DNA of 64,000 bases, taken from Sulfolobus islandicus Y.N.15.51. Its GTDB lineage: Archaea; Thermoproteota; Thermoprotei_A; Sulfolobales; Sulfolobaceae. The translations under genes and the position numbers were made by a program. Shown here piece after piece: positions 1 to 64,000 of the stretch (its first letter is position 1; each line of letters begins with the position of its first letter). Under the pieces are notes generated by a model. It worked only from the letters and a program-made list of their open reading frames with translations. It made no database searches and had not been told where the DNA came from. The stretch spans positions 2,134,501 through 2,198,500 of the forward strand of contig NC_012623.1 in NCBI RefSeq assembly GCF_000022485.1, given 5' to 3'.

Positions 1-224
1 TTGGCAATACATATTGCATAACTTTCCTTTCCAAGAAATTTTATTTTTACCGTTTTCATCATAGTAACATACATATTACCATCTGAAAGCCTTACTGGCG
101 GTCCTTCAAACTCTTCCCTTGGTAAAGACCTAAATATATCATAACTTACTAGACACTCGCCGTCAAACCCCGAATCTATTTTAAACTTAACAGTAACACC
201 CTCAACCTCTAAATCAAGATTCAT
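1..224 (-). CDS. Aspartyl-protease-like protein (C-terminus beyond window)
   Basis: The frame starts at an ATG (224-222) that overlaps the TGA of the upstream RAMP gene by 4 nt, so the two are probably translated together. About 74 residues are visible. They include an IDSGFDGE segment near residue 17 and a later LSDGN segment, which match the D-(S/T)-G active-site loop and hairpin of small retropepsin-like clan AA aspartic proteases of archaea. The C-terminus lies outside the window. The family call rests on these short motifs only. The link to a Cas7 gene is by position; a role in CRISPR function is unproven. Confidence 0.5.
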   Translation of the reverse strand, partial: MNLDLEVEGVTVKFKIDSGFDGECLVSYDIFRSLPREEFEGPPVRLSDGNMYVTMMKTVKIKFLGKESYAICIA

Positions 225-1375
225 GATAAAGACCACACACCCTTGATCTTTATTTCATACTTCTTATCCTTTACCTTATCCAATACCTCCTTCAATTCCT
301 CCCCGTTTTTAGCCTCATATTCCTCACCCGTCTCAACTTTTACGATAAACGTCACCTCTCCCTCAGTAACAAGATTTAAAGAGTTTATAAACGTTTCAGG
401 GAAGAGTTTACATATAATTTTCCTCTCACACGCTAAACCCTCTCTGGGCTCAGAGATATTTAACGCAAACTTTCCCTTAAATATCACAGAGTTAAATTCC
501 ATCACCTCCCCCGGTATGTAAAGCCTAAAGGTACCGTAGCCAGAACTCCCCCTACCGCCGATCCAAACTTCGCCTTTCCTCGCCTTGTCCCTTAATACTT
601 TCAACATCTCGATAACCCTTTCAGTTAAAGAATCCTCTAAAACGGCAAGAAAGCCGAGGAATTTAACACCGGCAGGGATAATTTCCTCAGTAAATAGTTT
701 TCCCTTTTCTGCGGTTCCGGTAATTCTATTTATTGCAACATGAGTGATCCTCTCCAGAAGTACTGGGAACGGGTCTACAGCTACCAAGTCGGTAAACTTT
801 ACAAATCCCCTAACCCCGGAAGTTCCCAAAACCTTACAAACCTCACATAAGTTCTTCCTCCCGGTTAACTTAATCCAAGCTTCCTTTAACTTACGCTTTT
901 TCTCATCCTCAATTAACGCTAAGTTCTCACACCTATCCAGATCGGAAGTTACGTAACAAGCTTTATCTATTCCGTATCCGGTAATTTCCAAATACTGTTT
1001 AAAAACTTCCTCCAAGTTCTCTCCTACCTTATCTATTAACCCGCTGTATACGTATTTCTCTAATTCCTCCTTGAGATTTTCGAAAATTAACGTCCTCTCT
1101 TCATAGTTGAGGTTTTTTATGTTTTCTAAGACCTTTTGGTTACCACTCCCGCTGACATTCCCCCTCTTCTCTTTCCTTAAATACCTCTCGTATACAGAAC
1201 GGAGTAATCCCTTAAAGCTAGTTGCGGATATTGCTGGAATGTAATAGTTCTCATCGTTTATTTGAAGGGGGATTTTATAAGTTACTAAATCTGCAGAAGA
1301 GTAATCGAAGTAAACTCCCGTAGTCCCTACTCTAGTTATTGAGAGTGTTTCTAATACTACAGGTAATATTTTCAC
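221..1375 (-). CDS. Type III Cas7 (Csm3-like RAMP) protein
   Basis: This 384-aa protein looks like a RAMP-superfamily Cas7 backbone subunit that would bind crRNA in a type III effector. Visible marks are an N-terminal beta strand, a SATSFKGLLRS segment near residue 50 (typical Csm3 'S-x-KG-x-hR'), a CEVCKVLGTSGVRG zinc/glycine segment in the middle and a GGRGSSGYGTF glycine-rich loop near residue 275. An acidic loop FDYSSADL near residue 24 is where the Csm3 cleavage aspartate would lie. It overlaps the small gene upstream and the protease-like gene downstream by 4 nt each. A paralogue at 33646-34717 has the same motif order. Confidence is high for RAMP and moderate for Csm3 rather than another Cas7. 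Confidence 0.85.
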   Translation of the reverse strand: MKILPVVLETLSITRVGTTGVYFDYSSADLVTYKIPLQINDENYYIPAISATSFKGLLRSVYERYLRKEKRGNVSGSGNQKVLENIKNLNYEERTLIFENLKEELEKYVYSGLIDKVGENLEEVFKQYLEITGYGIDKACYVTSDLDRCENLALIEDEKKRKLKEAWIKLTGRKNLCEVCKVLGTSGVRGFVKFTDLVAVDPFPVLLERITHVAINRITGTAEKGKLFTEEIIPAGVKFLGFLAVLEDSLTERVIEMLKVLRDKARKGEVWIGGRGSSGYGTFRLYIPGEVMEFNSVIFKGKFALNISEPREGLACERKIICKLFPETFINSLNLVTEGEVTFIVKVETGEEYEAKNGEELKEVLDKVKDKKYEIKIKGVWSLS

Positions 1376-1590
1376 GACCTCAACACCCTTATTAACTCCT
1401 CCTTAGCCTTATTAACATCTCTATAATAAAGTGCTTTTATTACTCGCTCGACATCCAATCTCTTAAACGATCTGAGCGTGAGGATTAAGTTATTTATGAT
1501 CTTTTGATCGTCAATCCCAGAAATTATATACTGTTGCATGACATTTATTAAAATCTTTGCCTTTTCCATTTCATCTTCCTTACTTACCAT
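1372..1590 (-). CDS. Small helical protein upstream of cas7
   Basis: A 72-aa, mostly helical, charged protein whose stop overlaps the cas7 start (4 nt). The paralogous cas7 at 33646 also has an 83-aa helical gene directly upstream, so the pairing is repeated in the window. Type III systems usually have a small helical subunit (Cas11: Csm2/Cmr5), and this is a candidate by size and position. I cannot recognise the family from sequence. The start at ATG 1590 is separated by only about 35 bp from the divergent gene at 1626. Confidence 0.6.
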   Translation of the reverse strand: MVSKEDEMEKAKILINVMQQYIISGIDDQKIINNLILTLRSFKRLDVERVIKALYYRDVNKAKEELIRVLRS

Positions 1591-1625
1591 AAAATATTTT
1601 TCCTTATTGTATCTAATAACTTTTG

Positions 1626-1847
1626 ATGTATGAAGAGTTATTGGAATACTATGAGGCGTTAAAGCTTTGTGAGGACTGTAAGGAGATAACTACCAAGTTG
1701 AGGAGGTATTTAGAGTTAATTGAAAAGGATATGGGAGTTGCTGAGAAAGTTAGAATTATTAACACTAGAGATGAAGTTAATGTGATAAGAGAAACGCTCT
1801 TCCAATTAATATTTTATTTATGGGGGAAAGAGCAGATGGATGACTAG
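1626..1847 (+). CDS. Small hypothetical protein
   Basis: A 73-aa protein from ATG 1626 (an in-frame TTG lies just upstream at 1623). It is acidic and helical with a CEDC pair near residue 15, and is transcribed divergently from the cas7 operon. The leader is extremely short, as in leaderless crenarchaeal genes. No family is recognised. Codon use looks like that of its neighbours, so it is probably a real gene. Confidence 0.5.
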   Translation: MYEELLEYYEALKLCEDCKEITTKLRRYLELIEKDMGVAEKVRIINTRDEVNVIRETLFQLIFYLWGKEQMDD

Positions 1848-1875
1848 ATGAAGTTTTAGACAAGAGATTATTTAT

Positions 1876-1905
1876 CTCCTTATATAAAACATATTAGTCA
1901 GATCT
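1876..1905. repeat. 30-bp repeat, inverted copy at 58169-58198
   Basis: The 30 bases here are identical to the reverse complement of 58169-58198, and similarity continues a few bases on the GTAATAC side. The second copy lies between an IS110 leader and an IS630 remnant, so this is probably an insertion-sequence end left in the intergenic region. Confidence 0.6.
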
Positions 1906-1998
1906 ATGTAATACTGCGTGTTACCAATTAGCGGAAAAGTTTAATAAGAAATTTTAATATATATATATACTTACAGATGTTATACCCCGCACTAATCA

Positions 1999-2038
1999 GT
2001 AGACCCAAAATCGCCTCCTCAAAAATAAATCTATAGTA
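1999..2038 (-). repeat. Terminal remnant of the ISH3-like element
   Basis: This stretch matches, in reverse orientation, the right end of the intact ISH3-like element (56962-57001), including the TAGACCCAAAATC terminal repeat and the last codons of the transposase. Only a few mismatches are seen. No complete transposase is present, so it is a solo end. Confidence 0.7.
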
Positions 2039-2329
2039 TTAATAAACATTTCTCTAATTTAACTAGATAATCCTTAAAAATGGATATACTATCAATGAGT
2101 AAAATAATGAGTAATAATCTGAAATTTTCTCTCTTCACACTACTCTTGAATATCGTAAAGAGAATAAATTAGCACTTTATAATAAGGAAGATTAATTTAG
2201 TAGTTCCGATAAATTCCTAATCAATTAATGGATAGTATTAATATTAAGCTATTAAATTATGTTACAAGTAATCCGTTATTAGAACATAACATAACTTGTG
2301 CCCTTATAAGCTCACTTATTTGTAACTTA

Positions 2330-2344
2330 ATAACGACACTATCA
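2330..2344. repeat. IS1-like terminal repeat fragment
   Basis: AATAACGACACTATCA matches the terminal repeat seen at 4921-4935, 29016-29031 and, inverted, at 63706-63721. No partner end is visible nearby, so it is probably a solo relic. Confidence 0.45.
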
Positions 2345-2417
2345 ATAACATCATGAATTTTTAAGTGTAATATTTAAGTTAAACGTATAGAAATTTCATT
2401 ATAATATAATTTACAAG

Positions 2418-3797
2418 TTATTTCGCTATTAAATAAAGAATCTTAGTTATCCTCTTTAAACTAGAGGGGATAAATCCTTCAACTATCTTAACTTCTTCAT
2501 TACTTATTATTCCTAACAATTTGAAACCCAAAAGAACTACTATTAATAATACTTCCCAATTTATGAAAGCTAAAAAAGATAAACCTATCAACGCAAGGCC
2601 TACAATTTCCCTCCTTTCCAGTTTGAATACACCTTGGAAATGAGAAAAGAGTAAGTAGAGAAGTGAAGTAATAATCGCGTTAAAAGCTTGAGCAATTGCC
2701 GCTCCGTAGATACCTATCCTAGGAATTAGATAATAAGACACTCCTACGACTTCTGCTGCGCTAATTATGCCTATAATTATGAAAGGCCTATAATCCTTTT
2801 TTGCGGCAATCATAAAAGTGGATAAGAGCTGTAACGGCATCGTTGAAGTTAAGGACAGAATTAACAACTGCATTGAAGGAATTCCTAAAACGTATTGAGG
2901 GAAAAATTTCGAAATGAAAAAAGGGGAAATAGCGTAACCTAAAATAGCTAAAGGTAGAGAAATTAGAGTAACAATTCTAAAACTTATAGAGGAAATCTCT
3001 TTCATGTCCTTTCCCTTTGTGTAATAATACGTCGAGGAAGGGAGAAGAGAAGAAGAGAAAGATGAGAAAAGCATTGATGGAACCACTGATGCTAAGGCTA
3101 CTAACTGGTATATACCTAGATAATACGAGCCTAAAAGGAAAGCAGTAACTACCCTGTCCCCTTGACCAGAAATGAAATAAACGACGCCGGTTAAGTATAT
3201 AGGAAAACCTACCTTTGCAATTTCCTTAAACGTAGTCTTGTCAAGAGAGAACTTGAATTGGAGGTAAATTTGATAGTATATGGCCCTAGAAACTGCCCCC
3301 AGAATCCAAATCAATATTAGGAGTTCTATACTATGGTAGAAAATTGCTATGATTGAAAAACCCCACCTGGAAATAGTGAAGACTGCATTACCTACATTAA
3401 CTTCAGTAAACTTACCTAAACCCGTTAATAATTGGCCTTGATAGTTTGTGAAAAGATAGATCACGAAATAGGGGATAGACATCCATAAATATGACGGAAA
3501 GAACAAGAGGAAAAGGAGGAAGGGAGATACTAGGAGAGAATAAGAAAGAGATGTGTAGACGATCTTATCATAACCTTGAGAGGAAGCGTAAGAATGTGAA
3601 ACTTCTCTTGTAACTAACTGGTATGGAAGGATAGAGAAGAATGCTACAGTAATGGTCTCCATAAGTTGAATTATTGCCACTTTTCCTACGAAGGATGGAG
3701 TAGCGAAGTGTCCCGCTACAAGGAAGAACGCTAGTGCAAGAACTGAGTTAAATAACGTTGTGGAAAGGAATTTCAGTGTCCCACTTAATGGATTCAC
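2418..3797 (-). CDS. Wzx/MATE-like polysaccharide flippase
   Basis: A 459-aa polytopic membrane protein with about 12-14 hydrophobic segments spread over its whole length and short charged loops, the size and pattern of Wzx-type oligosaccharide flippases (MOP superfamily). These move lipid-linked glycans across the cytoplasmic membrane. The N-terminus (LSTTLFNSVLALAFFLVAGHF) resembles the first helix of the family. It sits at one end of a glycosyltransferase/methyltransferase cluster, which fits a role in surface-glycan export. The substrate is unknown. The start is ATG 3797. Confidence 0.8.
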   Translation of the reverse strand: MNPLSGTLKFLSTTLFNSVLALAFFLVAGHFATPSFVGKVAIIQLMETITVAFFSILPYQLVTREVSHSYASSQGYDKIVYTSLSYSLLVSPFLLFLLFFPSYLWMSIPYFVIYLFTNYQGQLLTGLGKFTEVNVGNAVFTISRWGFSIIAIFYHSIELLILIWILGAVSRAIYYQIYLQFKFSLDKTTFKEIAKVGFPIYLTGVVYFISGQGDRVVTAFLLGSYYLGIYQLVALASVVPSMLFSSFSSSLLPSSTYYYTKGKDMKEISSISFRIVTLISLPLAILGYAISPFFISKFFPQYVLGIPSMQLLILSLTSTMPLQLLSTFMIAAKKDYRPFIIIGIISAAEVVGVSYYLIPRIGIYGAAIAQAFNAIITSLLYLLFSHFQGVFKLERREIVGLALIGLSFLAFINWEVLLIVVLLGFKLLGIISNEEVKIVEGFIPSSLKRITKILYLIAK

Positions 3798-4575
3798 ATA
3801 ATGTAAATACTGTGGAAATTTTTAAAGGTTTAGGTATAAAAAGTAGTCAAAATATCACTTTGTATTTAAAGATAGATTTTATATTACTATCTTATTCAAT
3901 AAAAAATCTGATGAAACATCAAATAAAATATTTTTAACAATTCAAACATTATAATCGTCTTACTATTTTTATATAAGTTTATGCATTGGTCAGACAATCT
4001 GGCGATGTTAAGTCTTAATCTGACAATTTAATTATGGTTCTGCAAGATCTATACCCAAGGACTTCGTGTATGATGAATAGGTCGCCTATAATTATTTTCC
4101 AATAGTTCGAATGTTTTTCCCCTTAACCATAAGTATATATCATTACGTAACATGAGATAATATCTTAAGAAATTGGAGTAATACCCATACTTTTCACGAT
4201 CTTTATCAATTCTATGTAACATGAGCTTTAGAGCCTACCAGTAATTTCCCGCATAGCCTCGAATAAAAGTTTAACTTTTCTCCAGGCTTATGTAAGATCG
4301 TTCTCTCCCTACAAACTAGAGGTAACTATCCTAATTTTTCAGCTTAATAAGTGTATTTATTATCTAATCTACAAGAAATAAACTCTCTAAGAAAGGTTGT
4401 TTTAACGCATAGTCTACATTCAATATCATACCGCTATTGACTATCCCCTAGCTGTGTAAAAGTTAGAGTTTGGAATTTCCTTAGTCTATTAGAGCATTAT
4501 CTATATTCACACTTAATATTATTGGCAGTGGATCTCCCTTTTCTTTTAGCTCTTTAACTTCTCTTATAACTTTGC
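3798..4575. other. Intergenic region without recognised gene
   Basis: About 780 bp without a credible reading frame. It is AT-rich with scattered stops in all frames. Part may be decayed coding sequence, but nothing is recognisable. It ends at the IS1-like deletion derivative. Confidence 0.5.
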
Positions 4576-4945
4576 TGAGTGTGGTGATAGTGTCGTCATT
4601 GACCTACAAATTTCCGGAATTAATTTTCTCTCCCATAAGACTATTGCTAGAGAATCTTGATTACCTCCAAACTTCTATTTACAGCCTTTGTAGCCCTCTT
4701 AACGAGCCTATCCCTCAATTAAAGACTCATATCTTCAAAGCCTCCTCCCTAGAATGATGATGATAACTAGCATCACCCAAAAAACTTACCACAACCCCTA
4801 CACAAATACTTCTGCCTACCAGCAGACTTGACGACATGATGATTACCACAAGAGGGACAAGAAATGTCTAGCCTAATTACAGACTTCCTACCAATAAGTA
4901 ATTACAAGTATAAATAGGTCAATAACGACACTATCATCACACTGA
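4576..4945 (-). mobile_element. Non-autonomous IS1-like element (internal deletion)
   Basis: The left end TGAGTGTGGTGATAGTGTCG (4576 on) and the right end (reverse complement from 4945, TCAGTGTGATGATAGTGTCG) form an imperfect terminal inverted repeat of about 28 bp. Between them, 4756-4900 on the minus strand is a decayed copy of the zinc-ribbon N-terminus of the transposase found at 28800-28991 and 63755-64000. The rest of the transposase is missing. It looks like a 370-bp non-autonomous derivative of the window's IS1-like element. Confidence 0.7.
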
Positions 4946-4992
4946 ACAATATTGCATAAAATTTATTTAGAGGATTTAATGAAAAGGTCTTG

Positions 4993-7227
4993 ATGGCGGA
5001 ACTGAAGAAAGTTAGCGTTATTAAACTTTTGTATTATTTGATACCTTTATTCTTAGACGCTGCGTTATTATCTACTTATCTTCAAGGTGGGATAATTTAT
5101 TGGTCAGATTCAAGATTTCCATTTAATCCGATAATATGGCTCAATAAAATATTTCTAGATTATTGGAACAGTCCTTTCTTTCCTGGAGCTCCTTACGAGT
5201 ATTCTCAAGATTTTCTGTTTATAGGTTTATTCATTTATTTGTTTTATGATATTTTTCATTTATCGTTATATATTTCTGAATTTTTATATCTTTTAATATT
5301 TTTTTATCTATCACAAATAGGTTTTATAAAACTATTAGGCATAATTGAAAAAATATTTGATAAAAAAACAGATAAATATACTTATATTGGGGCTCTTGCA
5401 GGAGGGTTTTTATATACATGGGGTTTTTATGCATATTCCCCTCCAATTTTAGGTGTAAACTATCCCTTCTTCGTCTTTTATTCACTTTTTCCTTTATTCT
5501 TATATTTTAGTATAAAATACGTTTTTATGGATAAAGATCACATTACATTATCCTTATTTGCAATTTATTTAATATTACTTAGTGGTACTCAATTTACAGA
5601 ATTTCCATACTTGCTATGGACTATTGTTATATATGTATTGATAATGTTGTCTTTATGGAAATTAAGCAAAAAGGGTACTTTAGTTAAACTTATAAGAAGA
5701 AACGCTATAATATTTCTAATTAGTATTGTCGCTGATCTCGAACAATTGTATCAAACTATAAATGCTTCAATAAGTGCGTACCATTATGGTACTCATCAAG
5801 AATTTTTAGGTAAACCTGTAGTTATCTTTGAGACCTTGTATACTTATGAGAGTTTTCATATCCAAACAGTATTTTCTTTATTTTCAAATTATGATTTCTT
5901 AGGTCTTTTAGTATTTATATCATTAGTCGCATTTGTTTTTGGAATTAAGAAGGATAAAATTAGTAAGTTCCTCTTGTCAATATTATTTCTGTTTATATTT
6001 GTTGGGGGATTGCTAACTGGAATAATAAATGTTATTCCATTATACTCATTATCTTCAACGCCTATCGGATTTGCAGCCATCGGATTCATGTATAGCATAC
6101 AATTTATTTTCACTGGTTTCGTTTTATCATTTACAAGTAGCCTCATACTTTCATACGTCATTCCCTGGGCAATCTCGTTCATAAATTCTAGTTATAAAAA
6201 AATATTAGCCATAATAGTTATATTGCTTATATTATCGTCTTACATTTACTCTTTTAGAATCGGAGAATATCATGCAGAGTTTAGCGCTTTCAATCTACCA
6301 GTAAATGCTACAAACATCTTTTATCCTCCATCTGAGTTAGTTACTACTGGCAATTATCTCAGTTCTCATGCTGCTTATTACAATATACTAAAATTCCCTC
6401 AAGAATACACTTCTGGCATGTATGACGATAACGGAACTAAGGCAGTATTGTATACATATTACCCACTTTCAGATTATATATACGGAACCGTAATAAACAT
6501 TCCTGCAGTAAACGTTGTATATCCTTTATATAAATATTTCCCTAGTTGCGATTTTAAAAATATAACAAATTACTTTGTTTTATTAGGTGCTAAATATATC
6601 GTTCTTAATAAGCAAGAATACCCTGGCCCCGGTGTGCCGTTGGGTTACGCAGGAGGCTATCCTTGGAATTATACGAAGTTCATCGATGCGCTATCGAGTG
6701 CTCCAAATATAACGTTAGTAATGGAAAATAAGTATTACAATGTTTACGTGATAAACTTGAATGTAAGTTTATTATATCCATCGGAAGGACTTGCAGAAAA
6801 CTTAAGCTATGATCAATTGTTCTTTCTTTACTCAAATAATACGCTGAAAGCTCAGACACAGAGCGTGATTTATGGATTAGGTGCTATAAATATAACCAAT
6901 ATATCGGACGTTCATATAAAAATTGTTAATAATTACTGGAATGAAATATATGAAATCCAGGTTAATGCTTCAAGGCCGTTTTATTTAGTTTTCGATGAGG
7001 GCTACTCGCAATTATGGGAAGTATTAATAAACGGTGAAGTGAATACCCATCATTATATAGCCAATGGTTACGCGAATGCGTGGCTAATGCCTGCTGGAAA
7101 TTACGAAGCGGTTTTAGAGCTGAGTATAGTGAGTACAATACATTTACTTTACATAATAACATTCTCTAGCTTAATAATATTGGCATTAATTTATGTAATA
7201 TATAGGTTCAAAAATTTCAAAAAGTGA
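4993..7227 (+). CDS. Large polytopic membrane protein (GT-C-like)
   Basis: A protein of about 744 aa starting at ATG 4993 (TTG 4990 is possible). The first 430 or so residues hold about 10-12 membrane segments. Then follows a long extracytoplasmic region rich in N-x-S/T sequons, a beta-rich part (VFDEGYSQLWEVLING near residue 675) and a final membrane helix with a basic tail. This layout resembles GT-C-fold glycosyltransferases and YfhO/AftD-like proteins, but no catalytic motif is certain. The position between a flippase and glycosyltransferases supports surface-glycan assembly. A decayed relative lies at 18904-20195. Confidence 0.7.
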   Translation: MAELKKVSVIKLLYYLIPLFLDAALLSTYLQGGIIYWSDSRFPFNPIIWLNKIFLDYWNSPFFPGAPYEYSQDFLFIGLFIYLFYDIFHLSLYISEFLYLLIFFYLSQIGFIKLLGIIEKIFDKKTDKYTYIGALAGGFLYTWGFYAYSPPILGVNYPFFVFYSLFPLFLYFSIKYVFMDKDHITLSLFAIYLILLSGTQFTEFPYLLWTIVIYVLIMLSLWKLSKKGTLVKLIRRNAIIFLISIVADLEQLYQTINASISAYHYGTHQEFLGKPVVIFETLYTYESFHIQTVFSLFSNYDFLGLLVFISLVAFVFGIKKDKISKFLLSILFLFIFVGGLLTGIINVIPLYSLSSTPIGFAAIGFMYSIQFIFTGFVLSFTSSLILSYVIPWAISFINSSYKKILAIIVILLILSSYIYSFRIGEYHAEFSAFNLPVNATNIFYPPSELVTTGNYLSSHAAYYNILKFPQEYTSGMYDDNGTKAVLYTYYPLSDYIYGTVINIPAVNVVYPLYKYFPSCDFKNITNYFVLLGAKYIVLNKQEYPGPGVPLGYAGGYPWNYTKFIDALSSAPNITLVMENKYYNVYVINLNVSLLYPSEGLAENLSYDQLFFLYSNNTLKAQTQSVIYGLGAINITNISDVHIKIVNNYWNEIYEIQVNASRPFYLVFDEGYSQLWEVLINGEVNTHHYIANGYANAWLMPAGNYEAVLELSIVSTIHLLYIITFSSLIILALIYVIYRFKNFKK

Positions 7228-7233
7228 GTTAAA

Positions 7234-8445
7234 AATGGTAAAAATAGCGGTTCTCGTAGATTATGATCCGCAAGGAGGATCGGGGTATGTTGAGAAACAG
7301 GTCAGTGGTAGACTCATGTAGTCATATGACGATAATATCAGAAATTATATATAAGAATGATTGGAGTGAAATTGATGTAACATTAAAGGAATTAAAATGC
7401 GAGAATATTAAACTGATTTTTAATTTTGATTATTGGCCTATTAATCATTATCAAGTTAATCTCTTAACCACAACCTTAAAGCTATTACTAAGTTTCCTTA
7501 TCTATTGGGAGAAAGTTATTATTATGCAAAGAAATTGAAAGTAAAGAGTGCAGTACTGTTACAAGGTATGGGTCTAAACACACTCAAGTTCGGTTTACCT
7601 TATATTCTGATCAAGTATTTGAAAATGAAAAGTGAACTTCCTATCGATATATTCTTAAACACAAAAAATAAATTTATTTATACAGTTTATAAAGGATTAA
7701 GAGAGAGCTTTATTTCCAATTTTATTAAGTATTTAAACGCTATTACACCGGATTTACGATGTGTCACAAGGTCAGTTGACATCTTCGAGTCTTGTCAGAT
7801 CTAAGAAAGCAATTGTGATAGATCCTCCTTTAGCTGTAGAGAAAGAACTATTGAGTAAACGGAAGGATGTAAACGGAAAGAAAGATTATTTTGTATTTTA
7901 CGCCAGGTTGATCCCATTAAAAGGAATATTGGAACTTCCCTTTATCGTTAAGGAAGTTATCGCTTTAAGCGGGTATAAAGAATTGAAAGTATTTATAATG
8001 GGGAAGTTTCCCGTGGTAGATTTAAGGAATTTCTTTTTTCTCTTTAGTTAATAAATTATGTCTGGAAGAAAACATAGTATACAAAGCTTACGTAAGTAGG
8101 GAAGAATTACTTAATACCGTATCTGAAGCAAGATGCTTAGTATATCCTTCTCATGAAGACTCTTTTTCTCTGGCTATATTGGAAGCAATAACTATGGGAA
8201 CTCCAGTAGTGGCATACGACATCTCTGGACCTAAATCGGTATATAGCGGATTAAGCTCTGTAAGATTCGTAGATGAGTTTAACATAAAATCTATGGCAAC
8301 TGAAGTCGTAAAGATTTTAAAAATGACCGATGATGAGTACAACTCCCTTATTTATAACGACAAAATGGATAAATTCATTGAAAAATATACCGATTGGAAT
8401 TTAGTAGTTGAGAGATATTACAGAAACTTAATGTCATTATTATAA
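7234..8445 (+). pseudogene. GT4-family glycosyltransferase, frameshifted
   Basis: Pieces of one glycosyltransferase lie in several frames. The N-terminus from ATG 7234 (MVKIAVLVDYDPQGGSGYVE, the GT4 glycine-rich start) meets a TAG after 28 codons. A GESYYYAKKL segment is at 7505, an FVFYARLIPLKG segment near 7890, and the C-terminal donor-binding part with EAITMGTPVVAYDISGP at 8179-8445. At least three frame changes separate them. All parts together are about 400 aa, a normal GT4 length. It is either a true pseudogene or suffers from several sequence errors; decay is likelier given the number of shifts. Confidence 0.75.
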
Positions 8446-8453
8446 TAATGTTA

Positions 8454-9378
8454 CTATTCTCTGAAAGCGTACAGTTTACCTAATATTAACCCTCTTCTAA
8501 ATTGAGTATCCATTAATTCCGGTTTAGTTACTTTCACTTTAAATCCGGCATTCTCCAATTTTCTTTTCAGTAAAGAGTATCCATAGTGATATTCCATTAT
8601 AATCTGGTCAGAATATTCTAATGTAGAACTGTCTTCATTTAATATGAAATCGTATTCACATACTTCGCAGTCGAGCTTTAATACACTTCCTTTCTCTATT
8701 TGGAAATTTTTTATTATACTCTTTAATGAGTACGACGGAACCGTATAACCATTATTTGTATTTATCAGCGGTGTTGGTCCGCCACCTAGCCTCGAATCCA
8801 CAGTTATAAATCTATCAATTCCACAGGCTGCACTAACAATCTGGATATTCGTGAGGTTGTTGAGCTTTACGTTTTCCTCTGCAACTTTAGCTATTTTTGG
8901 ATACGCTTCTATCGCAATAACTCTTTTTGCTCCTTTTAACGAGAAGTAAATTGCAGAATCTCCTATGGCAGCTCCGCAATCAATAACAGTTTTGTCTTTT
9001 ACGTTTATATCCTGATAATCTTCCTTAACGTATACTCCAATAACGTCACCCGCAGTATAATCCTTAAAAATTATCTCATGAGTATCATAAATTACTTTAA
9101 TAGTATTTTCATCCATGTCTATTATATTAATTTTCTTACCTTTTTTGTGACTTAAATAAAGAAAAGCGTAATAAGTAGAAGTATTATGCCCTTTTCCGGT
9201 TATTATAACTTTATCTCCATTTTTTTAGATAAGCAGTAAATGGGTAATGTCTTAATGCTGATTTAAGGGCTACAATTAGTGGATTTTTGTACGCTTTTGT
9301 ATATAAAGGAAGTAATGTGTATGGATATCTATTGAAATAACTTATTAGAACCTCTTTAAATGACGCATAGTTAGTCAT
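8454..9378 (-). pseudogene. FkbM-family methyltransferase, one-base frameshift
   Basis: The main frame (8454-9116) gives 220 aa of a class I SAM methyltransferase: motif I VIDCGAAIGDSA, acidic motif IAIEAYP, then KLDCEVCEYDF, the variant of the FkbM 'K-D-x-E-G-x-E' motif that is also seen in the gene at 11433. Upstream, the N-terminus from ATG 9378 (MTNYASFKEVLISYF) reads for 53 codons and stops just after a seven-T run (9220-9226, A7 on the coding strand). Removing one A joins both parts into a protein of about 308 aa. A slip, an assembly error or a recent mutation are all possible. Confidence 0.8.
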
Positions 9379-9413
9379 TATAAAAATAAATAATAGTAAG
9401 TATTATAAGTTTT

Positions 9414-10373
9414 GTGCTAAGATCTACAGTAATCGTTGCCGCGCACAAGAGGAAGGCGTTTATAAAAGATGCTATTAAGTCAATCAAGGAAAATTCATTA
9501 GAACCAACAGAAATTATAGTAGTGAAGAATTTCAAGGACAGTGAGATTGACTCTTTTTTAGGTACTTATCATATAAAGAATATTTACACAGACGATGAAA
9601 CGTTAGGCGGAAAGATTTCATTGGGTATATCTGAGAGTTCTGGCGATATACTATTCTTTTTAGATGATGATGATTTATTTAGTAAGAATAAAATTAGAGA
9701 AGTCGTCAATAAATTCAGCGAGTATAATATAGGATTTTATCATAATGATCAAGAGATATTTTCTGATAAACCAATAAGTTCTTATTCTTCTATAGATAAC
9801 CGAGGATTTATATATTACAGTGATATTGACTCGCAAAAATTGAAGAAGCTTTTGTTTAAGTTTAAAGCTGGATTTAATACAAGCTCCATTGTAATTAGTA
9901 GAGATCTAGCAATGAGGTGCATTGACCTATTGAGAAACGTTAAGATAACTGTTGATACATTTCTATTATTCTGTGCCATAGAAAATAAGCTACCTATAAT
10001 GATAGATTTTAGAAGGTTAACCCATTATAGACGTCTTACGAGCCAGAACAGTAATAAGGACGTAAATCTATCAGCAATCAGGGTGTATTATGAGGACGCA
10101 TTATATTTTAAGCGGATATTTAATAGCAAAGTTTTGAAAGATTTTATTGAAATGCCAATTATTCAGCGTGAGCTAATATATAAGATGCTTTCTAAAGAAA
10201 TTAGTAGGAGAGAAGCCTTAATTGACGTGATAAAGAACTTAAAATATTCTTTAAAATACCCAACTAAATGGAATTTTTTCCTTCAAGGACTCTCTTTGAT
10301 GGCAGTGTTCTCGGCAGAGAAAAGTAGAAGTTTCTATCTAAAAAAAGTACGTAGTAATTCAATGTTTTCCTAA
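9414..10373 (+). CDS. Family 2 glycosyltransferase
   Basis: A 319-aa GT-A fold enzyme, predicted to transfer a sugar from a nucleotide donor on the cytoplasmic side. It begins STVIVAAHKRKAFIKDAI and has GDILFFLDDDDLF near residue 83, the DxD-type metal/donor site of GT2. Start is GTG 9414; no ATG lies close by. It is divergent from the FkbM gene and convergent with the GT4 at 10377, and belongs to the glycan cluster. The exact linkage is unknown. Confidence 0.85.
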   Translation: MLRSTVIVAAHKRKAFIKDAIKSIKENSLEPTEIIVVKNFKDSEIDSFLGTYHIKNIYTDDETLGGKISLGISESSGDILFFLDDDDLFSKNKIREVVNKFSEYNIGFYHNDQEIFSDKPISSYSSIDNRGFIYYSDIDSQKLKKLLFKFKAGFNTSSIVISRDLAMRCIDLLRNVKITVDTFLLFCAIENKLPIMIDFRRLTHYRRLTSQNSNKDVNLSAIRVYYEDALYFKRIFNSKVLKDFIEMPIIQRELIYKMLSKEISRREALIDVIKNLKYSLKYPTKWNFFLQGLSLMAVFSAEKSRSFYLKKVRSNSMFS

Positions 10374-10376
10374 TAG

Positions 10377-11426
10377 TCATACTTTTAGCTTATCTAAGAT
10401 AGATAGCAATAGTTTAGTTTGTTTTTGTATAGAAAATTCTTCAGCCCTCTTTCTGCTTTTTATAGTAACGTCCTCGGGATAACCTTCACTGTAAATTTTC
10501 ATCGTTAAACGATAAAATTCTTCTTCATCTGACGCCAACCACCCACTTTCCCCATCTATTATAGTCTCAGACGGTCCACCAGAATATCTAAAAGCGGTAA
10601 CTGGAGTCCCAGAGGCCATAGATTCTACAGGAATGTAGCCAAAATATTCAAAGTCTACTGGATACAGTGTAACTAACGCGGAAGAATAAAGATCCCTTAA
10701 TTCTTCATCACTAACTTTCTCTAAATATTCAGCATTAGGTATTTTGTATCCTATAACCTTCATCTTTACCTTTTCAGCAAGTTTACTTAACAACTCAATG
10801 TGAGAGGGATATCCTCTCTTTAAAATCGCTAACACGAACTTTTCTTTACTCTTGGAAGGCTTAAAGAAGTCTGTATCTAGGGGTGGATAAACTACTGAGC
10901 TAGGAGGTCTATTATAAAATAAAGAAACATAAACTGCTGAAGTTTTACTGTTTGCTAGTACGATCTTATATTTCCTAACGAAATTGGAAAATTTTATTGT
11001 ATTATGTAGGAGGAAAGAAGACCCTAAAACTGAAATTAACTTATTCTTTCTATAAAATGGTTCCCAGAAGAATACGCTAATTAAAACACCTTGACTCCAA
11101 TAGACTAAATCGTTTTTAAATTCTGAAAGGGGAACTAGATCATCTGTAGCAACAATAAATTTTCCATCCTCTAACATATACTTTCTAAATGGTCTTAGAG
11201 GAGAGGAAGAGCCTAGAAGAATTCTAAAACTAGAAAACATTCCCAAACTTTTACCTAAATTGATTACTTCTATGTTTCCTAGCTTGCTAGTGTCTAGTGA
11301 AACTGATAACGAAACGATTACAGGTTCGTAATTGCTTAACCTTTTTATTCCCTTGGCGAAGTTTATTATTGCTCTGCTTGCTCCATCTCTTTCTTTAAGA
11401 TGGCTGGTAAGTAAAAAGATCTTCAC
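10377..11426 (-). CDS. GT4-family glycosyltransferase
   Basis: A 349-aa GT-B enzyme. The N-terminus MKIFLLTSHLKERDGASRAI carries the acceptor-side loop, and the C-terminal half has FGYIPVESMASGTPVTAFRYSGG, the E-x7-E donor-binding motif of GT4. A single intact frame starts at ATG 11426, only a few bases downstream of the FkbM gene at 11433-12167, so the two are probably co-transcribed. It likely adds one sugar to a lipid-linked or surface glycan. Confidence 0.85.
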   Translation of the reverse strand: MKIFLLTSHLKERDGASRAIINFAKGIKRLSNYEPVIVSLSVSLDTSKLGNIEVINLGKSLGMFSSFRILLGSSSPLRPFRKYMLEDGKFIVATDDLVPLSEFKNDLVYWSQGVLISVFFWEPFYRKNKLISVLGSSFLLHNTIKFSNFVRKYKIVLANSKTSAVYVSLFYNRPPSSVVYPPLDTDFFKPSKSKEKFVLAILKRGYPSHIELLSKLAEKVKMKVIGYKIPNAEYLEKVSDEELRDLYSSALVTLYPVDFEYFGYIPVESMASGTPVTAFRYSGGPSETIIDGESGWLASDEEEFYRLTMKIYSEGYPEDVTIKSRKRAEEFSIQKQTKLLLSILDKLKV

Positions 11427-11432
11427 AGAGAT

Positions 11433-12167
11433 TTACTTCTTCTTTGCATATATAAATCCTAAGTTCTTCAACGTATGTTCAACCTTAACTTTATACCCAT
11501 TTCTGTGTAAGTTATTAACCAAATCTGTATATTCATTATCCCATTCTATGAGCAGTTCACTAATTTCCTTAATGTAAGGGGCAATGATTCTCTCACACCC
11601 ATCACAATCTATTTTAGCTACATCAAAGGGCCCGTAAAGAGAAACTAATTTTGGCCAACTTATAATATTATTACTATCTTCAACTCCAACACCTTTATCT
11701 ACTACGGTAACGTTATCAATTCTGTTAACTTTTAGGTTATCTCTCATCAGTTCAACTTTTCTTTTATCTATCTCTACTGCTACTACTTCCTTTGCACCCG
11801 CGATAGAGAAGTAAATTGGGGAATCTCCTATCCCGGCTCCTATATCTAACACTCTTTTACCTTTAACGTTAATTCTCCAATAATCCGAGAAAGAATCTCC
11901 CGGATAACTTAATTTCCACCCCTTCAAATAAATTTCCCTTCCTTTAAATTGAAATTTCACACTATCTTCATTGAGCTCAGTGATCCTTAGACCGGCTAAC
12001 AAAACTACTTCATTAGGTTTTAAGTATAAGACTTGTCCATTTCTTAATTTACATTTTATTTTCTCTCTATAAAAATAAATGTCGAGCATTACTGAATACC
12101 AGTTTGCGAAAGTTATACTATACTGTCTTATTAATTCAAGTAGTCGTTTAGGCGGGATATACTCCAT
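11433..12167 (-). CDS. FkbM-family methyltransferase
   Basis: A 244-aa SAM-dependent methyltransferase. Visible marks are motif I VLDIGAGIGDSPIYF near residue 108, the acidic VAVEIDKRK segment, and KIDCDGCERI near residue 185 (FkbM-type post-motif). About 90 N-terminal residues precede the SAM domain, as in the related gene at 8454. It is the first gene of a pair with the GT4 at 10377. FkbM enzymes methylate hydroxyls of sugars and other small molecules, so it probably O-methylates a glycan residue. Confidence 0.82.
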   Translation of the reverse strand: MEYIPPKRLLELIRQYSITFANWYSVMLDIYFYREKIKCKLRNGQVLYLKPNEVVLLAGLRITELNEDSVKFQFKGREIYLKGWKLSYPGDSFSDYWRINVKGKRVLDIGAGIGDSPIYFSIAGAKEVVAVEIDKRKVELMRDNLKVNRIDNVTVVDKGVGVEDSNNIISWPKLVSLYGPFDVAKIDCDGCERIIAPYIKEISELLIEWDNEYTDLVNNLHRNGYKVKVEHTLKNLGFIYAKKK

Positions 12168-12673
12168 ATTCTCTAATATAAGTTTTTAATTATTAAACTC
12201 CTGGTAAAAGACACAATATAGGAGTTTTACGAGTAGCATTTTAGGGAAAATTCTAGAGTTAAATAATTTTCAAAATTATGTGGAGATAAATTTTGAAGTT
12301 CCATTATATACATATTAGATTTTTATGGTATTTCATAAAATTAAATATAAATATTAATGGAGCCCTTTATAAGAATATTATAATAAGGATTTTCCAATAA
12401 ATGCTATACGAGTAGCATTATATTAGGTTAAAGTAGCTTAACATATACTAAAAAGTATTAAGACTAAAAGAAGAAGTTTAGGATCGTAAAACAAGGAGGC
12501 AATCTTAGATATACGTTGCAGTGATTATCCAATTACATTAGCAAGCCCTACATAGCTAACAAAAATGGATAGCCTTTTCTAGACGGAAATTGAAAAAGAG
12601 TTTAAAGTTTAGTTTGTCGTCTGATTTTATTTTTATCTTATAGCTTTAAATCTCACTTTTCCTATTTCAGACT
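12168..12673. other. Intergenic region with short direct repeat
   Basis: About 500 AT-rich bases without a gene. The string ACGAGTAGCATT occurs at 12229-12240 and again at 12408-12419, in both cases after a T-rich run. Its role is unknown; it may be part of a regulatory or decayed segment. Confidence 0.45.
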
Positions 12674-13416
12674 GTGAGTTTATTCCGTTACGGAGGTTTA
12701 AGGATAGAGATACCTATAGGATACGAGTACGTTTATTACTCAACGTTCATAGTAGGTGAGTATGATTTCTTAAGGTTCAAGAAAGAAGACACTGTACTAG
12801 ATGCCGGAGCTTTTATAGGCGATTTTACAGTGAAAATTGCTAGGAAAGTTAAGGAAGTAGTAGCTGTAGAGCCGTTACCTTGGGCTTTCAAAATTCTGAA
12901 GAGGAACGTTGAGGTTAACGAGTTAAAAAACGTTACCTTGGTCAATAAGGCACTTTACGATGAAGATGGGATAAAAATTAGGATATCCGATGAGGGGGTA
13001 GGGAGTAAGGTATCAAATGAGGGGATAGAGGTTACTACGACTACCATAGAGTCCCTAGGTAAGTTTTCTGTGGTTAAGATGGATATTGAAGGTACAGAAG
13101 GTAGGTTAATTAAAGGTAATTGGTTGAATTCTGTTAGGGAAATTGCCATGGAATTACACGGTAATGAAAAGTTATTAGTATACCGGCAATGTTAAGGGAT
13201 AAAGGGTTTAATGTAAGGTTTATGAAATGGAGTGATGTAGTAAAAAATTCGGTAAAGAATATCTCTTTACACTTTCTGGACTTTCTTAAAGCAGAAATGA
13301 AAACATGGATTATGAGCAACGCAATTAAGGGGTTTCTCACAAGGAATAGGGGTTACACAATCCCTTCTTTAACTAAGGAAGAATTCAAAATACTCTACGG
13401 TAGAAGATATAGCTAA
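12674..13416 (+). pseudogene. FkbM-family methyltransferase, one frameshift
   Basis: The first frame (12674-13195, GTG start) gives 173 aa with motif I VLDAGAFIGDFTVK, VAVEPLPWAFK and KMDIEGTEGRL, the classic FkbM motif. After ELHGNEKLL the frame runs into a stop at 13193-13195. The remaining C-terminus (MLRDKGFNVRFMKWSD onward) continues in the frame one base back, to 13416. A single missing base near 13175-13185 explains it. Total length would be about 247 aa, normal for the family. It could still be functional if this is a sequence error. Confidence 0.75.
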
Positions 13417-13462
13417 ACTTTGATGTTAAAAGTTAAACCTCAAAACGCAGAAGCATTAAGGA

Positions 13463-13473
13463 AAAGTATATAG
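13463..13473 (+). promoter_or_regulatory. TATA-like promoter of the methyltransferase at 13497
   Basis: AAAGTATATAG is centred about 28 nt before ATG 13497, the spacing expected for a leaderless crenarchaeal gene. Confidence 0.5.
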
Positions 13474-13496
13474 CAGGATTTTGCTTAAATGCAAAC

Positions 13497-14228
13497 ATGG
13501 AAAAACATCCCATAAAGGATTTTTATGAAACACACTATGCTAAGTTGGATTTAACTAAGCACATGTTAGAAAGAATTACGTTAACCGAAAAGGCCTTATC
13601 CCTCTTTTTAAATGAAAAAAGGACTATAGTTGAAATAGGGTGCGGTAATGGGAAAAATTTGAGGTATTATAAGGAAAGGCTAGGATTTAAAGATGCTTAC
13701 TGTATTGAAATTGCCTCTTCTGCTGAAGATGAGATAAGGAGGAACGGAATTACGCCATACATAGAGGACGTTAATACATCTAAACTTCCTTTTATGGATT
13801 CTAGTGTTAATGCGGTTATTTTTGAAGAGGTTATAGAGCATCTATATAACTCAGATTTAGTATTGAGCGAAATCCATAGAGTATTAAAGAAAGGAGAAAA
13901 CGGTATTCTAATTTTATCAACTCCTAATCTATCATCATGGATTAATAGGCTGGCACTATTTATGGGTTATCAGCCCTTTTCTCACGACGTATCGTTTGTA
14001 AAGGGCTTCGGTAGGTTGGCATATAAAGACCAAACTAATGGCCACATAAAATCTTTCACTTTAAGGGCTATGATTGAGTACCTTGAATATTTCGGCTTCG
14101 AAGTCATAGACAAGAGGGGACTTATTGCAGATGGTATCCCTTCATGGCTTTCAGCTCTAGATAGATTTTTCTCCCATTTTCCATCATTAGCTTCTCACAT
14201 GTTCATAGTAGCTAAAAAAGAACAGTAG
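13497..14228 (+). CDS. Class I SAM methyltransferase (Methyltransf_11 type)
   Basis: A 243-aa protein with motif I TIVEIGCGNGKNLRYY near residue 42, a motif II/III region VNAVIFEEVIEHLYN near residue 103 and LKKGENGILILSTPN, the usual order in UbiE/Methyltransf_11-like enzymes. It differs from the FkbM genes around it. Small-molecule or sugar methylation is likely, and its place in the glycan cluster favours a sugar or lipid carrier substrate. The start ATG 13497 has a well-placed TATA box. Confidence 0.8.
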   Translation: MEKHPIKDFYETHYAKLDLTKHMLERITLTEKALSLFLNEKRTIVEIGCGNGKNLRYYKERLGFKDAYCIEIASSAEDEIRRNGITPYIEDVNTSKLPFMDSSVNAVIFEEVIEHLYNSDLVLSEIHRVLKKGENGILILSTPNLSSWINRLALFMGYQPFSHDVSFVKGFGRLAYKDQTNGHIKSFTLRAMIEYLEYFGFEVIDKRGLIADGIPSWLSALDRFFSHFPSLASHMFIVAKKEQ

Positions 14229-14291
14229 CTATTAGATTTTATCTTAATTTTAAGCCAGAGCTTATCGCAAGACTCCATATAACTACTAAAA

Positions 14292-15413
14292 TTAAGTTAT
14301 GCCTTCAACTAGTTTTTTTGTATGATTTTCCCATGTATATTCCTTCTGTATTTTAGCTATACCTAACTGTAATTCCTTATATTTATTTTCATTCATATTT
14401 CTCAGAAATTCTTTAATTTCTTTAATATTGATACCATGGATAACTAAACCTACATTATATCTTGTAGCCAAATTAGCTGTTCCCAATTCATCATTAATTA
14501 TCACTGGTAATGTATGCTGCATAGCCTCAATAAACGGCGTAGCTAGACCATATTCACCGTAACCAAACCTAATAAGGAATTTGCTTTTATCGTATAACTC
14601 GTGGAGTTTACTTTCACTTACACCTTCTAGCATCTCCACTTTACTTTCTATTCCTTCTTCTTTAACTTTCTTCAAAAAATATTCTTTAGCTTTTTTAACT
14701 CTCCAATTACCTACAAACAATAGTTTATAATCATCTACATTTTTTATTACTTCTATATAATTCCAGGGCTTTCTGCCTAGATCCCAAAATGAGACTGTTA
14801 TTAGATAATTTTCCTTTTCTCTAAAGGATTTTTCAGAAATTTTATCCATACCGGGGTAGTTAGATGTTGCGTTTATTCCATGTTTCTCATAGATAGTTCT
14901 GGCGACCTTATCAGTAACTGCGAAAACTTTTTTTGCTTTAAGAAATATCTTTCTTTCTAGATCATTGATCATTTTTCCTAAGATCGGAAGGGAATAATTA
15001 GTTACCTTTTCGTGAACGAACACGCTAAAAGGAATTTTGTTCCTTTCAAAGGCTTTCAAACAGCCTATTGCTGTAAACTGATCGTGGCAAATTAAATAAT
15101 CAGCCTTCTCTTCTTTGGCTATATCACTAATTTTCATTATAAGATCTAGATCTACAGTACTTTCAATTCCTCTATCTCTAGCGAACATTTTTGTTCCGAC
15201 GTAGAAAATCGGCGTGAGTACGCCGTGTCCTTCTCTTATCACCTTGTAATCTACGTCTTTTAACATCTCTTCGTAGCCTTTAGTGTTTGTCCCCCTTAGA
15301 AATATGAGCTTAGGCTCATATCCTAATTTTTTTAACCATCTGTATTCGTTGATCGCTATTCTCTGTGCCCCAGCGGTCCAAAGAGTCCTTAGGATTATGA
15401 GTATTCTCGTCAT
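14292..15413 (-). CDS. GT4-family glycosyltransferase
   Basis: A 373-aa GT-B enzyme: N-terminal MTRILIILRTLWTAGAQRIA (glycine/alanine loop of GT4), a central LLFVGNWRVKKAKEYF donor-domain start, and GEYGLATPFIEAMQHTLPVI with the E-x7-E-like donor motif near residue 290. The frame is intact from ATG 15413. It is the last gene of the glycan cluster before the nested IS elements. Confidence 0.83.
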   Translation of the reverse strand: MTRILIILRTLWTAGAQRIAINEYRWLKKLGYEPKLIFLRGTNTKGYEEMLKDVDYKVIREGHGVLTPIFYVGTKMFARDRGIESTVDLDLIMKISDIAKEEKADYLICHDQFTAIGCLKAFERNKIPFSVFVHEKVTNYSLPILGKMINDLERKIFLKAKKVFAVTDKVARTIYEKHGINATSNYPGMDKISEKSFREKENYLITVSFWDLGRKPWNYIEVIKNVDDYKLLFVGNWRVKKAKEYFLKKVKEEGIESKVEMLEGVSESKLHELYDKSKFLIRFGYGEYGLATPFIEAMQHTLPVIINDELGTANLATRYNVGLVIHGINIKEIKEFLRNMNENKYKELQLGIAKIQKEYTWENHTKKLVEGIT

Positions 15414-15522
15414 AAGGTATTCAATTATTTCGCATATTTTTAATCTTTTGCTCTTTTATATGACAGTACCATGTCTATGACAAACAATGTGAGGAGGAGA
15501 ACGAACAGTATTAAATCATTAT

Positions 15523-15531
15523 GATACAATT
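15523..15531. repeat. 9-bp target duplication, left copy
   Basis: GATACAATT directly precedes the left terminal repeat (TGCTTTGTTGATCT) of the IS5-like element. The same nine bases follow the right terminal repeat at 18070-18078. Confidence 0.85.
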
Positions 15532-15626
15532 TGCTTTGTTGATCTCTTCAATTTATTTCATAAGCATGATATGATGCACTGAGAATTTTTCAGTAATTAA
15601 TATTTATTTCAACGTTATTCGCAAGC

Positions 15627-15737
15627 TCACACCCTAACACCCGGAGCTCTACCAACTAAAGAATTAGCCAAGTGGACCATCCATGCATAAGCCCAGAACT
15701 TGAGCTTAGCCTCAACCACTTGTCCTAAAAAACTCCT
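15627..15737 (-). pseudogene. C-terminal part of IS5-family transposase
   Basis: On the minus strand, RSFLGQVVEAKLKFWAYA and HLANSLVGRAPGV form the typical end of Sulfolobales IS5-type transposases. It continues exactly from the RAT codons at the other side of the IS110 insertion (about 17220), which proves one gene was split. Confidence 0.85.
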
Positions 15738-15840
15738 ACGGGGCAATCCACGCAAAACAAGAGAACGAATAAAACCAAGTATTACAAGAGAAAAGGAAAT
15801 AAACAAGTAAGGAGAAAAACAACATAAGCTCATAGAAAAC

Positions 15841-15950
15841 ATGGGGATAAAACCCCATCTACAAGGCTAGCTGTGAAGCCCCTAGAACGATCTAACAAGA
15901 GGGGATAAAAACCCCCGAGTAGGAGGTTGTAACAAAATACTCTAGGGGCT
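15841..15950 (+). ncRNA. Candidate bridge RNA of the IS110 element
   Basis: The leader of the element, upstream of the transposase, folds strongly. There is a 5' hairpin ATGGGG/CCCCAT (15841-15858) and then a perfect 10-bp stem AGCCCCTAGA (15877-15886) with TCTAGGGGCT (15941-15950). Its 54-nt interior contains a GGGG/CCCC hairpin (15901-15904 with 15912-15915). IS110 elements are known to encode a bridge RNA in this position whose two loops choose target and donor. The loops and their pairing partners are not proven here. Confidence 0.72.
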
Positions 15951-16028
15951 GAAACACTTAACACTATGCAAAGAAAACAAGGTATTATGAGAACAAAAAA
16001 TATCTCGAGAAACGCGTAATACACAACC

Positions 16029-17189
16029 ATGGAATTAAAAGTTACAAACAAGGCCTTCGCAATTGATATTTCACAAAGCAAACTAACAGCAGCAAAGGGA
16101 GAACTAGTAGTAGAACAAGAAAAATCAGCAGTATACGTCAAGGAGGTAAAGGAATTCAACCACGACAACGAGGGAATAGAGGAACTAATTAAATTCCTAG
16201 GAGAATATAAGGAAGGAATAATAGAGGCAACCGGAATATATTACTTCTACCTACACGAAAAACTAACGGAAAAAGGATACAAGGTAACAGTAATAAACCC
16301 ACTACACCTAACAGAAATACTAGGGAAAAAGACAGACAAACTCGACGCACAAAGGTTACTAGTAGCACACATGACCGGAGTAATCAAGGGATCATACATA
16401 CCAACAGGAGAAATAATGGAGCTAAGAGAACTAACGAGATATAGGGAAAGCTTAGTAGAGAAGACAACACAAGTAAAGAACGAGATAAGGAAAATATTAG
16501 AATTCGCGGGATATAAAATACAACCATTCGACAAGAAGGGAAGAAAACTACTTGAAAAGCTAGTAAAGGGGGAGGGACTAAGCAAGGAAGAGAAGGAGGA
16601 ACTAAAAGAAAAACTAGGGAGAAACTTAAACGACGCGGAAAAACTAGCGTTAAAACAATTAGTTGAACTGTTAAAAAACTTGGAGAAAATGATTAAGGAG
16701 GTTGAGGATATGATAATTTCCAAGATTCCAAAACCAGTAATTGAGTTGAGTAAGATCCCCGGGATTGGTTTGATTAGTGCTGCAACTATTTACGCTGAGT
16801 TCGGTGATGTTTCCCGTTTTTCCAGTTCTAAGGCTGCTAGGGCTTATGCAAGCTTTGCACCCAAAACTAAGCAGAGTGGTGATAGCGAGTCTCACTCCGG
16901 TATGATTAGGGGTAATAAGTATTTGCGTAGAGCTCTCTACTTGGTTGCCAAGGTTGCTAGGGGTCTTGAGCCTTTTAAAGGGTATTATGAGAGGCTTATT
17001 GCTAGGGGGAAGAGTGTTACTCAAGCTACTTGTGCTCTTGCCGGAAAGCTTGCAAGCATTTGTTATCATGTTATAAAGGACGGTGTTTACAAGGGAGTTG
17101 TCAAGAAGAGTTTTAGGATTCCTAGGGGTAAGGAAGTTAATGTCAAGGACTTCGACGTGGGAGACGCGCTAGACTCGTTATCCCCATAG
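16029..17189 (+). CDS. IS110-family transposase (DEDD recombinase)
   Basis: 386 aa. The N-terminal RuvC-like domain shows FAIDISQSK (Asp13), IIEATGIYYFY and KKTDKLDAQRL, the DEDD residues of the family. The C-terminal Tnp domain begins at IPGIGLISAATIYAE and has FAPKTKQSGDSE, where Ser283 is the likely nucleophile. A coiled segment lies between. The length is normal and the frame intact, so it is probably active, guided by the leader RNA. The last codons overlap the residual IS5 transposase frame on the opposite strand only because of the element end. Confidence 0.92.
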   Translation: MELKVTNKAFAIDISQSKLTAAKGELVVEQEKSAVYVKEVKEFNHDNEGIEELIKFLGEYKEGIIEATGIYYFYLHEKLTEKGYKVTVINPLHLTEILGKKTDKLDAQRLLVAHMTGVIKGSYIPTGEIMELRELTRYRESLVEKTTQVKNEIRKILEFAGYKIQPFDKKGRKLLEKLVKGEGLSKEEKEELKEKLGRNLNDAEKLALKQLVELLKNLEKMIKEVEDMIISKIPKPVIELSKIPGIGLISAATIYAEFGDVSRFSSSKAARAYASFAPKTKQSGDSESHSGMIRGNKYLRRALYLVAKVARGLEPFKGYYERLIARGKSVTQATCALAGKLASICYHVIKDGVYKGVVKKSFRIPRGKEVNVKDFDVGDALDSLSP

Positions 17190-17219
17190 GTTTGTTAGAG
17201 GCGTCAGCATGTAGTGCCT

Positions 17220-18006
17220 TGTAGCCCTAACAGATTCCCCAAAAGTACGCTTCACAGCAGAGAATAAGGACTCAATCCTCCACCTAACACCATAACCCTT
17301 CTCCTCCCTCCAACGATTATAACCCAACCTCTTGAACTCCCTTACAGCCTTTCTCCTAGCAGGATGGCCACGCCTAGTAGAAGCGTTCTTCCTAGGTGGG
17401 ACAACAACCTCAACCCCAGTCTTGTAAACCTCATTAGCATCATAAGCTTTATCTCCATAAAACTTCTTGACCTTCTTTCCCTTATCTTGTAAATCCTTAA
17501 CTGTCTTAACTGCAGTCTTAACCTCGTTGCTGGTTACTTCAGCGTTTATTACGTTGAATTGGTCCTTATCCATTACTATTTCGATCTTGAGGAATTTTGA
17601 GTCCTTGGTTTTTCCCCATTTTGCTATAATGTATTGTCCTCCCTTGTTTGTGCTTATTCCCGTTGCGTCTGCTATTACTTCAAGTTGGTCATTTGCCTCT
17701 GGGAATTTTATGTTCATGTTTCTTACTCTTTCCCATATTGTTGAGTAGTCTAGGCTTGTTGGGATGATTTTCAGTCTCTCTAGTGCTCTCAATACTCCTT
17801 CTATGGCCCTATAAGGTAGGAAGATGTGGAGGAATGCTAGGAATTCGTTGAACTCCTTTGGTGCCTTGTAGGTTTTCTTGGCATGCCTATTCTCCTCTGC
17901 TAGTAAACCAGTGTTCGAAGACGTAGAAGGGGAACATTAGGGTATATCTCGTTATAACGTTCTCGTCGTACTTGTGCCAATCCCTCTTGTACTTACTCTT
18001 TCCCAT
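17220..18006 (-). pseudogene. IS5-family transposase, N-terminal and catalytic part, frameshifted
   Basis: The start is ATG 18006 (MGKSKYKRDWHKYDENVITR). A stop after FTSRGE and continuation in another frame (LLAEENRHAKKTYKAPKEF) mark a frameshift near 17905. The catalytic region with VIADATGIS, FYGDKAYDANE and RIESLFSAVKRTFGESVRAT gives the DDE residues of IS5 transposases. The gene is cut at RAT by the IS110 and resumes at 15737. Confidence 0.85.
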
Positions 18007-18069
18007 GGGTAATACTCGGTATAATTATTTATAATTTTTGTATAATTCTGAAGTAGCCCACAAAGCAGA

Positions 18070-18293
18070 TACAATTTCAACAGTATATAAATCGTAACTC
18101 CTATGACTAGGATTGGAGTAAGGAATACTATGGGTTTTTCCATTTCGTCAGCTGAGTAAAAGGGTGGCTTTAGTAAGTCTATAAGATAAAACACTATAAG
18201 TATTAATGCGGATATAAACATGTTTAGGAATGAAAATACAAGTGATGACAGTGTGAATGTAAACATTGTTACTACGTCAATCTTCCAGTTCAT
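18070..18293 (-). pseudogene. Truncated membrane protein gene
   Basis: About 75 codons from ATG 18293 with three hydrophobic segments (VTMFTFTLSSLVFSF, ISALILIVFYLIDLL, TPILVIGVTIYILL). The natural frame is broken at the right end of the IS5-like element. The apparent C-terminus read beyond 18069 is IS sequence. No family is recognised, and its downstream half is not found to the left of the IS. Confidence 0.6.
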
Positions 18294-18673
18294 AGCTTAG
18301 ATCTTTACCTCTCACATTTATTTTTAACACATTTATTAAGGCTGTTTAGTAATGCGTGATAAACTAACGCAAATTCAATCTAAAATCAGATAAGTAAGAG
18401 GCTGAATCGGCAGATCATAATGAACCGGCTCGTGAGTTTTTAATAAGGCTGATAGAGCAAGTAAAATCGTGTAGGTTCAAGATGTCAAGAATTTCTCATA
18501 AGTGGATAAGAATTTCAGTCTTTTAGCTTCTAGCCATATAGTTTTTAACTAAGTTTTATAGAACTTTTACGGCCTATATACATGTGAGTTAGAGTAAATT
18601 TTGGGCTTTCTTTATGTATTCCCCCCATAAAGGTGTATCACTTGTTATTTGTAGAAAAGTGCATTTCAGTTTT
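18294..18673. other. Intergenic region without recognised gene
   Basis: About 380 bp without a coherent frame between the disrupted membrane gene and the VapB remnant. No repeat or structure was recognised. Confidence 0.4.
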
Positions 18674-18810
18674 GTGACTATCACAACGAAAGTCGTGAAT
18701 GAACTAATTTAAATCTAGAGAGCTTAAGGTCTAAGATTTTGCTGATATCAAATAATAAGCTAACTGTAGAGGAGTTACAAGATCACCTCATATGCTTTGC
18801 CGTGATTAAT
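18674..18810 (+). pseudogene. VapB-like antitoxin remnant
   Basis: GTG 18674 starts VTITTKVVNE and, after a frame break, LESLRSKILLISNNKLTVEE with QDHLICFAV follows. This parallels residues of the intact antitoxin at 46282 (LENLRAEILLKSNTKLTLEE, QDYLISFAI). No toxin partner remains. Confidence 0.6.
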
Positions 18811-18903
18811 GCATTACTATTTTCTACATCTTACCAAATCGGAAACCATTTGATAATAATTTTCGGAAGTTACCCGTATGCAGAACTAATGTATTCGACA
18901 GTG

Positions 18904-20195
18904 ACGTTGAGGGTTTAAAATCGTTGCTCATTTTACTTCTTTTACATTTTATCTCTTTCTATTTACCTATAGCTTCTTCCATGAAATCCTATCATGCAAT
19001 TCCTCCACTACCCAATGCTGTGATAGACAGCATTAACTTAATTTCGCGTAATGATTCTGGATTAGTCTTAGTTTTAGGAAATTCTACTTTAGCAAGTTAT
19101 TACTCCGTCCTACCTTCAATACTTTATCCTGCTTATTTTGGTTACATGAATTTTATTGGGAACGGCCTACCTAAGGCCGGAAATGTTGCAAGGTTTTTAT
19201 CATACTTTGGTATACAGTATGTGGTGATATTACAACCTACTCTCGTTAAGTGCTTTAATTTATTTGTAAACAACTCACATTTCACTCTACTTATATAACA
19301 ATAGTGGGGTACTTGTATTCAAGAACGAGTTTTACGAATGTCTTCTAATCAAACACTGTATTTACATAGTTTTTAACTACCCAGAAATTTCAAAACAAGT
19401 TTTTAGACTTAATTCATCTTTTGTAATTATTCCATTTTACTAAGTTAATAATTTACAGGCTATCTTACCTTACGTTAAGGGATTCATAGGATATAATCTC
19501 TCTCGTTAACCTCATACCTTTGCTTGTGAGCAATTCCTCTCATGTGATATCAGCGTCTAATGTGTAATTAAATCAGTACTACACCAACGGTTGGATTCAC
19601 TACTCAGCTATCTGTATACCAGATATCTTAGATGCGATAGGTGAAGGTAACGGAGTACCGTTAAATTTAACCTTAAAAATACCAGATGGTCAATGCTACG
19701 TCTTTATCTTACCAGTAGTAACAACTTTTAATAAGGAAACCGGTAAAAGTGTTATAGTGTATTCTGGAAATAGTTTGAGCATGTCGTTCAGTAATTCAGT
19801 ATACAATGTTAACTAAGACTTGGCAGGAAAATTACACTTAGTAAACCACGATATTCACATTATTAGCAATGGGCTCGTAATAGTTAAGATAGTCCTAATG
19901 CCGTCTTCATGTTATAGTAATTTACTTGATAAAGCTTTATCAATCCTTAAGAGTAGGGAAGAAATTTCTGTTGTCAATAACTCCATAAATGTCAAAGTTG
20001 GCGATTATTCACCAGAAGCATATGGGATTTTCATTTTTGCAAACCCATGGATAGGAATTTCTACCTTATGCACATGTTGTCAAGGTTAAAAATTATGTTT
20101 ATGAGAGTAGTTACTACTTTGGAACGGCCGAGGTTTATATTTCTTTTGACTACCCTAGTATAAACCTCGGATATCCTAATTTCTACCAGAGCTGA
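18904..20195 (+). pseudogene. Decayed polytopic membrane glycoprotein gene
   Basis: Several fragments in different frames: 18924-19298 (a membrane segment, then YFGIQYVVILQPTL, which parallels YFVLLGAKYIVLN in the protein at 4993), 19565-19816 (an extracytoplasmic beta-rich region) and 19820-20195. In total it looks like the C-terminal half of a paralogue of the large membrane protein at 4993-7227. Many stops make it a true pseudogene. The residue-level match is partial, so homology is likely but not certain. Confidence 0.55.
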
Positions 20196-20412
20196 TTATT
20201 AATTTTGTCTTGGATTTAAGTATTATATCATATATCATACACTATTTAAGAAAAAGAGAGTTATAATTGTAATCAACAGCTTATTTAGGCCATTCTTATT
20301 ATTATACATAAACCTTCAATATGCAATTTTATATATTTTTGCCTAATTAAAATAATTCAGTGCTAATATTGGCTGTCAGGTTAAGAAGTTTCGTTCCCTA
20401 GCCTATAATAAA

Positions 20413-21310
20413 CTATCTGTTTAGGGTACGAGCATTGTTACTGCTTTCTTTTTTAATTTTAGATAGTAACACGCGTCTCGTAGTGGAAAAACGATTGGCC
20501 ATTTCAATCCTAAGTAGCCCAAATGGGTGCTTTAAGAACTGCTTGTAAACATTTCTTAAATCCTCTATTGTTAACTCTCTTTTCCCAAATCCGGATAATA
20601 TTTCCTCGACTTTCTTCATGTTTTCTTCATCATGAACTTCTATTTCTATTAGTTCCACGTGTTTCAGAGTATTTATGCTGCCAATTAGTGCTTTGCCTTC
20701 AGATCCTTCTATATCCATTTTTATTATTCTAGTGCTTTGTGGAATTCTTCAGTTTTTCTCAAAAGGAACATATAATTAACTTTTAACTCAACGTAGGATT
20801 TAGAATTTATTTTACTTCTTCTAGTCCAAGACCTAAGAAATTTCAACTAATCCACAAAGCAGTATTCTAGGTTTTGGGCCAGTTTCTTCCACTATCTTAT
20901 CTATAGTAGTAGTCTCAACTAATCCTTCACCATCTTCAGATACATATGCTCCAACACCTTCGCCTTTTATACTGGATCATTTTGCTAGGTTTGTCATAAA
21001 GTGCTTTAGGAATTACAATTACATTATTCAGTTTATTTAATTCCACGTTCTGTTTCAAGATTTTTAGGTTATTTGGTTCTGGTTCTATAGCTATAACCTT
21101 TCCTTTATCCTTAACCTTAAAAGATGCTAGGATAGAAAACAAGCCTATGTTTGCACCAGCATCAACAACAACGCCTCCTTCTTTAATGTTGGAGAGTAAA
21201 GGAGAGTAAATATTTTCTATTACGACTTGGTAAAATGCTGCAAAGTCACTCCTCCTTAAGAGGATTGCCTTAGCAGGTAAGTTTACAAATGGTTTCAGAT
21301 TAACTATCAT
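20413..21310 (-). pseudogene. FkbM-family methyltransferase disrupted by a MITE
   Basis: The N-terminal part from ATG 21310 (MIVNLKPFVNLPAKA, then VVVDAGANIGLFSIL, motif I, and VIAIEPEPNNLK) and the C-terminal part 20413-20720 (KMDIEGSEGKALIG) belong to one FkbM enzyme. A 129-bp MITE (20733-20861) separates them. Removing it with one 9-bp duplication restores PRIIKMDIEG in frame. A further one-base shift lies in an AAAA run near 20975 (KGEGVGAYVSEDGEG read in the right frame). The gene is inactive in this strain. Confidence 0.85.
20733..20861. mobile_element. 129-bp MITE with ISC1058-like ends
   Basis: The ends TGCTTTGTGGAAT and, inverted, TGCTTTGTGGATT match the terminal repeat of the IS5-like element at 15532-18069. 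Flanks TTATTCTAG (20724-20732) and GTATTCTAG (20862-20870) form a 9-bp target duplication with one mismatch. There is no coding content. Size and ends fit a non-autonomous IS5/ISC1058 derivative of the SM3 type described in Saccharolobus solfataricus. Confidence 0.85.
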
Positions 21311-21395
21311 ACATTACCATGTAATATAAAATAGGTTCAATAAAATATAGTTAATGTCTAATACCGAGACCGGATTGCGTATAAGTTATTTACAC

Positions 21396-21520
21396 GCTTT
21401 GTGGATGAACTGGATTTCGTTAGATCTCGATCTCGTTAGATCGAGGTAAAATCTGAATCTAGTGTTTGATTAAAGCAGATTCACGTTATATCTGATAAAA
21501 ATGGAAGTGATCCACAAAGC
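21396..21520. mobile_element. 125-bp MITE-like element
   Basis: GCTTTGTGGAT (21396-21406) and its perfect inverted copy ATCCACAAAGC (21510-21520) bound 125 bp. The ends match those of the MITE at 20733 and the IS5-like element, but the interior differs from the first MITE. It contains a small dyad (GATCTCGATCTCGTTAGATC). No clear target duplication was seen. Confidence 0.7.
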
Positions 21521-21537
21521 ATCTAAAAGAGAAAAAG

Positions 21538-21693
21538 TTAAAAACTAGGAAATATGTTCTTAACGTCCTTTGATAGTAGTTTAGCTACTTCTAATGTGTA
21601 TGGAGATATTCCAGAGCTTCTCTTATCATAAGCTGAAATCACGATATTCGAGACAAGTAAGATAATTAAATTATACATAAAAAGTCTTATCAT
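21538..21693 (-). pseudogene. N-terminal glycosyltransferase fragment
   Basis: 51 codons from ATG 21693 include IVISAYDKRSSGISPYTLEV with AKLLSKD following, which resembles the N-terminal start of GT4 enzymes (loop then 'G-x-x-x-Y-x-x-E-L-A'). The frame stops just before the MITE at 21396-21520. The rest of the enzyme is absent, so it is a truncated relic. Family call is tentative. Confidence 0.4.
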
Positions 21694-22096
21694 CTTTTAC
21701 GTTAGTAACAAATACTGAGTGTTTAATATAAAATTTACAACATTAGGTCTTATCTAGTCTATACTGCTTTGTTACTTTTAAAATTAATCAATAATACGTT
21801 GATTTCTAAATATTAATTTAATATTAAAGTTAATATAAAATAATATTTCTCAAAATCGTTACACTCTGTAATTCTTATAAATGATATTCGAAAATTATTC
21901 CTTTTTCAATAAATAATAAAATATAAACAAGTTAAAATTATATAATTTTAATCTTAATTATAATTCTTCGAAAATACTAATGAGTTCTAGAAATTTCCGT
22001 AAAATATTGATTGAGATATAATAAAATTTAGGAAATTAAATTTTAACATTTAATTCTTAGTAAAGCCTTTTAGCTTACCTTAGTCTAGTATATTTT
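21694..22096. other. AT-rich upstream region of the UDP-sugar operon
   Basis: About 400 very AT-rich bases with no gene. They precede the operon that starts at 22097 and presumably contain its promoter. No single TATA box stands out. Confidence 0.45.
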
Positions 22097-23017
22097 ATGA
22101 GGTTTCTTATAAGTGGTGGGGCCGGATTTTTAGGTTCGCATTTAATAGAGTATCTAAGAGATCATGAAATAGTAGTAGTTGACGACTTCTCAACTGCTAA
22201 ATACTTTGAATTGTATAGTAATGTTAAGTTAATAAAAGAAAAGATAGAAAATTTTAATACCAATGAAAAATTTGACTATGTGATACATCTGGCTGCAAGA
22301 CCTTCACCAGAAGACTATACGAAATATCCAGTTGAAACTATGCTCTCTAATTCCTTGGGAACTTATAGAACGTTAGAAATAGCTAGGAAAAGTGATGCAA
22401 TATACATGTACACTTCGTCGTCGGAAGTTTACGGTAATGCTGAAATAATACCTACTCCAGAGGACTATTGGGGTAAGGTTAATCCAATAGGAATAAGAAG
22501 TTGTTATGATGAAAGTAAAAGATTTTCTGAAGCGTTAATTATGTCGTATTATAGAGAATATGGACTTGATGTAAGAATACAAAGGCCATTTAACGTATAT
22601 GGACCGAGACTGAGAGAGGACGGAAGCTATGGAAGAGTAGTCTCTAGGTTTATATATCAAGCACTAAAAGGAGAGGACATAACGATTTACGGAGACGGAA
22701 AACAGACCAGAGCTTTCTTGTATGTAGAAGACTGGGTAGAGGCAACGTTGAAAATGTTATTTACGAAAGGGCTTAAGGGTGAGGTTATCAATATAGGTTC
22801 AGATAAGGAAACTAGAATAATAGACCTAGCAAACATGATAATAACTTTAACTGGAAGCAAATCAAAAATAAGATATCTACCACCTAGACCCGATGATCCC
22901 CCCAGAAGAGCTGCTGATATAAGTAAGGCTAAAAGGTTATTAAATTGGGAACCTAAGATATCATTAGAAGAAGGGTTAAAAAAGACAATTGAATGGTTTA
23001 AGGGTGTAATAAAGTGA
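22097..23017 (+). CDS. UDP-glucuronate decarboxylase-like (UDP-xylose synthase)
   Basis: A 306-aa extended short-chain dehydrogenase. It has the Rossmann motif GGAGFLGSHL at the N-terminus, TSSSEVYG, and the active-site CYDESKR with Tyr137 and Lys141. The R-S-C-Y-D-E-x-K-R context is characteristic of UDP-glucuronate decarboxylases rather than 4-epimerases. PFNVYGPR follows. It would turn UDP-glucuronate (product of the next gene) into UDP-xylose. It is first in an operon with ugd (4-nt overlap) and galU. UDP-glucose 4-epimerase is the main alternative. Confidence 0.8.
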   Translation: MRFLISGGAGFLGSHLIEYLRDHEIVVVDDFSTAKYFELYSNVKLIKEKIENFNTNEKFDYVIHLAARPSPEDYTKYPVETMLSNSLGTYRTLEIARKSDAIYMYTSSSEVYGNAEIIPTPEDYWGKVNPIGIRSCYDESKRFSEALIMSYYREYGLDVRIQRPFNVYGPRLREDGSYGRVVSRFIYQALKGEDITIYGDGKQTRAFLYVEDWVEATLKMLFTKGLKGEVINIGSDKETRIIDLANMIITLTGSKSKIRYLPPRPDDPPRRAADISKAKRLLNWEPKISLEEGLKKTIEWFKGVIK

Positions 23018-24234
23018 AAATAGGTATAGTAGGTTTAGGTTACGTCGGACTGGTAACAGCTGCAGTTCTGGCAGATCGAGGACATTATATAGTGGGTGTT
23101 GACATAGATGAGAATAAAGTAAAGGGACTAAATTGCAGTAGGATACCTATTTATGAACCAGGGTTAGAGGAATTATTGACTAAGAATAGGGATCGCTTAC
23201 ATTTTACTGCCAGATATGAAGAATTAAAAGATGTTGAGTTGGCTTTCATAACAGTTTCGACACCTACAATAAACGGAAAAATTTTCTTAGATTACGTATA
23301 CTCAGCAGCTAAATCCCTTCAAGTACTACCTAAGGATTCCATAATTGTGATTAAAAGTACTGTAGTTCCAGGCACTTCAAGAAGAGTTAAGGAGATTTCT
23401 GGTAGGGAAGTTGTAGCTAACCCCGAGTTTCTAAAAGAGGGCTCGGCAATTTTGGATACGATAAAGCCAGATAGAATTATAATAGGGAGCGAAAATGCTG
23501 AGGCTGGAGATATTGTAGAGGAATTATGGAAGTTTACTGGATCTCCTATTTTGAGGACTTCTTTAGAAGAGGCAGAGTTGATAAAGTACGCTGCTAATTC
23601 CTTTTTGTCGCTTAAGATATCGTTTATAAACGAAATAGCTAACCTTTGCGAGAAGTTACCTAACTGTGATGTTAAAACCATTGCTAACGCTATAGGTATG
23701 GATAAGAGAATTTCCCCATACTTCTTAGACGCAGGTTTGGGATGGGGTGGTTCCTGTTTCCCTAAGGACACTCAAGCCTTTATATCTTTCGCTAGAGATC
23801 TTGGGGAGAGACTAAGAACTGTGGAGGCTTCAATAGAAGTTAATAACGAAAGACCTAAGAGAGCTGTAAAGATGTTAAAGGAATTGATGGGCTCTATTAA
23901 AGATAAGGTTATATGCGTTTTAGGAGTTGCGTTTAAACCAAATACTGATGATACGAGGGAAAGTGTTGCGTTAAAAATTATTATGCAATTATCAGAGGAG
24001 GGTGCTAAAGTGATAGCATATGACCCTAGGGCAAAAACTGATTTAGCGGAAATGGTTAGTTCAAAGGAGGAGTGTATAAATAGGGCTGACGGAGTTATAA
24101 TAGCTACCGAATGGAAGGAGTTTTATGGCATAGAGGAACTATTAAAGGGTAAATATGTTGTAGATGGCAGGAGAGTTTTAAGAAAGGAGTTAATGGATAA
24201 AAGGTACTTTAGGGCTATAGGCTTAAGTACGTGA
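23014..24234 (+). CDS. ugd: UDP-glucose 6-dehydrogenase
   Basis: A 406-aa NAD-dependent nucleotide-sugar dehydrogenase: MKIGIVGLGYVGLVTAAVLA (Rossmann start), TVVPGTSRR and the catalytic GWGGSCFPKDTQAF with Cys248, then VLGVAFKPNTDDTRES near the C-terminal domain. It oxidises UDP-glucose to UDP-glucuronate. The GTG start overlaps the end of the decarboxylase gene by 4 nt, and its end overlaps the start of galU by 4 nt, so translation is coupled. A GDP-mannose or UDP-ManNAc dehydrogenase is less likely given the neighbours. Confidence 0.88.
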   Translation: MKIGIVGLGYVGLVTAAVLADRGHYIVGVDIDENKVKGLNCSRIPIYEPGLEELLTKNRDRLHFTARYEELKDVELAFITVSTPTINGKIFLDYVYSAAKSLQVLPKDSIIVIKSTVVPGTSRRVKEISGREVVANPEFLKEGSAILDTIKPDRIIIGSENAEAGDIVEELWKFTGSPILRTSLEEAELIKYAANSFLSLKISFINEIANLCEKLPNCDVKTIANAIGMDKRISPYFLDAGLGWGGSCFPKDTQAFISFARDLGERLRTVEASIEVNNERPKRAVKMLKELMGSIKDKVICVLGVAFKPNTDDTRESVALKIIMQLSEEGAKVIAYDPRAKTDLAEMVSSKEECINRADGVIIATEWKEFYGIEELLKGKYVVDGRRVLRKELMDKRYFRAIGLST

Positions 24235-25001
24235 TAGAAATGCAGGCCGTAATAACTGCTGCTGGATTAGGAACTAGAATGTTGCCTATAAGTAAGGAGA
24301 TCCCTAAGGAAATGTTGCCCATTCCCAATAATGGTGAGTTGAAGCCTATAATTCAAGTCATTTTTGAACAACTTTACGATCAAGGAGTAAGAGAGTTTAT
24401 TATAGTGGTGAGTAAAAGTAAGAGAGTAATAGAAGATTATTTTACCCCAGATTATTATTTCTTGGAATATTTAGAAAGTGAAGGGAAAACTAAACAAGCT
24501 AATAGCTTAAAGAATTTTTATAAAAAAATTGAAGAAAGTAATATAGTGTTTCTAACTCAATACGAACCTAAAGGTTTTGGAGATGCGGTCTTAAGAACAG
24601 AACCATATGTTAGAGATGAATTCTTAGTTGTTGCTGCTGATACTATAGTTTACGATCTTAATATTAAACTTATGGTAACTAATTCTTTTCTCGTTACTGA
24701 AGTAGAGGATCCTAGACCTTATGGTGTCGTGATTGCAGATAAGGATGGAAAGGTAATTGATGTAGAGGAAAAGCCTAAGGTTCCAAAATCTAATCTTATA
24801 ATAGTTCCTTATTACTACTTTGATAGGAGAATATTTCAAGCTTTGAAAGAGGTTCGCTTTCAAAAAGAGCTACAGTTAACTGACGGTATTAAAAATTTAA
24901 TAAGGAAGGGGGTCAATTTCAAAGCTATAAAAGTTAATAATGTTTACGATTTAGGTAATTTTGAGGGATACTTCAATTATTTAAAAGGGAATATAAAATG
25001 A
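24231..25001 (+). CDS. galU: UTP-glucose-1-phosphate uridylyltransferase (GalU type)
   Basis: A 256-aa nucleotidyltransferase that makes UDP-glucose. Seen are AVITAAGLGTRMLPISKEIPKEMLPI (signature loop and Lys; position about 5-30), FLTQYEPKGFGDAVLR and VVAADTIVYD (metal site), then VEEKPKV. The GTG at 24231 or the ATG at 24240 may be the start. It closes a three-gene UDP-sugar pathway with ugd and the decarboxylase. Length is normal for archaeal GalU. Confidence 0.88.
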   Translation: MIEMQAVITAAGLGTRMLPISKEIPKEMLPIPNNGELKPIIQVIFEQLYDQGVREFIIVVSKSKRVIEDYFTPDYYFLEYLESEGKTKQANSLKNFYKKIEESNIVFLTQYEPKGFGDAVLRTEPYVRDEFLVVAADTIVYDLNIKLMVTNSFLVTEVEDPRPYGVVIADKDGKVIDVEEKPKVPKSNLIIVPYYYFDRRIFQALKEVRFQKELQLTDGIKNLIRKGVNFKAIKVNNVYDLGNFEGYFNYLKGNIK

Positions 25002-25159
25002 AAATAACAATAATAGGAGCTAAGGGGAAATATAATGCCGAGTATTTCTTTATTAAGGCTTTTAAAGAACTAGGTCACAAAGTTAACTTTATAGATCGGT
25101 ATGAAGGTGTAAAGAGAAAGGACTTAATAAGATTGTTAATGTCTAGAATCTGTGCCTAA
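24998..25159 (+). pseudogene. Truncated glycosyltransferase-like N-terminus
   Basis: ATG 24998 overlaps the galU stop by 4 nt. 53 codons (MKITIIGAKGKYNAEYFFIK, then AFKELGHKVNFIDRYEG) resemble the N-terminal Rossmann-like start of GT-B or CgeB-like glycosyltransferases. The frame ends at 25157-25159, where the next gene begins. It is probably the operon's fourth gene cut short by the rearrangement that brought in the nuclease. Confidence 0.5.
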
Positions 25160-25926
25160 AAAAGAAAAGAAGTCTTATGAAGTTACAGAAGACTTAGACG
25201 ATGTCACGAGTTGGTACTCATATCTTTATAAAGTGCATGAGGTTAAAGTGAAGTTGTTAAAGCGGCTGAAGGTGGAAATATTAGATGAAATTATAGACGA
25301 AATTAATAATATGGAAGGTGAGGAGATCGCAGATATCGTAGACCCGCTAGAAGACGTGGATAAGATAATTAAAAACCTTAGGAAATTAGATAAGGATTTA
25401 AAAAAGGATGAAAAGGTGGAATATTTATCGTTTTTAAGTCTCGATGCTATAAAGAGTGTGTGTAAGAGGGCAACTACCATATTCAGAGCTAGTTGATGAA
25501 GTTGAAAAATACGCTAAAGAACTAGAGAAGAAAAGAAGAAAGTTTGATAAAATAAAGGATGTAGTAGACGTAATTCATGAGTTTCAGCCCATCAAAGAGA
25601 AGAAGGAAAAAGATCTTCAACTGCAGCTATACCAATACTTAACCGCAAAATTACATAAAAGAACTATCGAAACTGAGAAGACTATAGGCGGTTATAAAAT
25701 CGATATTTCTATTGACGACAAGATAGGCATAGAGATTAAGTACCCTAAGAGTAATTCCGATTTGCAAAGGCTTGTGGGGCAAATAGCAGTTTATTCAAAG
25801 TACCTAGACTATGTTTTACCGGTAATATTTGCTAAAAAGAGGAGCCTAGACCTAGTTAATTTTATTTATGAAATAGAGAAAAACGATAACGTTAAGGCTA
25901 TTGTGAAAAAACCGGAAGAAGACTGA
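25152..25926 (+). pseudogene. PD-(D/E)XK nuclease-domain protein, frameshifted
   Basis: Two overlapping frames form one protein of about 257 aa: 25152-25496 (GTG start; charged, helical, many Glu/Lys) and 25456-25926. The second contains GGYKIDISIDDKIGIEIKYP, the D-x(n)-E-x-K core of PD-(D/E)XK nucleases, followed by a QIAVYSKYLD helix, as in restriction-like enzymes. The frames meet at a GTGTGTGT run near 25456-25463, so a two-base slip is the simplest explanation. Role unknown; a defence role is possible. Confidence 0.65.
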
Positions 25927-26498
25927 AACGTTTACGCGGGAAGATTAGTCTTAAATGCATGCAAATTTATAAGATAGACGATCTATTACGTGGAGTTGAT
26001 ATAATAGTAACCTTTGCTGAAGTGACTTGAGTTAATCACTCTAATTACGAACTTAGAATTTCATGAGATTAACGTTTTAGAGATTTCAATACTTTACGTA
26101 TTTAGACAATCTACATCTTTACTGATGAAATTTATAGTGATTGTTAAGCAGTTGAGAACTCACCGTTAAGCCCTCATCGCTTTATAGTGCTTCTAAGAAT
26201 TCAGTTAACCATTCGTTAAGACTTATGTTTGACCTGAAACGTTAAGGCTATAATTTACCAAGCTATCTAGCAGTTTGTTAATAGCTAATATACTGTGTAT
26301 TATAAATTCTTTCTTTTCACGCAGTCTATTCTGACAAGATTAATAAATAGTAAAATTCCTTAAAGAGCATGGAAACAAAAATTAAAATATCCATTTAACT
26401 TATACAATAACTTTTATATCAAATGTTAATAGCTTAGATGAAATCCATTACCTTAAAATCTAACAAAAAATTTTAAGGAATTCTTAAGTCAGTATATT
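25927..26498. other. Intergenic region without recognised gene
   Basis: About 570 bp without a convincing frame. The last part (around 26467-26478, AAAAAATTTTAAGG) is a likely promoter for the gene at 26499. The rest looks like decayed sequence. Confidence 0.45.
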
Positions 26499-27167
26499 AT
26501 GAAATTTCTCTTAGAGGAGGAAGAATTAGTTTGTAAATATTTTAATCCTACTAAAGAGTTATACGATCTAGAGTATATAAGGTTAGCAAAAACATTTTTA
26601 AACGCTTATCTAAGGCAAGAGTTAATAAAGGAAGGAGAATTTGTTCATTATTTTCCAAGCATAGAATACACTTTTGCTGAAATGCTATCTTTTATCTATG
26701 ATAAATGTGCTGCTAAATTAGAAAGAGAAGTAGAAAGGAAAAACGAAGAACTGATGAAAATAAAGTATTTAGAGTTACATTCGTTAATTCCTTCTTTAGT
26801 TAATTTTAATGCTTCCCTATTTGATATTTTATCCTCAATTAAACTTGGATTTGTATATGACGCTATTTTAAAGGTTGCGGCAGAGGCCTCATGGTATATT
26901 GTATCAGAACTAATGTTAAGGAGATTACACGGAATCTTTAGATCTCCTGAAAAATCTAAATTAGCTGATTCATTAAAGATAAAAATACAGCAATTAAACA
27001 CTGATCCAAGTAAGTTTTTAAAGGAAATTGAAAAATATGTAAAGAGTCCAGAAATAAAAAGATTTATAAATAATGAAATCAGTATCGATGAAATTTTTGT
27101 AAAGAGATTAGCTAAAAAATTAAAAAGAGTAAGAAAGAAATACTTTAAGCAAATTACCTTTGATTGA
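26499..27167 (+). CDS. Hypothetical helical protein
   Basis: A 222-aa, mostly helical protein starting at ATG 26499 with a TATA-like box about 25-30 nt upstream. It has an amphipathic middle (LHSLIPSLVNFNASLFDILS) and a very basic C-terminus (KRLAKKLKRVRKKYFKQ) that could bind nucleic acid. No catalytic motif or membrane segment is clear, and no family is recognised. It stands alone between a broken nuclease and a glycosyltransferase. Confidence 0.6.
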   Translation: MKFLLEEEELVCKYFNPTKELYDLEYIRLAKTFLNAYLRQELIKEGEFVHYFPSIEYTFAEMLSFIYDKCAAKLEREVERKNEELMKIKYLELHSLIPSLVNFNASLFDILSSIKLGFVYDAILKVAAEASWYIVSELMLRRLHGIFRSPEKSKLADSLKIKIQQLNTDPSKFLKEIEKYVKSPEIKRFINNEISIDEIFVKRLAKKLKRVRKKYFKQITFD

Positions 27168-27300
27168 TCTAGTTATCTCCCTCTTTAGATGAATATTTAA
27201 AACTATCCAAATCTTATACAAGATACTTACCCATACTCTTGGAGGGAAGATGATACCAAATTAAATAAAAACTCTTTATCTTAATCTTTCTCTTTCTCAT

Positions 27301-28089
27301 GTGTTCTCAATTCAAATCCCAGTACTTCACGGTAAGTACTTAAGGGAGGTCTTTGAGTCTATTAGGCTCCAAACCTTTCAAGATTATGAAGTAGTTGTAG
27401 TTAACTCTGGAGGGGATGAGATAAGTGATTTGATTAGAGAATACGGTTTCAAAGAAGTGAGGAAAGACGTTAAACTTTTGGAAGCCCGTTATTTAGCAAA
27501 TAAGGAAAGTAAGGGAGATTATGCCCTTCTGCTTGATGAGACAAGGCCTTTGAGGAAGGATGCACTAGAATTACTCTCTAAAAACCTCCACGACATGGTT
27601 ATAATTGGTGAGAGGGAGTTAGGGGAGTCTGTATGGGTTAGGGCTGCACAACTAGATAAGGATAACATAATGTACTGTAACTCACCGGAGGCAATTAAGG
27701 GATTTGCTTTGCCCAGGGTCTTTAAAAGGGAGCTATTAACGATAGCGTTGGAAACGTTGAGGGTAAACTTGGGCGATGTATTTAGTCAAGTAGTGTTCCC
27801 CGACCATGAATTAATTTACTATGAGGCTTCGAGGCTTTCTAACGACGTTTTCGTTATCAAGGACGAGTTAATTTACCATTACGGTGACGTTAAGCTGAGT
27901 GATATTATGAGGAAGTATTATCGTTATGGTAAGAGTTTAAAAGTGCTGAAGGGCACTCCTTATTCTTTCATGACTTCGGTTAGTAGAAAAAGGAGGAACA
28001 TTTGTAAGGGTGGAATTTACGATAGGATTGTCTTATATACCCTTTACTCTGCGAGAGGGATTCCTTTCTTATTAGGAGAAATTCTATAA
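27301..28089 (+). CDS. Family 2 glycosyltransferase
   Basis: A 262-aa GT-A enzyme starting at GTG 27301. FSIQIPVLHGKYLREVFESI and LQTFQDYEVVVVNSGG are the GT2 donor-binding start, and GDYALLLDETRPL is the position of the DxD motif (here D-E-T). A later FPDHELIYYEASRL fits the catalytic acidic region. It is a single gene, flanked by unknowns, probably an outlier of the glycan cluster. Confidence 0.78.
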   Translation: MFSIQIPVLHGKYLREVFESIRLQTFQDYEVVVVNSGGDEISDLIREYGFKEVRKDVKLLEARYLANKESKGDYALLLDETRPLRKDALELLSKNLHDMVIIGERELGESVWVRAAQLDKDNIMYCNSPEAIKGFALPRVFKRELLTIALETLRVNLGDVFSQVVFPDHELIYYEASRLSNDVFVIKDELIYHYGDVKLSDIMRKYYRYGKSLKVLKGTPYSFMTSVSRKRRNICKGGIYDRIVLYTLYSARGIPFLLGEIL

Positions 28090-28493
28090 ACAAAGGGGAG
28101 TGAAAAGAGTTAGAGACATCAGTTTAGTACTCTTTATAGTGACAACAATACATATATCCCTATTTTTCTGACAAAATTAAATAAAAATTCAGAAGATATT
28201 GCGGGTATTTACGTAAAGTTTGAAAGCCCGGTAAGTTTCTGTTAGCGTACTAAACATTTAAAAGTCTTATGAGTGTAGATTTATAAACTTGCAAGGAACG
28301 GAAACGCTCATAAACTGAAGGCTTAATGGAATGACTACTTCAGAATTGAGGAGGGTGTAATTCATTATGATGGTGAAGTTGTATAAGAAGCGTGAAAGCT
28401 AGAGTTTACCCGCGGTTTAATTAAAAGTAAGGATAAGTTACGCCACGGGTAAACACTCATTAGGGTTAACAAACTTGACTACAGTATGTTTCC
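28090..28493. other. Intergenic region without recognised gene
   Basis: About 400 bp between the glycosyltransferase and the IS1-like remnant, with only short frames. No structure was recognised. Confidence 0.4.
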
Positions 28494-29036
28494 TCAAGGA
28501 GAAGTAAACATTATAATCATCACTAACCCACCCTCTGGAGCATATTCCTTGAATGCCCTCTCATCCCTATCCCCAACTGAACGTAAAGGCCTAGGGAAGT
28601 ATAAACAAAACACCCACTTGTAAAAAGCCCTAGTATTCTTGTACAAGTAAGTCCACATCTCATCAACAACCTTAGCAACAACACCACCCTTAACTAAATC
28701 CTTAGCCCTACCCCACAACTCAGCTAACTTCTCATACTTCTGCCCACCATAACGCTGTGAACACAGTACCCAGAGGTACGTTAAGCCTAGAAATAGCCCT
28801 CATACCATTAGTATTTTCAAAGCCTCCTCCCTCGACTTCCTAGAATGGTAAGTAGCATCACCCAAGAAGTACTTACCACAATCCCTACACAAATACCTCT
28901 GCCTACCAGCAGACTTGCCAGACTTAACAACACGATAAGAACCACAAGAGGGACAAGAAACGTCTTGCCTAAATACAGGCTTCCTACCCATAAGTAATAC
29001 TCGTTATATAAATAGCTTAATGACGACACTATCAGA
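28494..29036 (-). pseudogene. IS1-family element remnant (transposase broken)
   Basis: On the minus strand, 28800-28991 encodes the N-terminal zinc ribbon (CPSCGSYRVVKSGKSAGRQR then YLCRDCGKYF), as in IS1 InsA. In another frame, 28494-28718 has VDEMWTYLYKN and SVGDRDERAFKEY, as in the IS1 InsB catalytic part. The right terminal repeat GACGACACTATCA is at 29019-29031. Frames do not join, so it is inactive. The related element at 63697-64000 appears intact as far as it can be seen. Confidence 0.8.
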
Positions 29037-29085
29037 TAATTTTCCAATTTTGCTCATGTTGGATAACGTCATAATCTTTCAAAAC

Positions 29086-29096
29086 ATTTTAAAACT
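29086..29096 (+). promoter_or_regulatory. TATA-like box before the ATPase gene
   Basis: CATTTTAAAAC lies about 25-30 nt before ATG 29116, matching a leaderless start for the ATPase-TOPRIM operon. Confidence 0.45.
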
Positions 29097-29115
29097 CCTA
29101 GAAAAGATATAAAAT

Positions 29116-30021
29116 ATGAATATAAGTGAGGTAGTTGTAGAGGGTTTTAGGGGACTTAAAATTGCTACTAGGCTTAAGAGGGTTAATATTGTCGTTGGGG
29201 AGAACGGTAGCGGTAAGACTTCTTTTCTTGAATCGATTTTTATGTCAACTCTTTTCCAATCAGATATAAATGATAATGATATACACACTTCTCTCATTTA
29301 TATGCTAAACAGTAGGGGAGATATTCTTTCAGCATTTTCCACTCTGTCTGACTCTAAAGTTAGACTTGATGATGTAGTAACGCAATTTAAGAAGATCGAC
29401 CCTTACAGTATTGATGTTGAAATAAATAATGAAAAAGTAGCTGAAATTAGAGTAAAATCTGGAATCTTAACAACTGAGAATTTGTCTGGACCGTTGTTTT
29501 TGCCAATTGCAAGGGTTATAAAAAGGGTCAATATTAAATATTCTCCTCTTTACATTTCTACATTCTTTGATTCCTCGGGTAATCCGGAAAGAATTTATAG
29601 TATTGCGAAAAGAAAAAATAAAAACAAAAAAATAGAATCCAATTTTGAAATATTACAGGATGAATATGGTCATTTTAAGCTATATTATGATAGATTACCC
29701 GCCTATGTTATGGGCAGAGGGCTCTTAAAGAGGGAATTAATAAAACTAGCCCTAATGTCATCTGACATCCTCTTAATCGATGAAATTGAAGATTCCCTTC
29801 ATCCCGATCTTGTAATGGAAGTATTGAATGATATAAAGCGGGAAGAGGGAGTTCAAGTAATTTTCACTACTCACGTAAATGAAGTTGTAAAAATGGCTGG
29901 AAAAGTACTTAACGATTCTGAGGCTCAAGTAATTTATCTATCAAAAGCAGGGTATAAAACGTACAGGCTTTCAGAAATTTCTGAATTTGAGAAACCCCTT
30001 AGTTGGTTAGGATACGTGTGA
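29116..30021 (+). CDS. AAA ATPase of OLD/AAA_15-21 type
   Basis: 301 aa. It has the Walker A motif GENGSGKT (residues 28-35) after VEGFRGLK, the start typical of SMC-like/OLD ATPases. Walker B ILLIDEIEDSLHP is near residue 218 and the H-loop TTHVNEV near 250. The insertion between the motifs is short, so it is a compact member of the family. It overlaps the TOPRIM gene by 4 nt (GTGA). ATPase plus separate TOPRIM is the layout of split OLD and PARIS (AriA/AriB) anti-phage systems, so an abortive defence role is likely but unproven. Confidence 0.85.
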   Translation: MNISEVVVEGFRGLKIATRLKRVNIVVGENGSGKTSFLESIFMSTLFQSDINDNDIHTSLIYMLNSRGDILSAFSTLSDSKVRLDDVVTQFKKIDPYSIDVEINNEKVAEIRVKSGILTTENLSGPLFLPIARVIKRVNIKYSPLYISTFFDSSGNPERIYSIAKRKNKNKKIESNFEILQDEYGHFKLYYDRLPAYVMGRGLLKRELIKLALMSSDILLIDEIEDSLHPDLVMEVLNDIKREEGVQVIFTTHVNEVVKMAGKVLNDSEAQVIYLSKAGYKTYRLSEISEFEKPLSWLGYV

Positions 30022-30632
30022 AACCTGTGGCTATAAGTTGTGATAGAATATTTGTAGAAGGTGCAACTGAAAAGGTCATTCTTAGTAAGCTAGGTTTTAA
30101 TGAAGATAATATAGAAGTAAGATATGGAAAGGAAGAGGTGATTAAGGAATTTAAAAAGTACTTGTCTTCCTCTATATCTATCTTGAAAAAGGGAAATGTA
30201 TGTTTTGTAATAGATGGAGACGAGGAAGGATATAAAGGTGTTTATGATAGACTTAAGAGGGATATAAAAGCACTAGATTATTCTCCACCGTATATAAAAA
30301 TGTGTAAGGATAACTTATGTTATGTTTTAGTAGTCATAGGCGATAAAAATAATGATTTTAAAGGTTGTATTGAAACAATACTGTTGGAAAAACTAAAGAT
30401 AGACGAGAAAATTAATGATGTAATACACAGAGTATTAGAATATGAACAACAGAAAGTAGGTCGTCTTTCAATGTGCGATAGAGACAAAATACGTTTTTAT
30501 TTATCGATATTTTTACTTTCTGGAGAACCTACATTACTTTATCTATCTAAAAGGTTTACAGAAGAATTATTTAGAATAGTTGGAGAGAATGTCATAAGAA
30601 ATATTATCACCTATTTCATAGAAATCAAATAG
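30018..30632 (+). CDS. TOPRIM-domain effector partner of the ATPase
   Basis: About 204 aa from GTG 30018, which overlaps the ATPase stop by 4 nt (TTG 30003 is a longer option). FVEGATEKVIL near the N-terminus supplies the TOPRIM glutamate, and FVIDGDEEGYKGV the D-x-D metal motif. The rest is helical. This resembles DUF3226/DUF4435-like TOPRIM proteins that pair with OLD-like ATPases. Probable job: a nuclease triggered by the ATPase. Confidence 0.72.
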   Translation: MKPVAISCDRIFVEGATEKVILSKLGFNEDNIEVRYGKEEVIKEFKKYLSSSISILKKGNVCFVIDGDEEGYKGVYDRLKRDIKALDYSPPYIKMCKDNLCYVLVVIGDKNNDFKGCIETILLEKLKIDEKINDVIHRVLEYEQQKVGRLSMCDRDKIRFYLSIFLLSGEPTLLYLSKRFTEELFRIVGENVIRNIITYFIEIK

Positions 30633-31037
30633 AATTACCAAAAAGCTTACGTGAAAAAAGAGAGGTTCACATACCGGCGTAATCCCTTTCTCCTAACTCT
30701 TCCATAAGAATTAGCTATTAGTCTGGGTTAAACGTTTAGTCACAGACTTACTGGGAAGTGCCTGCAGCGACTTAAAGCTTTTATCTCGTTAATATAGTAT
30801 GTCCAACAATCAGTGACGCCTCTTCCTTTCAAGGGACTAGAGCTATGCGATGAAAGCTCCCTATTCATGTGGGGGGCTGAAGGAAAATTTTTGAATAATC
30901 TCATATAATAATATAATTAAATAAAAACAACGTTTAGAAGTGATCAAAATAACTATACTATAGTTTTTATATATAATTTATTCACTTCTCATTAGCTTTC
31001 GTCATGAAAAGATTAAAGATTGTAGAAACTTTTGTAA
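30633..31037. other. Intergenic region, possible IS-derived GC-rich part
   Basis: About 400 bp without a gene. Bases 30815-30890 are richer in G+C than the surroundings and contain short inverted segments, reminiscent of an IS200/IS605-type end, but no matching copy is seen in this window. Confidence 0.35.
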
Positions 31038-31463
31038 CTAATAATTATCAAGAAAGCTAAGTACATCTTTTGCTGATTCTAAAATTTTTCTTAGTATGTT
31101 TTCATCTATTTTAACATTCTGAGTGCGACCTTTATAGGGATGGCTAGTTAGTGTTACTTTGGTCGGGTTTAAAGTATAATGGTCTACTGCTACACGATAA
31201 ACATATAAGAGGTATATTTGCGGATCGAGTCCGCTACTGGCTAAGTCTTGAATAAATTGAGTGTGAGGAAAACTATCATTGTTGTAACCCTTACCCTTAT
31301 TCCCTTTACAAATATTTTTCATTGACCAATAGTTAAATAGAGAGAAATACACTGCGCTAATTATTCTCCTTATAAATACCTCATCTAAACTATTGTTCAA
31401 AAGACTCTCAAAATAATTTAACAGTTTATGGGGTTTTAGCTTATTTGCATTGCTTGGTTGCAT
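31038..31463 (-). CDS. HEPN-like putative ribonuclease
   Basis: A 141-aa helical protein. The sequence VYRVAVDHYTL (about residues 87-97) contains R-x4-H, the catalytic motif of HEPN ribonucleases, preceded by a helix (RRIISAVYFSLFNYW) common in HEPN domains. It is the last gene of a three-gene minus-strand operon and overlaps the upstream gene by 28 nt. HEPN proteins are often toxins or abortive-infection effectors. The call rests on one motif, the size and the helical nature. Confidence 0.6.
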   Translation of the reverse strand: MQPSNANKLKPHKLLNYFESLLNNSLDEVFIRRIISAVYFSLFNYWSMKNICKGNKGKGYNNDSFPHTQFIQDLASSGLDPQIYLLYVYRVAVDHYTLNPTKVTLTSHPYKGRTQNVKIDENILRKILESAKDVLSFLDNY

Positions 31464-31897
31464 ACTAATACCACTTTACCTGCAATGTCACCTAGACCTT
31501 CTCTATTTAGAGTATCTTTAGTATACTTTGCTAGGTACTTCCATTCTTCCCAATCACAATTGTTTATGCGAATTTCTACGAATAATGGTTGCGAGGATTC
31601 TACGTCTTCTGTAATACTAATGCTAGAAATATTAATTGGAAATGTATTAATCAGCCATAAGACTATTGATGCTAAACCCCTTAGATCTATAAAATTACTG
31701 ATACTGTTCACGCAATCCTTATCAATATAAGTTTTCAATATTTCAAGAGCTTCTTTCTTATCAATCATATTAAAAATACTACGGATAGAATTACTATAGG
31801 TCTCAGTAGTAGTGGTTATATTATCTGGAATATACTCAGAGGAAATACTGATTTGTGTTGGCTCCAAGTTAGAGTATATAATGAAATTCTCCGTCAT
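31436..31897 (-). CDS. Unknown middle protein of the HEPN cassette
   Basis: A 153-aa protein. The N-terminal third is Ser/Thr-rich, and the C-terminal part (SQPLFVEIRINNCDWEEWKY and TKDTLNREGLGDIAG) looks alpha/beta. It overlaps both neighbours (4 nt with the first gene, 28 nt with the HEPN gene), so all three are one transcript. No family is recognised. As the partner of a HEPN gene it could be a neutraliser or sensor. Confidence 0.6.
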   Translation of the reverse strand: MTENFIIYSNLEPTQISISSEYIPDNITTTTETYSNSIRSIFNMIDKKEALEILKTYIDKDCVNSISNFIDLRGLASIVLWLINTFPINISSISITEDVESSQPLFVEIRINNCDWEEWKYLAKYTKDTLNREGLGDIAGKVVLVCNQAMQIS

Positions 31898-32352
31898 GTT
31901 TTCTCACCTATTTTGTGCCAGCTTATCTTTGGGGTATATCTTAACGCATATAGAGGCCCTTGTTGCATCTTAAATTGAGTATTTTTAGACGCCATTATCG
32001 GTTCTATCTCAAGTCTAATCAAATACTCACCAATTTTCGCATCTTTATAAATTACTTCTTCATAAGCTGAGACTTTATCGTCTATTTCCAATTCTATCCA
32101 GCCTTCATTAACTTGTTTACCTGGCTCTAGGATAGGTTTATCCTTGACCTCATTTAGGGCCCTTTCAGAAGGACGCGAAGATATTCCAACGATAAAATTA
32201 ACATTAAATTCCACACCAAAAGGCGAAGATACTTGCGAAGGTATAACGTCAACAATTGCTGCACGCAAAATAATTATACTACCATCACTGACTTTCGCAT
32301 AACCTCTAACTGAGTTCCTAAAACTTAAATTATTTAGTAAAGTGCTCATCAT
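31894..32352 (-). CDS. Unknown beta-rich first protein of the HEPN cassette
   Basis: A 152-aa protein starting at two tandem Met codons (32352). It is rich in beta-type residues (GSIIILRAAIVDVIPSQV, then FGVEFNVNFIVGI). It has no cysteine motif and no membrane segment. Translationally coupled to the next gene (4-nt overlap). I do not recognise it. The three-gene set is intact, unlike many neighbours. Confidence 0.6.
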   Translation of the reverse strand: MMSTLLNNLSFRNSVRGYAKVSDGSIIILRAAIVDVIPSQVSSPFGVEFNVNFIVGISSRPSERALNEVKDKPILEPGKQVNEGWIELEIDDKVSAYEEVIYKDAKIGEYLIRLEIEPIMASKNTQFKMQQGPLYALRYTPKISWHKIGEKT

Positions 32353-32504
32353 AATCAGCTGTCAACAATTTACTATCTACTACAATAATAAAAAGCTATT
32401 TCTTATTAATTTAAACGAGATAGTTCTAGGATAACCTAGATTTGAAGTTCACTTACCTAACAGTCATTGCTTTAAAGTCTAACTTAACCTATGTGATAAC
32501 CAAA

Positions 32505-32635
32505 CAGTTGGGGTTTGGGCTTTATTGAATTTTCATGAATTTGTATCCAATTCTCAGCCCTTGGGCTTCAACAGAGTCACTTCCGTTACCCCTACGCCCC
32601 TTTAGCGGGATAACCCCAACCCACACCCGTGAATG
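32505..32635 (+). ncRNA. Structured RNA element, second copy
   Basis: GGGCT (32517-32521) pairs with AGCCC (32556-32560), and inside it GAATT (32527-32531) pairs with AATTC (32549-32553). The loop TTCATGAATTTGTATCC is nearly identical to that at 41928-41943, while both stems differ by compensating changes. A GTTGGGG/CCCCAAC outer pairing (32508-32514 with about 32624-32630) would enclose it. The segment is GC-rich in an AT-rich region and has no gene beside it, so it is a solo copy. Confidence 0.6.
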
Positions 32636-32638
32636 TGG

Positions 32639-32865
32639 GCTGAATCCTTTTTCACGTTGATAGAAATCTTTTTGTCAGTTTATAACGAATTTTTGCTGAT
32701 AAATGATGATCTCTCACACCGATGTGGGCTATGGTGGAGTGATTGCGGAGATGTGAGCCCCGTGCCGTTGGAGTCCCATGACCCACCTGTGGTTGAGGGC
32801 TAAGTCCCTACACTCGATCATGAATGAAGATAAAATGATTGAAATGCAAGTGTAGGGATGAACGG
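32639..32865 (+). mobile_element. 227-bp internally deleted IS607 derivative
   Basis: The left part (GCTGAATCCTTTTTCACGTT) matches the left end of the IS607 copies, and the right part (from about 32740: GAGATGTGAGCCCCGTGCCG, to GTAGGGATGAACGG) matches the tnpB 3' end and right end. Both genes are gone. GG dinucleotides lie at both borders (32637-32638 and 32864-32865), as in the full copies. It inserted directly after the structured RNA at 32505. Confidence 0.85.
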
Positions 32866-32915
32866 TTTAACAAGAGGTGAATACAACCGTTATCGTGTTA
32901 ATATGAAAAGTGTTG

Positions 32916-33338
32916 TTAAAGTTCCTCGCTCAAGATTTTGCTTACATTCTCTTTTAACAACTTATAATTCTCTAATGTTTCATTAAACAACTCTGGATTA
33001 TCATAAGGTACCTCATGAAACACCCTTATATGGAGTAGATCTTTAGCGATTCTCCATGTTTTATTCAATTTTTCCGCAAGGGCTCTATTCTTAGTTTTCT
33101 TATATATTTCATTTATAGCGTGTTGATATGCACATTGTCTGTTCCAGTCTACTTCAATTTTATAGATTTCACTTAGGTGCTTTATTGTTTCCTCCACAAC
33201 TTTATATATTTTCTCAGCTATCTGCACTATTATCAACAGTTTCTTTATTTCGTTTTCAGTATTATAGAATTCATTTACTAATTTATCTAGTTCATTTAAT
33301 AATTCTTTTATGAAATTTATCCTAACTTCCTTAGCCAT
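32916..33338 (-). CDS. PaREP1/HEPN-like family protein
   Basis: A 140-aa helical protein ending with TWRIAKDLLHIRVFHEVPYD, NPELFNETLENYKLL, which resembles the C-terminal half of the PaREP1 family common in Sulfolobales and Pyrobaculum, itself related to HEPN-type four-helix proteins. Related genes lie at 53210 and 63493. The function is unknown; proximity to a cas operon, divergent from it, is noted. Promoters for both directions sit in the 41-bp gap. Confidence 0.6.
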   Translation of the reverse strand: MAKEVRINFIKELLNELDKLVNEFYNTENEIKKLLIIVQIAEKIYKVVEETIKHLSEIYKIEVDWNRQCAYQHAINEIYKKTKNRALAEKLNKTWRIAKDLLHIRVFHEVPYDNPELFNETLENYKLLKENVSKILSEEL

Positions 33339-33344
33339 ATAAAA

Positions 33345-33371
33345 AGGTTTTTATCCCTTAACTATTTAAAG
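33345..33371. promoter_or_regulatory. Divergent promoter between PaREP1-like gene and cas operon
   Basis: GGTTTTTATC (33345-33354) is about 30 nt before ATG 33380 on the plus strand, and CTATTTAAA (33362-33370) is about 28 nt before ATG 33338 when read on the minus strand. Both lie in 41 bp, so the two units may be co-regulated. Confidence 0.45.
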
Positions 33372-33379
33372 ATAGCTTA

Positions 33380-33631
33380 ATGAAGGAAAAGAGCCAAACG
33401 TCAGAAGTTCTTAGGACATTAGCAATTATTTTGAGTCAGCTGGATTTCGAAAAGAAGATAAAGGGGACTACTGATGCCGAACTCGTTAGAGCAGTTTCTG
33501 GGACTATTAAAGATCTTAAGCGGAAGGACAATATTCCCTTCTTGGAAGATATATTATACTTGATAGATCAAGGAAGATTTTCTGAAGCTAGGAGTAAATT
33601 GTTAGAATTATCGTATAAGTTATTAGAGTGA
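33380..33631 (+). CDS. Small helical protein, possible type III small subunit
   Basis: An 83-aa helical, charged protein that opens the operon of the type III-like locus. Its position right before a cas7 gene repeats that of the 72-aa gene at 1372-1590. Small helical proteins in this place can be the Cas11 subunit (Csm2/Cmr5), but the sequence alone does not show the family. Start ATG 33380 with a TATA-like box near 33350. Confidence 0.6.
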   Translation: MKEKSQTSEVLRTLAIILSQLDFEKKIKGTTDAELVRAVSGTIKDLKRKDNIPFLEDILYLIDQGRFSEARSKLLELSYKLLE

Positions 33632-33645
33632 GGATAGAAACGGGG

Positions 33646-34717
33646 GTGAAAGGAAATTATAGTTATTCCAATCCTAATAGAGACCAAGTCCTTATTAAGG
33701 GTTGGGGGGACATCTGTTTATTTTGATTATGTATCAGCAGATCTCCCTCAAGCTAAGGTGGTCGTAAACTATAATGGTGTGGATTACCTAATACCTTACA
33801 TACCCTCAACCTCTTTTAAAGGCTTATTGAGGAGCACTGTTGAGGTGAGTAGGAGAAAATCTGGAAACCCTCCAGCAGATTTTGACAATAAAGTAAAAGA
33901 ATTCTTATCCGCGTTAAGCGACAAGAGTAAGAAGATTTTTAGGGAGAATTTAGAGAAGGAAGTAGAACTTTTAGCTAACTCTGGCATTATCCCTTATAAT
34001 TATAAGGACCTAGTGAAAAGAGGTGATGAAGGTTCTTTAAAGGAGGTACTTAGGGTTTACTTTGACGTTAGCGGTTGGAATTCATCTGAGTCGTGTTATT
34101 CCACATCAGACCTAGATAGGTGTGAGAACGTTTCGTTAATAGAGGATGAAGATAGGAGGAAGTTCAGAGAATTGTGGAACAGGCTGACTGGGAGGCAACC
34201 TATTTGTAGGACTTGTAGACTTTACGGTACCTCAGGTTTAAGGGCATCAGTTAGGTTTAGTAATTTTTACCCGATAGACCCTTTTCCTATACGCATCGAT
34301 AGACTTACTCACGTTTCAATAGATAGGCGTACGTGGGCTTCATCTCCTCAAAAGTTATATAATGAAGAAGTCATCAGTATGGGTGTTCGTTTTTTAGGAT
34401 TTGCACTGTTACTTAAAGATGAATATAAGGAAAATATTCTAGATGATCTAAAACTGTTGAGTGATAAGGCGGAGAGGGTTGAGGTCACTTTGGGTGCTAG
34501 GGGGAGTGTCGGTTACGGTATGTTTTCCTTAAAGTTTGGGGACTTTGAAGTAGAACTGAGCGATAAGAGTATTTTAGGTAATCTAACCCTGAAATTTAAG
34601 GTGAAAGAGGGAGTTGAATATAATGTTACTGAGAAGTTAAAGGTTTTAAATATCTTTTACCCGAGTTATTTGATTTCATCGATAGAGGTGGTAGGAAATC
34701 GTGAGGGAGCTAATTAA
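33646..34717 (+). CDS. Type III Cas7 (Csm3-like RAMP), start region frameshifted
   Basis: The body is a RAMP protein of about 356 aa: SVYFDYVSADL near residue 24 (acidic loop), IPSTSFKGLLRS near 54, TCRLYGTSGLRAS in the middle, and LGARGSVGYGMFSL near 285. It is a close relative of the protein at 221-1375. No normal start codon exists in the frame upstream of GTG 33758, which would cut off the first strand and the acidic loop. GTG 33646 would fit the paralogue if one A is removed from 33649-33651. So the true start is unclear: sequence error, rare start codon, or a truncated protein. Confidence 0.8.
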
Positions 34718-35102
34718 ATGTGAGGAAGTTAATCTAAACCTTAAGTTTAATAGTGAGGAAAGCCTTTTCCATTTTCTATTTCTATTCAAAACTTATCTTA
34801 GGTGTAAGTTCAGGGAAAAAAGTATTAGGGAAAAGTACTTTGGTTCTGCGAGAGAGCATTTTATGTCTAGAATCCTTTATACTCCTAAAATAAGGGACTT
34901 AGTTATAGAATCTATGGAGGTTTGTATTATAGACAGAGATGCAAGCAATTACGTGATAAATGGTTTGAAGGGAGAAGTCCTTAAACTTTATGAGGTGTTT
35001 AGTAAACATGAAATGGAGTATTATGCAAATGAGACCGTAGATTACGTCCCCGATCTTAGAAAATTCTTTAAAAACTGCCTGAGGAGGAAAAAAACGTGGT
35101 AA
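34701..35102 (+). CDS. Unknown subunit of the type III-like operon
   Basis: A 133-aa protein (GTG start, 17-nt overlap with cas7) with an alpha-helical, basic composition: FHFLFLFKTYLRCKFREKSI and KNCLRRKKTW at the end. It overlaps the next RAMP gene by 7 nt. No family is recognised. It lies where a small subunit or an adaptor could sit in the complex; the left-edge copy of the locus has a protease-like gene at this position instead. Confidence 0.6.
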   Translation: MRELIKCEEVNLNLKFNSEESLFHFLFLFKTYLRCKFREKSIREKYFGSAREHFMSRILYTPKIRDLVIESMEVCIIDRDASNYVINGLKGEVLKLYEVFSKHEMEYYANETVDYVPDLRKFFKNCLRRKKTW

Positions 35103-35695
35103 AAAAGTTAGAATTTAAATTAGTACCCGTAATGCCTTATACTCTGTTTAACGGTGATGTAAAGTATAGCATAGGTTATTTGAGTTCTGTTAAGGGGATG
35201 TTGAGAACTGCATCAATTTTTGGTTTTAGGACTTTATTCGGAGAGGGTTATTCTTGTGAGGAGTTGTTCGGTAAGACTTGTCCGGAATTGAGTGACGAAG
35301 AAAGAAAAAAGTTGAGATTTTTCCCCTGCCCTATATGCAGAACCTACGGAATGACTGGCCTTAGAGGGTGTAAATTTATTGTTACAAATATAAAGGAAGT
35401 TATGGGAGGTATCAAGGAAATGAAGTATAGATTCTTATACAGAGGCCCTTATGATCTTAAAGTTTCTAAAGAACCTTTAAGGGTCTCGGTTATTTGCGAC
35501 GAGACGTTTAAGTGTAATGTGTTTGTAATACTTCTGGGTCTTTATTATATAAACAAGGGAATAATAAGACTCGGTAAGTTTAAATCTAGAGGATTGGGAA
35601 CATTTAGAGTTGAAATTGAGGGTGATGAATGGAAGAAGTTGATAGAAGACGTCAATGTGTTAAAGGGTCACTTAGAAAAGTGTTTAAGTGAGTAA
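35096..35695 (+). CDS. Second RAMP (Cas7-like) protein
   Basis: A 199-aa protein with a RAMP pattern: N-terminal strand LEFKLVPVMPYTLFNGDVKY, SVKGMLRTASIFGF (the 'KG-x-hR' loop), a CPICRTYGMTGLRGC zinc segment near residue 80, and LGKFKSRGLGTFRVE, the glycine-rich loop as in Cmr1/Csm5-like proteins. The short size suggests one RAMP domain. GTG start. It would form a cap or end of the Cas7 filament. Confidence 0.75.
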   Translation: MVKKLEFKLVPVMPYTLFNGDVKYSIGYLSSVKGMLRTASIFGFRTLFGEGYSCEELFGKTCPELSDEERKKLRFFPCPICRTYGMTGLRGCKFIVTNIKEVMGGIKEMKYRFLYRGPYDLKVSKEPLRVSVICDETFKCNVFVILLGLYYINKGIIRLGKFKSRGLGTFRVEIEGDEWKKLIEDVNVLKGHLEKCLSE

Positions 35696-35697
35696 AA

Positions 35698-38220
35698 ATG
35701 CAATTCGATGAGCTAATGAAGAAGTTAGGCTATGAAAATGTAAACCTGGAGGTTATAAAGAATTTATCCCATTTGTTAAAGGATGATAGGTCTAATTTTA
35801 TCCTCTCCTTTATGAGTAATGACCGTGATAGCCTTGATAAATATGCTGAGAAGATAGATGACATGATAAATAAAATTGACTGTGATGTTAGTGAATCGGA
35901 ATTAGGGGGGCATGAGGGCTTACTAGTTTATTACATATGCGAGAAATTGAGGAGGAAATATAATGACTTAAAACAGAAGAAATACGAAGTAGTTAGGGAG
36001 ATATTAGATTCTCTACCACTACTTATTTATCTCCATGATTTATTTAAGGGGCTGAAACTTGGTTCGGGAAAAAATAGAAAAATAGAAAGTGGTCTAAAAC
36101 AGCTGCTTAAGGATATCTTTGAGGAATATGATAAAATTTCCAGTACTGCAGAGGAGTCTCCAGAACTGATCGGATATGATGAGAAAGTTAAGGAGAATTA
36201 TCCCGTGGCTATTGTCTCTCCAATCTTCGGTGAAATTAAGGAGATTTATCCCAGGGGAGATACTAAAGATTTTGACGACTACATTTCAAATAAATTAAAC
36301 GTTACAAGTAGCCCTAAAGAATTAATAGATAAAGAAAAATGGGACGTAATAGCCAAAAGTTTATTACTTAAACCTCAGCGGACGTGGTTCTCCGGAAATG
36401 ACATAGCGATAATTGCACATTTAAGAGGAGCTTTTTACGCTTATCTACTTTCTAATGGTGCAACCTTAATAAAACTAGAAAACCCCTTCTTTAACACTAC
36501 GTCGTTAAAGGATCTGTTAGGCTCTTCAAGTATCCTGAGGATATTCTCATATCATTTAAACATGAAAATTTTGGAAAAAATGAAGGTAAGCTTATTATTC
36601 TTACCCATAGTGGGCGAGAAGGAAATTAGTATACACGAGTTCAAGGAGATTTTCAACTCACCTTTCATAGAATTATTAACGCCTTTCACTGTTTATACAA
36701 CGATAGACAGTATGATGCTCCTAATACCTTATAGCATAAAGGGTGAGTTTGAGGAGATAGTAGAGGAGGCCTTTAATGAAACCCTATCCGAAATCTTTAA
36801 GGAGTATGTAATTGATAAAAAGGATGAGAATAAGGAGCATATAGAGATTCATTATGATATTATTAAATCCGGCCTTTTAGCGGGGTCTGATGAGCGTGAA
36901 AAGGCAAAGCTTTTTAACGAGTTCTTGCTAGCGGAATCCCCAATAACTAAATCGGCTTATGTAGTTCATTATTCAACATATTTACCCTTGTCAGATGATG
37001 TTTGTGACAAATGTAAGGTGAGGATGGCTATAGAGGAAGACGAGTTAGAGAAATTAGAGAAAATCGTGAAATTTAGAAATGAGGTCTTAGGTAGAAAAGA
37101 GAGATTATGCCACGTGTGTACTGCGGTAAGGTTATCAAGCGTGTTTTTTAGAGAGTATGCAGCTAGCTTAGACGAGGTAGGGAGAGATCTTATATTTATA
37201 GCAGTTAAAATTGAGCCTTATGTACCAGAAGGTAAAGTGGATTTTAACAAAATCGTGGATGAAAAATTAGAGATGAAGATCGACGAGCTGAAACAAAAAA
37301 TAGAACTCATTAGAAGAGAAATGAAGGACGAAGTAATATCACATCTTAAGAAGGAAAACGATGCGATAAATAAAATGCTATCAAAAAATAACGTAAAAAA
37401 GGAGGAGTTGATTAAAGCGATGGAAGAGGGATACAAAGGGGAACGTATATCCGAATTCCTTGATCAGTTTGACACAAAAAATAAGAGTGATTACTTAATA
37501 ACTTTTTGCGCTCTCGCTTTCGAAAAAATTAACGATATTGGAATTTTAAATAATATCTTTAAAGAACTTAAAATTGAAGAGAAAGATGAGCACCAATTAG
37601 CCAAACTAATCGACAACATCCAAAAAATCAAAGAGAAATCTTCAACTGGTAATTTGCCTTATAACCTAACTGTTCAAGATTCTATAGATAGGAGATTATC
37701 CCAATTAATAGAGTTTTTCCTTTTAATGGAAGAGTTGAAAGAGAAATTACCAGAGGCAGTTGTCCTAGTACCACCATCATCTTTCAATAGTTTTGTTATT
37801 TTCGTTATGAACATTGAGAATTTCCGCAAAAATACCGAGAATATAATAAACGTTCTAAATACCTTAAGTAAGAAACCTCACCTGCATTATTATAAACCGA
37901 TCATACGCGTGTTTATAATAAGGTCGTTATCGGACGTGCCGATGAAAAATATCATAGAACTGATAAGCTCTTTAGACGAGAAGGTAAGTAAGCAAAACGC
38001 AGTGGTTTACCTACCAGTATATTTAGGGAGGGGCGTGATGGAGGTCGGTGAACCGACAATTTTAGACAAGTTAGAATTTCCAAACCCAGAAGAACTTGAA
38101 GAGTTCCTAAATGCAGTAGTCAAATTAAGTGAGGAGAATAAGTTATTAAATGATAGATTCTTGGAAGATATAAGGAAATATCCTCAAGAAAAATTAAGCG
38201 TAGCCAGGTTATTAAAATGA
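35698..38220 (+). CDS. Cas10-like large subunit without a GGDD motif
   Basis: 840 aa. It has an HD-like pair (YLHDLFKGLK, His113-Asp114) in the N-terminal part, helical regions, and a four-cysteine zinc module (Cys436/Cys439 and Cys471/Cys474) as between the two palm domains of Cas10. Beyond it, the strand that should carry the metal Asp reads IAVKIEPYV, and no GGDD is found, so cyclic-oligoadenylate synthesis is probably lost. A coiled-coil-like stretch is at about 515-640. It sits among RAMP genes (2-nt gap upstream, 4-nt overlap downstream). Sulfolobales subtype III-G is described with an inactive cyclase; the match is inferred. Confidence 0.75.
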   Translation: MQFDELMKKLGYENVNLEVIKNLSHLLKDDRSNFILSFMSNDRDSLDKYAEKIDDMINKIDCDVSESELGGHEGLLVYYICEKLRRKYNDLKQKKYEVVREILDSLPLLIYLHDLFKGLKLGSGKNRKIESGLKQLLKDIFEEYDKISSTAEESPELIGYDEKVKENYPVAIVSPIFGEIKEIYPRGDTKDFDDYISNKLNVTSSPKELIDKEKWDVIAKSLLLKPQRTWFSGNDIAIIAHLRGAFYAYLLSNGATLIKLENPFFNTTSLKDLLGSSSILRIFSYHLNMKILEKMKVSLLFLPIVGEKEISIHEFKEIFNSPFIELLTPFTVYTTIDSMMLLIPYSIKGEFEEIVEEAFNETLSEIFKEYVIDKKDENKEHIEIHYDIIKSGLLAGSDEREKAKLFNEFLLAESPITKSAYVVHYSTYLPLSDDVCDKCKVRMAIEEDELEKLEKIVKFRNEVLGRKERLCHVCTAVRLSSVFFREYAASLDEVGRDLIFIAVKIEPYVPEGKVDFNKIVDEKLEMKIDELKQKIELIRREMKDEVISHLKKENDAINKMLSKNNVKKEELIKAMEEGYKGERISEFLDQFDTKNKSDYLITFCALAFEKINDIGILNNIFKELKIEEKDEHQLAKLIDNIQKIKEKSSTGNLPYNLTVQDSIDRRLSQLIEFFLLMEELKEKLPEAVVLVPPSSFNSFVIFVMNIENFRKNTENIINVLNTLSKKPHLHYYKPIIRVFIIRSLSDVPMKNIIELISSLDEKVSKQNAVVYLPVYLGRGVMEVGEPTILDKLEFPNPEELEEFLNAVVKLSEENKLLNDRFLEDIRKYPQEKLSVARLLK

Positions 38221-38900
38221 GGTACCTAAGGGTAAAGTTGAGAGTTTATTACGGCTATAAGAAGGAAATTTTGTCCTCTACTACTTTAGCTGGTGCGTTA
38301 ACGCAATTTTATGCAATAAGCGGTGAAAATAAAGACGTCAACTTTGGTTTTTCAGATTTTACGCTCATAAACAAATTTGTATTTTACCAAAATAGGGTAA
38401 ACTTAGGTAGAGTGTATTATTCCTCATTCCCCTATCTTCAAAAGTTATATTTATCTAGACATAAGGCTTACGCAGAATATGAGGGGTGTGTTGTTGGGGA
38501 TATTGAGGAAGGTAGGAATGAGCTCAAAAAATTACTCCTAATCAATTTTTCTGAAGTTGAAGAAGTTAAAGTGGAGGAATCTAAATCGGATCTTTACGCA
38601 TTAGCAATACCACTAATAAATGTAAATGATGCAAAGACTTTTGGGGATATTGTAAGGATTAGGTTCTTAAGGTTTCATGGTTTAAACGAAATGGAACAAC
38701 ATCCCATCTATGTACTAGAAGGTAAGAATATTAAAAGAACAAAGGAGAAAATAGTAAAGTTAGTAGATGTAAAGTTAACAAGTAAGCCTAAGGAATATAA
38801 TATATTGTTAGATTTACTTAGCACCATAGAAGGTTTAGATAAGGCTTATATGAAAATGGCTCACGGAGTAGTTGTACCTAAAGAGTGTGTTAAATTATAG
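38217..38900 (+). CDS. Cas5-like RAMP protein (last gene of the operon)
   Basis: A 227-aa protein that overlaps cas10 by 4 nt. The N-terminus (LRVKLRVYYGYKKEILSSTT, then LAGALTQFYAI) resembles the first strand and helix of Cas5/Csm4-type RAMPs, which bind the crRNA 5' tag. No glycine-rich loop is clear, and the C-terminus is alpha/beta. The assignment rests on the context and the N-terminal pattern. No cas6, cas1/cas2, CARF gene or CRISPR array is seen nearby. Confidence 0.6.
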   Translation: MRYLRVKLRVYYGYKKEILSSTTLAGALTQFYAISGENKDVNFGFSDFTLINKFVFYQNRVNLGRVYYSSFPYLQKLYLSRHKAYAEYEGCVVGDIEEGRNELKKLLLINFSEVEEVKVEESKSDLYALAIPLINVNDAKTFGDIVRIRFLRFHGLNEMEQHPIYVLEGKNIKRTKEKIVKLVDVKLTSKPKEYNILLDLLSTIEGLDKAYMKMAHGVVVPKECVKL

Positions 38901-38937
38901 CAATGAAAATGTCAGACTTTTCATAGGGATTAATGAT

Positions 38938-39105
38938 TTAATCCCATTCCCTTATCTTATCTTCAACGTGTTCTTTTCCTACGTCTTCTTCAGCAGCCAG
39001 CTCTAATAAGGGCGTTCTTATTGAACCTGGGCATACTGCTACACATCTTATAGTAGGCGCGTAGTCTACGGCTGTACTTCTGGTCAGCCCTAAAAGCGCG
39101 TGTTT
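38938..39105 (-). pseudogene. Short-chain dehydrogenase C-terminal remnant
   Basis: The minus strand reads [20 protein letters not shown], then [15 protein letters not shown], the region after the active-site lysine of classical SDRs, and ends at TAA 38938-38940. The upstream part is missing and replaced by the left end of the TnpB element, so the insertion or a related deletion removed it. Confidence 0.75.
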
Positions 39106-39195
39106 ACAGAAAAGGGGGTTGGGGGGCGGAAAGCCTCGCCAGATGGATAGCCCCCTTATAGAAAGTTTAAATCCTTCTTTGCCAAGATTTCATTA

Positions 39196-40356
39196 ATGGC
39201 TAGGAGGGGTAATAAAGCGATCAGAGCTACAGTTTCGATGAAGATCGCAGTCTCAGACTCCCTCCTAGTCCTCGTTAATAACTACGTTAAGGCACTCCGT
39301 TTCACCCTATTTTGGTTGAAAGAAAACGTTCCAAATCCAAATGAGGATGGGGTGATTTCGAAAGTTCACGAGGAGTTGTACACGAGGTTAAGAGAGGAAT
39401 ATAATTTACCCTCAAAGGTTGCTGAGGATTGTTATAGGGATGCCCTCTCAGTGTACAAGGGTTGGTATAATAATCCTAAGAAGGGTAGGTTTCCAAGAGT
39501 ATATAAGCCAACAGTTTGGCTAACACCAAAGGCAAGTTATAATGTGGACTTTGAAGCAATGACTGTTAGGATTGCAAGTGTTGGTGAACTCCCAATCTTA
39601 GGCTATCCCAGAAACTTGAAGGACTACATGAGTTGGAAGATGAAGGAGGCTAGGTTAGTGATCAGGAATGATAAGGCTTTCCTTAAAGTGGTTTTTGAGA
39701 AGAAGAAAGAGAAGGTTGAGCCAAAGGAAAGTATTGCCATAGATATTAATATGAGTGAGATAGTTGTAGGGAAGGACGACGAGCACTACGTTAGGATTCC
39801 AACTCGTTTGCATGAGGTTCACCACTGGAAGTCTTTAGCTGAGAACCTACAGAAGAAGTATCCAAGGAGGTGGAGGGAGAATAAGAGGATTTTGTATAGA
39901 GTTCGTTCTTTCAATCTAAAGGCTAGGAGGATTATGGAGGACTTTGCTAGGAAGGTTGGGAAGTGGGTTATTGAAATCGCTGAAGATTTTGGTGCCAATG
40001 TTATTAAGTTAGAGAACCTAAGGAACCTCATTAAGAATGTTGATAAACTACCTAAAGAGTTTAGGGATAAGTTGTATCTGATGCAGTACCGTCGTTTACA
40101 GTATTGGATTTCTTGGCAAGCTAGGAAACACGGAATGATTGTTAAGTTCGTTAACCCCAGATATTCTTCAGTCTCATGTCCAAAATGCGGTAGAAAGATG
40201 AGGGAGGTTTCCCATCGTTGGTTTAGGTGTTCATGTGGTTATGAGAATGATCGTGATGTTATTGCAATAGTTAATTTAAACAGGAGGGGGTCTCTGACCC
40301 CCTCATCTGCCCACCAAATGAGGGATGTAGCCCCGAACCGATGGTGGGAACGATGA
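39196..40356 (+). CDS. tnpB: TnpB RNA-guided nuclease
   Basis: 386 aa. RuvC residues are Asp183 (IAIDINMSE), Glu273 (IKLENLRN) and Asp354 ([11 protein letters not shown]). A complete zinc ribbon is present (CPKCGRKM and CSCGYE). The N-terminal basic region matches the wedge/REC part of TnpB. It is full length, so it is likely active as an omega-RNA-guided DNA nuclease that helps element maintenance. The 3' end overlaps the predicted omega RNA. Confidence 0.9.
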
Positions 40357-40404
40357 GCCCTCTGGAAGGGAACCCTCGCTCTTCCAGGGCGGAGAGGAAG
40401 TCAG
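40284..40404 (+). ncRNA. Predicted omega RNA scaffold of TnpB (guide starts at 40405)
   Basis: The tnpB 3' end holds a 7-bp hairpin GAGGGGG/CCCCCTC (40284-40290 with 40298-40304) and the element end holds CTTCC/GGAAG (about 40381-40400), both kept in the copies at 44316 and 46020. TnpB omega RNAs are known to come from this place, with the guide taken from the flank. The predicted guide here begins TTCAAATGCCTCAACAAA, which is the interrupted PIN gene. Confidence 0.65.
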
Positions 40405-40683
40405 TTCAAATGCCTCAACAAAATTCTTTATGTTCGGATATTCCAATTGAACGTTTTGCTGATATAATATCTTCAAAAATTCTTGACCAAACGCAAAATA
40501 TTTATTTGCAACTTCCCGTTTATTTTTCTTCAGAAATTCAAGTGCATTTTTCCTTATTACCTCCATAACTTCTGCAAGAACAAGATCCGAATATATTGGA
40601 TCATAGCTCCCAAGTAAGTTAAATAGCTTATTTCTCTTTTCTATAATTATATTAGTATCAACGAGTACTTTCAATTTCACCAC
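40405..40683 (-). pseudogene. PIN-domain toxin, C-terminus lost
   Basis: GTG 40683 starts KLKVLVDTNIIIEKRN, the VapC-type PIN start with its catalytic Asp, and YSDLVLAEVMEVIR gives the second acidic residue. After FVEAFELT the frame enters the TnpB element (40404), so the last acidic motif is absent. It follows two unknown genes with overlapping start and stop, forming a three-gene operon ending in a ribonuclease toxin. Confidence 0.75.
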
Positions 40684-41195
40684 TACTTAGAAAGCCAATA
40701 CAGTTGTTGTGAGAGGTGCTCCTTGTATTTATCCATCGTGAACTCTCCACATACTGGAATAATTTCTTCACCTAAGCCGTTAATCAGAGTCAATGAAAGA
40801 ACAACGTACTCTACTCTCTTTACCAATCTACAGTCGCTTAGATAAAGGATCTTTGTCTCTCGGTCTACAGGAGTTAGGTTATGCTTTGTTTCTATTTTAT
40901 ATTCCCAACCAAGGTCTTTCATCACTTCTTCCAGGTCTAATGACTTAACGTCAGGTAAAACTATCTCTTCTAAGTCGGAGTCCCTCACGTATTTCAACCA
41001 GTCGTCGAATGTGGTAAAATATATTGGATTCCCTTCATTATCATAATCTATACGCAACACTCTGAAAGGTGGAGCATATACACTACTAATAGGATATGAA
41101 GATTGTAAATATGTAGTAGTCATTAATAATATATTATTTAGTATTTCAGTTGTAGATCTTAAAGACTCTATCTCGCGCAGCTTTTCTCTAGTCAA
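40683..41195 (-). CDS. Unknown protein of the PIN cassette
   Basis: 170 aa with a helical N-terminus (REIESLRSTTEILNNILLM) and an alpha/beta rest, including YFTTFDDWLKYVRDSD. It ends at the PIN gene start, and the upstream partner ends 2 bp before it. No family is recognised. Its position in an operon before a toxin-like gene parallels the HEPN cassette at 31038-32352. Confidence 0.6.
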   Translation of the reverse strand: MTREKLREIESLRSTTEILNNILLMTTTYLQSSYPISSVYAPPFRVLRIDYDNEGNPIYFTTFDDWLKYVRDSDLEEIVLPDVKSLDLEEVMKDLGWEYKIETKHNLTPVDRETKILYLSDCRLVKRVEYVVLSLTLINGLGEEIIPVCGEFTMDKYKEHLSQQLYWLSK

Positions 41196-41197
41196 GC

Positions 41198-41797
41198 TTA
41201 AGCTAATTTTTCATCACCTCTTACTATCTTCTCTATCTCATTTATTAGACTTTTAATTACATCTACGCTTACTTGCCTATTCCTATAAATTATTTCGACT
41301 AAGGATTTCCTCGAGTCGAGAACATAAGGCAAAACATTTATTGACGATAAGTATTCTGACTCTCTTAAGTCGCCTTCGCCACTGTAGTCCAATAACACAT
41401 AGCCTGCCTTTTTATATTTAGATAATCCGCGTAATTCTACATCCAAGACGTAAATTAACATAACCTCAATTAAATAGTCTATATTTAACAATTTTCCTAG
41501 CTCAGATAACTTCAAAATAGCGTCCTCAACTTTCTCATCAGTAGTTTTACCTAATGCTGCCTGCAAAGTAATTTTCTTCTTCTCTGTAAAGGAAACCTCA
41601 TATATCAGTAATTGCAAGTCATCATAAGTTATGGTAGTAAGAAGGGAAGAAGGAACAGGGACATTAGGATACAACGACTCACTTACAGAAATTAAAGGCA
41701 ATTTTAGGTTTACTTTATCATTAGACAGTACCTTCAAAATCGCATCCTTACTAGAATTAGTAATAAGCGAGACGGAAGCGTAACGAAACTCAGTCAT
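41198..41797 (-). CDS. Unknown first protein of the PIN cassette
   Basis: A 199-aa soluble alpha/beta protein (FRYASVSLITNSSKDAILKV at the start, YLIEVMLIYVLDVELRG in the middle). No motif points to a function. It is the first gene of a three-gene minus-strand operon. Confidence 0.6.
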   Translation of the reverse strand: MTEFRYASVSLITNSSKDAILKVLSNDKVNLKLPLISVSESLYPNVPVPSSLLTTITYDDLQLLIYEVSFTEKKKITLQAALGKTTDEKVEDAILKLSELGKLLNIDYLIEVMLIYVLDVELRGLSKYKKAGYVLLDYSGEGDLRESEYLSSINVLPYVLDSRKSLVEIIYRNRQVSVDVIKSLINEIEKIVRGDEKLA

Positions 41798-41900
41798 AAT
41801 TAAAGTTTAGAGTCAATTCTAATAAAGGTTAATTAATAATTGGATCCTAGTGTCGCCATTTTAAATGAATTTGCCTTTACAAAAGATTGAAAGCCTCGAG

Positions 41901-42090
41901 AATGGGGGTCGGACTTTCATTGAGGTTTCATGAATTTGTATTCAACCTCTCGTCCTCATTCCCCTTATTTCCCTCCCCATGCCGTCTACGGGAGCGGTAC
42001 TTAAACCACTCCCTTCAAGGACATGGGGAGTTTCATTGGGCACCTTCCTCCCCCTCACATTGCTCATCGAGTTCATAGTGGCACCCTCCG
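41901..42090 (+). ncRNA. Structured RNA upstream of the TnpB-related gene
   Basis: GGAC (41911-41914) pairs with GTCC (41952-41955), and GAGGTT (41922-41927) pairs with AACCTC (41944-41949) around the loop TCATGAATTTGTATTC. The copy at 32505 keeps the loop but has compensating stem changes. A further long stem, CTCCCCATG with CATGGGGAG (about 41980 and 42035), encloses a GGGAG-CGGT/ACCA-CTCCC hairpin. The block is GC-rich in an AT-rich region. It could be a guide RNA for the gene at 42276; this is inferred from place and conservation. Confidence 0.6.
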
Positions 42091-42139
42091 ATTAATTTTT
42101 GTAAGTAAAGCTTATAAGCTTTACTTTAAATAATCAATC

Positions 42140-42304
42140 ATGGTTCAAGTTACATTCCATTCAAAAATATTCTCAATGGGCCATGACAAATACGGAGATC
42201 CAAAATACGCAATATACGTTCCTAAAAGCATTCATGAGAAGATTAAGGGCTTGTTGGAAAAGGAGGTGATAGTAATTGTCATCCTACCAGATGATGAGGA
42301 ATAG
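42140..42304 (+). CDS. 54-aa protein upstream of the TnpB-related gene
   Basis: ATG 42140 to TAG 42304. The sequence MVQVTFHSKIFSMGHDKYGD with YAIYVPKSIHEKIKGLL and EVIVIVILPDDEE resembles a small beta-barrel (AbrB/SpoVT-like) or regulator-type fold. It overlaps the TnpB-related gene by about 29 nt in another frame, so translation is coupled. It has its own ATG with a short leader, so it is probably real. It was not recognised as a known family. Confidence 0.6.
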   Translation: MVQVTFHSKIFSMGHDKYGDPKYAIYVPKSIHEKIKGLLEKEVIVIVILPDDEE

Positions 42305-43376
42305 GATTATCTGTTCTAGGGAAGCCCTCGAAAACTTCCAATTCGTTACAATAAACGGTAAGGTAATTTTTGAAGATAAGGATAAGATAGTTAGAATTGC
42401 TAGGGCTTACTCACAAGTAGTTAAGAGTGCTATTAGGCCATTGTTTGATGGGAAGAGTATTGATGAGTTAACCAAGGAGTTTTACAACATCTTACCAAAC
42501 TACATTTACCTAGAAACTGCTTTAAAGCAAGCTAAGACAATTGTTGATGGTTTGTTGGATAGAGAGAAGGATAAGATTTTGCACGCTAAGATTAAGAGGT
42601 TCTGGTTTGGTAGTAGGGGTAACAAAAGTGATAAAGGTAATAGGAATGTGAAGTTCCACGTTTTTCAAGACCACGTTGAAGTTAAAGTTAAAGACCCATG
42701 GGGTAAGTGGGTTCACGGGAAGGCATATTTTGGCAAGGAGTACTTACCATTACTCCATGAGTTGGAGGAATTAGCAGAAAGGAAGGAGGAGGGTTACGGT
42801 GCTGTAGTAAGTTTCAAGCATTACCCTATGATCCACCTCCAAATCCCACTCTGGTTGTACTTAAAGCACTTCTCTTCGCCGAAACCCAATGGTTACGGTT
42901 TGGTTGCTGGTTTCGATTTAAATAGTGATAGGTTGAACGTTGTTGTAGTTAATAAGGATGGTAAAGTTGTTACTAAAAAGACGTGGTGGTATTCAGATGT
43001 TACTAGACCAGGTTTTCCTAAAGGGAAAGCTATGGCTTTGCGTTTGAATGCTCTTTCACAAGCTCTTAATTTCCTATCAAGGGTTGGCGTTGATTACGTT
43101 GCTTTTGAGGACTTGTTCCTAGTTAAGAAGAGGAGGTTCACTAGGAGTAGGAGTGGTAATAGGAAGGTTTCACGTTTCGCTAAGAAGCAATTGCTAACTC
43201 ACGGTGTTGTTAAAGCACTTAGGTTGGGTTTTAACGTTGTGTTAGTTAATCCTAAGGGTACTACAAACTCTGAGGATCACGATAGGATAATGAGGGAGAA
43301 GGGTTTTGATAGGCATACAGCCTCAGCTTACTTAATAGCCTTAAAAGGATTAGGAATGTTAAATGATATCAAATGA
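42276..43376 (+). CDS. TnpB-related protein lacking the zinc ribbon
   Basis: 366 aa (TTG 42276; an ATG at 42291 may be used). RuvC-like residues are Asp214 (VAGFDLNSDRLNVVVV), Glu278 (YVAFEDLFLVKKRR) and Asp345 (GFDRHTASAYLIALKG). The last segment is unlike the usual D-x-N-A-A of TnpB, and the CxxC zinc ribbon is absent. Many Sulfolobales carry such 'TnpB-related' genes. All three acidic residues are kept, so nuclease activity is possible. Context: a 54-aa gene and a structured RNA lie directly upstream, and no omega-RNA-like 3' end is seen. Confidence 0.75.
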   Translation: MSSYQMMRNRIICSREALENFQFVTINGKVIFEDKDKIVRIARAYSQVVKSAIRPLFDGKSIDELTKEFYNILPNYIYLETALKQAKTIVDGLLDREKDKILHAKIKRFWFGSRGNKSDKGNRNVKFHVFQDHVEVKVKDPWGKWVHGKAYFGKEYLPLLHELEELAERKEEGYGAVVSFKHYPMIHLQIPLWLYLKHFSSPKPNGYGLVAGFDLNSDRLNVVVVNKDGKVVTKKTWWYSDVTRPGFPKGKAMALRLNALSQALNFLSRVGVDYVAFEDLFLVKKRRFTRSRSGNRKVSRFAKKQLLTHGVVKALRLGFNVVLVNPKGTTNSEDHDRIMREKGFDRHTASAYLIALKGLGMLNDIK

Positions 43377-43485
43377 CATAAAATTCACGGTTTATCGGAA
43401 ACTGTTGACAACGGCAAAATACCTTCAGATCCCCGTACGAGAATTAAGTTAGGCAAAGTATCTTTTAACTCATGTTGTTTAATTC

Positions 43486-43884
43486 TTGGAAAATTTATTA
43501 TTGCGGGATTTAGTAGAGTATCATATGAGGCTTGAGGAGCTGTATAATGTACAATCATTAGATGAGTGGGAGCTTCTTATGGATGAGGCTATTAAGAATA
43601 AGGACAAGGTTGCTATTTTAGTACTTACTGATTATTTGAGGTGGATTCCTAAAGATTTTTCTCCTAAATTCCCGAATGTAAGGGAATACATGCAGCACGT
43701 TAAATACCTAATTGATAATTGTAATGATTTGGTGGAGGATTGGCTGAATATTCATTCCTGTGAGGAATTAAGAGAATCGTGTAATTTTAATATTGAAGGG
43801 AAGAGAAGCTCCTTTATTCCAATAGATGATAAGGAATTAATACGTTACATAGCTAAAGGGTGTGGAATCTTTTGGCTAGTATGA
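43486..43884 (+). CDS. Unknown partner of a nucleotidyltransferase
   Basis: A 132-aa helical protein (RDLVEYHMRLEELYNVQSLD, then SCEELRESCNF). Its TGA overlaps the ATG of the next gene by 4 nt. Pairs of a small helical protein and a minimal nucleotidyltransferase are often toxin-antitoxin systems (HEPN-MNT type), but I see no clear R-x4-6-H here. The start is TTG 43486. Confidence 0.55.
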   Translation: MENLLLRDLVEYHMRLEELYNVQSLDEWELLMDEAIKNKDKVAILVLTDYLRWIPKDFSPKFPNVREYMQHVKYLIDNCNDLVEDWLNIHSCEELRESCNFNIEGKRSSFIPIDDKELIRYIAKGCGIFWLV

Positions 43885-44315
43885 AGTTCTCTCCATCTAT
43901 ATGGATACCAGTTTTACAAAAGTTCTATAAGTCCTTAGAGATACCAGTAGTCATTTATGGGTCTCAAATAATATATGTAAACTTAGGAATAGCATTTGAG
44001 AGTAAGGATATAGACTTACTCATATATGACGTTTATCCGCACACTGTTTTCGTTAATGCGTATAGGAAGGCATTTAGTGAGGAAAACGTAAGAATAGAAG
44101 TTTTTGTTAAAAATAGAGAAACAATTTATCACTTATTTACCAAATACGGAGTTTCAATAGAGATTTTTGCTCCACCTAAAGAGGAGTCGCCGTTAACTCT
44201 ATTTGCTGACGAGATTTTATTTAAGGAAAGAGACGGTATATCATACTGGACATTAAGTTTGGAAGCGTACGCTGTGATTCAAGCCAATAGAAAGGAAGGT
44301 ATAAGAGATATTGAT
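43881..44315 (+). pseudogene. Nucleotidyltransferase-like protein, C-terminus cut by TnpB element
   Basis: ATG 43881 (4-nt overlap with the gene before; GTG 43860 is a longer option). IPVVIYGSQIIYVNLG and ESKDIDLLIYDV carry the G-S and D-x-D signature of the nucleotidyltransferase fold. The natural frame ends at 44315, where the TnpB remnant starts; what follows to 44384 is element sequence. Loss of the C-terminus may or may not inactivate it. Confidence 0.65.
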
Positions 44316-44872
<557 letters not shown>

Positions 44873-44907
44873 AACAAATTAATACCTAATAGTATATAAT
44901 AGGAATT

Positions 44908-45174
44908 ATGGAAGAGTGGGGATTTAGCCAATCCGGTTCTCAGATTTCCACGAATTTTAAGCTCTTATCATTCTCTAGCGCTCCTTTTCAAGTGCTAGTA
45001 GATAATGATTTCGGTAATCTTATAGTTGAATTCAAGAGAAGTGTTGAGAAAAGCTTTGAAGGTGAGGCTTTTGTTACTATTGGAGTTGACGAGAACGGTA
45101 GAATAGCTTATATCTCAATAGAGCCGTTGGATAAAGATCTAAAAGAAGGTATAAAGGGAATTAAAAATGAGTGA
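44908..45174 (+). CDS. Small unknown protein (possible antitoxin)
   Basis: An 88-aa protein with FQVLVDNDFGNLIVEFKRSV and VTIGVDENGRIAYISIEPLD, a beta-hairpin pattern loosely like DUF2283-type small antitoxins. It overlaps the next gene by 8 nt. Tentative. Confidence 0.45.
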   Translation: MEEWGFSQSGSQISTNFKLLSFSSAPFQVLVDNDFGNLIVEFKRSVEKSFEGEAFVTIGVDENGRIAYISIEPLDKDLKEGIKGIKNE

Positions 45175-45556
45175 AGTCCTAAATTATGCATTACAAGAAA
45201 TTCAGGAGGGGAAGTACAAGATAGAAACTGATGAGGAAAACCTAGAGCTAATTCTCCACCCTGTTTTGCTTAAAGTGTTCAAGAAGGATGATAAATACTC
45301 TTTCGTGGTTCAGAACATTATATCTGTGAATACTGATAAACCAAGATTTGGCCCTCTTTGCTCTAGCAACACTTTAAATTCTAGACCGGCTAAGATTAGG
45401 AAGACAGAGGTTTTAAAAGAGCCTAAGATCGTGTTGAAAATGGATGAGAAAATTTTCAACATTATAATAAATGTTACTAATATTTCAATTTATCCAGATT
45501 ATAGGGATTCATTTGGCTCACCATGCGTGATGGTCTCAACGGTGGTCCTATATTAA
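45167..45556 (+). CDS. Unknown beta-rich protein
   Basis: A 129-aa protein with beta-type runs (KIFNIIINVTNISIYPDYRD). It shares a loose SFG/PFG loop pattern with the first protein of the HEPN cassette, but similarity is weak. It lies between the small gene at 44908 and a broken toxin-like frame. No family is recognised. Confidence 0.45.
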   Translation: MSEVLNYALQEIQEGKYKIETDEENLELILHPVLLKVFKKDDKYSFVVQNIISVNTDKPRFGPLCSSNTLNSRPAKIRKTEVLKEPKIVLKMDEKIFNIIINVTNISIYPDYRDSFGSPCVMVSTVVLY

Positions 45557-45839
45557 ATGTGAATTTACGAGACATGCTCAAGAAAGGCTAAGACTTAGAT
45601 TATAAGAACTAAGCAAAAATTACGGGATAGAAATAGTAGGTGAAATTCAGAGAGTAATTGACGAATTTTGCAAAGCTGAAAAGATAGCTGCTAAAAAACT
45701 TAATGATGAGGAAAGTTATTGCAAAAAATTAAGCTTTAATTGTTTATATCTTATCATGGTTTTTGTACAGTTTGATAAAAGAAGAATTATTACATTATTT
45801 CCTACTAATAAACCATCAACGATAAAGAAATTTTGTTAA
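45555..45839 (+). pseudogene. Toxin-like frame with one in-frame stop
   Basis: Frame from 45555: CEFTRHAQERLRLRL, a TAA at 45603-45605, then ELSKNYGIEIVGEIQRVIDE and a long coherent part to TAA 45837. The end (VQFDKRRIITLFPTNKPST) resembles RelE/DUF4258-like toxins with their R-H-A start. No start codon is clear. It is probably a decayed third gene after 44908 and 45167. Confidence 0.45.
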
Positions 45840-45919
45840 CTTTACCGAAAGGCTATAATATGTATTTATTATCTAACACTGTGGCTTAGCTGACTTCCTT
45901 ATATAGAACATAGTTATTC

Positions 45920-46113
45920 ATCAGTCTCATGTCCTAAATGCGGCAGGAAGATGGTTGAGGTTTCTCGTCGTAGGTTTAAGTGCGCTTGTAATTATGAAAA
46001 CGATCGTGACGTAATTGCAGTGGTTAATGGGAGGGAGTTCTGACCCTCTCAACTGCCCCTCAGATGTAGTCCCGAATCGATCAGGAGACCATCGTTAACG
46101 AGGAGGAAGTCAG
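45920..46113 (+). pseudogene. TnpB C-terminal remnant with element right end
   Basis: The frame reads [10 protein letters not shown]-like only out of frame, but in the right one [29 protein letters not shown] and VIAVVNG appear, the zinc ribbon and last RuvC Asp of TnpB. It is followed by the element end GGAGGAAGTCAG (46102-46113). Only the 3' end of the element survives. The predicted guide would begin TTCCTCTTAGTTTACAAT. Confidence 0.7.
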
Positions 46114-46247
46114 TTCCTCTTAGTTTACAATCAATTATTCTAACCTTGCAGAAATAAAGTTAATTACAAGGGAACATGAATCACTATCTGGAGCTATCAC
46201 AAAGCATGTTGCTTAAATCTCTCAACCGCCATTGAAAGTGCGGTGGA

Positions 46248-46276
46248 AAAGTATATTTAGTAGAAAAGTATACTTT
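46248..46276. promoter_or_regulatory. VapBC promoter with AAAGTATACTTT palindrome
   Basis: The perfect 12-bp palindrome AAAGTATACTTT (46265-46276) and a partial copy AAAGTATATTT (46248-46258) lie just before ATG 46282 and cover the expected TATA region. Repeated palindromes at toxin-antitoxin promoters are typical operators for the antitoxin. Binding is inferred. Confidence 0.55.
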
Positions 46277-46281
46277 AATTT

Positions 46282-46554
46282 ATGGTAACTACAATAAAAG
46301 TTAAGGACAAAACCAAGCTCGATCTTGAGAATTTAAGGGCTGAGATCTTGCTGAAGTCGAATACTAAGCTAACTTTGGAGGAACTGCAAGATTATCTCAT
46401 ATCCTTTGCCATTGATAATAAGGAGTCGTTTTTTGATTATATGATGAAGAAGTTTAAAAGGAAAAATTACGAGAAAATGAAGGAAGCTATAAAAGATTGG
46501 GGTATTGATACTAGTAATATTGACGTCGACAGTGTAATATATGATAATCCTTGA
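46282..46554 (+). CDS. vapB: VapB-like antitoxin
   Basis: A 90-aa protein with a short N-terminal strand (MVTTIKVKDKTKLDLENLRA, ribbon-helix-helix-like) and a charged C-terminus that would wrap the toxin. It overlaps the PIN toxin gene by 14 nt. A decayed relative is at 18674-18810. It likely represses its own promoter through the palindrome upstream. Confidence 0.7.
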   Translation: MVTTIKVKDKTKLDLENLRAEILLKSNTKLTLEELQDYLISFAIDNKESFFDYMMKKFKRKNYEKMKEAIKDWGIDTSNIDVDSVIYDNP

Positions 46555-46924
46555 CACGAGCTTCCTAATAGCTTTTTATAATAAGAGGGATTCCAGACAC
46601 GAAAAAGCCCTGAAGATCTTCGACGAGATAACTAACGACAAGCTAGTAATTTCAGACTATATCTTTGACGAGATAGTGACATTTTTAAGGGCTAAGGTTC
46701 CGTGGATAGCCATAGAGGTGGGTGAGAATATTTTAGAGAACTTGGACATTATAAGAGTTAATGATGAGGACTTTAGAACAGCGTGGGAACTGTTCAACAA
46801 GTTTAATAAATTAAGTTTTACCGATTGTACTACCTTATCCCTCTCGAAGAGGCTAAAAATTAAGAGGCTAATGACTTTTGATCAAGCATTGTCGAATGCG
46901 TTTGCAGAAATTAACAAAAAATGA
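46541..46924 (+). CDS. vapC: VapC-type PIN toxin
   Basis: A 127-aa PIN ribonuclease: MIILDTSFLIAFYNKRD (first Asp), VISDYIFDEIVTFL (Glu), LSFTDCTTLSLSKRL (Asp) and RLMTFDQALS (last acidic residue). All four acidic positions are present, and the length is normal. Coupled with the antitoxin at 46282. VapC proteins usually cut tRNA or rRNA. Confidence 0.85.
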   Translation: MIILDTSFLIAFYNKRDSRHEKALKIFDEITNDKLVISDYIFDEIVTFLRAKVPWIAIEVGENILENLDIIRVNDEDFRTAWELFNKFNKLSFTDCTTLSLSKRLKIKRLMTFDQALSNAFAEINKK

Positions 46925-47170
46925 CTGATCAAAAAACTACCTTATGACTGTACGCGTGTTGTCTTAACGACATTACTATGATCTTTATGAATTACTTCAA
47001 TTTTTATCACGGTTTACGTTAAACCTACTTTTAAATCGACGCTTGATTTCAAATTTAAGGAAAATCGATGAGCTTAGTGTCTAAAAAATTGAACTAGTTC
47101 ACAAAACGCACTTCTATGATCTTTTTAACAGTTTGAGTCAAAGTCGTGATTAATAACGTCAAATTCGAAA

Positions 47171-47179
47171 GTTTTAAAG
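47171..47179 (+). promoter_or_regulatory. TATA-like box of rmlC
   Basis: GTTTTAAAG is about 27 nt before ATG 47202, the spacing for a leaderless start. Confidence 0.5.
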
Positions 47180-47201
47180 TTTTTTACTACCTTTACTCTT
47201 G

Positions 47202-47738
47202 ATGCCATTTGAATTTGAGGAACTAGGCTTAGGTGTGATTTTAATAAAGCCTAAAGCATTTCCAGATAATAGGGGTTATTTTAAGGAAATATTTAAGGAA
47301 TCCGAATTTAGGAAAATGAATATTCCTACTCCTCTACAAGCTAACGTTTCATTTTCTAAACCTGGAGTCGTAAGGGGTTTGCATTACCAATTACCGCCGA
47401 AAGAACAAGGTAAGATAGTTACAGTAATGAAGGGAAGAATAATAGACGTAGCAGTAGATATAAGGAAGAAATCTAAAAGCTTTGGTAAGTACGTTTATGC
47501 CGAACTAAATGAGGATAACCATTACATGTTATGGATACCACCTGGATTTGCACACGGCTTCCAAGCACTAGAAGACTCTACGGTGTTATATTTCGTAACA
47601 CATAATGAGTATTCGTCATACCACGAGAGGTGCATAAATTACACAATGATAGACTGGCCGATAAAAAGTGTAATAGTCAGCGAAAAAGATGCAAAATGCC
47701 CACCATTAGAGAGAGCTGAGGTATTTGAGGATTGGTGA
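47202..47738 (+). CDS. rmlC: dTDP-4-dehydrorhamnose 3,5-epimerase
   Basis: A 178-aa cupin epimerase from ATG 47202 (TTG 47199 also possible). FPDNRGYFKEIFKESEFR, VVRGLHYQLPPKEQGKIV (catalytic His region) and LWIPPGFAHGFQALEDS are the family motifs in order. It epimerises C3 and C5 of dTDP-4-keto-6-deoxyglucose. It starts the dTDP-rhamnose gene set. Confidence 0.92.
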   Translation: MPFEFEELGLGVILIKPKAFPDNRGYFKEIFKESEFRKMNIPTPLQANVSFSKPGVVRGLHYQLPPKEQGKIVTVMKGRIIDVAVDIRKKSKSFGKYVYAELNEDNHYMLWIPPGFAHGFQALEDSTVLYFVTHNEYSSYHERCINYTMIDWPIKSVIVSEKDAKCPPLERAEVFEDW

Positions 47739-47874
47739 TGGAAACGACTTGAAATTGTGACGTAAATAGTTTTTACTGCTCACACCACTAAGCTCTGAGC
47801 CAGATTAGTGGTTAGTTCAGTTACACTACCGTAACCAAAACCCTTATTATTTCTATTTTAAATCATTTTATATC

Positions 47875-48700
47875 ATGGGAATATTAATAACTGGCGCATC
47901 TGGACAGTTAGGCTTTGAGCTTTCTGAGGTTTTAAAAGGTGACATTGTTAAGGTATACAACACGATGGAAGTGCAGGGCGGTTATAAGCTAGATTTAACC
48001 AATTACTCGGCAGTGGAAGACTTCATTATTAAAAAGAGGCCGGACGTTATAATAAACACAAGCCTCATTGACCGACGTGGATAAGTGTGAAGTAGAAAGG
48101 AGTTTAGCCTTTAAGGTAAATGCTGAGGCAGTGAAACACATTGTTAGGGCTTCCCGCGTTGTAGAAGCTTACCTAATTCACATAAGCACTGATTACGTAT
48201 TTGACGGTAAAAAGGGACTTTATAAGGAAGAGGACTTGCCAAATCCTATCAACTACTACGGCTTAACCAAACTTCTTGGCGAAACTTACGCATTATCTTA
48301 CGATGATAGCCTCGTTATAAGGACTTCTGGAGTTTTTAGGCATAAAGGTTTTCCCATTTACGTTTATAAGACGTTGAAAGAAGGTAAGGAGGTTTCCGCA
48401 TTTAAGGGGTACTATTCACCAATTTCTGCTAGAAAATTAGCTGAGGCTATTTCCGAATTAATCGAGTATAGGAAAACAGGGATATTGAACGTTGCGAGCG
48501 AGAGAGTTTCTAGAGTAGATTTGGCAATGAAGATTAAGGAGAAGTTTAATCTAGGCGGTAGCGTAAAGGAAGTTGATGAGGTTAAAGGTTGGATTGCGAA
48601 GAGGCCCTTTGACTCCTCTTTAGACATTTCTAAAGCTAAGAAGTTACTTTCTACCGACTTTTATTCCTTAGATGAGAATTTGCGTTATATGGTGGTTTGA
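47875..48700 (+). pseudogene. rmlD: dTDP-4-dehydrorhamnose reductase, one-base frameshift
   Basis: The first frame (47875-48084) has MGILITGASGQLGFELSEVL (Rossmann), and the second (from about 48060 to 48700) has ASLTDVDKCEVE, HISTDYVFDGKKGLY and NYYGLTKLLGE with the Y-x3-K active site. They join as IINTASLTDVDK if one A is removed from ACACAAGCC at 48057-48065. The rest is intact and of normal length (about 275 aa). All other rml genes are intact, so a sequence error or very recent mutation is likelier than old decay. Confidence 0.85.
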
Positions 48701-49741
48701 TTGCAGGCCGTAATTTTACACGGCGGTCAAGGGACTAGGTTAAGGCCTCTAACGCATACCGGGCCTAAACAGTTGATAAAGATTGCAGGAAAGCCCGTTT
48801 CACAATGGGTTTTAGAACAGATAAGAGATGCGGGTATAAAGGATATTATAATAATCTTGGGAGATAATAATCCGAATAAGGTTGTAGAGTATTACGGTGA
48901 CGGCTCACGTTTCGGAGTTAACATAACTTACGTATATCAAGGCAAAGCTAGAGGATTGGCCGACGCGGTATATAAAGTGAAGGACGTGATAACGGAAGAT
49001 AGGTTTCTGGTTTATTTAGGGGACAACATAGTTCCTTATGACAACCTCCCCTCTTTCCTTTCCTTCAAGGGCTCGGCTTCAATACTTTTGGCAAAGGTTG
49101 ACAATCCCAACCGTTTCGGAGTTGCGATAATAAAAGATGGTAAAGTGATTAGGCTAGTGGAAAAACCGAAAGAGAAAATTTCCGATTTAGCTTTAGTTGG
49201 TGTTTACGCTTTTACTAGGGAGATATTTGAGGTGATAGAAAATCTAAAGCCATCATGGAGGGGTGAGTTAGAAATAACTGATGCAATACAAGGATTGATT
49301 GACAGAGGTAGGGAAGTTGAGTATAAGATAATTGATGGCTGGTGGAAGGATACTGGGACACCTAAGGACATATTGGAGGCTAATTCTTTCCTTTTGGATA
49401 AATACGCTGAGAGAAAGATAGAAGGAGAGGTTAGGAAATCATCAATTGACGGCAGGGTATTTATAGAAAAAGAAGCGTTAATTGAGAACTCAACTATTAG
49501 GGGGCCAGCTTATATAGGAAAGGGGAGTAAGATAATAAACTCCTACATAGGCCCATTTACTTCAATAGGGGATAACTGTGTGATCGAGAATAGTGAGATA
49601 GAATACAGCGTAATTTTAGATAACGTAAGGGTGGAAGGTGTATCCATGATGGATTCTTTGATAGGTAATAATTCAAGCGTAATAAAGGGAAAGAAATGGG
49701 TTAAGTTAATAATAGGGGAGAACTCAAGGGTTGAAATATGA
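48701..49741 (+). CDS. rmlA: Glucose-1-phosphate thymidylyltransferase (long archaeal form)
   Basis: 346 aa, TTG start directly after rmlD. AVILHGGQGTRLRPLTHTGP and KQLIKIAGKP form the nucleotide-binding start, FLVYLGDNIV the metal site, and VEKPKE and WWKDTGTPKD the sugar-binding parts. The C-terminal 100 residues form a left-handed beta-helix (isoleucine-rich hexapeptides around IGKGSKIINSYIGPFTSIG). It makes dTDP-glucose. It overlaps rmlB by 4 nt. Confidence 0.9.
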   Translation: MQAVILHGGQGTRLRPLTHTGPKQLIKIAGKPVSQWVLEQIRDAGIKDIIIILGDNNPNKVVEYYGDGSRFGVNITYVYQGKARGLADAVYKVKDVITEDRFLVYLGDNIVPYDNLPSFLSFKGSASILLAKVDNPNRFGVAIIKDGKVIRLVEKPKEKISDLALVGVYAFTREIFEVIENLKPSWRGELEITDAIQGLIDRGREVEYKIIDGWWKDTGTPKDILEANSFLLDKYAERKIEGEVRKSSIDGRVFIEKEALIENSTIRGPAYIGKGSKIINSYIGPFTSIGDNCVIENSEIEYSVILDNVRVEGVSMMDSLIGNNSSVIKGKKWVKLIIGENSRVEI

Positions 49742-50688
49742 AGATTGCAGTTTTAGGAGGGGCCGGATTTATAGGCTCTGCCTTTGTAAGGGAGTTGAAT
49801 AAGAGGGGGATTAGGCCAATAGTTATAGACCTCTTAACTTACGCCGGCAGGGTTGAGAACTTAAAGGACACCGATCACGAATTTATTAAAGCTGATATAA
49901 GGGATCAGAAACTCCATGATATTTTGAGGGAACATAAGGTAGAAGTTGTAATTAATTTCGCAGCTGAATCTCACGTTGATAGGTCTATTTATAAACCTCA
50001 AGATTTCGTGACTACGAATGTCTTAGGGACGATAAACGTTTTAGAAGCTGCTAGGCGTTTTAATTTTAATTACGTTCACATATCAACGGACGAAGTTTAC
50101 GGTGAGGAGTGTGGTGATGAGAATTCTCCTCTTAATCCATCATCACCTTATAGCGCTTCTAAGGCTTCAGCAGACTTATTCGTTAAGTCTTACGTAAGGA
50201 CTTATAACGTTAAGGCTATTATCGTTAGGCCTTCTAATAATTATGGGCCTAGGCAGTTCCCTGAGAAGTTCATTCCGAAAATTATTATTAGGACTTTGCT
50301 CGGTTTACACGTTCCAATTTACGGTGATGGTAAACAAGAGAGGGATTGGATATTCGTGGAGGATACTGCAAGGATAATAGTTGACTTACTAGACGAGGCT
50401 GAATGGAGAGGAGAAGTTTATAATATCCCAAGGAGGCAGAGGGTTAGTAATCTTGAGTTGGTTAAGTTATTAAGTGAGGTTATGGATAAAGAGGTTAAGA
50501 TTAAGTTCGTTTCTGATAGGCCAGGGCATGATAGGAGATATTGTATGAGTACTAGGCTTTCTTATGAGGTTACTCCTTTAAAGGAGGGTTTGAGGAGGAC
50601 TTATGAATGGTATATTAGTAATGAGTGGTGGTGGAGGCCATTGATCGACGATAAGTTCTTTAAGGAAGATGAACCGTGGCGTCAGTAG
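49738..50688 (+). CDS. rmlB: dTDP-glucose 4,6-dehydratase
   Basis: A 316-aa extended SDR: GGAGFIGSAFVREL, FAAESHVDRSI, HISTDEVYGE (with the dehydratase D-E pair) and SPYSASKA (Tyr138, Lys142), then RPSNNYGPRQFPEK. These are diagnostic for RmlB. It converts dTDP-glucose to the 4-keto-6-deoxy form used by RmlC and RmlD. It is the last gene of the rml set. Confidence 0.93.
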   Translation: MKIAVLGGAGFIGSAFVRELNKRGIRPIVIDLLTYAGRVENLKDTDHEFIKADIRDQKLHDILREHKVEVVINFAAESHVDRSIYKPQDFVTTNVLGTINVLEAARRFNFNYVHISTDEVYGEECGDENSPLNPSSPYSASKASADLFVKSYVRTYNVKAIIVRPSNNYGPRQFPEKFIPKIIIRTLLGLHVPIYGDGKQERDWIFVEDTARIIVDLLDEAEWRGEVYNIPRRQRVSNLELVKLLSEVMDKEVKIKFVSDRPGHDRRYCMSTRLSYEVTPLKEGLRRTYEWYISNEWWWRPLIDDKFFKEDEPWRQ

Positions 50689-50699
50689 ATTAATTTTCC

Positions 50700-51242
50700 C
50701 TAACTGTTTCCTTTTTTAATACAGCAATGTATCGCAGCAATTATAACGAAGTATAGAATGAAATCTAAAGAGTAAGTAATTGCTAGGCCCAGATACATGT
50801 TATGCAAAATGGATTGTAAGTACTGAGTTATCCCTAATATCTCTGGGCGATTCCAATACAAGATATCTGGAAGTGCTAGAAGGAAGAAGTTATAAAGTCC
50901 TATGAAAATAGGTACCAATTGTCCACCTAGTCTTGCCCTTACGTAGTAAGGATAAGCTTTACTTATTTTTCCATGTTCTCTAAATCCCCAGCATACTTCT
51001 TCTATTGTCTTCATTAAAAGTCTTGTTTTCAATCCAGCAGTTCTAGTTCTTCCAGAAATTCTGTACTGTAAGTGAAAGTGCTATAGTCTTGTTTTCTTCA
51101 GAATAGTGTACGTATTTGGCAAAGTTCAGTACCATTATATAGGAGAATATTGCTAAAATTGTAGCTACTATAGATATAATAAAGTTGTGTATATATTCTG
51201 TAGCAAAATAAAAGGAAGATAATGTAGAAAAGATTATTATAG
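50700..51242 (-). pseudogene. Membrane protein gene truncated by IS607
   Basis: Frame 50700-51032 gives a 110-aa membrane protein (IFIGLYNFFLLALPDILYWN and YSLDFILYFVIIAAIHCCIK). Upstream, in another frame, come further residues (IISIVATILAIFSYIMVLNF, then IALSLTVQNFWK) which join it after a one-base shift near 51040. The gene's start is cut off by the IS607 copy at 51244. Function unknown; probably two to four membrane helices. Confidence 0.6.
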
Positions 51243-51304
51243 GGCTGAATCCTTTCTCACGTTAATAGAAATCTTTTTATATTTATTTATTATCAACTAA
51301 TCTT

Positions 51305-51946
51305 GTGGAGAGACTACTGAGACCTAAGGAGGCTTGCCAACTACTCAGCATTTCATACTCAACACTCCTACGGTGGATTAGAGAAGGAAAAATAAGGGTA
51401 GTAACAACTGAAGGAGGGAAGTATAGGATACCTTACAGCGAGATAAAGAAGTACTTAGAAAGGAGGGAAGAGACGAGGGCTGTAATTTACGCAAGGGTCT
51501 CCTCTACCGATCAGAGAGAAGACTTGGAAAGACAAATAAACTACCTAACAAATTACGCAACGGCAAAAGGTTACAAAGTGGTTGAAGTACTGAAAGATAT
51601 TGCCAGCGGGTTAAACACACAAAGGAAAGGATTACTTAAGTTATTCAAACTTGTTGAGGGAAGGAGTGTCGACATCGTATTAATAACATACAAAGACAGA
51701 CTAACGCGTTTTGGGTTTGAGTACATTGAAGAGTTCTTCTCAACCATGGGAGTTAAGATTGAAGTAGTTTTCGGTGAGGAGCCCAAAGATGACGCACAAG
51801 AGCTAGTTGAGGACTTAATTTCCGTCGTTACATCATTCGTAGGGAAAATTTACGGAATGAGGAGTCACAAGAAAACACTCCTAGTTCAAGGTGTAAAAAA
51901 GTTAATAGGTGAGTTGAGTGGAGAGGACAGTGAAGTTAAGGGTTAA
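51305..51946 (+). CDS. tnpA: IS607 serine recombinase (TnpA)
   Basis: 213 aa (GTG start). An N-terminal MerR-like helix-turn-helix (RPKEACQLLSISYSTLLRWI) is followed by a small serine-recombinase catalytic domain with AVIYARVSSTDQREDLERQI, where the Ser in RVSS is the nucleophile, and ITYKDRLTRFGFEYIEEFF. IS607 recombinases have this inverted domain order. Overlaps tnpB by 29 nt. Confidence 0.92.
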   Translation: MERLLRPKEACQLLSISYSTLLRWIREGKIRVVTTEGGKYRIPYSEIKKYLERREETRAVIYARVSSTDQREDLERQINYLTNYATAKGYKVVEVLKDIASGLNTQRKGLLKLFKLVEGRSVDIVLITYKDRLTRFGFEYIEEFFSTMGVKIEVVFGEEPKDDAQELVEDLISVVTSFVGKIYGMRSHKKTLLVQGVKKLIGELSGEDSEVKG

Positions 51947-53150
51947 GGTTGACTATTCTACATACTCAGCACTTAAGGAGGTCGAGAAGGAGTACAGAGA
52001 GGTTCTAGAGGAGGCAATAAATTATGGGCTGTCAAACAAAACTACCTCCTTCACCAGGATTAAAGCTGGAGTTTACAGGACTGAGAGGGAGAAACATAAG
52101 GACTTACCCTCCCATTATATTTACACAGCTTGTGAGGACGCAAGCGAGAGATTAGACAGTTTTGAGAAGTTGAAGAAGAGAGGGAGGAGTTACACTGAGA
52201 AACCGTCAGTGAGGAGAGTTACTATTCACCTCGACGATCACTTATGGAAGTTCAACCTTGATAGGATTTCAATTTCCACAAAGAGGAGTAGGGTTTTCAT
52301 TTCACCAACCTTCCCTAAGATCTTCTGGAGATATTATAACAAGGGCTGGAGGATTGCGAGTGAGGCCAGGTTTAGGCTGATGAAGGGAAATGTTGTAGAG
52401 TTCTACGTCATTTTTAAGAGAGATGAGCCTAAACCTTATGAGCCTAAAGCGTTTATTCCCGTCGACCTTAACGAGAATTCGGTCTCGGTGCTCATCAACA
52501 GTAAACCCTTATTGCTTGAGACTAACACTAAGAGGATTACTCTGGGCTATGAGTATAGGAGGAAGTTGACAATCACTGGTAAGTCAACTAAGGATAGGGA
52601 AGTGAGGAGGAAGTTAAAGAGGCTGAGGGAGAGGGATAAGAAAGTAGACATTAGGAGGAAATTAGCCAAGCTGATCGTTAAAGAGGCTTTTGAAGGCAAG
52701 AGTGTCATAGTTTTAGAGGACTTGCCAAGGAGAACTCCAGAGCATATGATAAAGGACGTGAAGGATAAACAGCTTAGGTTGAGGATTTATAGATCTGCAT
52801 TTTCCTCAATGAAGAATGCTATTATTGAGAAGGCTAGGGAGTTTGGTGTCCCCGTAGTCTTAGTTAACCCATCTTATACTTCCACTGTTTGCCCAATTCA
52901 TGGGGCGAAGATCGTTTACCAACTCGATGGGGGCGATGCCCCAAGGGTTGGTGTTTGTGAGAAGGGGAAGGAAAAGTGGCATAGGGATGTAGTTGCACTG
53001 TACAACTTAGCGAGGAGGGCTGGAGATGTGAGCCCCGTGCCGTTGGGCTCGAAGGAGTCCCATGACCCACCTACAGTAAGTGGGTGGTTGAGGGCTAAGT
53101 CCCTACACTCGATCATGAATGAACATAAAATGATTGAAATGAAAGTGTAG
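51918..53150 (+). CDS. tnpB: IS607 TnpB nuclease
   Basis: 410 aa. RuvC acidic residues are Asp183 (FIPVDLNENSV), Glu267 (VIVLEDLPRRTP) and Asp357 (WHRDVVALYNLA). The zinc ribbon is odd: CPIHG in place of CPxC, and only CEKGK where a CxxC is expected. The start GTG 51918 lies within tnpA. All catalytic residues are present; it is likely RNA-guided, with the omega RNA at its 3' end. Confidence 0.9.
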   Translation: MERTVKLRVKVDYSTYSALKEVEKEYREVLEEAINYGLSNKTTSFTRIKAGVYRTEREKHKDLPSHYIYTACEDASERLDSFEKLKKRGRSYTEKPSVRRVTIHLDDHLWKFNLDRISISTKRSRVFISPTFPKIFWRYYNKGWRIASEARFRLMKGNVVEFYVIFKRDEPKPYEPKAFIPVDLNENSVSVLINSKPLLLETNTKRITLGYEYRRKLTITGKSTKDREVRRKLKRLRERDKKVDIRRKLAKLIVKEAFEGKSVIVLEDLPRRTPEHMIKDVKDKQLRLRIYRSAFSSMKNAIIEKAREFGVPVVLVNPSYTSTVCPIHGAKIVYQLDGGDAPRVGVCEKGKEKWHRDVVALYNLARRAGDVSPVPLGSKESHDPPTVSGWLRAKSLHSIMNEHKMIEMKV

Positions 53151-53160
53151 GGACAAACGG
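53020..53160 (+). ncRNA. Predicted omega RNA region of IS607 copy A
   Basis: The tnpB 3' end and the short tail to the element end fold well: CCCACC...GGTGGG around 53067-53093 and TCCCTACACT paired with AGTGTAGGGA (53100-53109 and 53144-53153). The same segments are kept in copy B, in the 227-bp derivative, and are typical places for TnpB guide RNA. The flank after GG 53160 would be the guide. Confidence 0.55.
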
Positions 53161-53209
53161 GTTATTGTTCGTGTTTAGGAGTAATTATTTTAACTTATAC
53201 TAGAATGAA

Positions 53210-53743
53210 GTGGTTGTGGAGAAGGATCTTTATAGGGTTGGAGAGGATTACGTGGAGGCTAGGATAATTGAAAGCTTATCTGACCTTCTCCTATCTCTTA
53301 CTCTATGGAAGGAAGGATATACTAGGAACTCTGCGGGGAAAGCTTTTAGTGCGGTAAAAGCGTTATTAAGCGCTCTCATAGTAACTAATGAAGAGAAGTT
53401 AATTAATTTAGCTAAAGATGAAAAGGAAAGGAAATGGATTAAAAAGAAGGCCCACATAGTGCCTACACACGCCATGTACGGTTTAGCACAAGTACTAAAG
53501 GATATAGGAATTGACGTTATAAGCCTTGTGAACTATGCTCTAAATCTTCACGATTATCATTATAATGGTTTTGAACCTGGCTTTAGTAGATATAGTAAAA
53601 AAGAGGAAGTATTTAGGGATTTAATTACGTTAGTAAAGGAGACTAGGAAAGTGATAGACATTTATTACTCTAAGTACGAAGTTAAGGAAATATTGGGAAA
53701 GATTGACGAGCTAATAAAGGAATTAACAGAAGGTAATAAATAA
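53210..53743 (+). CDS. PaREP1-family protein
   Basis: A 177-aa helical protein (GTG start). YTRNSAGKAFSAVKALLSAL is the conserved PaREP1 core, followed by KAHIVPTHAMYGLAQVL. PaREP1 proteins are common and duplicated in crenarchaea; the fold is HEPN-like and the function unknown. The gene lies right beside the IS607 copy. Related pieces are at 32916 and 63493. Confidence 0.7.
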   Translation: MVVEKDLYRVGEDYVEARIIESLSDLLLSLTLWKEGYTRNSAGKAFSAVKALLSALIVTNEEKLINLAKDEKERKWIKKKAHIVPTHAMYGLAQVLKDIGIDVISLVNYALNLHDYHYNGFEPGFSRYSKKEEVFRDLITLVKETRKVIDIYYSKYEVKEILGKIDELIKELTEGNK

Positions 53744-53749
53744 GAGAGT

Positions 53750-53890
53750 TCAGCCTTGAAACAGTTGCTCTGATCGCTTTATTACCCCTCCTAGCCATTA
53801 AGGAAATTTAGAAGAACTTATATTTAAATATAAGGGGGCTATACATTCCCGCTGGCGAGGCTTTTTGCACCTTAACGCCCAATTTTTGTA
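53750..53890 (-). mobile_element. Left-end remnant of a TnpB element
   Basis: On the minus strand it reads AAAAAGCCTCGCCAG, then a TAGCCCCCTTA segment and ATGGCTAGGAGGGGTAATAA, the same order as 39120-39215. About 14 codons of tnpB remain ([14 protein letters not shown]). The right end and most of the gene are lost. Confidence 0.75.
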
Positions 53891-54009
53891 ATTTTGAATA
53901 AATCTTAAATAAATGAAATTATTGACCATACTCTAGATTAATATATCTGAATTTTTTTGTTTTTCTAAGTATTAAGAATCTTATACGTTTTATAATATAT
54001 CTTTTCATT

Positions 54010-55272
54010 TTAAGTTCTATACCATTGTTCTAGCTTTTTGAGATCTATAAACTCAGCCTCTTCATTAGTTTTTGAAAAGCTTTTTGCAAATATTATGTAT
54101 TTTTTAACGTCTAGTCCTAAATCTTCAACTTTTCTTTTTAATTCGTAAAGTACTTTCTCCCCATTTATTCCTTCACTCCACTTACATTCACCAGCTATTC
54201 CATCTCCATATATATCTATTTCCACATCCTTAAACCAGAGCCTTTCTACCTTAACCTTATATACGTCCTCCACGTACTCTCTAGCTATTTTCTCAAAAAT
54301 TCTCCCTAAGTATACGTTATACTCGTCCTCTTTTATCTCATAAATTCCTTCCTCTATTAAGCTTAAGTTTGGATAAATGAATGTGAACCAGAAAAGTGTA
54401 AAATTATCCTTAATATAATACCTAGCACCCTTCTTCATCTTATAGGGGAACTCCTTTCCTATTATTCCTATTTTCTCAAGTTTATTTAAATATGAAGAAA
54501 CGTCTCCACTTATTCTAACAAAGTCCTTTATTTCCCCTAACGTATTTTTGCCAGAAGAAATTGCGTGCAATATTTCCTTATACGTACCAATCTCAGAAAA
54601 CTCGTATCTTAACATAAAGTCTATCTCATCTTTTATAAAAGAGTCAACTTCTTTTAATTCTGCATTGATCCACTTTAAGAATGGAGTTTTAGCCTTTGTG
54701 AGGTAAAAAGGCACTCCACCGGCAAAACCGTAAACGTGTATTGCATCAATTAGAGAGAAATTAAATCCTTTCAGATCTTTAAATTTGAGCTCTTTTAATT
54801 CCATAGACGCAGTCCTCCTACCGTAAAGAGGGCTTTTATAGGATATTGCGTCTTCCATCATGGAAATGGAAGAGCCAAGTAAAATTAGCTTAGTTTTACT
54901 ACCTTTTAGAGTCTCATCAACAATTTTTTGGAAGGTTGATAATATGCTCTCATCCTCTTTTATCATATACGGAAATTCATCTATTATGATAATCTTATCT
55001 CTCAAATAGTGAAAAATTGCCTCCCAATCTTCCTTTACGTATTTTATGTCTTCGTATTTACTTTCCGTCAATTCCTTGAATTTTCTTAAATTGTTTTTTT
55101 CTGTAGCTAAATAATATATGAAATCATAACCATTAACAGCGTTTATGATGAGGAAAGTCTTTCCTATTCTTCTCCTTCCGTAAATTATTATAAGCTCTAA
55201 ATCATTTGATGAAAGCCTTTTCTTCAAGGCTTGTAACTCTCTTTCTCTATTTACCATATTCATAAATATCAT
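54010..55272 (-). CDS. Archaeal AAA ATPase with C-terminal DUF234-type nuclease-like domain
   Basis: 420 aa. Walker A is GRRRIGKTFLI near residue 32 and Walker B KIIIIDEFPYM near 95; the sensor KLILLGSSISMM follows at about 130. A winged-helix part (GEIKDFVRISGDVSSYLNKL) is near 245-265. The C-terminal VEIDIYGDGIAGECKWSE has the D-x(n)-E-x-K pattern of a PD-(D/E)XK fold. This domain order is that of the archaeal ATPase/DUF234 family, whose cellular role is unclear. Starts at Met 1 or Met 4 are possible. Confidence 0.85.
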   Translation of the reverse strand: MIFMNMVNRERELQALKKRLSSNDLELIIIYGRRRIGKTFLIINAVNGYDFIYYLATEKNNLRKFKELTESKYEDIKYVKEDWEAIFHYLRDKIIIIDEFPYMIKEDESILSTFQKIVDETLKGSKTKLILLGSSISMMEDAISYKSPLYGRRTASMELKELKFKDLKGFNFSLIDAIHVYGFAGGVPFYLTKAKTPFLKWINAELKEVDSFIKDEIDFMLRYEFSEIGTYKEILHAISSGKNTLGEIKDFVRISGDVSSYLNKLEKIGIIGKEFPYKMKKGARYYIKDNFTLFWFTFIYPNLSLIEEGIYEIKEDEYNVYLGRIFEKIAREYVEDVYKVKVERLWFKDVEIDIYGDGIAGECKWSEGINGEKVLYELKRKVEDLGLDVKKYIIFAKSFSKTNEEAEFIDLKKLEQWYRT

Positions 55273-55804
55273 ATTCTAAAATATGATATTTAAAATTATG
55301 CTTAACGTCTAAGAATAGTAAATGAACAGTAGTTCACGGAAATTTCCTTACCATAAAAAATTATAATATTCGCTCATGAGGGGTCATTCATGCATCCTTT
55401 GCGAATTCAGTTTATTTAAAGAATCGTAATGAATTTAATCAAATACCACCCCACTGACTAGGTGGAGATCCACGCTCAGCAGTTTGCTTTGTTATCTCCA
55501 TCTTATTCATGAATTACAATTCGCAAAAGAGACCTGAATCACCCCAGTCATAAGCAGTTATAGGCCTTGTTAGGTTAAGCATTATTAGAATCTTGTACTT
55601 AAGGTTAGTAGTAATGCAGTAATAATGCTTTAGATTGGACTTTTCTAATTATATTGAAGTAAGTTTAGTTTATATAAGAATATAAAATTAAAATAGATCT
55701 TTACAATAGAACTATTAAAAATCTAAGGTAACTGAGATGTTAGGAGGAGTAGCGGTCGCGGTTATATGCCATGACAAAAAGAACGACAAGCCTCGCCCCT
55801 TCTC
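55273..55804. other. Intergenic region with IS-related hairpin sequence
   Basis: About 530 bp without a gene. GGAGAT (55463) and ATCTCC (55496) form a long hairpin around a TGCTTTGTTATC string similar to the IS5-like end. Near 55790 the arm GCCTCGCCCC begins a hairpin that is completed after the ISH3-like element (GGGCGGGGAGC at 57008-57018). Confidence 0.45.
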
Positions 55805-55916
55805 GGTAGACCCAAAATCATATTAGAAAAAATATTTCTAGTAGGATAATATCGAATTTATAAAAGATAAAGAAATTTATAAGAGTATAAAGAATTCAAT
55901 TGAAGAAAGGGTTTAA

Positions 55917-55979
55917 GGTGAGGGAGATGTGGTATTACCACGTGAGTAAGTGAGATGGTAACACCCGGTCTCCCTCACC
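55917..55979 (+). promoter_or_regulatory. Long hairpin in the leader of the transposase
   Basis: GGTGAGGGAGA (55917-55927) pairs perfectly with TCTCCCTCACC (55969-55979). A second dyad, TGGTATTACCA, lies inside. It precedes ATG 56014 by about 35 nt. It may stop transcription coming from outside or block translation of such transcripts, as in other IS elements. Confidence 0.6.
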
Positions 55980-56013
55980 AAACATTCAACAAATAGGATA
56001 TAAATTACTTTCC

Positions 56014-56988
56014 ATGTTGAACTTCCAAGGGGAAAAGGTAGAGAAGGTAGCGAAAACTCTCATCCCCGCGTGTTTGTGGAACGACTCTGTAGAGAACAAG
56101 TCCAGAGCGTATGACGTATCCCCACAGACCGTGAGGAATTACGTAGTGAAACAAGGGATGGAAGTGATTGAAAAGCTATTGGAAAGAGCTAGGAAAATAT
56201 CCTTGGAGATATTAAAGGGGGTAAAGGAGATAGATCTTTCAATAGACTGGACAACCAAGACGTGGTATGGGAAACCAGTGAAAGGGAGCTCTGAAAAAGG
56301 AAACTCGTGGAACTACGCAACAACCAAGTATAAGGGGAAAGTACTTTTACTTGCCTTTATTCCGCAAGTGAACGGTATGACTAAGGACGAGATAGTGAAG
56401 GTTCTTGTGGAGCAAGTAATGGCAATGGGATTCAAGATAAGGTTGATGACTCTTGACGCTGGTTTCTACACAGTTGATGTGCTCAATTTCATTTCACAGT
56501 TTAAGTATATAGTTGCTGTGCCTGTTGGGGATGTTAAGGTTTATGAGGAGTTTGACGGAGAGTATATGACAAATAGTAAGAGGCATAGGAGGGATGGGCA
56601 GGTCAAGTTCAGGCTCCTCGTGTACAGCAAGGAAAAAGTGAGGAGAAAGAGTCTTGTTTATTTTGCTAGGGCTACTAATCTAGACCTATCCAAGAGGGAA
56701 GTGTTGGATTTGTACAATAAGGTAAGAGGTCCCATAGAGACCTCTTATAGGAACATTAAGGCTTTTCTTCCATTTACTGGTTCTACTAAGTTTGTTTTTC
56801 GCACGTTGATCTTCGTGCTGGCCCTTGTACTCTACTCCTTATATACCATATTCAAGGGGGAGGTGGGGAGAGAGGAGTTTAGATTATTATTAATTCTTTT
56901 ATTTCCTGATTTATTCAATCCAGAGAATTTTACATTTAATATAATTGAAACACTTATTTACACTATAGATTTATTTTTAAGGAGGTGA
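56014..56988 (+). CDS. ISH3-like (IS4-related) DDE transposase
   Basis: A 324-aa protein. DDE-type residues are seen in LSIDWTTKTWYG (first Asp), LMTLDAGFYTVDVL (second Asp) and VRGPIETSYRNIKAF (Glu in a Y-R-E-like helix). An N-terminal helix-turn-helix (YDVSPQTVRNYVVKQGM) is near residue 35. The frame is intact between terminal repeats, so the element may be active. Assignment to ISH3 rather than another IS4 relative is from memory of the Y-R-x-I-K pattern. Confidence 0.82.
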   Translation: MLNFQGEKVEKVAKTLIPACLWNDSVENKSRAYDVSPQTVRNYVVKQGMEVIEKLLERARKISLEILKGVKEIDLSIDWTTKTWYGKPVKGSSEKGNSWNYATTKYKGKVLLLAFIPQVNGMTKDEIVKVLVEQVMAMGFKIRLMTLDAGFYTVDVLNFISQFKYIVAVPVGDVKVYEEFDGEYMTNSKRHRRDGQVKFRLLVYSKEKVRRKSLVYFARATNLDLSKREVLDLYNKVRGPIETSYRNIKAFLPFTGSTKFVFRTLIFVLALVLYSLYTIFKGEVGREEFRLLLILLFPDLFNPENFTFNIIETLIYTIDLFLRR

Positions 56989-57089
56989 TTTTGGGTCTAC
57001 CGTTTAGGGCGGGGAGCTTCCGGTATAAAAACCTTTCCATGAAAAATCGAGCATAGTCCACACTACTTACGCAAGTGATGAAACCTGCT

Positions 57090-58035
57090 TTACTCACTAG
57101 CATCAAAGGGCTTATTATAATACAGCACAGCCCAAGTAATAACAGCCAATTTCCTTGCACAAGCAGTAATCAACTTCTTACCCTTTAACCTACCCTTGTG
57201 CTCCTCATAAAAACGCTTGATAACAGGATTAACCTTAATAGCAGTCAAAGCTGCCAGGTAAAAAGCCCTCCTCAAAACAGCATCACCTTTTTTAGAAATA
57301 CCCCTTGAGACAACACTCTTACCACTAGACTCAACAAGAGGATCGAGACCACAATAAGCAACAAACCTCTTCTTATCACTAAAGCGCCTAACATCACCAA
57401 CCCTAGCCAAAATAATACAACCCAAGGTTTTACCAATACCAGGAATAGTGAAAATCAAACTATCCTTGGAAACAACATTCTCAAGCTCTTTCTCAATCTC
57501 CCTCTTCCTAGTTTTAAGCCTCTCAAGCTCCTCCAAAAGAAACCTCAGCCAAGACAATACTATCCCCACCCCTCAAAACCTCCTCCAAGTTTTTCTTAGA
57601 CAAACTATCCCTATAGCCTAAAAGTACCAAATCCCTCCTCAACCTATTCTTAACCCTAGCAATACTCCTAGTAACAAAATCCCACTGGCTAGTCAACTCC
57701 CTAGCATCACTTGTTGTAAACCCACTACCCATACTTACAACTAATTCCGCAAGCTTTTTAGCATCATTCTTATCACTCTTCTTACCCCTAAAACCCTTGA
57801 ACTTCTTGAGAATAAAGGGATTAATGATCCTAACATCATACTCATTATTCAAGTACTTTGCTAGGTTAACGTGGTAAACTCCAGTACTCTCAATACCCAC
57901 TTTGCAACCCTTAGGCAAGATCTTCCTTATCTCCTCATAACCTCGCTTATCATTAGTAAACTCGTAGAGTTTACCTTGAAAATACATGATTAATTTATCT
58001 TTTGATACATCTATTCCTGCGACTGGGGCCTCCAA
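57090..58035 (-). pseudogene. IS110-family transposase, frameshifted
   Basis: The N-terminal frame (58035-57523, TTG start) has VAGIDVSKDKLIMYFQ, VGIESTGVYHVNLAK and KKSDKNDAKKL, the DEDD half. The C-terminal frame (57569-57090) has IPGIGKTLGCIILARVGDV and CGLDPLVESSGKSVVSRG, the Ser half. They overlap near 57555 (RGGDSIVL then SWLRFLLEELERL), so one base is wrong. It is a different IS110 subgroup from the copy at 16029. The element runs from about 57040 to about 58150. Confidence 0.85.
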
Positions 58036-58100
58036 TTGTACTCACCCTTATGTTTTATTCGGGCTTTTTGCCCAACTTCCGGTTCGAATTGGAGGAGGCC
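58027..58100 (-). ncRNA. Candidate bridge RNA of the second IS110
   Basis: On the minus strand GGCCTCCTCCAATT (58100-58087) pairs, with a 3-nt bulge, with AATTGGAGGCC (58037-58027). Inside is a GGGC/GCCC hairpin (58073-58070 with 58064-58061). Spacings (13 nt before and 23 nt after the inner hairpin) mirror the other IS110 leader (14 and 25). The transposase start lies in the last arm. The element's own RNA and loops are unproven. Confidence 0.62.
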
Positions 58101-58149
58101 AAGCTCCCCGTCGAGCTTTAAGCCCAAGGAAGTCAACGGCCTACACCCC

Positions 58150-58178
58150 AGTCAGATCTGTATTACTCAGATCTGACT
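58150..58178. repeat. Perfect 11-bp inverted repeat
   Basis: AGTCAGATCTG (58150-58160) and CAGATCTGACT (58168-58178) flank TATTACT. Part of it belongs to the 30-bp repeat also found at 1876-1905. It lies between the IS110 leader and the IS630 remnant and may be an element end or target. Confidence 0.6.
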
Positions 58179-58195
58179 AATATGTTTTATATAAG

Positions 58196-58703
58196 GAGGT
58201 CAGGATGTTCCTTGTGTCATGCCCACCTATTCCAATGTTAATTCTAGGGTCTTTGTCGAATTTCTTCGCTTGCTCAAGGTTGGGAATTCCGGTCCAATCG
58301 TTAGTAGTTATTGGAAATTCTTAGCTGATTCTTTTGCAGAATCAAGATGTTAGCAAGCTACGAACTTATCGGACTTACTAGTGTTGATAATGCTAGCTTT
58401 CACAAGTCTTCTTATGTTCTCGCTACTGCTTCTAGGCTTAACATTAATTTGCTCTTCTTGCCTCCCTATTCCTTGGATTTGAATCGTATTGAGTTTGGAA
58501 GGATTTGAAGCGTTGGGTTAATACTTATTATAACTTGGATTATGTTCTGGAGTTTATTGAGGATGAATTCTATTATTTGGTTTTTCAAGGTAATTACACT
58601 GGTTATTGGATTAACAAGTTTCACGATGTGCTTGAGGACCCTGAGGAAGATAGAAGTGGGGAGAAATTTTCTTCTATTTTGTTTATTATCTATTATCAAG
58701 TTT
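58196..58703 (+). pseudogene. IS630-family transposase remnant
   Basis: Fragments in several frames: VDNASFHKSSYVLA (about 58389-58430; second Asp), LNINLLFLPPYSLDLNRIEF (58440 on; the P-Y-S-x-D-L-N-x-I-E motif with the final Asp/Glu) and KRWVNTYYNLDYVL (to 58703). These are the C-terminal marks of Tc1/IS630 DDE transposases. The N-terminus is missing and frames are broken. Confidence 0.75.
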
Positions 58704-58801
58704 AATTTCACAATAATATAAGCTTTTCCCAATGTTTTTCTATATTTTGTTTTAAGAAAAGTATAAGCTCGTTGCATCTATTATGAAAAAGAACTCTGGT
58801 A

Positions 58802-59212
58802 CTATAACTCAGAAACAGATATCTTAACAATTTTTTCTATGAGATCCCTCTTTTTCAATATGTCCTTATCGAAAGTGATAAAAGATTTCGCATTAAGTAA
58901 TAGAGCTGAAGATATCTGAAGAACATCTAGTGTCTTTAGTTGCAATTTAGTGGAGAGCTCTAATGACTTTCTAAATAGCCTGTTCATATCTAGTTCGACA
59001 ACCTTAACGTTACTGACTTTAAGTGCGTATTTTGTTGAGGCTTCTGCTAGAATTTCGTCCTTTAACTTTCTTGAGAAAAAGGAATACAGTTCTAGTACTG
59101 TAACCTCTGATGTCATTAGATCGTTAATTTCCCTAATTTTTAAGGCCTTGTTATAGTTCACATCTTGTTCCACAAAAGAAATTATGACGTTAGTATCAAC
59201 AAATATGCTCAT
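58802..59212 (-). CDS. vapC: VapC-type PIN toxin
   Basis: 136 aa: MSIFVDTNVIISFVEQDVNY (first Asp), TSEVTVLELYSFF (Glu), LQLKTLDVLQISSAL (Asp) and FITFDKDILK (last acidic). The start overlaps the antitoxin end by 4 nt. Complete set of acidic residues; ribonuclease activity expected. Confidence 0.87.
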   Translation of the reverse strand: MSIFVDTNVIISFVEQDVNYNKALKIREINDLMTSEVTVLELYSFFSRKLKDEILAEASTKYALKVSNVKVVELDMNRLFRKSLELSTKLQLKTLDVLQISSALLLNAKSFITFDKDILKKRDLIEKIVKISVSEL

Positions 59213-59454
59213 ACTCTTTCTTCCCTTAAATCTGAAGTGTCTAAACCCTTATACGGGAAACCGTCCTTAAGCCACTTATTTATCAGTTCCTCAACTTTCT
59301 CCTCTTTGGTTATCCATTTCTCGATCTCATTTCTACCGTACTCTATTAGCAAGTTTACGGCCTCGTTTTTAGTTTTAGCAATGCCTAAACTTATCATCTT
59401 TTCTATTAATTCTGAAATCCGCTTGTCCACTTTAATCGTTATTACTACTGACAT
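59209..59454 (-). CDS. vapB: VapB-like antitoxin
   Basis: An 81-aa protein whose N-terminus MSVVITIKVDKRISELIEKM is a ribbon-helix-helix pattern followed by GIAKTKNEAVNLLIEYGRNE, typical of VapB/CopG antitoxins. The C-terminus (WLKDGFPYKGLDTSDLREER) would bind the toxin. It is coupled to vapC by a 4-nt overlap. Confidence 0.8.
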   Translation of the reverse strand: MSVVITIKVDKRISELIEKMISLGIAKTKNEAVNLLIEYGRNEIEKWITKEEKVEELINKWLKDGFPYKGLDTSDLREERV

Positions 59455-59464
59455 ATAATATATT

Positions 59465-59480
59465 ATATAGGTATACCAAT
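59465..59480 (-). promoter_or_regulatory. Candidate VapB operator
   Basis: The palindrome GGTATACC (59470-59477) lies about 16-23 nt before the vapB start at 59454, in the promoter region, next to TATA-like runs. Autoregulation by VapB is usual; binding is inferred. Confidence 0.4.
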
Positions 59481-59501
59481 ATAAGTTTTTATCTAACTAG
59501 C

Positions 59502-59617
59502 TACTTTGTTGATATCTTCAATTTATTTCATAAGTATGATACAACGTAAGGAGAATTTTTCAGTAATTAATATTTATTTCAACGTTATTATCAAACTCAT
59601 ACCCCTCTGCCCGGTAG
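59502..59617 (-). mobile_element. Remnant of an ISC1058-like element end
   Basis: About 110 bp match 15533-15643, from the CTTTGTTGATAT terminal repeat through the 3' noncoding part to the last codons of the IS5-type transposase. IS607 copy B inserted at a GG within it. The rest of the IS5 element is not found on the other side. Confidence 0.75.
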
Positions 59618-59627
59618 CCGTTTGTCC

Positions 59628-60854
59628 CTACACTTTCATTTCAATCATTTTATGTTCATTCATGATCGAGTGTAGGGACTTAGCCCTCAACCACCTTATA
59701 GGTGGGTCATGGGACTCCTTCGAGCCCAACGACACGGGGCTCACATCTCCAGCTCTCCTCGCTAAGTTGTACAGTGCAACTACATCCCTATGCCACTTTT
59801 CCTTCCCCTTCTCACAAACACCAACCCTTGGGGCATCGCCCCCATCGAGTTGGTAAACGATCTTCGCCCCATGAATTGGGCAAACAGTGGAAGTATAAGA
59901 TGGGTTAACTAAGACCACGGGGACACCAAACTCCCTAGCCTTCTCAATAATAGCATTCTTCATTGAGGAAAATGCAGATCTATAAATCCTCAACCTAAGC
60001 TGAGAGTCTTTCACGTCCTTTATCATATGCTCTGGAGTTCTCCTTGGCAAGTCCTCTAAAACTATGACACTCCTACTTTCAAAAGCCTCTTTAACGATCA
60101 GCTTGGCTAATTTCCTCCTAATGTCTACTTTCTTATCCCTCTCCCTCAGCCTCTTTAACTTCCTCCTCACTTCCCTATCCTTAGTTGACTTACCAGTAGT
60201 TATTGCCTTCCTCCTATACTCATAGCCCAGAGTAATCCTCTTAGTGTTAGTCTCTAAAAGCATCGGTTTTCCATCAACTAATATAGAGACTGAATTCTCA
60301 TTAAGGTCGACGGGGATGAAACTCTTAGGTTCATAAGGTTTAGGCTCATCCTTCTTAAAAATGACGTAGAACTCTACAACATTTCCCTTCATCAGCCTAA
60401 ACCTGGCCTCACTCGCAATCCTCCAGCCCTTATTATAATATCTCCAGAAGATCTTAGGGAAGGTTGGTGAAATGAGAATCCTACTCCTCTTTGTGGAAAT
60501 TGAAATCGTGTCGAGGCTGAACTTCCACAGATGATCATCCAGGTGAATAGTAACTCTCCTCACAGACGGTTTCTCAGTGTAACTCCTCCCTCTCTTCTTC
60601 AACTTCTCAAAACTGTCTAATCTCTCGCTTGCATCCTCACAAGCTGTGTAAATATAATGGGAGGGTAAGTCCTTATGCTTCTCCCTCTCAGTCCTGTAAA
60701 CTCCAGCTTTAATCCTGGTGAAGGAGGTAGTTTTGTTTGACAGCCCATAATTTATTGCCTCCTCTAGAACCTCTCTGTACTCCTTCTCGACCTCCTTAAG
60801 TGCTGAGTATGTAGAATAGTCAACCCTAACCCTTAACTTCACTGTCCTCTCCAC
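59628..60854 (-). CDS. tnpB: IS607 TnpB nuclease (copy B)
   Basis: 408 aa, differing from copy A by a few substitutions and a two-residue deletion near the C-terminus (PIRWLRAK instead of PTVSGWLRAK), which also shortens the hairpin in the omega RNA part. The RuvC residues in FIPVDLNENSV, VIVLEDLPRRT and WHRDVVALYN are intact. The unusual zinc-ribbon (CPIHG) is shared with copy A. Confidence 0.9.
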   Translation of the reverse strand: MERTVKLRVRVDYSTYSALKEVEKEYREVLEEAINYGLSNKTTSFTRIKAGVYRTEREKHKDLPSHYIYTACEDASERLDSFEKLKKRGRSYTEKPSVRRVTIHLDDHLWKFSLDTISISTKRSRILISPTFPKIFWRYYNKGWRIASEARFRLMKGNVVEFYVIFKKDEPKPYEPKSFIPVDLNENSVSILVDGKPMLLETNTKRITLGYEYRRKAITTGKSTKDREVRRKLKRLRERDKKVDIRRKLAKLIVKEAFESRSVIVLEDLPRRTPEHMIKDVKDSQLRLRIYRSAFSSMKNAIIEKAREFGVPVVLVNPSYTSTVCPIHGAKIVYQLDGGDAPRVGVCEKGKEKWHRDVVALYNLARRAGDVSPVSLGSKESHDPPIRWLRAKSLHSIMNEHKMIEMKV

Positions 60855-61467
60855 TCAACTCACCTATTAACTTTTTTACACCTTGAACTAGGAGTGTTTT
60901 CTTGTGACTCCTCATTCCGTAAATTTTCCCTGCGAATGAGGTAATGATTGAGATTAAGTCCTCAACTAGCTCTTGTGCGTCATCTTTGGGCTCCTCACCG
61001 AAAACTACTTCAATCTTAACTCCCATGGTTGAGAAGAACTCTTCAAGGTATTCAAACCCAAATCTTGTAAGTCTGTCTTTGTATGTTATTAATACGATGT
61101 CTACACTCCTTCCCTCAACAAGTTTGAATAACTTAAGCAATCCTTTCCTTTGTGTGTTCAACCCGCTAGCTATATCTTTCAAAACTTCGACCACTTTATA
61201 ACCTTTTGCTGTTGCGTAATTTGTTAGGTAGTTTATTTGTCTCTCCAAGTCTTCTTTTTGGTCTGCTGATGAAACCCTTGCGTAAATTACTGCTCTTGGT
61301 TCTTCCCTCCTCTCTAAGTACTTCTTAATCTCGCTGTAAGGTATCCTGTACTTCCCTCCTTCAGTTGTTACTACCCTTATTTTCCCTTCTCTAATCCACC
61401 GTAGGAGTGTTGAGTATGAAATGCTGAGCAGTTGGCAAGCCTCCTTAGGTCTCAGTAGTCTCTCCAC
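60826..61467 (-). CDS. tnpA: IS607 serine recombinase (copy B)
   Basis: 213 aa, nearly identical to the enzyme at 51305. Differences include EPRAVIYARVSSADQKEDL against ETRAVIYARVSSTDQREDL. The catalytic Ser and the MerR-like helix-turn-helix are intact. Start GTG 61467; overlaps tnpB by 29 nt. Confidence 0.92.
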   Translation of the reverse strand: MERLLRPKEACQLLSISYSTLLRWIREGKIRVVTTEGGKYRIPYSEIKKYLERREEPRAVIYARVSSADQKEDLERQINYLTNYATAKGYKVVEVLKDIASGLNTQRKGLLKLFKLVEGRSVDIVLITYKDRLTRFGFEYLEEFFSTMGVKIEVVFGEEPKDDAQELVEDLISIITSFAGKIYGMRSHKKTLLVQGVKKLIGELSGEDSEVKG

Positions 61468-61612
61468 AAGATTAGTTGATAATAAATAAATATAAAAAGA
61501 TTTCTATTAACGTGAGAAAGGATTCAGTCCAGCCTCTCTCTCACTCTTAAGCGAATAACCGTAAGCTACAATCAAGTTACTGCCTAAGTCACTTTCAACT
61601 GAGAAAGACCTT

Positions 61613-62500
61613 TTGCTCAAGGTCGATAAAGTATTTCCATGGGAAACGTTTAGGGGTAAACTTGAGTCACTTTACTCCAAGAAACCCAAGTGGGACGTTA
61701 TATTACTCCTCAAAGTCCTATTAATCAAGTTCGTCTACGAAATCTCTTGGTTAGAGGGAGAAATTAGGGATAGCAAAATGTTTATGAAATTCTTAGGTGG
61801 GAAAGTCCCACCAAAAAAGCATTCTTCTTCTACAAGAAACAGTTGTTGATGAGGGGGAGAGAATGTGGACAACTCTAATGACTCAACAAGGCCTTAGACA
61901 AGGTGATTAACGAGTATAGGGAGAAGGGTTTCGAACTTGAGGTAGGAAGAGAAAAAACGACAAATTCGAGAACTATTACATAATTGATACATTCTTCCGC
62001 GAGGGAAAGAGGAGTTTTCAAACCGGTCTAGAGAAGATGTCACTTGACCTTGATGAGATGAAATTTAACGACGATTTTCTCCTCATGAGTTATAGTGTTT
62101 CTAAGCTCAAGTACTTTACAAGCTTTAGTATAAGGGTGGTTGGGGTAGGAAGCATGGTAAGTCATACTTTGGTTTTAAGGTTTGTTGAAAGGAGGACTAA
62201 TTTTGTTAGGAATTTTAAGGTTGGCTAATTTGAGTGATTTGGCCTTTTCCTTTGATGGTTTTAAGCTCTTGGCTGATAGGGCTTCTAGGAAGAACATCTT
62301 GGTTAAGGGTGTTAGTTCTGCTAGACTTCCCGTTGAGGGATCAAGATTAGGGAAGGTAGGGCTTCAACAACGACTTTGAAGGGTGCTGTGATAGAGGTCT
62401 TCTTCCTCAACCTCTATCGCAATCTTGAAGTACTCTTAACGAGGATTGGGACAAGGGTAGGGTTAATTAACAAATTTCGCTTACTAGTTTTAGTTGTGAG
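61613..62500 (+). pseudogene. Decayed transposase of another IS family
   Basis: Three frame pieces: FPWETFRGKLESLYSKKPKW with LLLKVLLIKFVYEISW (61613 on; the N-terminal part of IS5/IS4-like transposases), DLDEMKFNDDFLLMSYSV in the middle and ASRKNILVKGVSSARLPVEG with a final VVSITNFIGKLYNYLY at about 62480. Many stops. Family not determined; it differs from the IS5 copy at 17220. Confidence 0.6.
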
Positions 62501-62623
62501 TATAACAAATTTTATTGGAAAATTATACAATTATTTGTATAATACTTGTTAATATATATTATATAATCTTTTCTAGTTGAATATAATGAATAATTTTATA
62601 ACAAGAAATATTATATTCAAGAT

Positions 62624-62656
62624 AATTTTTCAATTTTGCTCAAGCTTGATAACGTC
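62624..62656. repeat. IS-end-like repeat shared with 29037-29070
   Basis: The pattern AATTTTTCAATTTTGCTCAA and the following TGATAACGTC match 29037-29070 with a few changes. In both places it follows a decayed transposase region, so it is probably a common IS end. Confidence 0.5.
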
Positions 62657-62722
62657 AAGTGAAAAAAATCGTAAAAAGCAACTAACGGTTGAAATAAAGA
62701 AGAACTGAGAAGTTAAACTCAA

Positions 62723-62790
62723 TAGACAAGAATGTCGAATTTTTGTGAAAATCTTTATTAATGTCTACGGCTAATAGACACATATGTCTA
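62723..62790. promoter_or_regulatory. Operator array of VapBC (TAGACA/TGTCTA half-sites)
   Basis: Half-sites TAGACA and TGTCGA at 62723-62728 and 62733-62738 (4-nt spacer), TGTCTA at 62762-62767, then TAGACA at 62775-62780 and TGTCTA at 62785-62790 (4-nt spacer). The last site overlaps the vapB start ATG 62784. Two identically spaced inverted pairs before a toxin-antitoxin operon suggest repressor binding. Confidence 0.65.
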
Positions 62791-63008
62791 CAGTGATAAG
62801 CGTGAGGATAAAGAAGGAGATAAAGGAGGAATTAGAAAAACATGGAGTAGACATTGATCAAGAGGTAAGAAAATTTTTAGAGGAACTTTACCTAAAGGTT
62901 AAGGCTAAAGAATACATAAATAAATGGATTGAAGACCTTAAGGACGTTAAACCTAGTGAGGAAGGGTTCTCATCAAATTCCGTGAGGGAAGATCGTGAGA
63001 GTCATTGA
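62784..63008 (+). CDS. vapB: VapB-like antitoxin
   Basis: A 74-aa protein with MSTVISVRIKKEIKEELEKH (ribbon-helix-helix pattern) and an acidic C-terminal half (PSEEGFSSNSVREDRE). It overlaps vapC by 14 nt and likely binds the half-site array over its own start. Confidence 0.75.
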   Translation: MSTVISVRIKKEIKEELEKHGVDIDQEVRKFLEELYLKVKAKEYINKWIEDLKDVKPSEEGFSSNSVREDRESH

Positions 63009-63390
63009 CTCTTCTTCTTTAGTAAAATTTTTCTCTAAAGAGAAGGGTTGGGAAAAGGTTGTGGAAATTATATCTGAAGGAGTGATGACCTTGGACTTAT
63101 CGATTAAGGAAGTTGCTAACTCCTTGTGGAAAAAGATCCTTTTAGGCGAAATGAAAGAGGACGTCGTAATTAAAATACTTTCTGACTTATTAAAAAGAGA
63201 GGCTCTATTGATTGTAAGCCAAGATGAATACTTGATTGAGGCATTTAAGATCGCTAATAGGAATAAAATAACTGTTTATGACTCCTTGTTCATCGCATTA
63301 GCTAAGTCGAATAACCTTGAGTTAGTAACGTCTGATAAAAAGCAGTACGAAGTTGCGATAAAAGAAGGAGTTAATACGCTATTAATATAA
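62995..63390 (+). CDS. vapC: VapC-type PIN toxin
   Basis: 131 aa from GTG 62995: MRVIDSSSLVKFFSKEKG (first Asp), LDLSIKEVANSLWKK (Glu), ITVYDSLFIALAK (Asp) and LVTSDKKQYEV (last Asp). Standard length. Coupled with the antitoxin; ribonuclease activity expected. Confidence 0.87.
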   Translation: MRVIDSSSLVKFFSKEKGWEKVVEIISEGVMTLDLSIKEVANSLWKKILLGEMKEDVVIKILSDLLKREALLIVSQDEYLIEAFKIANRNKITVYDSLFIALAKSNNLELVTSDKKQYEVAIKEGVNTLLI

Positions 63391-63492
63391 GGACTAAAAA
63401 AGGCAGTCCTTTTCCACTTACTTAGCTTGTTTAAGTTGAAATTATCGAGCACTTTATTTATGTCAATTTACCTCTTGTAGGCGAAATTATTA

Positions 63493-63687
63493 CTAAGTCT
63501 TTAATGTTAAATTTCTCCTTAACTTTAGGCCACGCTTTAAATACTCCTCACCCTCAGCCATATACTTCTCAGCCAATTCAATTCTTAACTTAATGCTCTC
63601 TTTAGGGTCAATGCGGGACAAAGCTGAAAGTATTAACTCCTTGACGTCAATGCCTTTTTCCTCAGTCCTCTTTATTAACTCCTCCAT
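63493..63687 (-). pseudogene. PaREP1-family N-terminal fragment
   Basis: 64 codons from ATG 63687: DPKESIKLRIELAEKYMAEG followed by EEYLKRG, the N-terminal helix pair of PaREP1 proteins. It ends in a basic tail (LKLRRNLTLKT) not typical of the family, about where the usual protein would continue. Probably truncated; the start lies 9 bp from the IS1-like end. Confidence 0.55.
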
Positions 63688-63696
63688 AAGTTAAAC

Positions 63697-64000
63697 TGAG
63701 TGTGGTGGTAGTGTCGTCGTTAAGTTATTTATATTTGTATAACGAGTATTACTTATGGGTAGGAAGCCTGTATTTAGGCAAGACGTTTCTTGTCCCTCTT
63801 GTGGTAGTCATCATGTTGTTAAGTGTGGTAGGCCTTTGGGTAGGCAGAAGTTTTTGTGTAGGGATTGTGGTAAGTACTTCTTGGGTGATGCTAGTTATCA
63901 TCATCATTCTAGGAAGTTGAGGGAGGAGGCTTTGAGAATGTATGCTAATGGTATGAGTATGAGGGCTATTTCTAGGGTGCTTAACGTACCTCTTGGTACT
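63697..64000 (+). mobile_element. IS1-like element, cut by the window end
   Basis: The left terminal repeat TGAGTGTGGTGGTAGTGTCG starts at 63697, like the ends of the 370-bp derivative at 4576. The transposase begins 58 bp further on. The element continues beyond 64000. Confidence 0.8.
63755..64000 (+). CDS. IS1-family transposase (partial)
   Basis: The start is ATG 63755. CPSCGSHHVVKCGRPLGRQK, then FLCRDCGKYFLGDA is the N-terminal zinc ribbon, followed by a helix-turn-helix (YANGMSMRAISRVLNVPLGT) at the window edge. It is intact as far as it goes, unlike the copy at 28494-29036. The DDE part lies outside. Confidence 0.85.
   Translation, partial: MGRKPVFRQDVSCPSCGSHHVVKCGRPLGRQKFLCRDCGKYFLGDASYHHHSRKLREEALRMYANGMSMRAISRVLNVPLGT

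Follow-up and report, generated by a model that had tools for sequence, protein, structure and literature searches.

The window (the whole 64,000-nucleotide stretch of DNA that was analysed) carries a mobile element of about 1.5 kb, in which two overlapping genes on the plus strand lie beside a predicted structured RNA that reads from the minus strand. The features of this locus are listed below in window coordinates.

41905..43415, no strand assigned: mobile element, left end GGGGTCGGAC..., right end ...GTTGACAACGGC; delimited by comparison of copies, shared tips and the empty sites of two other copies
41885..41904, minus strand: flank-derived 3' tail, the predicted guide (RNA 5' to 3' CAUUCUCGAGGCUUUCAAUC); unrelated between copies
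41905..42095, minus strand: divergent guide-like RNA scaffold; from Rfam Sso133, covariation and the models R1/R2, with the strand given by G-U pairs
41905..41965, minus strand: 3' stem-loop with a kink-turn, GGGG-AAU-GA-GGAC ... GUCC-GA-CCCC, closing at the element end
41974..42030, minus strand: central long hairpin (CTCCCCATG...CATGGGGAG), inside the Rfam match at 41973-42046
42105..42122, no strand assigned: palindromic TATA-like region CTTATAAG between the RNA and the genes, a putative promoter
42140..42304, plus strand: 54-aa AbrB/MazE-fold protein; from the open reading frame, its homologues and an orthologue (L078) that matches PF04014
42276..43376, plus strand: 366-aa relative of TnpB without a zinc ribbon; from the open reading frame and RuvC residues D214, E278 and D345

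The 20-nt length of the predicted guide is an assumption; the 3' end of the scaffold is the end of the element, and its 5' end near 42090 is an estimate from the TATA-like site. The element is flanked on either side by a canonical zinc-ribbon TnpB (386 aa, window 39196-40356) and a TnpB C-terminal fragment (172 aa, 44354-44872). Elsewhere in the window, type III CRISPR effector-like frames were recognized by eye at 33758-38900 (RAMP-like, 319 aa; Cas10-like, 840 aa; and a 227-aa partner), as was a 90-aa frame overlapping a 127-aa PIN-like frame, with the look of a VapB/VapC pair, at 46282-46924.

Judged by its sequence, the 366-aa protein is a member of a TnpB-derived family that has the RuvC Asp/Glu/Asp triad of canonical TnpBs and is without their zinc ribbon. 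A preliminary description of this locus had reported both traits together with a deviant last motif, and this is borne out by 27 aligned homologues, which share 22-89% identity with the window copy. D214 and E278 are invariant in 27/27 sequences and D345 is kept in 26/27, with Asn in its place in one member (L079); N216, R219, H347, S350 and A351 are also among the invariant residues. At the position of the CxxC...CxxC of canonical TnpBs the family has TTxSxEHDxIMKxxGLDRHTASAY, so that the zinc ribbon (TNB) is absent from the window protein, a shorter TTxSxEHDxIMKxxG stretch stands instead, and the region is shortened throughout the family alignment. Only one curated TnpB-type model, NCBIfam TIGR01765 for the N-terminal domain, matches above its cut-off (2.5e-21); NF040570 (17.6 bits vs 100) and TIGR01766 (17.6 vs 32) stay below theirs, and the window protein has no Pfam match above cut-off. 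Across the family, TnpB models match 19-23 members (best about 1e-9), and Cas12f and TnpB come out on top in a profile search against solved structures (E about 0.007); an HHalign comparison with three canonical TnpBs was weak. A fold model built from just five close sequences, with a mean pLDDT of 53.7, matches RuvC and Cas12f at 2e-6 to 7e-6; it is of good quality in the RuvC part and in some stretches of the N-terminal domain only, and the RuvC part alone is usable. The family is under purifying selection, with dN/dS among copies mostly 0.08-0.25 and 0.38 in the highest pair. Five near full-length copies, 79-100% identical to that of the window, are found in this genome (2.85 Mb, two contigs), and two scans for viral relatives found none. 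The reading frame starts with TTG; in-frame ATGs at 42291 and 42294 would give a shorter protein.

The 54-aa frame (42140-42304) overlaps the start of the 366-aa frame (42276-43376) on the same plus strand, as first described. We assign its product to the AbrB/MazE fold because the L078 orthologue matches PF04014 (36 bits, E 6e-9); the window's own 54-aa protein has no match to this family. The small gene belongs to group A only and is missing from group B, half of the family. The proposed three-part unit of protein, small gene and upstream RNA therefore needs amending: its parts do recur together, but the third is optional. At one locus in Metallosphaera yellowstonensis (L062, upstream of 2995), the AbrB-like gene is apparently interrupted by a short element with IS607-type tips, and the 366-aa frame is intact. 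A TATA-like site is found between RNA and gene in 16/17 group-A loci and is probably a bidirectional promoter; with this placement one would expect a leaderless mRNA and an RNA start near 42090.

A GC-rich structured RNA upstream of the gene had also been proposed; the structure has stood, and the RNA proves to be divergent from the gene, not co-directional with it. At 41973-42046 the minus strand matches Rfam RF02814 (Sso133) with 91.2 bits against a gathering cut-off of 44, the single Rfam match across the 64-kb window and one of eight Sso133 loci above the cut-off genome-wide. Among the homologous loci folded upstream of the gene, a GC-rich RNA was readable on the opposite strand in 31/31, its 3' end being chosen by eye. 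Both sides of a pair change at 17/34 pairs in the group B alignment and at 27/58 in that of group A, values reached by 0/500 shuffles in either case. G-U cells exceed A-C cells in the two alignments (61 vs 13 and 97 vs 45), and the RNA strand is therefore the minus strand, opposite to the gene. On this evidence of covariation and pairing the structured RNA is real; it reads away from the gene and would continue into the flanking DNA. A 5' leader of the gene was considered and ruled out, as the RNA is separated from the genes by the TATA-like site and its G-U pairs are compatible with the opposite strand alone.

A kink-turn of the form NNN-GA opposite GA interrupts the stem of the 3' stem-loop, its outer helix reaching to the element end, and the window copy has the full succession of helix, 3-nt bulge, tandem G-A/A-G and helix. 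The strict form occurs in 14/31 upstream regions on the RNA strand and in 1/31 on the other, with a mean of 1.3 in shuffles. This suggests that host L7Ae may also bind the RNA; S. solfataricus sRNAs have been obtained via RNomics and L7Ae co-immunoprecipitation (PMC3432209). Past the RNA 3' end, which is also the element end, sequences are unrelated from locus to locus, as would be expected of flank-derived guides. No exact match to the window's predicted guide was found in viral contigs.

The 366-aa family was found in 47/398 genomes of the phylum. Covariance models of the RNA were built from group B (R1) and group A (R2) and searched in 117 genomes of the order; R2, which represents the full scaffold, covers 41905-42113 on the minus strand, the window copy having been among its building sequences. 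Co-occurrence with homologues, set beforehand as the test of the unit, was borne out: among the matches listed, the RNA lies directly upstream on the opposite strand at about 40/45 protein loci, an approximate figure from coordinates compared by eye. It was also at the same place in 5/5 held-out loci from elsewhere in the phylum (R1 for L121, L124, L125 and L126; R2 for L129), which came from the 398-genome search and were not used in building either model. RNA and protein co-occur in divergent orientation across several archaeal classes. The same RNA core is kept under other transposon tips at two loci (L005 and L015), the first of which also has the same protein family, and it follows that the RNA goes with the protein and not with the ends. 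That the RNA is simply the canonical IS607 RNA was ruled out, since R2 detects canonical copies at most weakly.

Beyond the reading in the preliminary description, the unit is a transposon that has ends of the IS607 type and relatives that carry the RNA alone. The ends are sharply defined by comparison of copies in the genome, with GGGGTCGGACTTTC at 41905 and, on the other side, ...CAACGGC at about 43415. Over about 30-46 bp both tips are common to elements of ~1.9 kb in the same genome, which have genes for a serine recombinase and for a canonical TnpB 427-433 aa long. Related genomes supplied the empty sites of two other copies, GTAGTTTTA-GGC-GATGTG and GA-GGC-AAAA; in the occupied counterparts the element begins after TTTTA or GA, and insertion was therefore at GG with no further duplication. 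Insertion at GG is the rule for IS607 (PMC6188088), and the window element agrees with that family in this dinucleotide target, in the lack of a target duplication at the two sites and in having no terminal inverted repeats. The open reading frame list shows no serine recombinase TnpA frame inside 41905-43415; the serine recombinases of the host genome are located in other elements. The Sso133-bearing side is the counterpart of the IS607 right end, the home of the guide RNA in canonical elements, and the 366-aa gene is therefore inverted relative to the RNA. A further remnant with an IS607-type tip lies at window 32510-32870, where R2 scores 18.7 bits at 32510-32707 on the minus strand, and adjoins another GC-rich hairpin region ending GTGTAGGGATGAACGGTTT (plus strand).

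Short versions of the element, 300 bp where measured, keep both ends and the RNA and have no genes, and RNA copies outnumber protein genes in many genomes. In one complete genome (G027, L096-L106), nine RNA-only elements of ~310 bp, 97.5% identical on average, accompany two full elements, so that two intact family proteins stand beside 11 RNA copies; all eleven copies of the element are recent. Its 11 left tips all belong to these 11 elements and are shared by no other element. No serine recombinase match and no canonical TnpB above the cut-off were found in this genome, which makes the family's own protein the likeliest partner for the RNA in it. Within about 2 kb of a further 18 solo RNA loci (L143-L160) in ten other genomes (G030, G062, G024, G046, G074, G015, G090, G011, G077 and G067), neither the family protein nor an A5-type canonical TnpB is present, the A5 profile being made of three sequences only; some solo loci belong to genomes in which no family protein was found anywhere. 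A misreading of canonical reRNAs as RNA-only loci was ruled out by the 18 loci with neither protein nearby.

The explanation that we consider probable is that an RNA-guided nuclease keeps the element, as well as the RNA-only copies in trans, in the genome. A TnpB-derived RuvC nuclease without a zinc ribbon would be carried by an element that has IS607-type ends and lacks its own recombinase. From a bidirectional promoter, the nuclease gene, with the putative AbrB-like regulator in group A, would be transcribed to one side and the folded RNA to the other, the latter ending by its kink-turn at the transposon end and then running on into flanking DNA. The scaffold would bind the nuclease, and the flank-derived tail would serve as guide. 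A serine recombinase acting in trans would excise the element at the GG core, after which the complex would cut the empty site, and the element would be regained through recombination with a sister copy; the same nuclease would serve the short RNA-only elements in trans. TnpB-like targeting of the insertion site under RNA guidance is the best reading because the scaffold ends at the transposon end, a flank tail follows, the triad is intact and the association is constant. It agrees with the triad in 26/27 homologues and the low dN/dS, with TnpB and Cas12f as the nearest named relatives by models and folds, and with GG insertion as for IS607. Against it stand the RNA-only loci in genomes that gave no match to the family protein, the Asn of L079 together with the missing zinc ribbon, and the mobile copies of G027 in a genome without a serine recombinase match.

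Alternatively, the RNA could guide the host's canonical zinc-ribbon TnpBs in trans, with the 366-aa protein as cargo that has another role. The tips shared with IS607 elements that encode canonical TnpB would fit this, as would the RNA-only loci in genomes without a detected family protein, but the RNA repeatedly adjoins the family protein, the genome search with R2 misses the IS607 copies, one of four canonical loci scores just 21 bits with this model, and G027 combines 11 RNA copies with the lack of any canonical TnpB above the cut-off; we regard this alternative as unlikely. Somewhat less likely again is a guided repressor of the TldR kind, in which the protein would use the RNA to bind DNA without cutting. 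Loss of the zinc ribbon, the Asn of one member and the regulator gene attached in group A point that way; however, the near-invariant triad under purifying selection does not, and flank-derived guides that differ from copy to copy leave no fixed host target apparent. It is improbable that the RNA is only an antisense-type or promoter-linked transposon regulator with no protein partner. Sulfolobus sRNAs near transposons have been interpreted so (PMC3432209, PMC3674436), but this RNA is not antisense to either frame, its covariation comes with strand-specific G-U pairs, and it accompanies this one protein family under different tips and in different archaeal classes. Most improbable is that nuclease and kink-turn RNA, perhaps with host L7Ae, are the mobility machine itself, moving full and RNA-only elements without a recombinase, with the RNA defining donor or target, a thought raised by the near-identical RNA-only elements, two protein copies, unshared left tip and lack of recombinase or canonical TnpB above cut-off in G027, for which a recombinase recently lost or of another family is the simpler reading.

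If the RNA-guided nuclease reading is true, the family would be a lineage of putative RNA-guided nucleases that is widespread among thermophilic archaea and for which we found no earlier description, with gene and guide RNA uncoupled into divergent transcripts and the zinc ribbon dispensed with. A divergent TnpB guide RNA was likewise not found in the literature searched, in which TnpB classification work is incompletely covered. The nuclease may then act in trans for the free-standing RNA loci, which would be a step away from TnpB bound to its transposon and towards separate guide loci. The orphan Sulfolobus sRNA Sso133 would gain a probable function, and a role of L7Ae in DNA targeting would become testable.

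With regard to known systems, IscB omega-RNAs lie upstream of their gene and are co-directional with it. The element shares the position on the gene's 5' side, and the preliminary description had likened the two on this account; that likeness does not hold, as the RNA here is on the opposite strand, reads outward and meets the transposon end with its 3' end, like a flipped TnpB guide RNA. TldRs, nuclease-dead TnpB-like repressors, are likewise TnpB-derived and RNA-associated, but they have lost their RuvC residues, whereas the triad is conserved in the 366-aa family. The central part of the RNA is a member of RF02814, whose annotation goes no further than Sulfolobus sRNA and which includes neither the 3' kink-turn stem nor the transposon end nor the link to a protein. 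The closest comparison is with IS607-family TnpB and its RAGATH-18-derived reRNA, with which the element shares IS607-type ends, GG insertion, the RuvC triad, an RNA ending at the transposon end and a flank-derived tail (PMC11061315). A possible kink-turn has also been proposed in the RAGATH-18 RNAs (PMC11061315). There, however, the gene comes first and the RNA after it (PMC11061315), whereas here the RNA is divergent and upstream, and the element has no zinc ribbon, no recombinase gene and, in group A, an AbrB-like partner. The IS200/IS605 TnpB of Sulfolobus islandicus is also an archaeal TnpB relative with, in concept, a flank guide, and its reRNA overlaps the tnpB 3' end in sense (PMC11043419). 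The RNA-257 family of S. solfataricus, by position, resembles IS607 TnpB guide RNAs; these sRNAs are sense to the distal part of the ISC1904 transposase gene and have been interpreted as antisense regulators (PMC3674436). Canonical TnpBs have a same-strand guide RNA at the gene's 3' end, and the 366-aa protein thus falls outside canonical TnpB on both its zinc ribbon and the position of its RNA; that it works like TnpB is the best hypothesis.
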